From: Gammaproteobacteria bacterium
GTDB lineage: Bacteria; Pseudomonadota; Gammaproteobacteria; Ga0077554; Ga007554
DNA length: 46,404 bases
Reading direction: 5' to 3'
NCBI GenBank assembly: GCA_020053945.1
Contig: JAGVME010000032.1
Span: 1 to 46,404 of the forward strand
The notes beneath the pieces were generated by a model. That model was not told the DNA's origin, searched no databases, and saw only the letters and a list, made by a program, of their open reading frames with translations. Position 1 is the stretch's first letter; each line of letters starts with the position of its first letter. Shown in pieces: positions 1 through 46,404 of the stretch. The position numbers were made by a program, and so were the translations under genes.

Positions 1-176
1 AAGCTGCTGATCAAGTAGTCTGTGTATAGTTCAAGGTTTTGTTTGTCCATAGGCTTTAGTATGCCATCATCAGTGAGGGGGGCTGCGTAACATCAGTTAC
101 TTACAAAGCGGGCGATACGACGCTGAAAGGTTATCTGGTCTACGACAACAGCATTGCGGGCAAGCGCCCGGCGGTA

Positions 177-803
177 TTGGTGGTGCATGAGTGGTGGGGA
201 CAGAATGAATATGCCCGCAAACGCGTGCGGATGCTCGCTGAACTGGGCTATACAGCGCTGGCGGTGGATATGTATGGGGATGGCAAGCAAGCCGACCACC
301 CAGAACATGCAGGCAAGTTCGCGGGTGAGGTAATGAAAAATAGGGAGATAGCCACGGCGCGCTTCCAGGCGGGAAGGCGCATACTCCAAGAACATGCCAC
401 CGTAAACCCAGAAAAAATTGCCGCGATCGGTTACTGTTTCGGCGGCACTATTGTGCTGGAAATGGCGCGGCTGGGAACCGATGTAAATGGCGTAGTGAGC
501 TTTCACGGTAGCCTGGGCACCGCTCATCCCGCTCAGCCGGGGAGCGTCAAGACCAAGGTATTGGTGCTTAACGGTGCCGCTGACCCCTTTGTGCCAGCGG
601 AGCAGATTGCGCAATTCAAGAAAGAAATGGATGGCGCGGGCGTGGATTATAAATTCATCTCCTATGAAAGGGCAAAACACGCATTCACCAACCCGGAGGC
701 TGATACGTTCGGCAAAAAATTTAACATGCCCCTTGAATATAATGCCCGGGCTGACGAACAATCTTGGGCGGAAATGCAACGATTCTTCAAGAAAATATTC
801 TGA
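177..803 (+). CDS. Dienelactone hydrolase family protein, 5' end unclear or truncated
   Basis: ORF with VVHEWWGQNEYARKR, GYCFGGTIVLEMAR and late H (RAKHAFTNPEAD), typical of the DLH family. The frame is open upstream (SVTYKAGDTTLKGYLVYDNSIAGKRPAVL) to about nt 60 with no obvious start or signal peptide. Confidence 0.8.
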   Translation: MVVHEWWGQNEYARKRVRMLAELGYTALAVDMYGDGKQADHPEHAGKFAGEVMKNREIATARFQAGRRILQEHATVNPEKIAAIGYCFGGTIVLEMARLGTDVNGVVSFHGSLGTAHPAQPGSVKTKVLVLNGAADPFVPAEQIAQFKKEMDGAGVDYKFISYERAKHAFTNPEADTFGKKFNMPLEYNARADEQSWAEMQRFFKKIF

Positions 804-816
804 GTCTTTTTTAATT

Positions 817-845
817 GTGGGGAGGGAGAAGGCCCCCCTCCCCAC
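817..845. terminator. Hairpin downstream of the hydrolase, GTGGGGAGGG/CCCTCCCCAC
   Basis: Perfect 10-bp stem with a 9-nt loop, located 14 nt after the stop codon. Confidence 0.45.
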
Positions 846-963
846 CCATTCCCCAACCAGGAGTGGGAATTATTACTCGCTGATTAAAAAACAATCTCCC
901 CTCCCCCTTCGCCCGCGTGGCGTAAGCCGACCAATCTCAAGTTTGAGTCGCGTGTGTCGTTAT

Positions 964-1001
964 CCCCTGTGTCCGCAACATTCGATTCCACGACACAGGG
1001 G
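964..1001 (+). promoter_or_regulatory. Hairpin CCCCTGTGTC/GACACAGGGG covering the likely mshE Shine-Dalgarno
   Basis: Perfect 10-bp inverted repeat. Its 3' arm contains AGGGG, placed just before the ATG at 1007. Confidence 0.5.
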
Positions 1002-1006
1002 TGCTT

Positions 1007-2710
1007 ATGCCACGGCCAAAAACGGTCCGACTCGGTGAAATTCTGGTACAGCAAGGGCTGCTGTCCGAAGAGCAGGTGTCGCTTGCGATTGCCGAACAAA
1101 AACGCTCTGGGCGCAAACTGGGGCGGATTTTTGTCGAAAATGGTTTTGTCACGGAAGAGGCTATCTCCGGGGCGTTGGCCAAGCAGTTGGATATCCCCTA
1201 CATCAATCTCAAACAATACAACGTCAATCCCGAGTTAGTACGCCTGCTGCCTGAAACCCAAGCGCGGCGGTTTCGCGCCATGGTAATGGAAGACCGGGGC
1301 GCGTCGCTGTTAATTGGCATGGCGAACCCCACCGATCTGTCCGCCTACGATGAGATTGCGCGCCTGATGAAGAAGGCAGTTGATCTTGCGGTGGTGAACG
1401 AAGGCGAGCTGCTGCAGACCATTGACCGCATGTACCGCCGCACGGGTGAAATCACTGACTTCGCGCGTGAGCTGGAGCAAGATCTGGGCGATACGGTGAT
1501 GGATTTTGGCGGCCTAGGAGTGGCGCCTGGCCAGGAAGAAGCGCCCGTTGTTAAATTACTGCAATCGGTGTTTGAGGATGCCACCCAGGTGCGCGCCTCC
1601 GACATCCACATCGAGCCGCAGGAAGGCAAACTGCACATCCGTTTCCGCATTGATGGCATGATGCATCTGCAAACCGAATCCGATATGAAAATTGCACCGG
1701 CGCTGGCGTTGCGCCTCAAGTTGATGTCATCTCTCGATATCTCTGAAAAACGGCTGCCGCAAGATGGCCGTTTCGTCATCAACGTAAAGCAGCAGAAAAT
1801 TGACGTGCGTATTTCCACCATGCCGACACAACACGGCGAATCCATTGTGATGCGGCTGTTAAACCAGAGTGGCGGCGCCCTCAGGCTGGATTCGATTGGC
1901 ATGCCCAAAGGTATGGTTGAACGGTTCCGCGCCATTATCCGGCGCCCCAATGGCCTGGTATTGGTGACGGGGCCGACGGGTAGCGGCAAGACCACGACGT
2001 TGTACGGCGCGCTGTCTGAGCTTAATACCCGCGAAAGAAAACTCATCACCGTGGAAGACCCCGTGGAATACCGCCTACCGGGAATTAACCAGGTACAGGT
2101 CAACGACAAAATTGAACTTACATTTGCCCGCGTGCTACGCGCGGCATTGCGCCAAGATCCGGATGTGGTGCTGGTGGGCGAAATGCGCGACCAGGAAACC
2201 GCGCAGATCGGCATGCGGGCCGCGATGACGGGGCATCTGGTGCTTTCTACTTTGCATACCAATGATGCGGCGAGCACGCCGATCCGCTTACTGGACATGG
2301 GCGTGCCGCGCTATATGGTGGCTACGTCCATCCAGGCGGTGCTGGCGCAACGGTTGGTACGCAGGATATGCGAAAGCTGCCATGAAGACCATCCGTTGAA
2401 GCCTAATGAACACCAATGGCTGAAAGCGGAACTAAAAGATGCCGTGGATACAGCCAAATTCTTCCATGGGCGTGGCTGTACCCATTGCAATGGCACGGGT
2501 TACCACGGCCGCACGGGGGTATACGAAATGCTTGAAATAACTGAAGCGGTGGCGGATGCCGCCAACCATCCTGATCCCGCGCATTTCCTCAAAGCCGCCC
2601 ATGCCCAAATGGCGGGGGAGACCTTGCGCAGGCATGCAGTCGCCTTGGCAATAGCGGGAAAAACTACCGTGAGCGAAGCGATGCGCATCAGCAACCAGTT
2701 TGAAGATTAA
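1007..2710 (+). CDS. mshE: MSHA biogenesis ATPase MshE (GspE/PilB family) with N-terminal MshEN-like domain
   Basis: Two RLGxxLVxxGLL-like motifs at the N-terminus; Walker A GPTGSGKTTTLY; EDPVEY; RQDPDVVLVGEMRD; C-x2-C pairs (CESCHE, CTHCNG). Confidence 0.93.
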   Translation: MPRPKTVRLGEILVQQGLLSEEQVSLAIAEQKRSGRKLGRIFVENGFVTEEAISGALAKQLDIPYINLKQYNVNPELVRLLPETQARRFRAMVMEDRGASLLIGMANPTDLSAYDEIARLMKKAVDLAVVNEGELLQTIDRMYRRTGEITDFARELEQDLGDTVMDFGGLGVAPGQEEAPVVKLLQSVFEDATQVRASDIHIEPQEGKLHIRFRIDGMMHLQTESDMKIAPALALRLKLMSSLDISEKRLPQDGRFVINVKQQKIDVRISTMPTQHGESIVMRLLNQSGGALRLDSIGMPKGMVERFRAIIRRPNGLVLVTGPTGSGKTTTLYGALSELNTRERKLITVEDPVEYRLPGINQVQVNDKIELTFARVLRAALRQDPDVVLVGEMRDQETAQIGMRAAMTGHLVLSTLHTNDAASTPIRLLDMGVPRYMVATSIQAVLAQRLVRRICESCHEDHPLKPNEHQWLKAELKDAVDTAKFFHGRGCTHCNGTGYHGRTGVYEMLEITEAVADAANHPDPAHFLKAAHAQMAGETLRRHAVALAIAGKTTVSEAMRISNQFED

Positions 2711-2715
2711 AAAGA

Positions 2716-3951
2716 ATGCCATTTTTTGCTTATAAAGCCAGAAACGCCCAGGGCGCATTAGTGGAAGGTGTGCTGGAAGATGCGGATAGCGGCGGCGTGG
2801 CAAATCAGCTTTTTACTAACGGCGTCACGCCGATTGAAATTGTCCTGACCAAAAAAACTGTCAAAGGCGATGGCATCGGGCAGGGATGGTGGGAAAAGTT
2901 TTCGGCAGAAAAAGTACGCTCCATTGACGTGCAGCTTTTCAGCCGCCAAATTTATACGCTGCTTAAAGCGGGCGTACCTATCATGCGCGGGCTGGCGGGC
3001 TTACAGGAATCCGCCATCAACAAATCTTTTGCGAAAATCCTGCAGGATGTCCGCGAATCGCTGGAATCGGGACGTGAGCTTTCCGCGGCCATGCATCGCC
3101 ACCCCGAGGTGTTTTCCCATTTTTATATCAGCATGGTACGGGTTGGAGAAATGACGGGGAAAATGGATGAAATTTTTCTGCGTCTGTTTGATCATCTCGA
3201 ATTTGAGCGCGACATGCGTGAACGGGTACGCACAGCATTACGCTACCCGATGTTTGTGGTGATTGCCATGGCGATAGCCATGCTGGTGATTAACCTGTTT
3301 GTGATTCCGGCGTTTGCCAAAGTGTATGCAGGCTTTAATGCCGAATTGCCGTTGATGACAAAAATACTTATCGCTAGCTCTAATTTTACAGTTAATTTCT
3401 GGCCGCTGCTGTTGGTAATGGCCGTAGGTGGCACGATTGCCTTCAAGACATATATAGCCACAGCCCAGGGCGCGTACCGCTGGGATAAATTCAAAATGCG
3501 TATTCCGATTGTGGGGAAAATAATTTTAAAGGGCACCATGGCACGCTTTGCCCGCAGTTTCGCCCTCGCCAGCCGTAGCGGCGTGCCCATCGTGCAAGCC
3601 CTTAAAGTTGTGGCAAAAACGGTCGATAACAAATACATAGAAAGTTGCGTGGAACAGATTCGTGACGGCGTCGAACGCGGCGAGAGCATTTTGCGCACGT
3701 CCGTAGCCACTGGTGTGTTTACCCCGGTAGTGCTGCAAATGATTGCGGTGGGCGAGGAAACCGGGGAAATGGATAACCTCATGGAAGAAATCGCCAGCAT
3801 GTATGAACGCGAAGTTGATTACGAGTTGAAAACGCTGTCATCACAAATTGAACCGATCCTGATTGTCGGGCTGGGAATTTTAGTGCTGATTCTGGCATTG
3901 GGTGTGTTCCTGCCGATCTGGGACTTGGGCAAGGCGGCGATGCATAAGTGA
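2716..3951 (+). CDS. mshG: MSHA inner-membrane platform protein MshG (GspF/PilC family)
   Basis: GspF-type sequence: FSRQIYTLLKAGVPIMRGL, RFARSFALASRSGVPIVQAL, MIAVGEETGEMDNLM. Confidence 0.93.
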   Translation: MPFFAYKARNAQGALVEGVLEDADSGGVANQLFTNGVTPIEIVLTKKTVKGDGIGQGWWEKFSAEKVRSIDVQLFSRQIYTLLKAGVPIMRGLAGLQESAINKSFAKILQDVRESLESGRELSAAMHRHPEVFSHFYISMVRVGEMTGKMDEIFLRLFDHLEFERDMRERVRTALRYPMFVVIAMAIAMLVINLFVIPAFAKVYAGFNAELPLMTKILIASSNFTVNFWPLLLVMAVGGTIAFKTYIATAQGAYRWDKFKMRIPIVGKIILKGTMARFARSFALASRSGVPIVQALKVVAKTVDNKYIESCVEQIRDGVERGESILRTSVATGVFTPVVLQMIAVGEETGEMDNLMEEIASMYEREVDYELKTLSSQIEPILIVGLGILVLILALGVFLPIWDLGKAAMHK

Positions 3952-3954
3952 TGT

Positions 3955-4497
3955 ATGCAAAGACAGCGTGGGTTTACTCTTTATAGAAACGGCTTCACCT
4001 TGCTCGAACTGGTGGTGATGATAGCAGTAATCAGCGTGCTGGCAATCATTTTGTTAAATCGGCTTTGGTACTATCAAGAAGTCGCCGAAAAGACCGCTAT
4101 GGAAATGACGGTAATGAATATGCGCAGCGGCTTGCGGTTACGCATCGCTGACTTGATGACGCAAGACCGGATGGGCGAGGCCGCGCAACTGGCCCAGGAA
4201 AACCCAATTAATTGGCTAGAAAATCCGCCACCGAATTATATGGGGGAGTTGAACAATCCCAAGCAGGGCGCCCTTATGCCGGGGAGTTGGTATTTTGATA
4301 CGGGGCAACAGGAGCTGGTGTATCTGTTGCAGCATAACAGATTTTTAAAGCCTGGCATGGGTGAAAACCTGGAGGGGAAAAATGCCCTTCGTTTCCACGT
4401 AATTGCAGTGGGGAACCCACGGAAAAATGGGAACGGCACTGTACATAAAATAGAGGGCATCACCTTGGTGCCGGTTACACAGTATCACTGGTTTTAG
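3955..4497 (+). CDS. mshF: MshF-like prepilin-type protein
   Basis: GFTLLELVVMIAVISVLAIILL prepilin N-terminus; position directly after mshG. Confidence 0.7.
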   Translation: MQRQRGFTLYRNGFTLLELVVMIAVISVLAIILLNRLWYYQEVAEKTAMEMTVMNMRSGLRLRIADLMTQDRMGEAAQLAQENPINWLENPPPNYMGELNNPKQGALMPGSWYFDTGQQELVYLLQHNRFLKPGMGENLEGKNALRFHVIAVGNPRKNGNGTVHKIEGITLVPVTQYHWF

Positions 4498-4528
4498 AAT
4501 TTAGCATTTATATTTAAGGAGCAAAAGG

Positions 4529-5005
4529 ATGCGCAACAAACAACACGGTTTCACTTTAATCGAACTGGTCATCGTCATATCCATCATTGGAATTTTGGCT
4601 GCGGTGGCCTTGCCACGGTTCATTAATTTGCAAGTCCAGGCGCGCACGGCCAAGGTGCAGGCTATTTTTGGCTCTATTAAATCAGCCGCCGCTCTTGCCC
4701 GCGCCAATTGCATAGTCGATCTGGCCGGACTTACCTTACCAGCCACCTGCACAGCAACAGCAGGAACCACCAATATGGACGGCACGGCCGTGACTATGGT
4801 CAATCAATACCCCGCAGCAACGGCTGCGGGAATCATTGCGGCGGCACAATTGAATGCGGCTACAGATGGGATCACCATTACAGCGGGCAATCCGATCCTG
4901 ATTGATGTCAATGGAGGCACCTCACCTAACTGCCGCATTTCATATACAGCCGCAACCGCAGGCCCCATTACTCCGGCCATTACATTAACCACTACGGGGT
5001 GTTAG
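4529..5005 (+). CDS. mshB: Type IV prepilin, MshB/MshA-like
   Basis: [35 protein letters not shown] class III prepilin leader; RBS aaggag upstream. Confidence 0.75.
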   Translation: MRNKQHGFTLIELVIVISIIGILAAVALPRFINLQVQARTAKVQAIFGSIKSAAALARANCIVDLAGLTLPATCTATAGTTNMDGTAVTMVNQYPAATAAGIIAAAQLNAATDGITITAGNPILIDVNGGTSPNCRISYTAATAGPITPAITLTTTGC

Positions 5006-5096
5006 AAGAATGTGACGGCACTAAAGGTAAAGTTAAATAAGAGTTCTTAATTGTATACCATACATAGTAATTTTTTTATTAGTCAGGAGATAAGTC

Positions 5097-5546
5097 ATGC
5101 GTAATGAACAGAAAGGTTTTACTTTAATTGAGTTAGTGGTGGTGATCGTCATTCTCGGAATACTAGCCGCTGTGGCAGTGCCGAAGTTCGTAGACTTGAG
5201 TGGTGAAGCACGCTTGGCGACGACTCAAGGGGTAGCAGGTGCTCTAGCCTCTGGCAGCGTTACTAACTATGCCGCTGATCTCGCAAAAGGTCAGGCTCAA
5301 GGGGCAACATTGGCTTCTGCAACCGCAAAAACAGGGATCGCTGATACATCGGGCGGATGCACCCCCACTGTAGCCACATCCCTGATGCAGGCAGGTGGCG
5401 TCACTTTTGCTGCTTCTGGTGCGGGTACTTATAATGTGAGCGGCGGTACTGCCCCAACAACCGTAGGCGCAACTACTACCTGCACCGTGACCAACAACGA
5501 TGACACAACCAAAACAGCGACTTTTTCTTTGCTAGGAGCAAAATAA
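5097..5546 (+). CDS. mshA: Major MSHA pilin MshA-like
   Basis: [39 protein letters not shown]; two Cys near the C-terminus; strong RBS (caggagata). Confidence 0.78.
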
Positions 5547-5593
5547 TCACATCTTCGAGGTAGTTTACCAGCCTCGTGAAAATGTGATTTTAC
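5545..5593 (+). terminator. Stem-loop immediately after the mshA stop
   Basis: AATCACAT...ATGTGATT outer stem (8 bp) with CGAGG/CCTCG inner stem, followed by tttta. Confidence 0.5.
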
Positions 5594-5619
5594 ATGCAAA
5601 CTTCTGAAGGTAGTGGGCG

Positions 5620-6108
5620 ATGATTGACCAGAGCTTTCCACTACCCAAAGGTGAGCATGGCTTTACCCTCATCGAGCTGATTGTGGTAATGATGATCATC
5701 GGCATTCTTGCGGTAGCCGCGCTGCCGCGATTTGTTGATAACCAGTCATTTCATACCCGCGGGTTTTATGATGAGACATTGGCGGCGCTGCGTTACGCAC
5801 AGAAAGCCGCCATTGCCCAACGCCGTAACGTATGTGTAACCCTCACCTCCACCACGGTGACGCTTACGATTGCCAATGCGGCGGGGAATGCTGCACCGTG
5901 CAATACCCCACTTTCGAGTCCCACAGGGGTCGCTCCTTTTTTAGTGAGCGCCCGTCCGGGCATTAATTTTTCCGGCGTGTTTTCCAATTTCAGTTTTAAT
6001 GCGTTGGGTAAACCCAATCCCGATACGGCGGTATCACTGAACATTGTGGGTGACGGCACAGCACGGACGATTACGGTGGAGCGGGAAACGGGTTATGTCC
6101 ATTCTTAG
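5620..6108 (+). CDS. mshC: MshC-like minor prepilin
   Basis: GFTLIELIVVMMIIGILAVAALPRFVD; position after mshA. Confidence 0.75.
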   Translation: MIDQSFPLPKGEHGFTLIELIVVMMIIGILAVAALPRFVDNQSFHTRGFYDETLAALRYAQKAAIAQRRNVCVTLTSTTVTLTIANAAGNAAPCNTPLSSPTGVAPFLVSARPGINFSGVFSNFSFNALGKPNPDTAVSLNIVGDGTARTITVERETGYVHS

Positions 6109-6125
6109 CGCTTTTCTGTGTTTCC

Positions 6126-6190
6126 TGTCATCTCGACCGCAGGGAGAGACCTTAATAATCTTAAGATCTCTCCCTGCGGTCGAGATGACA
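6126..6190. repeat. Long palindromic (REP-like) element between mshC and mshD
   Basis: TGTCATCTCGACCGCAGGGAGAGA (6126-6149) and its exact reverse complement (6167-6190), 24/24 bp with a 17-nt loop. Confidence 0.85.
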
Positions 6191-6209
6191 ATTAAATAGA
6201 TCGTTTCTT

Positions 6210-6794
6210 ATGAAACACACTACCAGAAAAAACGGATACAAACAGGCAGGGATTTCCCTGATTGAACTGGTGATGTTCATTTTGATTGTTAGCGTGGGTA
6301 TAGTCGGCATCCTGTCAGTGATGGACATTACGACCAAAGCCAGTGCGGACCCGATGCTGCGTAAACAAGCGTTGTCTATCGCTGAATCTTTACTCGAAGA
6401 AATCCAATTACAACCCTTCACCTTCTGTGACCCAGACGATGCAAATGCGGCGACCGCAACCAGTACCGCAGGCTGCGCAACAACCGCAGAAGTGGCGCCG
6501 TTGGGGCCGGAAGCGGGTGAAACGCGCTATGCGGCACCCCTGTTTGACAATGTGAATGACTATCACAACTTTAGCTTGCCTGCGCCGCCCGGCATCCGTG
6601 ATATTACGGGTGCAAATATTAGTGGGCTTGCGGGATATTCTGCCACTGTCACCGTCGCTGAAATCCCCTTGGGCGCCATTCCAGCGGCAGCATCCCTGTT
6701 TATTACCGTTACTGTCACCCCGCCCTCAGGGGCTGCCGATAATGTGATGCTCAGTGGGTATCGCACGCGCTATGCGCCCAGGGCCGTGCCATGA
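6210..6794 (+). CDS. mshD: MshD-like minor prepilin
   Basis: GISLIELVMFILIVSVGIVGILSVMDITTKASADPMLRKQALSIAESLLEEIQ. Confidence 0.82.
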   Translation: MKHTTRKNGYKQAGISLIELVMFILIVSVGIVGILSVMDITTKASADPMLRKQALSIAESLLEEIQLQPFTFCDPDDANAATATSTAGCATTAEVAPLGPEAGETRYAAPLFDNVNDYHNFSLPAPPGIRDITGANISGLAGYSATVTVAEIPLGAIPAAASLFITVTVTPPSGAADNVMLSGYRTRYAPRAVP

Positions 6795-7597
6795 CACCCC
6801 CTACTATGATAAAGCAAAAAATAAGCGTCCAAAAAGGATTCACGTTGATAGAAGCGGTGATGGTGATCACCATCACCGGCATCATCGCATCAATGGTGGC
6901 GGTATTTATTGCGTCCCCCGTCAAAGGGTATTTCGATAGCGCGCGGCGCGCGGAATTGAGCGACACCGCCGATACGGCGATTCGGCGGATTTCGCGGGAT
7001 GTGCATTTAGCCTTGCCCAACAGCGTGCGGATAGCAAGCCCCCAGGTAATGGAATTCCTGCAAACCCGCACCGGTGGCCGTTATCGGACCGATGGCATTG
7101 ATGGGCTGGATTTTACCAATCCCACCGATACAACCTTTGATGTGCTGGGCCCGGCTGTTACATTGATTGCGGGCGATCAAATTGTGATTTACAACCTGGG
7201 GATTCCTGGCGCAGATGCTTATGTTGGCAATAATCGGCGCGCATATAACGGTGCGGGAGGCAGCGTAACCAACGTACCGATTATTTCAACCAGCGCCTTC
7301 CCGCTTGATTCCCCCGGCCATCGCTTTCAAGTCGTGGATACGCCGGTAACCTATATTTGTGACATACCTGCGGGTACTTTGACGCGCTACTGGGGCTATA
7401 CCATCGTCGATCCTCAGCCTAATCCTCCCTCAGGAGGTAACAATGCGCTGCTGGCAAAGAACGTGAGTAATTGTACTTTCACCTACACACAAGGCGTCAC
7501 CGAACGCAGTGGTCTGGTTTCGATACAGCTTGCGATCACGCAAGACAATGAAACAGTGAACCTTTACCATGCGGTGCAAGTCAGCAATGTGCCCTGA
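6791..7597 (+). CDS. mshO: MshO-like minor prepilin
   Basis: GFTLIEAVMVITITGIIASMVAVFIASPVKGYFDSARRAELSDTADTAIRRISRDV; overlaps the mshD stop. Confidence 0.83.
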   Translation: MTPPTMIKQKISVQKGFTLIEAVMVITITGIIASMVAVFIASPVKGYFDSARRAELSDTADTAIRRISRDVHLALPNSVRIASPQVMEFLQTRTGGRYRTDGIDGLDFTNPTDTTFDVLGPAVTLIAGDQIVIYNLGIPGADAYVGNNRRAYNGAGGSVTNVPIISTSAFPLDSPGHRFQVVDTPVTYICDIPAGTLTRYWGYTIVDPQPNPPSGGNNALLAKNVSNCTFTYTQGVTERSGLVSIQLAITQDNETVNLYHAVQVSNVP

Positions 7598-8033
7598 ACC
7601 GCCGCATACCATCCGACACTACCGTGGCCACTCGGGTGGATTTGCCATCGTTTCCGCTATTTTCCTGTTGGTGATATTAACCTCCCTGGGCGCGTTCATG
7701 GTTACCTTTTCCACCGCACAACACGCCACCTCGGCCCAGGATGTGATCGGCACCCGCGCCGCGCAGGCTGCACGCGCGGGAATCGAGTGGGGTAGCTATC
7801 AGGTGCTGACCCCTGTTGCTGCGCCTGCTGCAGCCGCATGCACCATTAACCCATTAGCGCTGGCAGGGAATCTGGCAGGCTTAACCGTCGTTGTCGCATG
7901 CACCGCCTCGGGGCCATTTGTTGAAAATGGAAACTCAATAACTATTTATAACATTACTTCCACAGCGAGCTCTGGCACGGTGGGCAGTATCACGTATGTG
8001 GAACGGCAATTTCAGGCGACCCTTAGCCGGTAA
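7587..8033 (+). CDS. mshP: MshP-like pilus biogenesis protein
   Basis: GGFAIVSAIFLLVILTSLGAFMVTFSTAQH PilX/MshP-like N-terminus; position between mshO and mshQ. Confidence 0.75.
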   Translation: MCPEPPHTIRHYRGHSGGFAIVSAIFLLVILTSLGAFMVTFSTAQHATSAQDVIGTRAAQAARAGIEWGSYQVLTPVAAPAAAACTINPLALAGNLAGLTVVVACTASGPFVENGNSITIYNITSTASSGTVGSITYVERQFQATLSR

Positions 8034-8053
8034 TCAGGCGCAGAGGAGCCACT

Positions 8054-11000
8054 ATGAAAATGTCAAAAATCAAATCATGGGAAATAAAAATGACTGGCAT
8101 CGCGACTTCAAAAACCCGTTGCTTACACCCGCTGATCCATCCTGTTTTTGGCGTGTTGCTGGCGTTATTGCCTAGCATTACCCTTGCCGCGTGGTTTGAT
8201 ACTACCTGGAATTACCGTATTCCGGTCAACGTACCTGCGGGCGCAAGCGTAAACAGCACCATCAAAGTGGACGTGGATTTCAACGCGTTACTGACAGCGG
8301 CGGGAGCGGCGGGTACATTTGACATCAACTCACCCCGTGTCGTGCGCCCAAATGACGCCGTGAGCGCGATCCAGGAATTTACGGATGCAGTGTATGCCGG
8401 CGCGACTGACGCGACTGGCGATGGCCAGGGCGAAGTACGATTTATTTTGCAGGATGCGGGTCCGGCCACTTACTATTTGTATTTTGACATCACGGCAAAT
8501 GGTCCCAAAGCTGTGAATCCGCAGACGCCGATCAACGGCAATTTTGAAAAAGGTGCCACAGGAACAACCACCCCGCAAAGCTGGAATGCACCGACCAAAA
8601 CCAATACCAATATGGATGCCCAGGTCAGGCCCAGTGAATCCCCAAACATCACGGGCATTCCCGCGGGCTCGATAGATAGTCCAAAAGTCACTGATGGCTC
8701 GCCTAATACTGGACAATTTTCCTATCTTATGGGCTATCGTAGTGCGGGAAGCATGGTAGCAGGGAACCCCGGTGTAACGTTCACCAAAACCATCGCCGTG
8801 CCTTCCACCAACTTTGGAACATTGGCCGTGCGGTGGCGTCCGGAAGGCTGGGACAGCTCTGCCAATGGCGCGACGGGCTTTGATTTCTTACGGATTGACA
8901 TCCAAGGCACTACCACAACCGAGATTGTTGGCCCAACGGCCGGAAATTATGTACTCCGTCCCTTCAGCCCGAATTTCACAACAAATGCTGCAAGCACAAC
9001 GACACCTGGTTACAGGCAATACAACGGTTTTGACTGCAGTACGAATAATATTCATAGGTACGGAATGACGATTGCTTGCGAATCCGAACCCTGGTTTACC
9101 CAAACTGTAAGCCTAGCCGCCTGGGCAGGACAAACCATTACGCTACGTTTCCGCTTTTACAGTGATGGCGCCAATGACCGCACCTGGTTCCACATTGACG
9201 ATATAGAATGGAGCGTAGCCACCGCCTCATTGGGCACGCCAGAACCACGCGTAATTAATCCCGGTGGATTCAATGCGCTGGAAGTGGGAGTGGCCGCCTT
9301 TCCGTTAGCGGGCGCCATCATCAAGACCAAGGTCGCGGCAACCAGTTTCAACCTCGACCTGGTAGCGCTGGATACCGCCAAAACAGCCATACTCACCACG
9401 TTCACTGGAACGGTAAAAGTCGAACTACTGGATGCCAGTCCCGGCGGGGCGCTTGACGCAAACGGTTGTAATGCAAGTTGGGCAACCATTCAGACATTGG
9501 CGACCAACCCAAATTTTGCGGCGGCGGATAATGGTCGCAAGACGGTGGGATTCAGCGAAAACAATGTTTGGCCCAATGTGCGGGTGCGTATCACATTTCC
9601 CGCCTCTGGGGTAGCTACCGCGATCGGATGTTCGACCGATAATTTTGCGGTACGGCCCAGCGGCTTGGTGAGCGTCAATGCAACGGATAATACCTGGGCT
9701 AGCGCCGGTACTACCCGAACCTTGGCCAATGGCGGCGCGGGCGGAGGCAATGTACACAAGGCAGGACAACCATTCACATTGCGCGCCACTGGCCAAAATG
9801 CCTCAGGCATCACGACCAGCAATTACAATGGCAGCCCCACGGTCCAAACGCTCACCTGCACGCTTCCCACGCCTACCTGCGCCAATGGCGTATTGACACC
9901 CGGCACCTGGAGTGCTGCCAGTGGCATTGTGACGACCACTACCGCCGCTTATTCCGAAGCGGGTTCATTTAATTTGACATTGGAAGACCAAACCTTTGCT
10001 GCCGTGGACAGCGCTGATTCCACGCTTCTGGAGCGCACCATCCCACAAGCGGCAGCCATCACAGTTGGCCGCTTTATCCCGGACCATTTTATAATCGCAA
10101 CCAACAACACCCCTGTCTTCAAGACTTTTAACGTAGCGGACAGTGCCTGCTCCACCCTGCCCCGCTCGTTCACTTATGTCGGCCAACCGTTCGGCTATGT
10201 TACTCCCCCCCAGGCATTGGTAACTGCGCAAAACGCCGCAAATGCCACCACGACCAATTACCGGGGAAATCTTTGGAAAATTTCGAGCACGGCCCCATCT
10301 GACATAACCCAGACCTACACGCATAACCCTGTAAAAACTCTTGACACAACATTAACCGGCCTGCCTACGGTCACGCCCAACAACGATGGCACTGGCACAG
10401 TTACCGTCAATACCGCCGATGTGATTGGCTTTACCCGCAACCTGACAACGCCGGATGCGCCGTTTATCGCCGATTTGTCACTTTCCATGAGCGTCGTGGA
10501 TGACAGTGAAGCGGGTGCGAACCAAGGGACTATCACCACTACAGCTCCGGGAGCCGTGTTCAACGGCGGCGGCAGCGGTATCGCCTTCGATTCTGGTAAC
10601 GCATTCCGCTATGGCAGGTTGAAACTTGCCAACACCCACGGCTCAGAGTTGCTGAATTTACCGGTTCCGATGGAAGCACAGCACTGGAACGGAACCACTT
10701 TCGTCACTAATACGGCAGATCATTGCACCACAATTGTGCCGGGCAATATCTTGCTAAGTAATCCGCGTAAAAGTTTGTTGGTCGGCGAAACAGGGATCAC
10801 CGTCAGTGGTGCGTTCCTTAATGGACGATCTACAAATTTCAGGCTCAACAAACCCAGCGGCGGGGATGGCATTTACAACGGCAGCGTGGATATCTGTGTC
10901 GATTTAGGTGTAGATACGCCATCAGCGGCGGCACCCCTGTGCGTTGCAACCACCCCCGCCAACCAACCTTGGCTGCAAGGAAAATGGTCTGAAACTAATT

Positions 11001-11083
11001 ACGATGACGACCCGGTGGCGCGCGGCACTTTTGGTATCTACAAAAATGCCAATGAAATTATTTATATGCGGGAAATCTACTGA
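8054..11083 (+). CDS. mshQ: MshQ-like large secreted protein (DUF2341-like N-terminus, DUF6701-like C-terminus)
   Basis: Signal peptide; AWFDTTWNYRIPVNVPAG DUF2341-like start; C-terminal FRYGRLKLANTHGSELLNLPVPMEAQHWNG typical of MshQ. Confidence 0.85.
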   Translation: MKMSKIKSWEIKMTGIATSKTRCLHPLIHPVFGVLLALLPSITLAAWFDTTWNYRIPVNVPAGASVNSTIKVDVDFNALLTAAGAAGTFDINSPRVVRPNDAVSAIQEFTDAVYAGATDATGDGQGEVRFILQDAGPATYYLYFDITANGPKAVNPQTPINGNFEKGATGTTTPQSWNAPTKTNTNMDAQVRPSESPNITGIPAGSIDSPKVTDGSPNTGQFSYLMGYRSAGSMVAGNPGVTFTKTIAVPSTNFGTLAVRWRPEGWDSSANGATGFDFLRIDIQGTTTTEIVGPTAGNYVLRPFSPNFTTNAASTTTPGYRQYNGFDCSTNNIHRYGMTIACESEPWFTQTVSLAAWAGQTITLRFRFYSDGANDRTWFHIDDIEWSVATASLGTPEPRVINPGGFNALEVGVAAFPLAGAIIKTKVAATSFNLDLVALDTAKTAILTTFTGTVKVELLDASPGGALDANGCNASWATIQTLATNPNFAAADNGRKTVGFSENNVWPNVRVRITFPASGVATAIGCSTDNFAVRPSGLVSVNATDNTWASAGTTRTLANGGAGGGNVHKAGQPFTLRATGQNASGITTSNYNGSPTVQTLTCTLPTPTCANGVLTPGTWSAASGIVTTTTAAYSEAGSFNLTLEDQTFAAVDSADSTLLERTIPQAAAITVGRFIPDHFIIATNNTPVFKTFNVADSACSTLPRSFTYVGQPFGYVTPPQALVTAQNAANATTTNYRGNLWKISSTAPSDITQTYTHNPVKTLDTTLTGLPTVTPNNDGTGTVTVNTADVIGFTRNLTTPDAPFIADLSLSMSVVDDSEAGANQGTITTTAPGAVFNGGGSGIAFDSGNAFRYGRLKLANTHGSELLNLPVPMEAQHWNGTTFVTNTADHCTTIVPGNILLSNPRKSLLVGETGITVSGAFLNGRSTNFRLNKPSGGDGIYNGSVDICVDLGVDTPSAAAPLCVATTPANQPWLQGKWSETNYDDDPVARGTFGIYKNANEIIYMREIY

Positions 11084-11193
11084 AATAATTTGAAGTGCCG
11101 ATAGTACCAGTGGGGAATGTGGAATCCATTAGTTTTTAACAAAGGTATCCAACTTTAAATAACTTTTTATTGAAATATTAACAACGAGTGGTT

Positions 11194-12777
11194 ATGGATT
11201 TTCTCAGGAAAACGACAAGGACGGCTGGATGGATGGCTATTAACTGCCAGGATGGCGGTGTTTATGTCGCGCATATCCAGCGTGCCGCCAACACCCTGCC
11301 AGAAGTGACCCTGGCAACTTTTCATGGCAGCAGCGACCCTTCTGTAGCCGCAACACTGATAAAATCCGCGAAAGAATGGCGCGCGAACCGCTACGTGTGC
11401 ACCACCTTGGTGGCTGGCGGCGAATATCAGGTATTACCGGTGGAAGCGCCCAATGTACCTGCCGAAGAATTGAAAACAGCGGTCCGCTGGCGCCTCAAGG
11501 ATATGCTCGACTACCCTGTCGACGAGGCCACACTGGATATCATGAACATCCAGCAGGATAAAAATACCCCGGCTAAAAATAAACCCATGTATGCCGTTGC
11601 GGCGCGATCTAAATCCATAGAAGCGTGCCAGTCTTTATTTGGGCAAGCCAAAATTGCTTTACACGCCATTGATATTCCTGAAATGGCACAGCGTAATATT
11701 GCCATGTTGCTGAAAGCGGAAGACCGGGGTGTAGCGCTGCTGTCATTCAATGCCGAAGGTGGGCTTCTCACCATTACTTTTGCCGATACACTTTACCTGT
11801 CGCGGCGCATTGAGGTCACCCTGTCCCAACTTACGCAACTTGGCGATGAACAGAAAAACGCCTGCTATGAAAAAATTACCCTGGAACTGCAACGTTCTTT
11901 GGATTATTTTGACCGCCAGTATAATTTCATTACACTGTCAAAACTGGTGCTGGCACCCTTGGCTGAGGCGGGCGCGGGCTTGCAGGAATACATGGCCACC
12001 AACCTGTATATTCCGGTGGAAATATTAAACCTTGAAACCATTCTCGACTTTTCTAAAGTACCGGCATTGAAGGATCCTAAGCAGCAGCAACGCTATTTTA
12101 TGGCGCTGGGCGCCGCGCTGCGTGATGAAGGGCAGACATCCATCAGCCTCTACAATCCACTGCTGCTGAAACAGAAAAATTATTTTCCCGCCCACACCAT
12201 GGCCCAATCACTTGGCCTTATTTTCATTGGAATTATGCTATTTTATGGGTATGCCCGCCACTACGTTGCCGAAATGAAAAAACAGGCGGCACAAAGTATT
12301 GAAATGCACGGTTCCACCCAGGCCAAACTGGCGCAATTGACCACCGCGCCGGGCGCAGCCACCACCAGTAAACTATTGGAAAATGAAGTGGCGCAATCAG
12401 AAATGCAACTCAAAGCGCGCCGCCAGATTTTGGAAATGATAAAAAAAGGCAATCTCGGCAACACGCAGGGATTTTCAGAATACCTGCGTGCCTTGTCGCG
12501 GCAAACTACAGAGGGGTTATGGATCACGCGCTTCCAGGTATCCGGGGCCGGGGACGACATGATGATCAGCGGGCGTACCTTGCAGCCTGATCAAGTACCG
12601 GTATTCATCCATCAGCTTAAACAAGAAAAAGTGATGGCTGGAAAAACCTTCGGCCTATTGGAAATGCACACGCCCGCGGTGGTTAATGGTGAAGTTAATG
12701 CTGGGAATACACGCGCGCCACCCCCCCCGCATATCGAATTCAATTTGCATAACACCCCGCCGGGGCAAGCGCAATGA
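11194..12777 (+). CDS. mshI: MshI-like pilus assembly protein (PilM/PilN-like)
   Basis: VLPVEAPNVPAEELKTAVRWRLKDMLDYPVDEATLDI; single TM segment after a PilM-like half. Confidence 0.8.
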   Translation: MDFLRKTTRTAGWMAINCQDGGVYVAHIQRAANTLPEVTLATFHGSSDPSVAATLIKSAKEWRANRYVCTTLVAGGEYQVLPVEAPNVPAEELKTAVRWRLKDMLDYPVDEATLDIMNIQQDKNTPAKNKPMYAVAARSKSIEACQSLFGQAKIALHAIDIPEMAQRNIAMLLKAEDRGVALLSFNAEGGLLTITFADTLYLSRRIEVTLSQLTQLGDEQKNACYEKITLELQRSLDYFDRQYNFITLSKLVLAPLAEAGAGLQEYMATNLYIPVEILNLETILDFSKVPALKDPKQQQRYFMALGAALRDEGQTSISLYNPLLLKQKNYFPAHTMAQSLGLIFIGIMLFYGYARHYVAEMKKQAAQSIEMHGSTQAKLAQLTTAPGAATTSKLLENEVAQSEMQLKARRQILEMIKKGNLGNTQGFSEYLRALSRQTTEGLWITRFQVSGAGDDMMISGRTLQPDQVPVFIHQLKQEKVMAGKTFGLLEMHTPAVVNGEVNAGNTRAPPPPHIEFNLHNTPPGQAQ

Positions 12778-13463
12778 CGGCGCTGCGGCCGCAACTGCAA
12801 CGCCTTACGGAGCGCATCAACACGCTAGCCCTGCGCGAGCGGGTGCTGATCTTTATGGCGGTGGCACTGGCACTTATCGCCGCCCTGTATGGCGCGTTAA
12901 TAGATCCCCTGTTGAAACACCAGCGGCAGGTGGCGCAAGAAATCACCGCAACCCAAGGGAAAATAACGGATCTGCACCGCCAAATCCAAGCGCAGCTAGC
13001 GGCAGGGAATGTCGACCCGAATGCCCCATTGAAGGCACGCCTCGAACAGCTCAAAACAGACTCCACCCGCCTCAACCAAGACTTACATGACTTCAAAAAC
13101 GGGCTGATTACACCGCAGCAAATGCCCATGTTGCTAAAAGATATTTTGCGCAACCATCATTCCTTGCGCCTTATTTCCATGAAGACCCTGCCAGCGCAGC
13201 GCCTCAGCGAAAATAAGGATGACGCTAAAACCACAAACAATACTGCCACTCCTGAAGCTGAAATAGGCGCCTACAAACATGGTTTCGAGATTACGTTGCA
13301 AGGTGGATATCTGGATATGTTGGGATATTTGTCCGCCATTGAGGCCTCACCCTGGCGGGTATTTTGGGGGAGCGCCCATTTGGATGCCAGCACTTACCCA
13401 AAAACCTTGCTGACAATCAAGCTCTATACCTTAAGCATGGACCAAGAGTGGTTAATATTATGA
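12774..13463 (+). CDS. mshJ: MshJ-like (PilO-type) protein
   Basis: N-terminal TM plus coiled-coil region; syntenic between mshI and mshK; overlaps the mshI stop. Confidence 0.75.
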   Translation: MTALRPQLQRLTERINTLALRERVLIFMAVALALIAALYGALIDPLLKHQRQVAQEITATQGKITDLHRQIQAQLAAGNVDPNAPLKARLEQLKTDSTRLNQDLHDFKNGLITPQQMPMLLKDILRNHHSLRLISMKTLPAQRLSENKDDAKTTNNTATPEAEIGAYKHGFEITLQGGYLDMLGYLSAIEASPWRVFWGSAHLDASTYPKTLLTIKLYTLSMDQEWLIL

Positions 13464-13873
13464 ACATCAGCGTAGTTATGGCAAGCGGCGGGGTATTGAT
13501 CAATAAACTGCAAACACGCGCCTTCTTATGTTTTTGTATTGCGTTGACCCTTCTGCCTTGCCACATGGCGAAGGCGGAAGTTTTTCGTGACCCTACCCGG
13601 CCACCCAACGTGCGGCCCGTCGCACTGGATAAAGAAACTGGAATAACGCCAAGCGGCCTGCAATTACAGGCGATAATCATTTCAGAAAACCGCCGTTCAG
13701 CAATTATTGGCAACCGCAGCGTCCATATGGGAGATAGCATTGGTGGCGCGAAACTTATCAGCATCAATGAAAGCGAAGTGGTATTGAAAACAGGTGGAAA
13801 ATTACAAATACTAAATCTCTTTCCAATCTCCTCAAAACGCCAACCCTCAAGCGATCGGGCCGTGACGCGCTAA
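13460..13873 (+). CDS. mshK: MshK-like (PilP-type) protein
   Basis: FRDPTRPPNVRP motif; GLQLQAIIISENRRSAIIGNRSVHMGDSIGGAKLISI; ATGA-type overlap with mshJ. Confidence 0.78.
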   Translation: MNISVVMASGGVLINKLQTRAFLCFCIALTLLPCHMAKAEVFRDPTRPPNVRPVALDKETGITPSGLQLQAIIISENRRSAIIGNRSVHMGDSIGGAKLISINESEVVLKTGGKLQILNLFPISSKRQPSSDRAVTR

Positions 13874-13897
13874 GCTAAATAAATGTAACGCTAAAAA

Positions 13898-15643
13898 ATG
13901 GAACATACAGCTATGCAAACATATAATTTTTATAGTCCCAGCGGCGGGGAACCAGCCTCAGTATCCGCCAGGATTAAAACATATATTCTTGGCTGTATAT
14001 TCATGGCGGTTACCGGCTGCGCCACGCACCCCGCGCAAGGCACAGGGGCACTTGACCATATCAATACTGAACTCAACAGCGCCCTTGGCGGCAAACCCGC
14101 CACCGCGCCTTCAGATGCCGCCGTGGGCGCCGCATTACTGCCACCCCTCAAGATTGAACTCCCGAAATCCAGCCAATCACCCAAACCAGCGTTGGAACAG
14201 AAGTTTGACCTTGCCGTCAACAAAGCGCCTGCCCAGCAGATATTCATGGACATTGTTTCAGGAACCCCCTATAGCATGCTGGTGCATCCGGAAGTAGTAG
14301 GAACCCTGTCGCTGAACCTCAAAGATGTCACGGTGTTTGAAGCACTGGACGCCATCCGTGAAATGTATGGCTATAATTACAAAGTGGAAGGCAACCGGAT
14401 TTTCATCCAGCCATTGACCATGCAGACACGCATGTTCAAAATCAACTATATTGCCGGACAGCGTAAGGGCAGCTCTGAGATACGTGTTGTTTCCGGTTCG
14501 GTGAGTGATGTGCCCTCCTCCTCCGGCACTACCGCTTCGGGTTCCTCTAGCCCCGGCAATACCGCCAGTCAAGCCGTAGAAACCAGCCGGATCACCACTA
14601 CCACAGACAGTGACTTCTGGAATGAACTGAAAGTGTCACTGGCCTCTATCGTTAATGACAAAGACGGCCATCATGTAGTGCTCAACCCGCATTCGGGCAT
14701 GGTGCTGGTGCGCGCCATGCCCACTGAAATACGGCAGGTGGAAAGTTACCTGAAAGCCATGCAATTGATAGTTGACCGCCAAGTGATGCTGGAAGCAAAA
14801 ATCATTGAGGTGCAACTTAATGATGGACATCAAACGGGCATTAACTGGGCTGGTTTTAACAAAAATAACCAACATGGATTTTCGGTGGGCGCCAATCCTG
14901 ATAGCTTCTTGGTGCCGGGCGGCCTGCCCGTAGCAGGAAGCACGCTGGGGAGCATATTGGATACCAGTGCAACCGGCAGGTTGCTCAATATTGCGGTCCA
15001 TTATTCCAATTTTGCCGGGCTGCTGTCGTTTCTTGATACCCAAGGCACGGTGCATGTGCTGTCTAGCCCACGGATTGCCACCATAAATAACCAGAAAGCC
15101 GTGCTCAAAGTCGGCACCGATGATTTCTTTGTCACCAACGTCAGCTCAACCACTACGACCGGCAGCGGGAGCGCCTCGTCAACGCCGAATGTTACCCTGC
15201 GGCCCTTTTTCTCGGGCATTGCGCTGGATGTAACGCCGCAGATTTCGGAAGATGGGCAGATCACTTTGCACATCCGGCCTTCTGTCAGCCAGGTTACTGA
15301 GCAACAGAAAGTCATTGATCTTGGCACCTCAGGCAGGATCAACCTGCCCCTGGCGTCAAGCACCATCTCAGAAACAGACAGTATCGTGCGCGTTCAGGAT
15401 GGGCATACCGTAGCCATCGGTGGATTGATGCGGCAATCCATGAATGACGGGCAATCTAAAGTGCCTTTCGTGGGCGATGTGCCCCTGTTAGGCGCGCTGT
15501 TCCGCAGCACTAAGCAAACCACCCAAAAACGGGAACTGGTAATTTTGCTGAAAACAACGGTAGTGCAAGGTGACAGTGACTGGACGCAAGATTTGCTGCA
15601 AACACGTGAGCGCATCCAGAAAATGCAGGGTGGCGCCCAATGA
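13898..15643 (+). CDS. mshL: MSHA secretin MshL
   Basis: Lipoprotein-like signal (GCIFMAVTGCATH); secretin motifs VLSSPRIATINNQKAVLKVGTDDFFV and VPFVGDVPLLGALFRS. Confidence 0.92.
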   Translation: MEHTAMQTYNFYSPSGGEPASVSARIKTYILGCIFMAVTGCATHPAQGTGALDHINTELNSALGGKPATAPSDAAVGAALLPPLKIELPKSSQSPKPALEQKFDLAVNKAPAQQIFMDIVSGTPYSMLVHPEVVGTLSLNLKDVTVFEALDAIREMYGYNYKVEGNRIFIQPLTMQTRMFKINYIAGQRKGSSEIRVVSGSVSDVPSSSGTTASGSSSPGNTASQAVETSRITTTTDSDFWNELKVSLASIVNDKDGHHVVLNPHSGMVLVRAMPTEIRQVESYLKAMQLIVDRQVMLEAKIIEVQLNDGHQTGINWAGFNKNNQHGFSVGANPDSFLVPGGLPVAGSTLGSILDTSATGRLLNIAVHYSNFAGLLSFLDTQGTVHVLSSPRIATINNQKAVLKVGTDDFFVTNVSSTTTTGSGSASSTPNVTLRPFFSGIALDVTPQISEDGQITLHIRPSVSQVTEQQKVIDLGTSGRINLPLASSTISETDSIVRVQDGHTVAIGGLMRQSMNDGQSKVPFVGDVPLLGALFRSTKQTTQKRELVILLKTTVVQGDSDWTQDLLQTRERIQKMQGGAQ

Positions 15644-15698
15644 GGGGGCTGGCAAAAATAACCGCCTGCCGCGCCTGTAGGGCAAGCGGAAGTTAACC

Positions 15699-16583
15699 AT
15701 GTACCTTACCCACTTCGGTTTTTCTGAAGCACCGTTCGGCATCACGCCGGACACTAGTTTCTTCTTTGCCTGCGCGGATTATCAACAAGCCCTCAATACC
15801 TTGTTGGTTGCCGTTAATGAGGGTGAAGGGTTTATCAAAATCACAGGGGAAGTAGGCACAGGTAAAACCCTGCTATGCCGGCAATTCCTGGCAAGCATCA
15901 ATAATGATTGCGCTGAGGGACAGCAACGCTTCATCACCGCCTACATCCCCAACCCATACCTGGAACCACGCACCCTGTTGCTGGCACTTGCCGAAGAACT
16001 CGGCATTGTGCTGCGCAAAGATGCCGATCAACACCAATTGCTCAAATCACTGACGCTTTCGTTACTGGATTTTTCCCAGCAGGGCAAGCAGGTGGTATTG
16101 TGTCTTGATGAAGCGCAGGCGATGCCGATGGAAACCCTGGAGGCGGTACGCCTGCTCAGCAACCTGGAAACGGAAAAACGCAAACTGCTGCAGATTGTGT
16201 TATTTGGCCAACCCGAACTTAATCTGCGGTTACAGCAGGACTCGATACGCCAATTAAACCAGCGCATCACATTCCATTACCATCTTTCACCCTTGAACCG
16301 CCGTGACCTGGACCATTATCTTGCCCATCGCATCAGCATTGCACAAGGAAACACTGGGGTAAAATTTGCCAATGGCCGGTTGTTTAGCGGCCATGCCGTA
16401 CGCCTCTTGCATGTAGCGAGCGGCGGCATTCCCCGGCTCATTAATATTCTTGCGCATAAGGCGTTGATGCTAACTTATGGAGAAGGCAGGCAACAGGTTG
16501 AGGCACGCCATATACGTGCCGCCGCACGGGATACGGAAGCCGCTAAACAGGACCTGTGGCGTTGGCTGGCGATGCTGCAATGA
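15699..16583 (+). CDS. mshM: MshM AAA+ ATPase (ExeA-like)
   Basis: MYLTHFGFSEAPFGITPDTSFFF; Walker A GEVGTGKT; VVLCLDEAQAMP. Confidence 0.92.
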   Translation: MYLTHFGFSEAPFGITPDTSFFFACADYQQALNTLLVAVNEGEGFIKITGEVGTGKTLLCRQFLASINNDCAEGQQRFITAYIPNPYLEPRTLLLALAEELGIVLRKDADQHQLLKSLTLSLLDFSQQGKQVVLCLDEAQAMPMETLEAVRLLSNLETEKRKLLQIVLFGQPELNLRLQQDSIRQLNQRITFHYHLSPLNRRDLDHYLAHRISIAQGNTGVKFANGRLFSGHAVRLLHVASGGIPRLINILAHKALMLTYGEGRQQVEARHIRAAARDTEAAKQDLWRWLAMLQ

Positions 16584-17827
16584 GCATCATCAATCAAATG
16601 TTGCGCGATCTGGAAAAGCGCCGCCCACAAGGTGTGACGCCTGGTGCGCAAGGAACAATAATGGGCCCGCCCGGTGTGGTAGGTAATATCCTGCTTACCT
16701 CCCCGGCGAAACGTAGCCCGTGGCGTGGCGCGCTGTGGATCTTGCCATTACTGGCCCTTGGCCTCTCTATTGGGATATTGGTAATTCGTCCCACCACTCT
16801 TGAAACGATGGGGATGACGCCACCCGCCCGCGTGATGCCCAACACCTCCACACTACCAAACCAACCTATTCCAGTACGGCCTGTGTCAGGCTCCATGATG
16901 CAGGGCAACCCATTGCCCATACCATCCCCCGTGATCATACCTGAACCTGAATTGGCCACAAAAGATAATAACGCAATAACCTCCATGGTGCCGACTGAGG
17001 CAACACCACCACCGATAACACCTCTACCTCTACTGCCGATGGGATCCCTATCTGCGCCAGGATCGGGTACCCCGCTCAACCCGGTACCATTGCAATCGGT
17101 TGCCGTAGAGAAGAAGCTTCCATCTATCGCTCCGTCAGTGCCCACGCAATTACCTGACAAGCAGCTTCGTACCTCTTCAGAAGAAGCCGCTGATGCAAGC
17201 ATCCCCAATAAACGCATCAAAGAAACCACGCCCGGCCAGCAAGCCGAAAACGAGTACCGCAAGGCAGTGGGATTATTGCAACAGGGACGGATGGCGCGCG
17301 CAATGGAAATCCTCGCCCAGGCACTGCAACTGGATGGCAGTCACGCCGCCGCACGGCAAACCCTGGTGGGTTTGCTGGTGGAAACAAAACGTTTTGATGA
17401 AGCGGAGCAGCGGTTGCAGGAAGGTTTAAAAGTTGACGCGGGCATTGATGCGAACCGGCCTGGCCTGACGATGATGCTGGCACGGCTGCAAGTGGAACGG
17501 GGCGACGCCCATGCCGGATTGGAAACACTGCAACGTGGTTTACCTGACGTACAAGAAAATGCGGCGGAACATGCCGACTATCAAGCATTCCTCGCCGCGC
17601 TTCTACAACGCGAAGGACAGCATGGGGAGGCCATCGGCCATTACCTTCAAGCCCTGCGCAAAACGCCCCAGGCAGGGAAATGGCTATTGGGGATTGGCAT
17701 CTCGCTGCAAGCGGAAAACCGCATGCAGGATGCCCAGGATGCCTTTGCGCGGGCCAAGGCATCCAATACCCTCAGCCCTGAACTGCTGGCGTTTGTGGAA
17801 CAGCGGTTAAAACAGATTAAGCGGTAA
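16580..17827 (+). CDS. mshN: MshN TPR protein
   Basis: MSIINQMLRDLEKRRPQG N-terminus, single TM, proline-rich region, TPR-like repeats; ATGA overlap with mshM. Confidence 0.87.
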   Translation: MSIINQMLRDLEKRRPQGVTPGAQGTIMGPPGVVGNILLTSPAKRSPWRGALWILPLLALGLSIGILVIRPTTLETMGMTPPARVMPNTSTLPNQPIPVRPVSGSMMQGNPLPIPSPVIIPEPELATKDNNAITSMVPTEATPPPITPLPLLPMGSLSAPGSGTPLNPVPLQSVAVEKKLPSIAPSVPTQLPDKQLRTSSEEAADASIPNKRIKETTPGQQAENEYRKAVGLLQQGRMARAMEILAQALQLDGSHAAARQTLVGLLVETKRFDEAEQRLQEGLKVDAGIDANRPGLTMMLARLQVERGDAHAGLETLQRGLPDVQENAAEHADYQAFLAALLQREGQHGEAIGHYLQALRKTPQAGKWLLGIGISLQAENRMQDAQDAFARAKASNTLSPELLAFVEQRLKQIKR

Positions 17828-17832
17828 AAACC

Positions 17833-18876
17833 TCACAACCAACTCATGGTCTGCGGCGGCATGGCTTTTTCCATTTCCATCACCGCCTGTTTCCATGCGG
17901 GGGCGGCATGCAGCTGCGTGCGGGTAATGGCATGGCGGCCATGCATGCGCATCAAGCGGAAGTGTGATGCGGGATCATTGTGGATACGCATACCGTCAAG
18001 GAGTTGCGCCATGGCGGTGAAATCATTACATGACAACACCATGTCACATCCCGCATCCAGTGCGGCATGGGCGCGGTCCACAATATTGCCTGCCACGCTG
18101 GCGCCTTCCATTTCCAGGTCATCACTGAAAATCACACCTTGAAAACCCAGGCGCTTGCGCAGCACTTCCTGCATCCAGAACGGTGAAAATCCCGCAGGCT
18201 CAGGGGCGGCTTGCGGGTAGATGACATGTGCAGGCATGATGCCTGCCAGGCCAAAGTGCACCATGCGTTCAAACGGCACTACATCTTCCAGATAAATGTC
18301 ATTGTAGCTGCGGTCATCCAGCGCAATGGCTATATGTGAATCTGGCGCCACGGCCCCGTGCCCCGGAAAATGCTTGCCCGTCGCCGCCATTCCCGCACGC
18401 TCCATGCCGATCATAAACGAGTGGGCAAGATCCGCGACAATTTCCGGGTTACGATGAAACGCACGGTCACCAATTACGCCGCTGACGCCATAATCAAGAT
18501 CCAATACCGGCGTAAAACTGAAATCCACGCCCACTGCCCGCAGCTCCACTGCCATCAACCAGCCAATAATGTCAGCCAGGTGTTTAGCGTGTTTGATGTC
18601 GCGCTCATACAGCACGCCCAGTTCGCGCATCGGTGGCAAGCGCGTAAATCCTTGGCGAAAACGCTGCACGCGCCCACCTTCATGATCCACCGCCACCAGC
18701 AAGTGTGGCTCACGTAACGCGTGGATATCGGCCACCAAGGCCGCGACCTGCTCTGGGTCAGCATAGTTACGCGTAAACAGAATCACGCCACCCACTTGCG
18801 GATGCCGCAGCATTTCGCGCTCTTGCGCGGTGAGCACCAACCCGGATACACCGAGCATGAGAGGGCCTAGAGACAT
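17833..18876 (-). CDS. nagZ: Beta-N-acetylhexosaminidase NagZ
   Basis: GH3 motifs: VAVDHEGGRVQRFR, KHFPGHGAVAPDSH, VIFSDDLEMEGAS. Confidence 0.95.
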   Translation of the reverse strand: MSLGPLMLGVSGLVLTAQEREMLRHPQVGGVILFTRNYADPEQVAALVADIHALREPHLLVAVDHEGGRVQRFRQGFTRLPPMRELGVLYERDIKHAKHLADIIGWLMAVELRAVGVDFSFTPVLDLDYGVSGVIGDRAFHRNPEIVADLAHSFMIGMERAGMAATGKHFPGHGAVAPDSHIAIALDDRSYNDIYLEDVVPFERMVHFGLAGIMPAHVIYPQAAPEPAGFSPFWMQEVLRKRLGFQGVIFSDDLEMEGASVAGNIVDRAHAALDAGCDMVLSCNDFTAMAQLLDGMRIHNDPASHFRLMRMHGRHAITRTQLHAAPAWKQAVMEMEKAMPPQTMSWL

Positions 18877-18895
18877 TATTGGGTAAACTCCACTA

Positions 18896-18926
18896 TTGTC
18901 ATTTCTCGCGTTGGGAGAAATGACAA
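18896..18926. repeat. Perfect 12-bp hairpin between nagZ and mltG
   Basis: TTGTCATTTCTC/GAGAAATGACAA with a 7-nt loop; outer bases resemble the 6126-6190 palindrome (TGTCATnTC). Confidence 0.6.
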
Positions 18927-18955
18927 CTCATCTATTCTGAGCGTCAGCATGGGAG

Positions 18956-19999
18956 TCACGAACCTCCCAACTGATATTTTCTCACGGCATTATTATGCTC
19001 TTGCAGCGTTTCAGAAAAATAATGCGTGCCATTGCCACGCGCGACGAAATACAGTGTTTCTCCTGGCGCAGGGTGCAATGCGGCATGAATCGCACCACCC
19101 CCTGGCATGGCGATTGGCGTCGGCGGCAGGCCTCTGCGCAAATAGGTATTATAGGGGGTATCGGTTTGTAAATCACGCTTGCGCAGGTTGCCGTCGAAGC
19201 TATCGCCCATGCCGTAAATCAGAGTAGGATCCGTCGCCAGCGCCATTCCGAGGTTCAGGCGCCGCACAAATACACCCGCGATTTGCGCACGTTCTTCAGC
19301 CGCACCCGTTTCGCGCTCGACAATAGATGCCATGATCAGTGCTTCATAGGGTGTTTTATAGGGGACGGTGCTATCACGTTGCGGCCATTCACTGGCCAAG
19401 CGTTGTTCCATCATGCGGTAGGCGCGTTGCAAGAATGCCACGTCACTAAAACCCCGTGAAAAACGATAGGTGTCGGGATAAAAACGCCCTTCGGGATGTT
19501 GGTCAGGCCAACCCAGCCTAGCCATGATCTGGCTGTTAGTAAGTCCCGACAAGGTATGCGTGATGACGGGGTGAGCATTGATCGCTGCCATCATTTGCTT
19601 GAACGTCCAGCCTTCCACCAGTGTCAGCGAATACTGCACCACTTTACCCGCCGCCATGTTATCCAGTAATTGACCCGCTGTCATGCCGGGAGCCAGCGCA
19701 TATTCGCCGGCCTTAATAATATACGCCTTGTTTTGGATCTTGCCCTGAAAAAGCGCCCACCACACCAGGTAGGTGGGGCGGCTCAACAGGCCGCGGCTCC
19801 CCAGGTCACGCGCCACATCACGCAGGGTAGCGCCAGATACTACTGTATACGACAGGGGCGGCGCATCGCCGCCATTCACATCGGCCGGAATATTCAATGG
19901 CGTTTCGGCGACGCTGCTAATGTCCATATAAACCCATACACCAGCAAAACTACCGATGAGGAGAAAGATGCCGACCAGTTTTAAAAAAATATTGCTCAT
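18956..19999 (-). CDS. mltG: Endolytic transglycosylase MltG (YceG-like)
   Basis: EGWTFKQMM, EGRFYPDTYRF, ASIVERETG, DPTLIYG, YNTYLRRGLPPTPIAMPG. Confidence 0.93.
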   Translation of the reverse strand: MSNIFLKLVGIFLLIGSFAGVWVYMDISSVAETPLNIPADVNGGDAPPLSYTVVSGATLRDVARDLGSRGLLSRPTYLVWWALFQGKIQNKAYIIKAGEYALAPGMTAGQLLDNMAAGKVVQYSLTLVEGWTFKQMMAAINAHPVITHTLSGLTNSQIMARLGWPDQHPEGRFYPDTYRFSRGFSDVAFLQRAYRMMEQRLASEWPQRDSTVPYKTPYEALIMASIVERETGAAEERAQIAGVFVRRLNLGMALATDPTLIYGMGDSFDGNLRKRDLQTDTPYNTYLRRGLPPTPIAMPGGGAIHAALHPAPGETLYFVARGNGTHYFSETLQEHNNAVRKYQLGGS

Positions 20000-20844
20000 G
20001 ATACAGCGCTGTCCCGCAATTTTGCCATGATATCTGAGGTTATCGGTCCATTCACCTGAAAACTGCACCCCGGAATACCCATGATTTCACGCACTGGCCA
20101 TATCCCAATCACGCTATTGCACAAAAATACCTCGTCAGCCGAAATGACCTCTTCTAACGCCAGGGCGGCAATGGCGCTCGGTATACCTGCCGTACGCGCA
20201 TAGGCCAAAATCCAGCTACGCATCACACCCGCCACGCCACACTGCGATACATCCGGTGTTAACAATTGCCCGTTGCGCACCACAAACAGGTTAGTCATCG
20301 TGCCTTCAATTACGTTACCCTGAATATCGAGCATCAAGCCTTCCGGCACATTCGCATCATCCCATTCACTGCGCGCCAGCACCTGTTCCAGGCGATTAAG
20401 ATGTTTGATGCCTGCTAGCGCTGGATTCCACCCCAAACGCGTGGCACACACACGCACTGCCACACCTTCACTCCAGAAAGCCATGGGGTAATCCGGCCAG
20501 GGGTAGAGCGCCAAGATGCGCGTAACCTGAGCGGATAAGGGCGGTGGCGCCCGGTAGCCGCGTCCGCCACTACCACGAGTGATGATGATTTTCAGCACGC
20601 CCTGCGTTTCACCACTACATAACGATAGCGCCTCGCTACGCAGCAGCGCCAGATCAGGCCCAAGGAAATTAGGAAAGTTCAAGCGTTGGCAACTCAACCG
20701 CAAACGCTGCATGTGCCTATCCCACAGCGCAGGCTCACCGTTGATCACCGCAAAAGTTTCAAACAGGCCATCGCCATAGTGCAGACCGCGATCATGCACA
20801 TCAATGCAATTAGCAGGAACGCCATTGACCAGGGTGGTCGTCAC
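19996..20844 (-). CDS. pabC: Aminodeoxychorismate lyase PabC
   Basis: DRGLHYGDGLFETFAV, KHLNRLEQVLAR, EGTMTNLFVV; overlaps mltG by ATGA. Confidence 0.92.
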   Translation of the reverse strand: MTTTLVNGVPANCIDVHDRGLHYGDGLFETFAVINGEPALWDRHMQRLRLSCQRLNFPNFLGPDLALLRSEALSLCSGETQGVLKIIITRGSGGRGYRAPPPLSAQVTRILALYPWPDYPMAFWSEGVAVRVCATRLGWNPALAGIKHLNRLEQVLARSEWDDANVPEGLMLDIQGNVIEGTMTNLFVVRNGQLLTPDVSQCGVAGVMRSWILAYARTAGIPSAIAALALEEVISADEVFLCNSVIGIWPVREIMGIPGCSFQVNGPITSDIMAKLRDSAVS

Positions 20845-22421
20845 CCACTCGCCCCCAGCGCCAACAACAACCCCCGCGCCTTGGCGCGTGTTTCCTGTAA
20901 CTCGGCGTCAGGAACGGAATCCGCCACAATCCCCGCGCCGACACGAAATTGCACATCACCATTTTCCACCAGCATGGTACGAATCAAAATATTCAGGTCC
21001 ATATTTCCATTATGATTCAGGTAACCCATTGCGCCAGTATATGGCCCACGTGGCGTCTGCTCCAGCTCGGCAATGATTTCCATGCAGCGCACTTTGGGGC
21101 AGCCCGTAATGGTGCCACCCGGAAACACCGCGCGTATCACTTGCCCCGGCGTCACCTCAGGGCGTTTAATGCCGCGCACATTGGAAACAATGTGATGCAC
21201 ATGGGCGTACGATTCCAGCACCATCAATTCATCCACCTGCACGCTACCGGGTACGCACACACGACCCAGATCATTACGTTCCAGGTCGATCAGCATCACA
21301 TGCTCGGCACGTTCTTTCGGATGCGCCAGCAACGCCTGTGACAACGCAACATCTTCATCACCCATCCCGCGCGGACGTGTACCGGCAATCGGCCGCACCT
21401 CAATGACATCACCCTGCACCCGCACCAGACGCTCGGGCGACGAACTCAAAATCGCGCTGGCCGCTCCCGGCGTCGTGCCTCCTGCGTCGTACATGGATGT
21501 ACAAGTGTCGCCAGAAGCAGGATACTGGAAGCGATCGGCACTAGCAGAACCCTTCGCTTCCGCTCTTCCCTGTGCGTCGCCCTTATAGAGCGCGACACCC
21601 GCAAACGGCGCGGGATTGTTTTTCCGCAAGCCCTGGTAAAGTTGCATATAACTTACATCAGGCGCCAACGTGGCGCGATATCCCCGCGACAAATTTACCT
21701 GAAACACATCGCCTGCCACGATATATTCCTTAATACGCCGCACACCGTCCAGAAAACGCGTGGGATCATCCTCCTGCAGTGCGCTTATCGGCGCGGCCAC
21801 TTCGGCGTGAGGTTCCACTGTTAAATGCTCAAGGTCATGCGCCATCCTATCGAGCAATACTGCATCTTCAGCCACAAGGAAGGTGCATTGGACATGATGA
21901 TCAACAATCACTGCCGCGGGAATACGTGTAGCAAACGCGATGGGCAGCCGTGATGTGCTGAGCGGCTCCTGCCCGCTTAGCTCCTCCCGCGCTTCCCCGT
22001 GCGTTTCGGCGCCGGCCAATGCCAAGCGCGGCTCAATTTGCGCTGCCAACCCATACCCCAGATAAATAAACCAGCCGCCGGAAAACGGCAACACAGGGTC
22101 CACCTCAGTAGATGACAGCGCCGCCTCATGCGCCCACGCATCGTCCAGTGCCTGCAAAAAATTCGCCGCACCGGGGACGAAGGGAGCTGCGAGCGCCAGA
22201 GAAGACGGGGACCCGGAAGTGGCAGAAACGTGGGACGTGGCATTACCCGCCAACACCAAGGTTTTGCCAGGAAAGGCGAACAGTATGTCATAACGCGCAG
22301 GCAGGATGCCGGGAGCGGCCGACGTACCATGCGCCACACTTTCGAGCAAAAAAGGGTAGCGTTCGGCATGGGCGCCATGCAAACGCAGAAGATCAGGATA
22401 GATAGGTAGTTGACGTATCAC
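20841..22421 (-). CDS. pabB: Aminodeoxychorismate synthase component I PabB, with inserted repeat-derived segments
   Basis: RRIKEYIVAGDVFQVNLSRGY, ILSSSPERLVRV, PIAGTRPRG, DLERNDLGRVC, PGGTITGCPKVRCMEII; 526 aa, with repeat-encoded SADRFQYPASGDTCTSMYDAGG. Confidence 0.92.
   Translation of the reverse strand: MIRQLPIYPDLLRLHGAHAERYPFLLESVAHGTSAAPGILPARYDILFAFPGKTLVLAGNATSHVSATSGSPSSLALAAPFVPGAANFLQALDDAWAHEAALSSTEVDPVLPFSGGWFIYLGYGLAAQIEPRLALAGAETHGEAREELSGQEPLSTSRLPIAFATRIPAAVIVDHHVQCTFLVAEDAVLLDRMAHDLEHLTVEPHAEVAAPISALQEDDPTRFLDGVRRIKEYIVAGDVFQVNLSRGYRATLAPDVSYMQLYQGLRKNNPAPFAGVALYKGDAQGRAEAKGSASADRFQYPASGDTCTSMYDAGGTTPGAASAILSSSPERLVRVQGDVIEVRPIAGTRPRGMGDEDVALSQALLAHPKERAEHVMLIDLERNDLGRVCVPGSVQVDELMVLESYAHVHHIVSNVRGIKRPEVTPGQVIRAVFPGGTITGCPKVRCMEIIAELEQTPRGPYTGAMGYLNHNGNMDLNILIRTMLVENGDVQFRVGAGIVADSVPDAELQETRAKARGLLLALGASG
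21459..21546. repeat. GC-rich repeat copy inside pabB
   Basis: AGTGTCGCCAGAAGCAGGATACTGGAAGCGATCGGCACTAGCA (21504-21546) matches the intergenic copy at 22507-22549 at 40/43; preceded by the GTACATGGATGTAC hairpin. Confidence 0.85.
22296..22330. repeat. Partial GC-rich repeat copy near the 5' end of pabB
   Basis: CGCAGGCAGGATGCCGGGAGCGGCCGACGTACCAT resembles GGCAGGATGCCGGTAGCGACCGCCGCACC in rfbD; encodes TSAAPGILPA. Confidence 0.55.
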
Positions 22422-22462
22422 TTTAAGGGCTTTTCTAACATAGGAAGCATGTTGTCATGTTG

Positions 22463-22549
22463 CTGGAGGCAGCCGCTCCGGCTGCTGCGCCGCCCATGGA
22501 TGGGCCAGTGTCGCCAGAAGCAGGATGCTGGAAGCGACTGGCACTAGCA
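22463..22549. repeat. Intergenic GC-rich repeat copy between leuS and pabB
   Basis: Contains GCAGCC/GGCTGC and GCCCATGGATGGGC hairpins plus the AGTGTCGCCAGAAGCAGGATGCTGGAAGCGACTGGCACTAGCA core. Confidence 0.85.
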
Positions 22550-22628
22550 CATCCGTGTACGTCGAGTGTCAAAATACTGAAGAATGGGGGTGATAACAAG
22601 TAATGACGCCTTCCATTGCACAAACAAG

Positions 22629-25172
<2,544 letters not shown>

Positions 25173-25204
25173 CTACATTGATCAGTCAACATGACAATAG
25201 GGTG

Positions 25205-26083
25205 TTAAGGCTCATTCTCATACGGTGACAGCTTGAGCGTTTTCAGGGCTTTTTTCAGGCCATCGAGGCTAATGGCTTCTACAAAGCCATCAATACCGGC
25301 TTCTTTGGTCGCGGGGTCTTTGGCTTTTACGGCGAGCGCCGCCGCTTTTAATTTTTCCGCCAATGCGGCATCCACATGTTCTGTCGCCATTAAAAACCAT
25401 TCGGGATACAGGTTCGTGCTATGTAAATGCGGTAGCTCATCATGTTTTTGATCCAATACCACAATTTTGCGCAAGTCGATCAAACCAGCTTTTGCCATGC
25501 TCTCCAGCACGCCACTCCTGACCAAGCCCGCATCCATCATCCCTAGCTCTACTTCCAGCGGAATTTCATCCTGGCGGCGCGCTTCTTTGAACAGGGCAAA
25601 ATCCTTGTGCGGGTCAATACCTTTTTTCATCAAATGATACGCCTGAAATACATACCCCCCCGCCGAAGTGCCAATTTGATAGCCCATGACTTTTTTACCT
25701 TTCAAGTCGGCGACACGCATAATACCACTGCGCTGGCTGGCAATAATAACCCCCGCAAAATAAGGCGTGCCCTGCGCTTTCACCGTTGCCAAAGGTTGCG
25801 CATGGTATTTCTCAGCGACAATCACGGCCGACACGGGATTAACCAACGCAAAATCCACATCGCCATTGCCAATGGCCTCGGTAATTTTTGCGGGGGCATA
25901 CGGCATGATCAGGATATCCTTGCCGATTTTAACGCCAAGTTGTTTAACCAGGGCTTGCCACTTGGCGGTTTCCACCGAACCCCGCGGCGCATTGATGGCC
26001 AGCTTGACCGTATCAGCCTGGGCCACGCCCCAGCATACGCCAAACAGCATAATAACCATCGGACCAAAAAAACGGATCTTCAT
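25205..26083 (-). CDS. PhnD-like phosphate/phosphonate-type periplasmic substrate-binding protein
   Basis: Signal peptide; MPYAPAKITEAIGNGDVDFALVNPVSAVIVAEKY; GVIIASQRSGIMRVADLKGKKVMGYQIGTSAGGYVFQAYHLMKKGIDP. Confidence 0.82.
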   Translation of the reverse strand: MKIRFFGPMVIMLFGVCWGVAQADTVKLAINAPRGSVETAKWQALVKQLGVKIGKDILIMPYAPAKITEAIGNGDVDFALVNPVSAVIVAEKYHAQPLATVKAQGTPYFAGVIIASQRSGIMRVADLKGKKVMGYQIGTSAGGYVFQAYHLMKKGIDPHKDFALFKEARRQDEIPLEVELGMMDAGLVRSGVLESMAKAGLIDLRKIVVLDQKHDELPHLHSTNLYPEWFLMATEHVDAALAEKLKAAALAVKAKDPATKEAGIDGFVEAISLDGLKKALKTLKLSPYENEP

Positions 26084-26246
26084 AAGGTGTTCATCTCAAA
26101 ATTTCCATCCATTTTAACTTTTTATTTTACCTCAGGAGGAGGCTTGATGGGCGTATATGCCCTGCCAGTATAAAAAATGCCCGGGTTTTCTATACCTATT
26201 GGCGTATGATACCCTATATTACCTGATGACTCTTAAGGATATTGCC

Positions 26247-26744
26247 ATGAAGCCGCGCAACGAAAAACATCTGCACGCCTATGACCATATGATGGAACAG
26301 GTGAAAACCCTGGCGGATCATCTGGGCTATCAAAACCTCAAGCATGCCATCCAGATTGCCAAAAATAACGCCGTGGAAGTGGGTGAGTTGACACGTGAAG
26401 AGGCCGAGCTCATTGGTGATTACCTGATGCGTGACCTGGAAGACGCGGGCCACTATCTGGCGGATAATGGCGGCGAACTGAAAGATTGGTTGCGTTTCGA
26501 TTTGGAACTGATTGAAGAACGTTTGCTGGAGATGTTTGCGCTGGCGGCAGACAAAACCAAACTGGAGTTCATGCAACTCGCCGAACGTGCAAGGCGCGCG
26601 GACGAATACCACACCGGCAGTATTACCAGCATTGGGACTTTGGAGTGTACAAACTGCGGCGAGCTATTGCGCTTTCATGCCACCAGCCACATTCCCCCCT
26701 GCCCAAAATGCCATGGCAGCGTTTTCAGGCGGGTTACGGCGTAA
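26247..26744 (+). CDS. Zinc ribbon-containing protein (DUF1451-like)
   Basis: MKPRNEKHLHAYDHMMEQVKTLAD; C-terminal ECTNCGELL...PCPKCHGSVF zinc ribbon. Confidence 0.8.
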   Translation: MKPRNEKHLHAYDHMMEQVKTLADHLGYQNLKHAIQIAKNNAVEVGELTREEAELIGDYLMRDLEDAGHYLADNGGELKDWLRFDLELIEERLLEMFALAADKTKLEFMQLAERARRADEYHTGSITSIGTLECTNCGELLRFHATSHIPPCPKCHGSVFRRVTA

Positions 26745-28023
26745 TTACGGGGAGATGCCTGTTTCGTTCGTCATGGGGTGCCGCAGGTTCACCGCGCGCC
26801 ACATAGGTGGCGGCCACCAGATCACCCGTCACGTTTAGCGCGGTGCGGCACATGTCGAGAAAGCGGTCGATGCCCAAAATCAACGCCAGCCCTTCAACGG
26901 GAATGCCGAAGGTCACCAGGATCATGGCAATCACGGGCAACGAACCCGCGGGGATGCCTGCCGTGCCAATACCGCCCAGCACACAGATCACCATGATCAG
27001 AAACTGCTGGCCCAGACCCAGCTCCACACCAAACAACTGCGCAAGGAATAATACCGTGACGCCTTCAAACAATGCTGTGCCATTCTGGTTCATGGCAGAG
27101 CCTGCGGTGAGCACAAAACGGCTAACGTGGCGCGGCAGGTTCAAGTTTTCTTCAGCAACCTTGAGCGCCGTCGGCAAGGTTGCGCTGGAAGATGCCGTGG
27201 CAAATGCGGTGACCATGGCAACGCGCACACTGCGAAAAAACATCAGGGGTGATCGCCCGCCGAGAAAGCGGATCGCCAATGGGTACACCACAAACATTTG
27301 CAGACCCAGGCCCAGCAACACAACGCCCACATACGACATCAGATACGGTAATAGCTCGGTGCCGAGCCGCGCCGTCATGGTGAAAATCAATGCGGCAACA
27401 CCGTAGGGCGCAAGTTTTAAAACGCCATGGATCAGCGTCATGCTCACATCATAAAGACCTTCTATCGTTTCACGCAGGCGCAACGCGCCGGGGGTTTGCG
27501 TAAACGATAAGCCCACGCCGAAAATCAGCGAGAATAAAATCACGCCGATCATCTCGCCATTCGCGGCGGCCTTGATCGGGTTATCGGGAAACATCGCCAC
27601 CAGCAATGCCACGCCTGTGGTGTCGGGCGGTTTGGGCACGGTGAGCGTCGCACTGTTGGCCGTGGCCAAGCTGCGCAATTCTTCTGGCAAACCGGCGCCG
27701 GGGCGTATCAAGTTAGTCAACGCCATGCCGATCAATACGGCAATCAATGACGCCACCACGGTATAACCCAGTGTACGCGCGCCCATCCGCCCCAGATGTT
27801 TTACGTCCAGCCCGCAGATGCCAATCACCAGCGCCGAGAACAGCATCGGGATCACCAACATGAACAACAGGCGCAAAAAAATCTGCCCCGCAGGCAGGGT
27901 GATATTATCCACCACCCACGGCAACCACACCGTGTCATGCGCCAACGTTTTGACCACTAAACCCAATCCACCGCCGATTACCAGGCCAATGAGAATTTTC
28001 GCGCTTAAGCTGGCCTTATACAT
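26734..28023 (-). CDS. Dicarboxylate/amino acid:cation symporter (DAACS/SLC1 family)
   Basis: AFATASSSATLPTAL, GSAMNQNGTALFEGV, GTAGIPAGSLPVIAMIL. Start MYKASLSAKIL overlaps the rfbD stop (ATGA); the longer ORF in the track reads out of frame through rfbD. Confidence 0.9.
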   Translation of the reverse strand: MYKASLSAKILIGLVIGGGLGLVVKTLAHDTVWLPWVVDNITLPAGQIFLRLLFMLVIPMLFSALVIGICGLDVKHLGRMGARTLGYTVVASLIAVLIGMALTNLIRPGAGLPEELRSLATANSATLTVPKPPDTTGVALLVAMFPDNPIKAAANGEMIGVILFSLIFGVGLSFTQTPGALRLRETIEGLYDVSMTLIHGVLKLAPYGVAALIFTMTARLGTELLPYLMSYVGVVLLGLGLQMFVVYPLAIRFLGGRSPLMFFRSVRVAMVTAFATASSSATLPTALKVAEENLNLPRHVSRFVLTAGSAMNQNGTALFEGVTVLFLAQLFGVELGLGQQFLIMVICVLGGIGTAGIPAGSLPVIAMILVTFGIPVEGLALILGIDRFLDMCRTALNVTGDLVAATYVARGEPAAPHDERNRHLPVITP

Positions 28024-28973
28024 CAATTCTCCGCCAGCACCATTTCCAGTGCCGCCCTCCAATCGGGAAACGTGATGCCGAAGGTCTGCGCCAGTTGTTC
28101 GTTGCTCAACACTGAATAGGCAGGACGTGCGGCAGGTGTCGGGTAATCGTTGCTGGGAATAGGTTGTAATTGCGTGGTTGCACCCTCCAAAATGGCATTG
28201 GCAAAGCCGTGCCATGATGTTTGACCTGCGCAGCTCATGTGATACACGCCGCTGTGCTGCCGGATATAACCGGTCACACTCGCCGCACAGGGACGTGCAA
28301 GTGTCGCGGAAGGCAGGATGCCGGTAGCGACCGCCGCACCGGCATAATCGGTAGCGTTGTCCCGACCTCGATCCAACCCTTGCGCGACAATTTGCGCCGT
28401 CGCCTCGGCCAGCAGCCGACACCAAGTGGGCGCGCCGACCTGGTCATCAACCACTTTCAACAGTGGCCTTTCACTGGCTAGACGTTGCATGGTCAGCAAA
28501 AAGTTTTTGCCACGCCGTCCATACACCCAGGCGGTGCGCAGAATAAGGTGCGGCACATCCACGGCCTGAATGGCGCGTTCACCCGCCAGCTTGGAGCTGC
28601 CATAAATGTTTTGCGGATTCGGGATATCCTGTTCGGTATAGGGCGTATTTTTGCTGCCATCAAATACATAATCTGTGGAATAGTGTATTAATGCCGCGCC
28701 GAGGCGTTGTGCTTCTTGCGCCAGAATCCCCGGTGCGGTGCCGTTAATCGCCAGCGCCAGTGCCGGCTCGGTTTCAGCTTTATCCACCGCCGTATACGCC
28801 GCCGGGTTGACAATTAAATTCGGCTTTACCTCACCGCAGATTTTTCTTATCGCGTCAGGGTTGGCCAGATCCATGTCGGCCTGCCCCAGCGCGATGACCT
28901 CACCCAAGGTGGACAAGGTGCGTTGCAGTTCCCAGCCTACCTGACCGTTTTTCCCGGTGAGTAAAATTCTCAT
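28023..28973 (-). CDS. rfbD: dTDP-4-dehydrorhamnose reductase RfbD with inserted repeat-derived segment
   Basis: MRILLTGKNGQVGWEL, YSTDYVFDG, LRTAWVYG; insert GAAVATGILPSATLARPCAASV before GVYHMSCAGQTSWHGFA. Confidence 0.93.
   Translation of the reverse strand: MRILLTGKNGQVGWELQRTLSTLGEVIALGQADMDLANPDAIRKICGEVKPNLIVNPAAYTAVDKAETEPALALAINGTAPGILAQEAQRLGAALIHYSTDYVFDGSKNTPYTEQDIPNPQNIYGSSKLAGERAIQAVDVPHLILRTAWVYGRRGKNFLLTMQRLASERPLLKVVDDQVGAPTWCRLLAEATAQIVAQGLDRGRDNATDYAGAAVATGILPSATLARPCAASVTGYIRQHSGVYHMSCAGQTSWHGFANAILEGATTQLQPIPSNDYPTPAARPAYSVLSNEQLAQTFGITFPDWRAALEMVLAEN
28280..28342. repeat. GC-rich 51-bp repeat unit (plus the start of a second) inside rfbD
   Basis: TCGCCGCACAGGGACGTGCAAGTGTCGCGGAAGGCAGGATGCCGGTAGCGA followed by CCGCCGCACCGG. 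Confidence 0.85.
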
Positions 28974-29518
28974 GGAAACGCCTCGGCCGCCTTAAACGGA
29001 ACACCCACTGCATCTTTGGCAGATAACGCGGGCGCGCCGGACAACGGCCAGTCTATGGCAAGGTCAGCATCATTCCATAACAAAGAGCGCTCATACTGCG
29101 GCGCATAAAAATCCGTGGTTTTATAGAGAAATTCAGCATGGTCGGACAATACCAGAAAGCCGTGGGCAAACCCTTTGGGTACCCACAACATGCGCTTGTT
29201 GGTGGCCGACAGGTGCATACCAACCCACTGGCCAAACGTGGCAGATGCACGGCGCATATCCACAGCCACATCATATACTTCACCCACCACCACCCTCACC
29301 AGCTTGCCTTGTGGCTGCTGGATCTGGTAATGCAATCCGCGCAACACATTCTTCGCGGAACGGGAATGGTTGTCCTGCACAAAGCGCTCGGTGATGCCAG
29401 CCCCGTCCGCCAGTTTTTTCTCGTTGTAGCTTTCATAAAAAAAACCACGCTCATCACCAAACACCTGAGGTTCGATAATCAACAAATCTGGAATTGCTGT
29501 TTTTTGTATTTGCATCAT
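28970..29518 (-). CDS. rfbC: dTDP-4-dehydrorhamnose 3,5-epimerase RfbC
   Basis: DERGFFYESYN, FVQDNHSRSAKNVLRGLHYQ, LWVPKGFAHGF. Confidence 0.95.
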   Translation of the reverse strand: MMQIQKTAIPDLLIIEPQVFGDERGFFYESYNEKKLADGAGITERFVQDNHSRSAKNVLRGLHYQIQQPQGKLVRVVVGEVYDVAVDMRRASATFGQWVGMHLSATNKRMLWVPKGFAHGFLVLSDHAEFLYKTTDFYAPQYERSLLWNDADLAIDWPLSGAPALSAKDAVGVPFKAAEAFP

Positions 29519-29529
29519 TCACCCGACCT

Positions 29530-30405
29530 TTAAAAAATCCGTTCTTTCAATAACCCGAGCAAATAGGCGCCATAACCATTCTTTGCCAAGGGCTGCGCCA
29601 AGGCTTCCAATTGGCTGGCGCTGATGTAGCCTTTGCGGTAAGCGATTTCTTCGGGGCAGGCGATCTTGAGTCCCTGACGCTTTTCGATGGTCTGGATAAA
29701 CAGCGATGCTTCCAGTAACGATTCGTGCGTGCCGGTATCCAACCACGCCATGCCGCGCCCCATCACTTGCACATCCAGTAAACCCTGCGTGAGATAGTGA
29801 CGATTGACATCGGTGATTTCGAGTTCACCGCGTGGCGAAGGACGGATGGCGCGGGCAATATCGACGACCTGATTATCATAAAAATACAGGCCTGTGACCG
29901 CATAACGCGATTTCGGAACGGTGGGCTTTTCGACGATGCTGAGGGCTTTGCCAGCCGCATCAAACTCAACGACGCCATAGCGCTCAGGGTCTTGCACCGG
30001 GTAGGCAAAGACGGTGGCGCCCGTTTTCTTTTGCGCGGCGTCCAGCAGTTGTGGCGATAAATCATGGCCGTAGAAAATATTGTCGCCCAACACCAGCGCA
30101 CATGAACCGTCACCAATAAAATCACTGCCAATAATAAATGCCTGTGCGAGGCCATCGGGCGAGGCTTGTACCGCATAGGTGATGCTGAGTCCCCACTGCT
30201 GGCCATCCCCCAACAATTGTTCAAAACGCGGCGTGTCCTGGGGGGTGGAAATGATGAGAATATCGCGGATCCCCGCCAGCATGAGGGTAGTCAGCGGATA
30301 ATAGATCATGGGTTTATCATAAACCGGCAACAATTGCTTGGACACCGCCTGGGTGACGGGATACAAACGGGTGCCGGAACCCCCGGCGAGAATGATGCCT
30401 TTCAT
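29530..30405 (-). CDS. rfbA: Glucose-1-phosphate thymidylyltransferase RfbA
   Basis: [61 protein letters not shown]. Confidence 0.96.
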
Positions 30406-31604
30406 GGAATGGCTCCTGGGTTGTGGGGGGTATTTGTGCCGGTTCGGTTGGCATAATTCTGCGCCACCCAGTGCTGGTAATTGCCGCTGGTGACATTCCC
30501 TACCCAAACTTTATTGTCCAGATACCAGCGCACGGTCTTGCGCAAGCCGGTTTCGAAGGTTTCCTGGGGCACCCAGCCCAGGTCGCGCGCGATTTTGCGG
30601 GCATCAATGGCATAACGGCGGTCGTGGCCGGGACGGTCTTTGACGTAGGTGATGAGTGATGCGTGGGGGACATGCGCCGCATCAGGGCTATATTCATCAA
30701 GAAGGGCGCACACGGTATGCACAACATCGAGGTTGGTTTTTTCATTCCAGCCACCAATGTTATAAACCTCGCCAATTTTGCCCTGGGCCAATACGGCACG
30801 GATCGCCGCGCAGTGATCCCCCACATACAACCAGTCGCGGACATTTTGGCCGTCGCCATACACCGGCAAAGGGCGGCCTTGGGTGGCGTTAAGGATCATC
30901 AGGGCAATGAGCTTTTCCGGAAATTGGTACGGGCCGTAGTTGTTGGAGCAGTTGGTGGTTAAGGTGGGCAGGCCGTAAGTGTGGTGATAGGCGCGCACCA
31001 GATGATCGGAAGCGGCCTTGGAAGCGGAGTATGGGCTGTTTGGGGCGTAGGGGGTGGTTTCGCTGAACGGCGGATCCTGCGCGCTTAGGGAGCCGTAAAC
31101 TTCGTCGGTGGACACATGCAGGAAACGGAACGCGGCTTTTTCATCGCCCGCTAAAGTGTTCCAGTAAGCGCGCGCCTCTTCGAGGAGATTAAAAGTGCCT
31201 ACAACATTCGTTTGGATAAAATCGCCGGGGGCGTGGATAGAACGGTCGACATGGCTTTCTGCGGCAAAATTCACTATCGCGCGGGGGCGGTGGGTAGCAA
31301 GTAACTGCCGCACCAACACCCGGTCGCCAATATCACCTTGCACAAAAATATGCCGGGAGTTACCCTGCAGGCTGGTCAGGTTATCCATATTCCCGGCATA
31401 GGTCAGCTTGTCCAGATTCACGACTGAATCCGCCGCACACGGAGGTGCCAGTGGCGTGGAAGGCAGGATGCCGTGAACGGCCGCCGCACACGGAGGTGGC
31501 AGTACTGCCCCAGGCCGGGTGCCGGAAGCGTCCGCCTCCTGGGCGATCCAGTCCAACACAAAATTCGACCCAATAAAGCCTGCACCACCTGTGACTAGAA
31601 TCAT
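30402..31604 (-). CDS. rfbB: dTDP-glucose 4,6-dehydratase RfbB with a repeat-derived insertion near the N-terminus
   Basis: [54 protein letters not shown]. Extra segment between IAQE and [13 protein letters not shown]. Confidence 0.95.
31430..31536. repeat. Tandem pair of the 51-bp GC-rich repeat inside rfbB
   Basis: Unit 1 31430-31480 and unit 2 31481-31531, both starting CCGCCGCACACGGAGGTG, followed by CCGCC. Confidence 0.88.
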
Positions 31605-31950
31605 CCCCGTTTCCTCCTTTTGTTGAAATTCCATAAACATCCCCTACCCCTACCCTTCAGGCAGGAGGCATATTCCCTGTTATTTGTGCGGTGCCGCAAA
31701 TGACAGGAAATGATGATAATCAACGCTGAGCCAAAATGGTTGCCCTGAGGAACCGAATAAATTTAACCCATGCAAAATTAACTACTTTTAAATCAGCACC
31801 TCAGGATCATTCAACAATTTATCTTAAGCAATAGTTTAGCATGTTGCCTACCTTCGGCTGGATCATTTCCAACGCCTGAGGCAAAGGCAAGCCACCGCGA
31901 TGAGGCGAAACTTCAATTATTTTTAAGGGTTATGCATTTTTTAAAATTCG

Positions 31951-32063
31951 CATCTGGCTAAAGTATAACCGCTTTCTGCCGCTAACCTAATCAAGAGTAT
32001 TTCTTTGACCTCCTTAATATTAGAATTTACTAACACTAAGAGAGTTGCCTTTAGCCGCAGATG
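31951..32063. repeat. Imperfect inverted repeat spanning 113 bp upstream of the orphan secreted gene
   Basis: CATCTGGCTAAAG (31951-31963) versus CTTTAGCCGCAGATG (32049-32063), complementary apart from a 2-nt indel. Confidence 0.4.
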
Positions 32064-32088
32064 GGCGCTACTCATACCAGGATAGATA

Positions 32089-33105
32089 ATGCAGAATCTC
32101 AGCAAAAAACTATTGATGTGGCTACCGGGATGCATTTTGCTGGCGTTCAATACGGCATCCCTGGCCGCAGATTTTTCTTTTAACTGGACACGTCAGACTT
32201 CCCCCTCCTTTAATTTCGGCTATCTCAACTGTAACCGGGGAGATGGATCCAGTAATTGCGGCCTGGGTTTCGGCAGCGATGCCGACAAAACACCGTTCCT
32301 TCAAGAAGAAGTCACCATTGGCGGGGTAAATTATTTTCATGTGATCATAGGCGCCACGGATAGCGCCGGTAATCCCATCAACCCAACCACAGACAATCTG
32401 TCGACAATTCCCTTTGCCCAGGAAGTCTTCATCCAAATCCAGTCGGGCACCGACTGTAATGCTACCGCCTGCTCTTTCAGCGGTGGGGATATACAATCAG
32501 GCTTTGGTGGGGGGGGCAGCGGTGATGATCCTTTACGTAACAATGTGGCCTTTACCGGCAACGCTACTGGCTTTCCTACCCGCATGGGAATGAAACAAGT
32601 AATCAATGAATCTGATATGGCGCAAACTTTCCTTAAGCACAGCCTTGCCCTTAAACCCAAAATCACGCAAACCATCACCACCGCTGACATGGTAGCCAAC
32701 TTCGGCCTGGATATGACCAACAGTAATTACAGCACCAATACTACCCCCGGGCTGATCACTAATACCGTTACCTTGATCGGCGCCAACGCTGGCATACAGG
32801 GCAATTTCGATGCCACTGCCGCCGCTACAAATTTCACTACGGCCAATGCGCAAATCTCCAACATCACCGGTGGACGCTATACCTATGTTGCAGGCTCGGG
32901 TTGGAATGGCATGACGACAACATTCACGCCCGGCACCTACACATACGTAGATAATGGCAGCGCTAATTTGACGACGCTGGACTGGAACGCGTTCCGCTCA
33001 CCGACAGATAATTTTATGCGGTTCGGCACTACCCCTGGAACCCGTCTGCGGGGAGGAAGTGACTGCAAGAGCGGCGGAGCGACAACGCCTCCCGCTGGCT
33101 GCTAA
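32089..33105 (+). CDS. Secreted protein of unknown function
   Basis: Signal peptide MQNLSKKLLMWLPGCILLAFNTASLAADF; Gly/Thr/Asn-rich mature region; three Cys pairs; no family recognised. Confidence 0.75.
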   Translation: MQNLSKKLLMWLPGCILLAFNTASLAADFSFNWTRQTSPSFNFGYLNCNRGDGSSNCGLGFGSDADKTPFLQEEVTIGGVNYFHVIIGATDSAGNPINPTTDNLSTIPFAQEVFIQIQSGTDCNATACSFSGGDIQSGFGGGGSGDDPLRNNVAFTGNATGFPTRMGMKQVINESDMAQTFLKHSLALKPKITQTITTADMVANFGLDMTNSNYSTNTTPGLITNTVTLIGANAGIQGNFDATAAATNFTTANAQISNITGGRYTYVAGSGWNGMTTTFTPGTYTYVDNGSANLTTLDWNAFRSPTDNFMRFGTTPGTRLRGGSDCKSGGATTPPAGC

Positions 33106-33173
33106 ATCGCACATCCATCAGCATGACGGGAAAGCTGAATCCGACGGATGGAGATTAACCGGGCAAAGCTAAC

Positions 33174-33698
33174 TCAATGAGGTGGTTTCTGCATTAATTT
33201 GTCAGTGTAGGCCATGGCCACGGCCGACACCACGAAGGTAAGGTGGATGATCACTTGCCATTGCATGGTTTTTTCATCAAGGTGTGGGGCATTGATAAAA
33301 GTTTTGAGGAGGTGAATGGAGGAAATGCCAATTAAAGCCATGGAGAGTTTGATCTTCATGGTACTGGCGTTGACATGGCCCAGCCATTCGGGATGATCAG
33401 GATGGTCTTCTTTATAAAGCCGTGAAACAAATGTTTCATATCCGCCAATAATTACCATAATCAATAAATTGGCGATCATCACCACATCAATCAAGCCCAA
33501 CACGATGAGCATTATCTCGGTTTCACCGATAGTAGCGGTTTTCACTACAAGATGGGCAAGTTCTATCATGAAATGATAAACATAGACCCCTTGCGCGATG
33601 ATCAACCCCACGTAGAGGGGCGCTTGCAGCCAGCGGCTCCAGAAGATAAAGGTACGCAATAGATTCATTGATTGTGAGGAGGGAGCTTTATTTTCCAT
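33174..33698 (-). CDS. YqhA/TIGR00645-family inner membrane protein
   Basis: [59 protein letters not shown]. Confidence 0.9.
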
Positions 33699-33731
33699 AA
33701 AAATATTGTAGTGATTATCCTGTGGGTTTCG

Positions 33732-34748
33732 TCATTCTACCTTATTTGATGAGGCCCGCACCACCATATCCAACGCGGCCTGAAGCGCTGCCTCCAAGCT
33801 CCCGGTGTCAGCCTCGCCGGTTCCCGCCAGATCCAGCGCCGTGCCATGGTCCACGGAAGTACGAATCATCGGCAAGCCCAGCGTAATATTGATGGCGCGG
33901 CCAAAACCGGCGTATTTGAGCACCGGCAAGCCTTGGTCGTGGTACATTGCCAAGACGGCGTCTGCGGTTTGTAAATACTTGGGGATGAATAAAGTATCGG
34001 CCGGCAACGGGCCTGTAAGCCGCATCCCCACTCCCCGCAATTTTTCCAGCACAGGCGCAATAACCTGAACCTCTTCGGCGCCCAGGTGGCCGTTTTCGCC
34101 AGCATGGGGATTCAGCCCGCAGACTAAAATATGCGGGTCATCCACCCCCAGCCGGGCGCGCAGGTCATGGTGCAACACGCGCAACACCGCCTCCAGGCCC
34201 TGCGGGGTAATGGCGTCGGCCACATCGCGCAGCGGCAAGTGGGTGGTGGCTAGCGCCACCCGCAACCCGGGCACCGCCAGCATCATTACCACTTGCGGAG
34301 CCTGGGTAAAATCCGCCAAAAATTCCGTATGGCCGGTGAAGGCGATGCCCGCGTCATTAATAATGCTTTTTTGCACCGGCCCGGTAACCAAGGCATCACA
34401 CTGACCACCCAGGCACGCGGCACCCGCGACCCGCAATGTCTCCAGCACATACGGCGCGTTGGCCCGATTTAACTTGCCGCATTGCACAGGCGCGGCCAAG
34501 GGCACGGGCACTACCTTAAGCGTGCCAATACCGTGCTTTGTCCCCATCCGGCAACGCGACTGCATGGCATCGGCATCCAACACTTGTAATTGCAGCGGCA
34601 AGCCCAACTGCCGGGCACGCTGCGCCAGCAAATCAGGGTCGGCCACTACCACCAGCTCGGCATCCCACGGCCGCTGGGCGATGCCTATGCACAGGTCGGG
34701 GCCGATGCCGGCGGGTTCACCGGGGGTGAGGGCGATGCGGGGGATCAT
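33732..34748 (-). CDS. pdxA: 4-hydroxythreonine-4-phosphate dehydrogenase PdxA
   Basis: [62 protein letters not shown]. Confidence 0.95.
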
Positions 34749-34751
34749 GGC

Positions 34752-34810
34752 TTAGGATTATCCTAAAAACATCAGTTGGAACCTACAGCGAGCGTCCATG
34801 TTTTTAGGAT
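34752..34810 (-). promoter_or_regulatory. Competing inverted repeats in the surA-pdxA gap overlapping the pdxA ribosome-binding region
   Basis: ATCCTAAAAACAT (34760-34772) / ATGTTTTTAGGAT (34798-34810), 13 bp perfect, plus the local palindrome TTAGGATTATCCTAA (34752-34766). Confidence 0.55.
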
Positions 34811-36162
34811 TATGAAGCCGCACCATCAGTGCGATATTCCACATACGCTTCATCGCGCAGGCGCCGCAGCCAGTTTTGGTATTCTTCTTCGATCTTGCGG
34901 CTGCGTAACGCTTCCTGGGCCTGGTTACGCGTATACTCTTCAGTATTGTCATGCTCACGGCGTTCTTGCACCTGCACAATGTGCCAGCCAAATTCACTCT
35001 TGAATGGGGAGCTGACCTGTCCAGGTTGCAAGCCATTCATGGCCTCTTCAAAAGCGGGCACCATATCACCCGGGCTTACCCAATCCAGGCTACCGCCTTT
35101 TGCGGCGCTGATTGTGTCATCGGACACGCTACGCGCCAGTTCGGTGAAATCCTCGCCTTTTCTGATGCGTTGCGCCAACTGCTCCAAACGGATGCTGGCG
35201 TCATCGTCGGTAACCAGTTCAGAGGTGCGGATTAAAATATGCCGTGCCAAGGTTTGCGTGACCGTATGGCGCTTGCCGCCCCGGTAATCGAGCAGTTTAA
35301 TGATATGAAAACCGCTTGGGCTACGGATAATGCCGCTTAACGCCCCAACCTTCATGCTAAGCGCCTGGGCAGCGAATAATGAGGGTAATTGCCCCGCGCT
35401 CCGCCAGCCCAAATCACCGCCTTCGAGCGCCTGCTGGCCATCGGACACGGCGATTGCCGTTTCTTTAAAATCAGCGCCGCTTTCTGCCCCACTATCTACT
35501 TTGGCTTGCAATTTTTCGAGGACTTTTTCAGCTTTTCCCCGTGTCGCCTGCAATTGCTCAGGCGTGGCGGCTTCCGGCAAGGCGATTAAGATATGCCCCA
35601 AACGGTACTCGTCGTCTGATTTGCCTTGGCGTGCCTGCGCGGCAAGAAACTGTGAAACTTCCTGGTCCGTCACGGCGACGCGGCTATCTACCTGACGCTG
35701 GCGTAGCCGTGTGACCGTAATCTCGTCACGGATGTCTTCGCGGAATTTATCAAAACTGAAACCATCTTTTTCAAGCACGGCGCGAAATTCGGTTAATGAC
35801 AATTTATTTTGCGCGGCAATCCTGTTAATGGCCCGGTTCAATGTGTCATCATCCACGCGTATGCCCGTATTGGCGGCCAACTGCAACTGCAAACGGCTGG
35901 AAATCAACCGTTCCAGAACCTGTTTTTGCAAAACCTCCTCCGCCGGAGCGGGGGTGTTTTGCTGGCGCAATTGCTGTTTGATGACAAGCGTCCGGTCATC
36001 CAGCTCACTGCGCGTAATCACCGTATCATTGACGATAGCCACAATGCTGTCTATTTCCACCCGGGTGCCAGAGGGCGATGAAGAGGGGGCGGCCGCTATC
36101 GCCAGTGGGGACGCCAGTTGGGATAGTAGCAACGCCAAACCTAACAACATTTTCTGAATCAT
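34810..36162 (-). CDS. surA: Periplasmic chaperone / peptidyl-prolyl isomerase SurA
   Basis: SurA N-domain (IVAIVNDTVITRSELDDR), two parvulin domains (HILIALPEA...; RHILIRTSELVTDDDA...). Confidence 0.95.
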   Translation of the reverse strand: MIQKMLLGLALLLSQLASPLAIAAAPSSSPSGTRVEIDSIVAIVNDTVITRSELDDRTLVIKQQLRQQNTPAPAEEVLQKQVLERLISSRLQLQLAANTGIRVDDDTLNRAINRIAAQNKLSLTEFRAVLEKDGFSFDKFREDIRDEITVTRLRQRQVDSRVAVTDQEVSQFLAAQARQGKSDDEYRLGHILIALPEAATPEQLQATRGKAEKVLEKLQAKVDSGAESGADFKETAIAVSDGQQALEGGDLGWRSAGQLPSLFAAQALSMKVGALSGIIRSPSGFHIIKLLDYRGGKRHTVTQTLARHILIRTSELVTDDDASIRLEQLAQRIRKGEDFTELARSVSDDTISAAKGGSLDWVSPGDMVPAFEEAMNGLQPGQVSSPFKSEFGWHIVQVQERREHDNTEEYTRNQAQEALRSRKIEEEYQNWLRRLRDEAYVEYRTDGAAS

Positions 36163-36182
36163 TTACTTTGAACCCTCTTCCT

Positions 36183-36211
36183 AACCCTCTCCCACCTTAC
36201 GGGAGGGGGTT
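36183..36211. terminator. Hairpin between lptD and surA
   Basis: AACCCTCTCCC/GGGAGGGGGTT stem with one non-Watson-Crick position. Confidence 0.4.
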
Positions 36212-36233
36212 AAATATATAATTGGACACTCGC

Positions 36234-38489
36234 TTAAGGCTCATCCTGATAGCCTAAAATACCACGTTCCAGCACCGTTCTAACGGATTGTCCGACACTC
36301 ATCAGGCCTTTGAGTTCCAATTGCATAAGCAGCGACCCGCTCATCTCCCCGGTTGAGGTCAGATTGCGGCGGTTGACTATGGTAAACGCCCAGCAGCAGC
36401 TATTATATTCCAATCCTGCCAGTGATTCTAAAATACGGTTGTCCGGCAAGGAATAATACCAGCGGCCGATGAAGTTCCACTGCCGGTGCAAGGGGAAAAA
36501 GGCCGATATGTCAACCTGGTCAGATTGATCGCGGCGGTACCGGTAAGCCAGGTTAAGAATACTGTTTTTATGCGGATTATATTTCATCTGCAGCGAGCCG
36601 CGTTCAATCTGTTCAAGGTACGGATTCCAGTAGGCATCCGCCGTGGCTCCCCAGTTGCGCGATAACGCGGCCGCGGCCTCTGCCACCACATCTGAAGAAG
36701 GGCGCGTTTCTATAGCGCCACCCGGAAACACCACTCGCCGGTCTTGAAAATAATAAATTTGCCCCAGGCTGAGCCGCATATACTCCACCCCACTGTCCTG
36801 CCCGAGGACCCGCGTGGTAAGCGCCGCACTGGCTTGATTGGCATCACCGACACGGTCCACCCCGCTAAAGCGATTGTCGCGAAACAGTTGTAAAAAATTA
36901 AAATCCATGACGCCGCTGTCAAATACCGGCAAAGCTGACTGGTCGCGGTAAGGTGCGTACAGATAAAAAAGGCGCGGTTCTAGGGTGTGCACTAAGGAGC
37001 CCTTCCCTTCCCCGTCACGGCCCCACGCCATATCACGCTCGAGAAAAAGGCCATTATCCAGCGTGACCACCGGCACAGTGCGTGTCAATGCGGAGGCTGT
37101 GCCGGGCGCGGGATTATTGAGGCCATAACGCGTATAGCGCAGGCTCACCCGGGGTATCACAAACCCTGCCGCACGCTGGAGCGGCCAACTCAGCTCAGGT
37201 TGTAAATCCAGGCGTGACCCGGTGAGGCGATCCTCCTGGTCGAAGCGTACCCATTCACTTTGCAGGCGATACGCCATCCCCGTATCAAACTGTGCTTCAT
37301 CCACCGGTTTATCATAGGTAAACACCATTTGTGGAACACGCCGATAAGGGCGCGCGGCTGAGGGCACGGTATTGTCCACCGGCTGAAAACCCTGCACGCG
37401 CCCCAGAAAATAAATATTTTCCCGCAGATAACTGAGGTCAAGACGGCGCTCCATATGGGTAACGCTGGCGATGTTCAAGCCACTGCCAAAATTACTCAGG
37501 TAATCTTTATCGGATACATAATTAAAAAGCAAATCGCTGTTCCAGTACGGCGTAAGATTAACCCTATGCTGGTAAGCGGCGGCCAGGCGATCTTTGCCGT
37601 ACAGCTTGTCGCCCGACAAATAGCCGACATTCATCTGCCCGCCGCTGCCACGGTTAAGGTAACGGAACTCCGTATCCACTAACACACCGCGCTCCGTCAT
37701 GATGCGCGGCGTAACGGTAGCGTCCCGGTGTGGCGCAAGGTTCAGGTAATAAGGGATACGCACATCGATGCCCGATAGCGATGAGGTACCAATCTGCGGA
37801 ATCAGAAATCCGGTTTTGCGCGCATTGGTAATCGGAAAAGAAATATACGGAATATATAAAAACGGCACGCCCATAAAGCGCACTGTGGCATTGTAGGCTT
37901 CACCCATACCGCTCTCTTGATCAAGCTTCACGCGCGGCGCTTTTAACAGCCAGGCTTCGCGGCCGGGGTCACAGGTGGTATAAGCCGCGCCTTTCAGCCG
38001 CGTTACGTTCGCATTATCCCTGATAACAACCCGGGCACTGCCGCGCGCATGCTGTTCCGCAAAACGAAACCGGGCATTATCAAAATGGCCTTTTTCGGTT
38101 TCCAGCTCCACAAAACCCGCATCACCCGTCACCTCCATCACATCACTTTGATAGTGGACATTGCCATTCGCCTCAGCGGTATCTTTGGCTTCATCATAAA
38201 TAACCGTATCCGCCGCCAGTTTCTCTGTCGCACGGCGCAGTAAAACATCACCGCTAAATACCGAAAGGCTATCATCGCGCATCACCGCGTTATCTGCATC
38301 CACCACCGTGGGGAACTTTTCTGGGGGAGAGGGGGTCAGGCTGCGCGGTTTGGGGGCGGCATGGGTATGGCATAACGCCCAGGAGGCCTCACTCGACAAA
38401 GGTGTGGCGGCAGAAACCGCGGTCATAGAAACCCATAGCCCAAAAAAAAGGCAGCATTGGCCTGCGCGTGTGGATAAAGGATAGTTCAC
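36234..38489 (-). CDS. lptD: LPS-assembly protein LptD
   Basis: OstA-like domain then barrel: LPYISFPITNARKTGFLIPQIGTSSLSGIDVRIPYYLNLAPHRDATVTPRIMTERGVLVDTEFRYL. Confidence 0.95.
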   Translation of the reverse strand: MNYPLSTRAGQCCLFFGLWVSMTAVSAATPLSSEASWALCHTHAAPKPRSLTPSPPEKFPTVVDADNAVMRDDSLSVFSGDVLLRRATEKLAADTVIYDEAKDTAEANGNVHYQSDVMEVTGDAGFVELETEKGHFDNARFRFAEQHARGSARVVIRDNANVTRLKGAAYTTCDPGREAWLLKAPRVKLDQESGMGEAYNATVRFMGVPFLYIPYISFPITNARKTGFLIPQIGTSSLSGIDVRIPYYLNLAPHRDATVTPRIMTERGVLVDTEFRYLNRGSGGQMNVGYLSGDKLYGKDRLAAAYQHRVNLTPYWNSDLLFNYVSDKDYLSNFGSGLNIASVTHMERRLDLSYLRENIYFLGRVQGFQPVDNTVPSAARPYRRVPQMVFTYDKPVDEAQFDTGMAYRLQSEWVRFDQEDRLTGSRLDLQPELSWPLQRAAGFVIPRVSLRYTRYGLNNPAPGTASALTRTVPVVTLDNGLFLERDMAWGRDGEGKGSLVHTLEPRLFYLYAPYRDQSALPVFDSGVMDFNFLQLFRDNRFSGVDRVGDANQASAALTTRVLGQDSGVEYMRLSLGQIYYFQDRRVVFPGGAIETRPSSDVVAEAAAALSRNWGATADAYWNPYLEQIERGSLQMKYNPHKNSILNLAYRYRRDQSDQVDISAFFPLHRQWNFIGRWYYSLPDNRILESLAGLEYNSCCWAFTIVNRRNLTSTGEMSGSLLMQLELKGLMSVGQSVRTVLERGILGYQDEP

Positions 38490-38620
38490 AGTTCCGCCAT
38501 ATTGATTGGGAATGGACTTAAATTGGGCGGAATAAAATTAAACCTAGATTTTCCAATAGCCCTGTACTACGGCCGCACCAGGCGCTGAATCTGCGCGGTA
38601 AAAATTCAATTGCCAACTGC

Positions 38621-38733
38621 GCACGGGGAGTGGACCCCTCGCTACGCTCTCCCCGTGCTTGCTCAAGGGGGAGAATCACGATTCTCCCCCTTGAGAATCC
38701 CCCATCGCCTTGTCCCCGCAGCTTGCTGCGGGG
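38621..38733. repeat. Three consecutive perfect hairpins between purF and lptD
   Basis: GCACGGGGAG/CTCCCCGTGC; CTCAAGGGGGAGAAT-cacg-ATTCTCCCCCTTGAG; CCCCGCAGC-tt-GCTGCGGGG. Confidence 0.75.
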
Positions 38734-38808
38734 AATTTCAAGATTAAAAAAAACCTGTCACCGTAGAGTGACTACGCCTCCTCTTATTCTGGTGTGCCCC
38801 TGTCGGGC

Positions 38809-40326
38809 TTAGGATACATTATACAAATCAATCATGGACGCTTCGGCATCACGGATTTGCGCCATTTTATTCAAATCACTGCGGCGCTGTTCGAGATGGT
38901 CGAGATACTCTTTAGTCACATCCCCCGTCACATATTCACCCGTAAATACCGAGGCATCAAAACGCTCCAGCCGGGGATTGCCTTTGCGCACTGATTCTAT
39001 CAGGTCGGCAAGATCCTGGAATATTAAACGGTCGGCGCCAATTTCTGTCGCCACTTCCGCATCGCTTCGGCCATGGGCAATGAGCTCCACCGCAGCGGGC
39101 ATGTCAATACCATAAACATTGGGATAACGCACGGGCGGGGAGGCAGAAGCGAAATAGACCCTACGGGCACCTGCTTCACGCGCCATTTGAATTATTTGTT
39201 GCGAGGTGGTGCCGCGCACAATCGAATCATCGACCAATAACACATTTTTGCGCTTGAATTCGAGGGGGATCGGGTTAAGTTTCTGGCGCACGGACTTCTT
39301 GCGCTGCTTTTGTCCGGGCATGATGAAAGTGCGGCCAATGTAGCGGTTTTTAATAAATCCTTCCCGGTAATTTACATTGAGGCGATTGGCGAGTTGCAGC
39401 GCGGCGGTGCGGCTGGTATCCGGGATGGGGATGACAACGTCAATGTCATGATCCGGCCATTCGCGGAGGATTTTATCGGCAAGTTTGTCGCCCATCCGCA
39501 GGCGCGCTTTATATACCGATACGTCATCAATAATCGAATCCGGGCGCGCCAGATAAACATATTCAAAAATACAGGGCGTATACACCGGAGCGTCTGCGCA
39601 TTGGTGTGTATGCAAACGGCCTTCCAGATCCACCGTAACAGCTTCACCTGGGGCAATGTCGCGGATACGCTGAAAGCCCAACGCATCGAGGGCGACACTT
39701 TCAGAGGCGATCATATATTCCGCGCCGACGTCGGTATCACGCTTGCCAAATACGACCGGGCGTATGCCATAGGGATCGCGGAAGCCCACAATGCCATACC
39801 CTGCAATTAATACCACCACGGCATAGCTACCGCGGCAACGGCGGTGCACACCCGCCACCGCATTGAAAATATCACGCTCACTTATTTTGAGTTTGCCTTG
39901 CGCCTGTAATTCATGGGCGAAAATATTCAGCAGGATTTCAGTGTCGGAATCCGTGTTGATGTGGCGGCGGTCTTCAATGAAGAGCTCTTGCTTAAGTTGC
40001 GGGGCATTGGTCAGGTTGCCGTTATGCGCAAGCGCGATGCCAAACGGTGAATTGACATAAAAAGGTTGCGCCTCGGCAGAGTTAGAACGTCCGGCGGTAG
40101 GGTAGCGTGTATGCCCAATGCCCATGTTACCGCGCAAATTCATCATGTGCCGTGAACGGAACACATCCCGCACCAGGCCGTTATCCTTGCGTAGATAAAA
40201 CTTGCCGTTGGCATCACACGTAACGATGCCTGCGGCGTCTTGCCCGCGATGTTGCAGCACGGTGAGCCCGTCATACAGGGACTGATTAACATTGCTGGTG
40301 GCGATGATACCGATAATGGCGCACAT
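38809..40326 (-). CDS. purF: Amidophosphoribosyltransferase PurF
   Basis: MCAIIGII N-terminal Cys; [34 protein letters not shown]. Confidence 0.97.
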
Positions 40327-40370
40327 GGGGGGGTTACCTACTGTTGTAAACCAGGATGGTCCGAAATAAT

Positions 40371-40871
40371 TTAACGGTGGAATCTTTCAATAAAACTACG
40401 CGCGGCGCCGTGCGGCAACACGTCGCCCACCCATACCAGCAGCGTTTGAAAATAATCGACAAATATAGAGGCTTCCCACCACGGCGCGCGCACCAGGGGT
40501 GTCACATTCATTAGCATCACCAGCACGGCAATGATAACCACGCCACGCGCCAACCCAAAAAACATGCCGATGGAGCGGTCGAGGCTGCTCAGGCCGGTTT
40601 TGCGTACCAACTTGCTAATGATGTAGCTAATGACCCCGCCAAGGACCAAAGTCACCAAAAAAAGAATCACAAATGACATCACCAGCCGCGGCGAGGATGC
40701 CGTTATGACATCAACAAAAAGATCGGCAAGTTTAGGCGTATATTCGAGCGCCACCCAGAACGCCAGCACCCATACCAATAGCGACAATACTTCGCGGACA
40801 AAACCGCGCAACACACCCACCAGCACGGAAAGGCTGATGATGGCGAAAATGGAAATGTCGACCCAACTCAT
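40371..40871 (-). CDS. cvpA: CvpA family protein
   Basis: [41 protein letters not shown]; next to purF. Confidence 0.93.
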
Positions 40872-41195
40872 GTCCAATTCACGCCTGGCTCTAAGCATGA
40901 AGCTGGCGCATCATTGCGCCCCGTAGTCACTATCCATGGATACCGCAAAAAATCACCCTGCATTTAAAACAATCAAATACCGTATTGCTGTGCACTGACC
41001 ACAATGCCCACGTGCGCTGAAAACGATTTTTTAGCCCACTGAAAAACCCTTATTTTAGCAAATTGCGCACGATTTGACAAAGAAAGGAAACCACTGACGA
41101 AGGGATTATGGGAATCCCTAAAAATTCGATCGCCGTGCAGAGGATCACACGCGATAAGCCAATAGTTACAAAGGCTTGTGCCCTTCTAATCGGCA

Positions 41196-41234
41196 GCCCC
41201 AAAGTTGCGCCGCTTCGCTATGCAGCTTTGGGGC
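41196..41234. terminator. Stem-loop downstream of the arsM locus
   Basis: GCCCCAAAG/CTTTGGGGC perfect 9-bp stem, extended by TGC/GCA after a one-base mismatch. Confidence 0.5.
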
Positions 41235-41253
41235 CTGCGAATTGACGGACTTG

Positions 41254-42286
41254 TCAGGCGGCTTTGATCGCCTCAATGGTGGCCGATACCACGTATTCCG
41301 TGATATCCGTTCCTGGCGCCCAATCCCGGATGAATGATTTACTTTCGTCTTTTGGGGCTACGCATAATTCTGTAAATCCACTCGCCCGCAACATTGCTTC
41401 GACTTCCGATACCCTGGAAGCACCGGCCATACAGCCTGTGTAAAGCGCCCTATCATGCCGGACCGCCTCCGGCAACTCGGCGAAGGCGACGATATCCGAA
41501 ATTGCCAACCGCCCCCTCCGGCTTCAAGACCCGATACGCCTCACTGAATACACGGGACTTATCGGGCGAGAGATTGATGACACAGTTTGAAATAATCACA
41601 TCGACGGTGTCATCCGCCACGGGTAAGCGCTCGATTTCGCCGAGGCGGAATTCAACGTTCTGGTAGACGCTCTTTTCCGCGTTATCCCGCGCCTTAGAAA
41701 CCATCTCAGGCGTCATGTCGACGCCGATCACATGGCCTAAATCGCCTACCTGACGCACGGCAAGAAAGCAGTCGAACCCTGGGCCGCTGCCAAGATCAAG
41801 CACCGTTTCGCCGGGCTTCAGGTTTGCTATCGCCTGCGGGTTACCGCACCCCAACCCCATGTTCGCGCCCGCAGGCACAGAATGGATATCCTCGGCGGTG
41901 TACCCGAGCCGCTGTGACACGGTAGCAGTGTTGACCAGCGGCGCATCGCAGCACCCCTGGCCAGCGCCACACCCCGCATCCCCCGCCGCCACGCGGCCAT
42001 ATTGTTGGCGCACAGCCTGACGTACGCTGTCGTTTGAAAAACTATCTCCATTTTTCGAGATAACGACGCTTATTTCTTCTGGCAGTGGGCTACTGGTGCA
42101 GGCAGAAGGTGAAGTGCTTGCTTGAACTGGCGCAGTACCACAACCGCAGCCTTCTGCGCCGATGGCTTTCGCTTCGGCATCTTTGACGCAACAAGCCACG
42201 ACACCCACGGGTGCCGGTCCACCACAACATCCTTCTCCCGTCGATACTGCGTTGTCATCTTTTTTCGGTTGCTTTAACGTGCTCAT
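41254..42286 (-). pseudogene. arsM: Arsenite methyltransferase ArsM split by an apparent single-nucleotide frameshift
   Basis: N-terminal ORF (41453-42286) has GETVLDLGSGPGFDCFLAVRQVG...SEAYRVLKPEG, then leaves frame. ORF 41254-41508 continues MAISDIVAFAELPEAVRHDRALYTGCMAGASRVSEVEAMLRASGF. Confidence 0.85.
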
Positions 42287-42365
42287 AATGTCTCCTGTCG
42301 TTTAGGGATATGCCATACCTCATATCTAAAGACGGGGATGCAGCGAAAAAGACGCAAATATTCGA

Positions 42366-43007
42366 TCAATCGCAGCCGCACTTGCGGTTTTTGTCGCGCG
42401 GCTCATACCCGGTGATGCCACCGCGTCCGGTTTCTATATCACAGCACTCCAGCAAACGCTGACGTAGCTTTTCGCGTCCGCGTTGTACCCTGGATTTTGC
42501 TCCGGAGAGGGAAATACCCAGACGGGTGGCCACCTCTTTCTGGGGCAAGCCCTCCACCTCTGATAATACAAGGGCTGATTGGTAAATCTCTGGAAGATCC
42601 GCGATCAACGGCTGAAGGCAGGTCGCCAACTCGGCGACATAATCACGCTCTGGCTCCGGTGCAGCAAGTTCATCAGGAAGCTCATGCCACGGTTTGAGCG
42701 ACCGGTAGTGGTCGGCAATGGCGTTTGCGGCAATACGGAACAACCAGGCGGCGATGCTACCCGGTGATTTGACTGTATGCAGGCTCGTATGCGCCTTGAC
42801 GAACACCTCTTGGAGAATGTCGTCGACGGCATCGTGTTCTCGTACGCGTTGGGCAATATAGCCACGTAACCGGGCCTTGTATTCTTGCCAGAAATCAGGC
42901 ATCGTCTTGGCGCTGTCATTGTGGGTGATGCTGCTTTTGACTCCTTTCACTGAGGCCTTTGCGGTCTTCATGGGTTTTAAGAAACGGGTCGATCTTGTGG
43001 CTGACAC
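42366..43007 (-). CDS. sigZ: ECF-type RNA polymerase sigma factor, SigZ-like, with C-terminal Cys motifs
   Basis: VDDILQEVFVKAHTSLHTVKSPGSIAAWLFRIAANAIADHYR; PQKEVATRLGISLSGAKSRVQRGREKLRQRL; C-terminal ECCDIE...KCGCD. Likely start MPDFWQEY at 42902. Confidence 0.85.
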   Translation of the reverse strand: MSATRSTRFLKPMKTAKASVKGVKSSITHNDSAKTMPDFWQEYKARLRGYIAQRVREHDAVDDILQEVFVKAHTSLHTVKSPGSIAAWLFRIAANAIADHYRSLKPWHELPDELAAPEPERDYVAELATCLQPLIADLPEIYQSALVLSEVEGLPQKEVATRLGISLSGAKSRVQRGREKLRQRLLECCDIETGRGGITGYEPRDKNRKCGCD

Positions 43008-43041
43008 GGTCGAGCTTTTCTTTTGGGGACGCGTTGTTTAT

Positions 43042-43791
43042 TTACCCCTGCTTACTCACCGCGCATGGCCCCTTAAATTCCTCCGGCACATTGGGTGGGC
43101 ACTCCCCGCACTGTAGGTTGCCGGGCACGGCAAATTCCATTTTTTTTGGGTAAGGTAAATTCAAATTCTGCATGATGCTAACAAATTCCTGCGCGGTTTT
43201 ACCACCGAGCCGCGGGTTACGGGTTTTTTCCTGGCCGATGGTGGATATTTGCCGTTGGCTATAATCATGCGCGGGATACACCAGGGTTTCGTCGGGCAGG
43301 GTAAAGAATTTTTTCTGGATGGATTCGTAAAGCGTGGCGGCATCACCGCTTTGAAAGTCAGTGCGCCCGCAACTATCAATCAATAACGCATCGCCCGTGA
43401 ACAGCAATGTGTGTGTGCCATTGTCGAGCAGATACGCATGATGCGTATCGGTGTGGCCGGGCGTGAACAGCGGATGGATTTCAATCGTGCCGACACGGAA
43501 CAGTTCGCCTTCGCGCAGTCCAACATCACGGCAGGTGATGTTATCAAGCGCCGGCCCGGCGATTTTGCTGCCCAGTAAATATTTTAATTTGCGCGCGCCG
43601 GTGAGATGGTCGGCGTGGATATGGGTTTCTACGCAATAAGCGAGCTTCAGCCCGAGTTCCTGTAGTACGCGCTGATCGCGTTCTACGGTTTCGACTACCG
43701 GGTCAATGAGCACCGCTTCTCCGGTATCACGGCAACCCAGCAGATAAGTGTAGCTTGATGAATTGGGTTCGAATAATTGCTTGAATATCAT
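43042..43791 (-). CDS. MBL-fold metallohydrolase, ETHE1/persulfide dioxygenase-like
   Basis: THIHADHLTGARKL, LFTPGHTDTHHAYLL, LLFTGDALLIDSCGRTDFQSGDAATLYESI, VYPAHDYSQRQISTIGQE. Confidence 0.93.
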   Translation of the reverse strand: MIFKQLFEPNSSSYTYLLGCRDTGEAVLIDPVVETVERDQRVLQELGLKLAYCVETHIHADHLTGARKLKYLLGSKIAGPALDNITCRDVGLREGELFRVGTIEIHPLFTPGHTDTHHAYLLDNGTHTLLFTGDALLIDSCGRTDFQSGDAATLYESIQKKFFTLPDETLVYPAHDYSQRQISTIGQEKTRNPRLGGKTAQEFVSIMQNLNLPYPKKMEFAVPGNLQCGECPPNVPEEFKGPCAVSKQG

Positions 43792-43809
43792 ATTTAATCT
43801 TGGCTCCGG

Positions 43810-45030
43810 TTATTTAGGCGACCATTCCAGATGCAGTGTCTGTGCCCACGCCTGCGTCAAAACATCTTTGATGTCCTGCGGTGTCACCGCCGTTAATTGC
43901 GCCAAACGCTCTTCCATCGACCAGTGATGCTGTTGATAGATCGCCTCGCGGGCCAATCGTTCCATGCACTCTTCAGGGTCATCTTCCGCAATCAGCATGC
44001 TGGCGCGCAAATGATCGCGCGATATTTCCAACTCATCGGCGGCCGGGCCATCACGCATCAGTTGTTGCAGCGCATCTTCCACCGCGCGGCGGCATTCGTC
44101 AACACGCCCGGGTTCGCAGGCGGTTTGGATCATCCATAGGCCGCTGTCGGAATATAAATCCAAACGTGATTGTATGGAGTATGCCAGGCCACGCTGTTCA
44201 CGAATTTCCTGAAACAAGCGCGACGATGCGCCACCGCCCAGCAGGTGGTTGGCGACCACCAGGGCGGGATAGTGTGCGTTGTCGGTCAGCGCGGGGGCGT
44301 TCATGGCCCATACCAGGTGGCTTTGCGCCAGATCTTGCTGGGCGCGGTCGTGGCCTGCCTGGAAACGGGGCGCCCAAGAGGGTGGCCGCTCACCCGTGGG
44401 CAAATGGGCAAGGGGGGAGCAGGCGTGTATCAGGGCGGCGTGGTCAACGGCGCCGGCTGCTACCACCCACAAACGGCCACCCGTCAGCAGGTCACGCAGG
44501 TAAGTGTGCAACGCGGCGCTGGTGGCGTTTTCGATGACCGCCTCACGGCCCAAAATTGGCCAGCCCAGGGGATGATCGGGCCAGACCCGCTCCACAGCGG
44601 TTTCTTCGATGGCTTCTTCAGGGGTATCGGCGATCATCGCCACCTCTTGTAGCACTACCTCGCGCTCGATCCCCATGTCTTGCTCATCGAAACGCGGATG
44701 GGTCAGCATCTCAGAAAATAACCCAAGCAATTCATAAATGTACTGTTTTGGCACCAAGCCATGCAGGGCGGTGAGCTCACGGCCAGTATGGGCGTTGATT
44801 TGTCCGCCCATGGCTTCAAAGCGGCGCGCCAGACCCAGCGCGCTGTGCGTGGCGGTGCCTTTGAATAGCATGTGTTCCAGCAAGTGCGCATAGCCGGTTT
44901 GCGTCGGCGTTTGATGGCGGCCACCGTTGAGGATCCACACCCCCAGCGACGTGCTGTGCGCGGTGGGCAGGGTGCAACTGATAATGGTCACGCCATTGTC
45001 CAGGCGTGTGGTATTGATGTCAGGGGTCAA
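43810..45030 (-). CDS. M16 family zinc peptidase (insulinase-like)
   Basis: TGYAHLLEHMLFKGT (HxxEH); LLGGGASSRLFQEIREQRGLAYSI. Confidence 0.94.
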   Translation of the reverse strand: MTPDINTTRLDNGVTIISCTLPTAHSTSLGVWILNGGRHQTPTQTGYAHLLEHMLFKGTATHSALGLARRFEAMGGQINAHTGRELTALHGLVPKQYIYELLGLFSEMLTHPRFDEQDMGIEREVVLQEVAMIADTPEEAIEETAVERVWPDHPLGWPILGREAVIENATSAALHTYLRDLLTGGRLWVVAAGAVDHAALIHACSPLAHLPTGERPPSWAPRFQAGHDRAQQDLAQSHLVWAMNAPALTDNAHYPALVVANHLLGGGASSRLFQEIREQRGLAYSIQSRLDLYSDSGLWMIQTACEPGRVDECRRAVEDALQQLMRDGPAADELEISRDHLRASMLIAEDDPEECMERLAREAIYQQHHWSMEERLAQLTAVTPQDIKDVLTQAWAQTLHLEWSPK

Positions 45031-45062
45031 ATTGGTATTGTCCTTAGGTTAAACCTGAAATA

Positions 45063-45230
45063 TAGGGCACTTCTAAAAATTCGATCAAGGCGCGAGGGCA
45101 AGGCGCCATGATATAGTAAGGGTGCGCGAAAAAGCGCAGTGTACACGTAGTACATGAGCATTTTGAGCGCCCCCTGTATAAAAGGGCAACGCCGCCATCG
45201 TGGCTTCAGCGAATTTCTAGAAGTGCCCTA
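45063..45230. mobile_element. MITE-like element with ~22-bp terminal inverted repeats upstream of recA
   Basis: ATAGGGCACTTCTAAAAATTCG at the left and CGAATTTCTAGAAGTGCCCTAT at the right (21/22 complementary); no substantial ORF; possible TA target duplication. Confidence 0.85.
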
Positions 45231-45360
45231 TGGCCAAAATGATAGCCTACACTGTTTTGGGGGCTAGGCCACCCCCCTGGTTTATGGAATAATGGTGAAC
45301 AGGATTTAAGTATTGTAGGGCAGTTGGCGATTCGGGTTAAATAAGGCACAACAGGTGAAC

Positions 45361-46377
45361 ATGATGGAAGACAACAAGCGCAAGGCGCTCAGTGCAGCGC
45401 TGAGCCAGATTGAAAAGCAATTCGGCAAAGGTTCCGTGATGCGCATGGGTGACGGCGGTGTCACGCGTGATATTGGGGTGATCTCCACCGGCTCCCTGGG
45501 CTTGGATATTGCACTGGGCATCGGCGGACTGCCGCGCGGACGCATCGTGGAAATCTACGGCCCGGAGTCTTCCGGTAAGACTACCCTGACCCTGCAAGTG
45601 ATCGCGGAGGCACAGAAGCTGGGCGGCACAGCGGCGTTTGTTGACGCAGAGCATGCCCTTGATCCCACCTATGCGAAAAAGCTCGGCGTCAATGTCGATG
45701 ATTTACTGGTATCGCAGCCGGATACCGGCGAACAGGCGTTGGAAATTGCCGATATGCTGGTGCGCTCTGGCGCGGTAGATGTGGTTGTCATCGACTCGGT
45801 GGCGGCGCTTACCCCCAAGGCTGAAATCGAAGGCGAGATGGGTGATTCGCACATGGGCTTGCAGGCGCGCCTGATGTCGCAGGCGCTGCGCAAACTCACC
45901 GCCAATATTAACCGCTCCAACACCATGGTGATCTTCATCAACCAGATCCGCATGAAGATCGGCGTGATGTTTGGCAGCCCCGAAACTACCACGGGCGGTA
46001 ATGCGTTGAAATTTTATGCTTCAGTACGCTTGGACATTCGCCGCACTGGCGCCATCAAGCGCGGTGATGAAGTGGTGGGCAGTGAAACCCGCGTTAAAGT
46101 GGTGAAAAACAAAGTAGCGCCGCCGTTCAAGGAAGCTTGTTTCGAAATTCTTTATGGCGAAGGCATTTCACTGCAAGGCGAGCTGGTGGAGTTGGGTGTA
46201 ACACACGGCTTCGTTGAAAAATCTGGCGCTTGGTATAGCTGTGAAGGTGAGCGCATCGGCCAGGGTAAAGACAATGCGCGCATTTACCTCAAAGAGCATC
46301 CCGCGCTGGCACGCAGCATCCAAATTGGTTTCGTGCGACGCCTTGACATAGGTGCCAATGCCGCCAAACCACAGTAA
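45361..46377 (+). CDS. recA: Recombinase RecA
   Basis: [77 protein letters not shown]. Confidence 0.98.
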
Positions 46378-46404
46378 ATCAACTTCCGCGCCAAGCAGCG
46401 CATG

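Follow-up and report, generated by a model that had tools for sequence, protein, structure and literature searches.

In this work we report a 51-bp repeat that, with good confidence, we regard as a small non-autonomous mobile element of the "protein-coding palindromic element" kind, like the RPEs of Rickettsia, and that probably moves as single-stranded DNA. The copy from which the analysis started lies in the pabB gene and is a genuine insertion. The DNA analysed (the window) comprises the 46,404 nucleotides of contig JAGVME010000032.1 in assembly GCA_020053945.1, a gammaproteobacterial metagenome bin of 2.14 Mb in 155 contigs that is 86% complete (G000). The bin falls in the GTDB order named after the MAG Ga0077554, for which the name "Ca. 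Siderophiliales" has been proposed (PMC10993476); the host bacterium belongs to a lineage of iron-oxidisers. A simple repeat search gave five copies in the window and BLAST gave 43 in the genome, while a covariance model (E<=0.01) returned 135 matches to the unit, a number that includes several overlapping entries and partial halves of composites. With this many matches and the strong pair covariation described below, the repeat family is far beyond chance in its own genome.

Alignment of 39 copies defined a basic unit of 51 bp, or 17 codons, with sharp edges: GTCGCTCCCGGCATCCTGCCTCCCGCGACACTAGCACATCCCTGTGCGTCG. It folds as two hairpins (GTCGC..GGCA-TCC-TGCC..GCGAC, then GCAC..GTGC), the first having an outer stem GTCGC/GCGAC around GGCA-TCC-TGCC. 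Of 507 pair cells 96.1% are paired, 39 cells are altered on both sides compared with 9.6 in shuffles, and pairing falls to 17-53% when the partners are slid against each other. The consensus is also the minimum-energy DNA fold (z=-4.6), so that covariation and folding together identify a palindromic, structured repeat in the manner of the RPEs. The initial annotation had pointed out a length divisible by three, and this was borne out, since 242 of the 264 full units are exactly 51 bp long. The longer variants have an extended loop, and 15 of 17 are multiples of three, which is suggestive only, the variants being related copies. Among 144 units the end is GGCG in 58 and GTCG in 48, and ATCG also occurs. 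Mosaics were seen at three loci (L022 1-130, L039 4400-4520 and around L166 1889), where units have further short hairpin modules (CCATGGATGG; TTCGACAAAAAATGCTCCTGCATTTT) joined to them or set within them, and the window holds one further hairpin between ORFs (Table 1) that possibly represents another dispersed family. No Rfam match was obtained within the window.

The copies in the window and their host genes are listed in Table 1. Both the repeat search and cmsearch found the repeat in pabB where the initial annotation had placed it. The site was right but the proposed extent (21459-21546) was not, as the inserted DNA is a 120-bp stretch for which pabB of two same-genus species provides a gap-free empty site. 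Read from the sequence, it consists of a plus-strand 69-bp unit in two parts, 21460-21484 and 21536-21579, with a minus-strand 51-bp unit nested between them; a similar 120-bp composite is found in glgB at L179. The pabB products of G002 and G001 match the window protein over residues 1-283 and again over 322-526, and in them the two matching parts follow each other directly; PabB homologues have a short turn at this position, as had been supposed. The minus-strand repeat is translated as DRFQYPASGDTCTSMYDA in pabB and as VATGILPSATLARPCAA in rmlD, and in rmlB each repeat encodes a 17-residue peptide; the translations agree with the earlier statement that pabB uses a frame other than that of rmlD and rmlB (rfbD and rfbB). 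The rmlB insert is made of two abutting head-to-tail units (in coding order 31482-31532, then 31431-31481), and exact 51+51 tandem arrays of this kind occur in rmlB, L134 and L136. In rmlD a further 27 bp (28332-28358) of uncertain origin are likewise missing from G002. The N-terminal region of pabB with the possible remnant is missing from the homologues of G001, G003 and G006 in alignment. In G003 and G006, which represent other genera of the family, pabB (L207, L209) appears to carry a copy elsewhere, in the variable N-terminal part.

Table 1 Features of the window and further loci referred to in the text.
Feature	Position, locus or organism	Strand	Basis and remarks
pabB (aminodeoxychorismate synthase component I), host gene, 526 aa	20841..22421	-	NCBIfam NF006563, E=1.3e-177, above cut-off; Pfam PF00425
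120-bp (40-codon) pabB insert	21460..21579	.	missing from pabB of same-genus G002 and G001, junction gap-free
51-bp unit nested in pabB insert	21485..21535	-	cmsearch 64.5 bits
51-bp unit in spacer upstream of pabB	22487..22537	-	cmsearch 73.9 bits; inverted partner ~22504-22565, 26.6 bits
Possible degenerate remnant in pabB N-terminal codons (SAAPGILPARYD)	22299..22328	-	weak: repeat family D3; cmsearch 21.8 bits at 22247-22319, E=0.025
rmlD (rfbD), host gene	28023..28973	-	TIGR01214, E=7e-100, above cut-off
51-bp unit in rmlD	28281..28331	-	cmsearch 74.7 bits; missing from G002 (alignment)
rmlB (rfbB), host gene	30402..31640	-	TIGR01181, E=6e-147, above cut-off
102-bp (34-codon) rmlB insert	31431..31532	-	missing in four relatives; net 102 bp vs G002
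Near-perfect 30-bp inverted repeat between ORFs (TGTCATCTCGACCGCAGGGAGAGACCTTAA)	6126..6190		97% complementary, 5-nt loop
Shared-insertion pairs	L350/L165, L338/L031, L344/L168, L319/L011, L333/L174
Y1 (RAYT-like) loci flanked by long GGGGTCA-type inverted repeats	L297, L301, L304, L305, L306, L292
Isolate copy in UvrA (uvrA)	Thermomonas
Isolate copy in MnmA (mnmA)	Arenimonas metalli
Isolate copy in PDH E1-alpha (pdhA)	Methylomonas LW13
Isolate copies in HsdM-like genes	Nitrosomonas eutropha, Methylomonas koyamae

For a wider view of the insertions, we listed 44 host ORFs that contain high-scoring units and compared their flanks with two genomes of the same genus. Both flanks were homologous to one same-genus coding region for 34 of the 44 ORFs, in the same frame for 33. 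The net difference between filled and empty alleles was exactly 51 bp in 17 cases and 48 bp in two; the others were 60, 66, 102, 120 or 135 bp, or 0 or 6 bp where the site was shared. In most cases a species of the same genus has the site unoccupied. It is clear from these empty sites that the unit, like the RPEs, has been inserted in frame into multiple conserved protein genes, among them those for RecN, RhlB, RecG, GlyS, ValS, PepA, DnaG, RecJ, GlgB, CysS, GltX, SMC, WaaA, QueE, QueC and phosphoglucomutase (PGM). Comparison with solved structures places two of the inserts mid-domain, in DnaG between a variable loop and YDRFRDR, and in MnmA of Arenimonas metalli in the loop after the FM(Q/K)NWDD strand. 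The ORF calls were mechanical, and at least the sdhA copy and one L166 copy lie at gene edges or in spacers, not inside proteins.

We then considered frames and the preference for genes, counting a unit as inside an ORF when the open frame ran for at least 40 codons on one side and 30 on the other, and for 150 in all. By this measure 71% of 52 units are inside ORFs, compared with 70% of 2,367 random 51-mers from the same DNA, so genes are entered as often as random positions and coding DNA is not avoided. The copies are thus not almost exclusively intergenic, the finding that the initial annotation had named as one that would speak against its proposal, and the empty-site alignments lie in genes. 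Of the 44 full units, the 30 in long ORFs fall into frame classes of 11, 7, 6, 4, 2 and 0, and the encoded peptides are wholly different with frame and orientation. The suggested compatibility with nearly any frame therefore holds for five frames and both orientations, while the sixth class is empty. It was also correct that the consensus is open in all three frames one way and in two of three the other way, but this does not amount to a special depletion of stop codons: the consensus has no more open frames than its dinucleotide shuffles (P=0.63), and in the commonest subfamily a CTAG at unit positions 31-34 closes two of the six frames. The 44 units have on average 4.93 of six frames open compared with 4.53 in shuffles, only a slight excess, and the units are related and not independent. 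Stop-codon depletion as a special property was rejected, the consensus not going beyond composition. Being GC-rich and 17 codons long, the unit usually leaves the reading frame intact, whichever its orientation and in five frames, and these two properties are enough.

The family extends well beyond the window's own genome. Relatives of the genus and family gave 34, 96, 16, 1, 57, 43 and 16 matches under stricter filters than those behind the 135 matches above, so that copy number differs sharply among them. In a gammaproteobacterial sample 39 of 291 genomes, spread across many families, had a match at E<=1e-6, and an exact-pattern scan of GTDB genomes gave at least 106 stretches, nearly all from gamma- or betaproteobacteria among those listed. 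The pattern was also seen in records labelled Klebsiella pneumoniae and Phycisphaerae (L065, L077), which are likely misbinned or mislabelled contigs. Cultured isolates carry one to five copies each, several of them within genes (Table 1), and a diverged 51-bp copy lies inside a primase gene of a Lonsdalea plasmid. In several isolates (L059, L080, L091, L092, L096, L114) the element is found within or next to type I restriction-modification genes (hsdM/hsdS-like), which might serve as vehicles for its horizontal transfer. A search for phage carriage gave one viral contig and no phage record with the repeat, on which grounds spread by phage was rejected, and a search for plasmid carriage gave a single match, the one in the Lonsdalea primase gene, weak and in-gene.

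As to the chemistry of insertion, no excess flank identity for k=2-9 was seen across 144 non-tandem units, i.e. no target-site duplication was detected, and many of the empty-site alignments are gap-free (51-bp). Both observations differ from what a DDE-type MITE with its target duplication would show. In the 5' flank of the 18 empty sites whose alignments have three gaps or fewer, G is preferred at -4, G or T at -3 and a purine at -1, and in the flanks of all 144 units C or T at -2 and G at -1 are strongly enriched, with weaker preferences on the 3' side. The 5'-side target preference can be written G(G/T)YR and is not one strict tetranucleotide. Hairpin ends, a lack of target duplication and a 5'-side target preference are thus found together, as in elements of the IS200/IS605 type. 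Single-strand transposition by Y1/HUH-like enzymes has been described for IS200/IS605 and TnpA-REP (PMC8266576), and the insertion pattern of the unit would fit this mode of movement.

The presence of Y1 genes (PF01797), seen in 22 of 23 genomes, does not follow that of the repeat. A single one of 26 Y1 loci has a copy within about 160 bp; this is L303, where the Y1 gene is broken and the distance is about 157 bp. At a second locus the distance is about 0.9 kb. Eight Y1 genes were examined, and six of them bear long GGGGTCA-type inverted terminal repeats of their own, unrelated to the unit, and some loci flanked in this way contain tandem repeat copies of 17, 23 or 76 bp; these genes resemble the "TIRtrons" described earlier (PMC3733652). 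The recurrent neighbour gene families were ABC ATPases, FAD-linked oxidases, HsdM/HsdS, aminoacyl-tRNA synthetases and PDH E1, with no clear transposase cluster. A cognate transposase was found neither among the Y1 genes of the 26 loci nor among these neighbour families.

Several other explanations have to be weighed against a selfish protein-coding element. The REPs described so far are mostly extragenic, and those placed within the N-terminal part of a gene frequently prove to be annotation errors (PMC3733652), so the unit might be an ordinary extragenic REP-like repeat seen in over-called ORFs or behind misplaced starts. A few copies do sit in spacers, such as the one upstream of pabB and that upstream of sdhA. 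However, the one-frame alignment of both flanks to a single same-genus protein in 33 of 44 ORFs, and the mid-domain position of the DnaG and MnmA inserts, refute this reading for the class as a whole, and we consider it very improbable. Short-read assemblies are broken by repeats, and in a bin as fragmented and incomplete as this one chimeric joins could be suspected. To such an assembly or binning artefact we give next to no credence: the same gene is found on both flanks, several sites are also filled in the independently assembled G002, and in-gene copies are present in cultured isolates, in complete sequences and in the Lonsdalea plasmid primase. The inserts could also be kept by selection, as adaptive linker peptides or as a regulatory RNA or DNA hairpin. 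For the five insertions cleanly shared by G000 and G002, identity is 97% inside and 91.5% outside (p=6e-4), and two of these copies are 51/51 identical despite 90-92% flank identity, which favours function and speaks against a purely neutral passenger. The higher conservation may, however, be due to constraint, to conversion between copies or to a search that favours well-kept ones, and it comes from five sites found with a model-based search; the peptides moreover differ wholly, the hosts are unrelated and the majority of sites are unoccupied in a species of the same genus. Retention by selection appears quite improbable.

Mobilisation as a classical REP by a RAYT (TnpA-REP) agrees with the presence of Y1 genes, the hairpins, the lack of target duplication and the copy near the broken Y1 gene, and retains a small but real chance. 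Neither end of the unit has a GTAG tag, however, and adjacency does not support a RAYT as mobiliser, as Y1 genes occur regardless of the repeat, the other Y1 loci lack an adjacent copy and the terminal repeats of most Y1 genes examined are unrelated to it. Unlikely as well, in our estimate, is a new transposition system with an enzyme yet to be found, in which a 51-bp hairpin has coding DNA as a main habitat, targets a site like its own tail to give in-frame tandem arrays, grows in multiples of three and, once fixed, is conserved above the surrounding gene through a benefit of hairpin or peptide to the host.

Under the preferred reading of a non-autonomous protein-coding palindromic element, the unit would be moved in trans as a single-stranded hairpin, by a transposase of the Y1/HUH type or another that leaves no target duplication. 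It inserts precisely and is found as single units, exact head-to-tail arrays and nested composites. At its 3' end the unit carries GTCG or GGCG, similar to the preferred target, and this likeness may account for the tandem arrays, the next unit entering beside the 3' end of an earlier one. The added 17-40 residues are, judged from sequence, presumably for the most part tolerated passengers in loops and linkers, and the element would therefore be selfish DNA to which coding sequence offers a habitat.

The closest known systems are the RPEs and the Wolbachia WPEs ("protein-coding palindromic repeats"), short palindromic selfish DNA found in frame in many unrelated conserved protein genes, with several copies per genome (PMC10969869, PMC2229807). 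RPEs are described as 105-146 bp long with terminal repeats of about 12 bp and reside in intracellular alphaproteobacteria, and one RPE-bearing guanylate kinase is reported to be translated and still active (PMC2229807). The 51-bp unit shares with RPE and WPE its in-frame presence in many unrelated conserved genes, a likeness of working principle, by description, and not of family membership. It differs from RPE as a two-hairpin unit of environmental Gammaproteobacteria that uses five frames and has exact tandem and nested forms; at 51 bp it also lacks the RPE length with its long terminal inverted repeats, and only nested composites reach about 120 bp. GTAG- and CGTC-tagged REPs are short hairpins forming monomers, dimers and clusters, with intragenic cases in Opitutus, Thauera and Thioalkalivibrio, where DNA repair genes, uvrA for instance, stand out as hosts (PMC3733652), and the unit resembles them in all these respects, including uvrA. 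Unlike GTAG REPs it lacks a terminal GTAG (its ends being GGCG, GTCG or ATCG) and flanks no RAYT gene as in a REPtron. CGTC REPs have a single 8-9 bp stem in which A-T pairs come first, whereas the unit has two GC-first stems and shows CGTC only in copies ending in GTCG; it is also, unlike REPs, not mainly extragenic. MITEs with intragenic forms (ERIC, the 107-bp Correia/NEMIS, YPAL) are non-autonomous, sometimes fused in frame, about 100-200 bp long and in several cases have target duplications (PMC2229807); the unit has the non-autonomy and the in-frame fusions in common with them but is 51 bp long with no target duplication detected. We found no described 51-bp repeat of this sequence in the literature, the figure sequences of PMC3733652 and subscription papers being outside the search, and it is likely that no earlier paper deals with it. 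The unit is best regarded as a new variant of protein-coding palindromic elements, outside any named family.

Mobile elements able to enter genes and leave them unbroken are an uncommon source of new protein segments, and one open to testing. Work on them has centred on obligate intracellular alphaproteobacteria, for which relaxed selection offers a ready explanation, and the pattern is here found in environmental Gammaproteobacteria, with dozens of filled and empty allele pairs between same-genus species at about 90% flank identity and with cultured isolates that carry single copies in UvrA or MnmA. With these allele pairs and isolate copies, tolerance and the chemistry of insertion can be tested directly, as can the way 17-residue insertions spread through proteomes.

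Follow-up and report, generated by a model that had tools for sequence, protein, structure and literature searches.

We consider it more likely than not, judging from sequence, that the 51-nt repeat described here is a non-autonomous mobile family whose RNA core carries two CsrA/RsmA-type hairpins, spaced such that a single CsrA dimer could bind both. The element is dispersed in high copy number, inserts precisely as 51 bp, duplicates its target hardly or not at all, and nests within copies of itself. Its fold is kept by compensatory change, its GGA loops are nearly invariant in the home family, its genic copies can reside in an open frame, and it is spread through the Gammaproteobacteria. The mobile, structured, and gene-tolerated nature of the element was established by the comparison of genomes rather than by watching its movement. 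The features in the window, that is, the whole stretch of 46,404 nucleotides analyzed, are as follows.

22489..22539, plus strand: 51-nt element, intergenic copy between leuS and pabB (covariance model match 22485–22544, columns 5–55).
22492..22505, plus strand: hairpin 1, GCCC-AUGGAU-GGGC, with the CsrA-type loop A-N-GGA-N (fold, covariation, loop conservation).
22510..22538, plus strand: hairpin 2, outer helix GUCGC/GCGAC around the inner AGC-AGGAU-GCU (fold, covariation).
22462..22563, minus strand: outer degenerate element hosting the nested plus-strand copy (parts 22540–22563 and about 22462–22488).
21460..21579, no strand assigned: 120-bp in-frame composite insertion in pabB (inner plus-strand element 21486–21536 within a 69-nt minus-strand variant).
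28282..28332, plus strand: copy lying antisense in the rfbD-like gene, whose frame stays open (covariance model match 28278–28337).
31432..31482, plus strand: first of two tandem elements in the rfbB-like gene (51-nt period).
31483..31533, plus strand: second tandem element in the rfbB-like gene, degenerate (repeat comparison).
20841..22421, minus strand: pabB-like gene, host of the composite insertion (PDB relatives are aminodeoxychorismate synthase).
22629..25085, minus strand: leuS, upstream neighbor of the intergenic copy (tblastn relatives are LeuS).

The leuS–pabB copy scores 76.7 bits with the covariance model; its GGA strand is the plus strand, antisense to both leuS and pabB, and its unit length of 51 nt was taken from empty sites at other loci. 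The first-pass annotation had pointed out the resemblance of this copy to the one inside pabB; the resemblance spans 22482–22554 of the leuS–pabB copy, with 84% identity over 73 nt. Within this match, the 51-nt unit is indeed shared, and the stretch beyond the unit (GGCACTAGCA...) turned out to be an arm of the outer inverted element. The annotation also described a leading hairpin whose stem differs between copies around a two-base gg loop. The stem variants are real: the leuS–pabB copy has GCCC-AUGGAU-GGGC and the pabB copy GUAC-AUGGAU-GUAC, and the copies in the rfbD-like and rfbB-like genes have GCAC-AGGGAC-GUGC and GCAC-ACGGAG-GUGC, respectively. Their loop is not gg but the hexaloop A-N-GGA-N. 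The second stem that it proposed, GTCGC...GCGAC, was recovered in the fold and encloses an inner hairpin. The ANGGAN loop signature, the exact 51-nt unit, and the nested composites at leuS–pabB and in pabB go beyond what was noticed at that stage.

Three further sites in the window were recorded. Near the pabB start, positions 22299–22317 partially match the second half of the element (GGCAGGATGCCGGGAGCGGCCGACG) without hairpin 1 and represent either a relic or chance. Two unrelated inverted repeats lie at 6126–6190 (two 30-nt arms, 97% complementary and 5 nt apart) and at 45062–45231 (two 38-nt arms, 94 nt apart).

In the genome from which the window comes (G000; 2.14 Mb, 155 contigs, about 86% complete), the core AGGCAGGATGCCGNNAGCG was found with up to 3 mismatches in 114 places, compared with 3 for the reversed pattern, so the repeat is not due to chance. 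A covariance model built on 43 copies gave 148 places in the 2.14-Mb genome at E < 1, and 96 places with stricter filters at E < 0.001. Subtypes whose parts differ in length still total 51 nt in the home family. In recurrent length variants (L057, L040, L029, and other loci), hairpin 1 is longer by about 18 nucleotides (GGAAGCGAAGGGTTCTGC) and hairpin 2 by about 15 (AGAGCGAAGCGAGGGG.TC), both near multiples of three.

Comparison with the relatives G001, G002, and G006 showed that sites without the element are exactly 51 bp shorter in nine cases, and that the empty sites of composite insertions differ by 102, 111, or 120 bp. G001 is presumed to be the groundwater MAG nzgw583, since both yield identical hits at identical coordinates. 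The target duplication is 0 to 2 nt. In 127 of 137 copies, a C precedes the element (position −1), and T is weakly preferred at −3; the units start with G[C/A]C and finish with C or CC. Tandem copies are spaced 51 nt apart. The element also inserts into itself: both the leuS–pabB and the pabB copies consist of a plus-strand unit inside a minus-strand unit, and the nesting point, CTAGTGCC^GC, is identical in the two. At leuS–pabB, the outer element and the nested copy together occupy 102 bp, the far end of the outer element being fixed by length, with no clear match there; when the inner unit is taken out, a hairpin GUACACGGAUGUGC, the linker UAGU, and a second GGA hairpin are left. The insertion in PabB is absent from the protein of all seven relatives and from the DNA of G001, G002, and G006, and it falls in a gap relative to the PDB homologues. 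The leuS–pabB junction, where an empty site of the intergenic copy would lie, was not found in the relatives compared. It should be noted that shared copies are conserved at 247 of 253 positions versus about 91% in their flanks (five copies, picked for a high score); gene conversion could equally yield this value, and we excluded it from the support.

The fold begins with helix 1, of 4 bp with a six-base loop, followed by the linker NAGT and a 5-bp helix GTCGC/GCGAC, which encloses a 3-bp hairpin with the loop AGGAU. In the 43-copy alignment, 95.5% of the cells are paired and 7 pairs vary on both sides with pairing kept; the number of compensatory cells is 55, compared with 17.8 in shuffles and no more than 5 in slid structures. 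RNAalifold, run unguided, recovered essentially the same fold. The alignment from other families had been fitted to the covariance model, so its 39 compensatory cells against 9.1 carry less weight than the slid controls, which collapse. Thus, the proposal that selection acts on nucleic-acid structure, made initially from a few hairpins in the window, is supported by covariation across the genomic copies. The single-sequence folding energies of the window copies on the GGA strand are unremarkable (z of about −0.6 to −1.4 versus shuffles), and the rfbB copy alone takes a different fold; the support for structure is covariation, not stability. At a site common to two species (L227 and L318), hairpin 1 differs by a compensatory change from T-A to C-G, which could reflect selection after insertion or gene conversion.

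On the GGA strand, G-U pairs outnumber A-C pairs by 41 to 12 when the pair 37–43 is left out and by 43 to 26 when it is included; this pair was excluded only after counting, as copies whose second hairpin differs in size look out of register there. The excess of G-U points to the GGA strand and would fit both RNA and single-stranded DNA, and a role of the hairpins at the DNA level would give identical covariation. The main rival to the CsrA reading is one in which the hairpins are the single-stranded DNA ends, hairpin 1 on the left and hairpin 2 on the right, of a minimal element that a Y1 (IS200/IS605-like) transposase mobilizes in trans; here the GGA loops would be a recognition feature of the enzyme and their likeness to CsrA sites a coincidence. 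We regard this rival as rather unlikely, although the small or missing target duplication and the preferred C before the insertion fit single-strand transposition, and all six element-bearing genomes that were tested carry Y1 transposase genes, with six in G000. The hairpins do not flank the Y1 loci consistently, either in G000 or at the loci examined in its relatives; of the six in G000, a single one (C43) has an element nearby, which is about the chance level. The REP/RAYT link suggested by the first-pass annotation was therefore not supported. The tetranucleotide GTAG was looked for at the hairpin foot in the element units and is absent. Elements derived from IS200/IS605 (PATEs) are marked by insertion 3' of a short fixed target and by the lack of target duplication; the corresponding observations here are the C at −1 and a duplication of 0 to 2 nt, and no autonomous relative was identified.

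The loops show what the transposase rival does not predict, namely six bases that, with their variable N positions, match the CsrA site in detail. A GGA in loop 1 had been a requirement for inclusion among the 43 copies, and loop conservation was therefore retested on a separate set of copies selected by the second half of the element only. Among 83 paired copies chosen in this way without regard to loop 1, 82 have A-N-GGA-N in hairpin 1, with all four bases occurring at each N. The pair flanking this loop is C-G, and the resulting site is CANGGANG; hairpin 2 displays CAGGATG (CAGGAUG in RNA). The stems have other sequences, with GGA kept, in distant families and also in two more subtypes of G000 (GGCCAGGGATGGCC, GCACAGGGATGTGC, GCGCAGGGATGCGC, GGGCAGGAAGCCC); where the stem of hairpin 2 is replaced, its GGA is usually retained. 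The exceptions come from a single family outside the class, in which ACGAC occupies loop 2 of three copies, one of which has no GGA in loop 1 either.

According to published data, the SELEX consensus of CsrA is RUACARGGAUGU, its sites mostly have six-base loops and stems of no more than 4 contiguous pairs, the loop recognized by RsmE is ANGGAN, and the optimal intersite distance is >18 nt (PMC7652899). By the criterion of sequence, the element agrees with the published CsrA/RsmA site in motif, loop size, stem length, and the spacing of 22 nt between its GGA motifs, and CsrA is thus the predicted ligand of its RNA. The genome encodes a canonical csrA in which L4 and R44, which we take to be the RNA-contacting residues, are kept. 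A hairpin-loop census over 400 kb of one relative gave little signal.

A further rival is an ordinary decaying REP- or RPE-like repeat, in which structure is kept only in master copies for an unspecified cause and the dispersed copies have no function. The placement of roughly half of the copies in genes, the nested and degenerate copies, and random orientation in the home family are consistent with it, but it leaves unexplained why nearly invariant GGA loops sit on replaced stems and why copies outside the home family are biased to the sense strand. As a general explanation we find it improbable; for individual copies it is partly compatible with the CsrA reading.

The copies inside genes were analyzed with a codon-usage gene caller trained on the window, which was right for 132 of 133 segments on its own training data. 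With this caller, 49 of 90 copies in G000 and 12 of 28 in G002 lie within genes and leave the frame open. With stricter criteria the frame is kept in 20 of 20 in-gene copies, as expected of survivors, since 51 is a multiple of three. These open-frame copies bear out the earlier idea of a dual nature, a structured unit that codes for a peptide when it lies in a gene. The inserts are unaligned with PDB proteins around residues 200–240 of the rfbD-like protein, and an unaligned insert lies around residues 31–69 of the rfbB-like protein.

Orientation differs between the home family and the others. In the home family, 33 copies are sense and 28 antisense to their genes (p = 0.61), several frames and both strands are used, and the sense copies are no better structured than the antisense ones. 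The lack of an orientation bias and of better structure in sense copies gave no sign of a cis-regulatory role per copy in the home family. The random orientation speaks against every copy acting in this way there, and either a function in trans (titration) or one in propagation is left. Outside the home family, 35 in-gene copies are sense and 6 antisense, and 30 of the 41 use one sense frame, which gives a G/A/S-rich peptide such as DVQGRTSVAGGRMPGAT. The significance of this bias (p = 5 × 10−6) is optimistic because the training sets of the caller were small, copies within a genome are not independent, and the first batch (16:2), which prompted the test, is counted in; the batch fetched afterwards goes in the same direction. 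The one-frame excess would favor retention of the element for its encoded peptide, a flexible linker put into proteins. We consider this very improbable, however, as many copies outside genes have the same fold and loops as genic ones, the home family uses several frames and both strands, and the compensatory stem changes alter the peptide.

Some sites appear to have received the element more than once. In a valyl-tRNA-synthetase-like protein (...WYLELSKPVL^), two unrelated genomes have the element at apparently the same site, one in the antisense and the other in the sense orientation; in a tRNA-guanine-transglycosylase-like protein (...SGGFQV.SL^), it occupies the same site in two families. 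The loci behind these cases are L231 (G000:C155) and L201 (Kmv18 MAG), and L399 (G157) and L448 (G377). They suggest independent insertion into the same tolerant loop.

Beyond this genome, the element is carried by 76 of 369 Gammaproteobacteria sampled across families, including Methylomonas fluvii, Methylobacter tundripaludum, and an uncultured Ectothiorhodospiraceae bacterium, and by one further family of the phylum outside the class. Plasmids, phages, and viral contigs (the latter scanned by exact pattern) gave no match to the element, so no carrier was seen. No Rfam family matched the element, and neither the window nor the element alone gave a hit to CsrB/CsrC, RsmX/Y/Z, or TwoAYGGAY up to E = 10. 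In the open-access literature searched, we found no earlier description of the element or of the pairing of a mobile repeat with CsrA sites.

In the CsrA reading, the RNA of the GGA strand would be transcribed and bound by CsrA, and the spacing would allow one dimer to hold both hairpins. Such binding may keep the loops fixed in that CsrA protects or helps the propagating RNA; alternatively, many transcribed copies may titrate CsrA as a dispersed sponge. Insertions into genes would survive wherever the protein tolerates the 17 added residues, and this would account for the predominance of a single sense frame outside the home family. Observations against this reading are the random orientation in the home family (33:28), where sense copies are no better structured, the frequent lack of GGA in loop 2 in the out-of-class family, and the unremarkable stability of the window copies against shuffles. 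The fuller proposal, a mobile CsrA-recognition RNA with two sites per copy that has spread through the Gammaproteobacteria, reaching roughly a hundred copies or more in some genomes, and that acts as a dispersed sponge or wires genes into the Csr regulon and serves as a tolerated 17-residue linker in genes, is put forward tentatively, as a possibility that we would not call probable. If CsrA binds, the element would be a mobile repeat built on the site that a global RNA-binding regulator recognizes; the rewiring or titration of a post-transcriptional network by transposition would become testable, as would the question of how one element meets the demands of an RNA fold and a coding frame together. 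In any case, a covariance model has been gained for a widespread repeat that is absent from Rfam and adds peptides to conserved enzymes.

Among known systems, Rickettsia palindromic elements (RPEs) are small repeats inserted many times, about half of them within genes, where they add an in-frame short peptide to conserved enzymes (PMC10969869, PMC2229807). The element likewise sits inside genes with the reading frame kept. RPEs, however, are about 105–150 bp long and form a single long stem-loop with terminal inverted repeats, whereas the element has 51 nt, two short hairpins with CsrA-type loops, and no terminal inverted repeat, and occurs in Gammaproteobacteria. The REP/REPIN repeats and their GTAG- and CGTC-tagged relatives are high-copy palindromes, some intragenic, with compensatory stem changes (PMC3733652), features that the element shares; it differs in lacking a GTAG tag and a linkage to RAYT, in having two fixed hairpins with ANGGAN loops in each unit, and in its stems of 4 bp compared with 8–9 bp in the CGTC families. 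The Coxiella repeats QMITE1 and QMITE2 are also small gammaproteobacterial mobile repeats overlapping genes, as well as sRNAs (PMC5896051), but they have 150–400 bp, terminal inverted and direct repeats, and a location mostly at gene ends, unlike the element. CsrB/CsrC, RsmX/Y/Z, and TwoAYGGAY share with the element the GGA-loop hairpins that fit the CsrA consensus (PMC7652899); they are single-locus RNAs with several sites, whereas the element is a dispersed 51-nt mobile unit. Taken together, although it lacks defining features of RPEs, of REP/RAYT systems, and of the Csr families in Rfam, the element behaves like an RPE in genes and resembles the Csr RNAs as an RNA.
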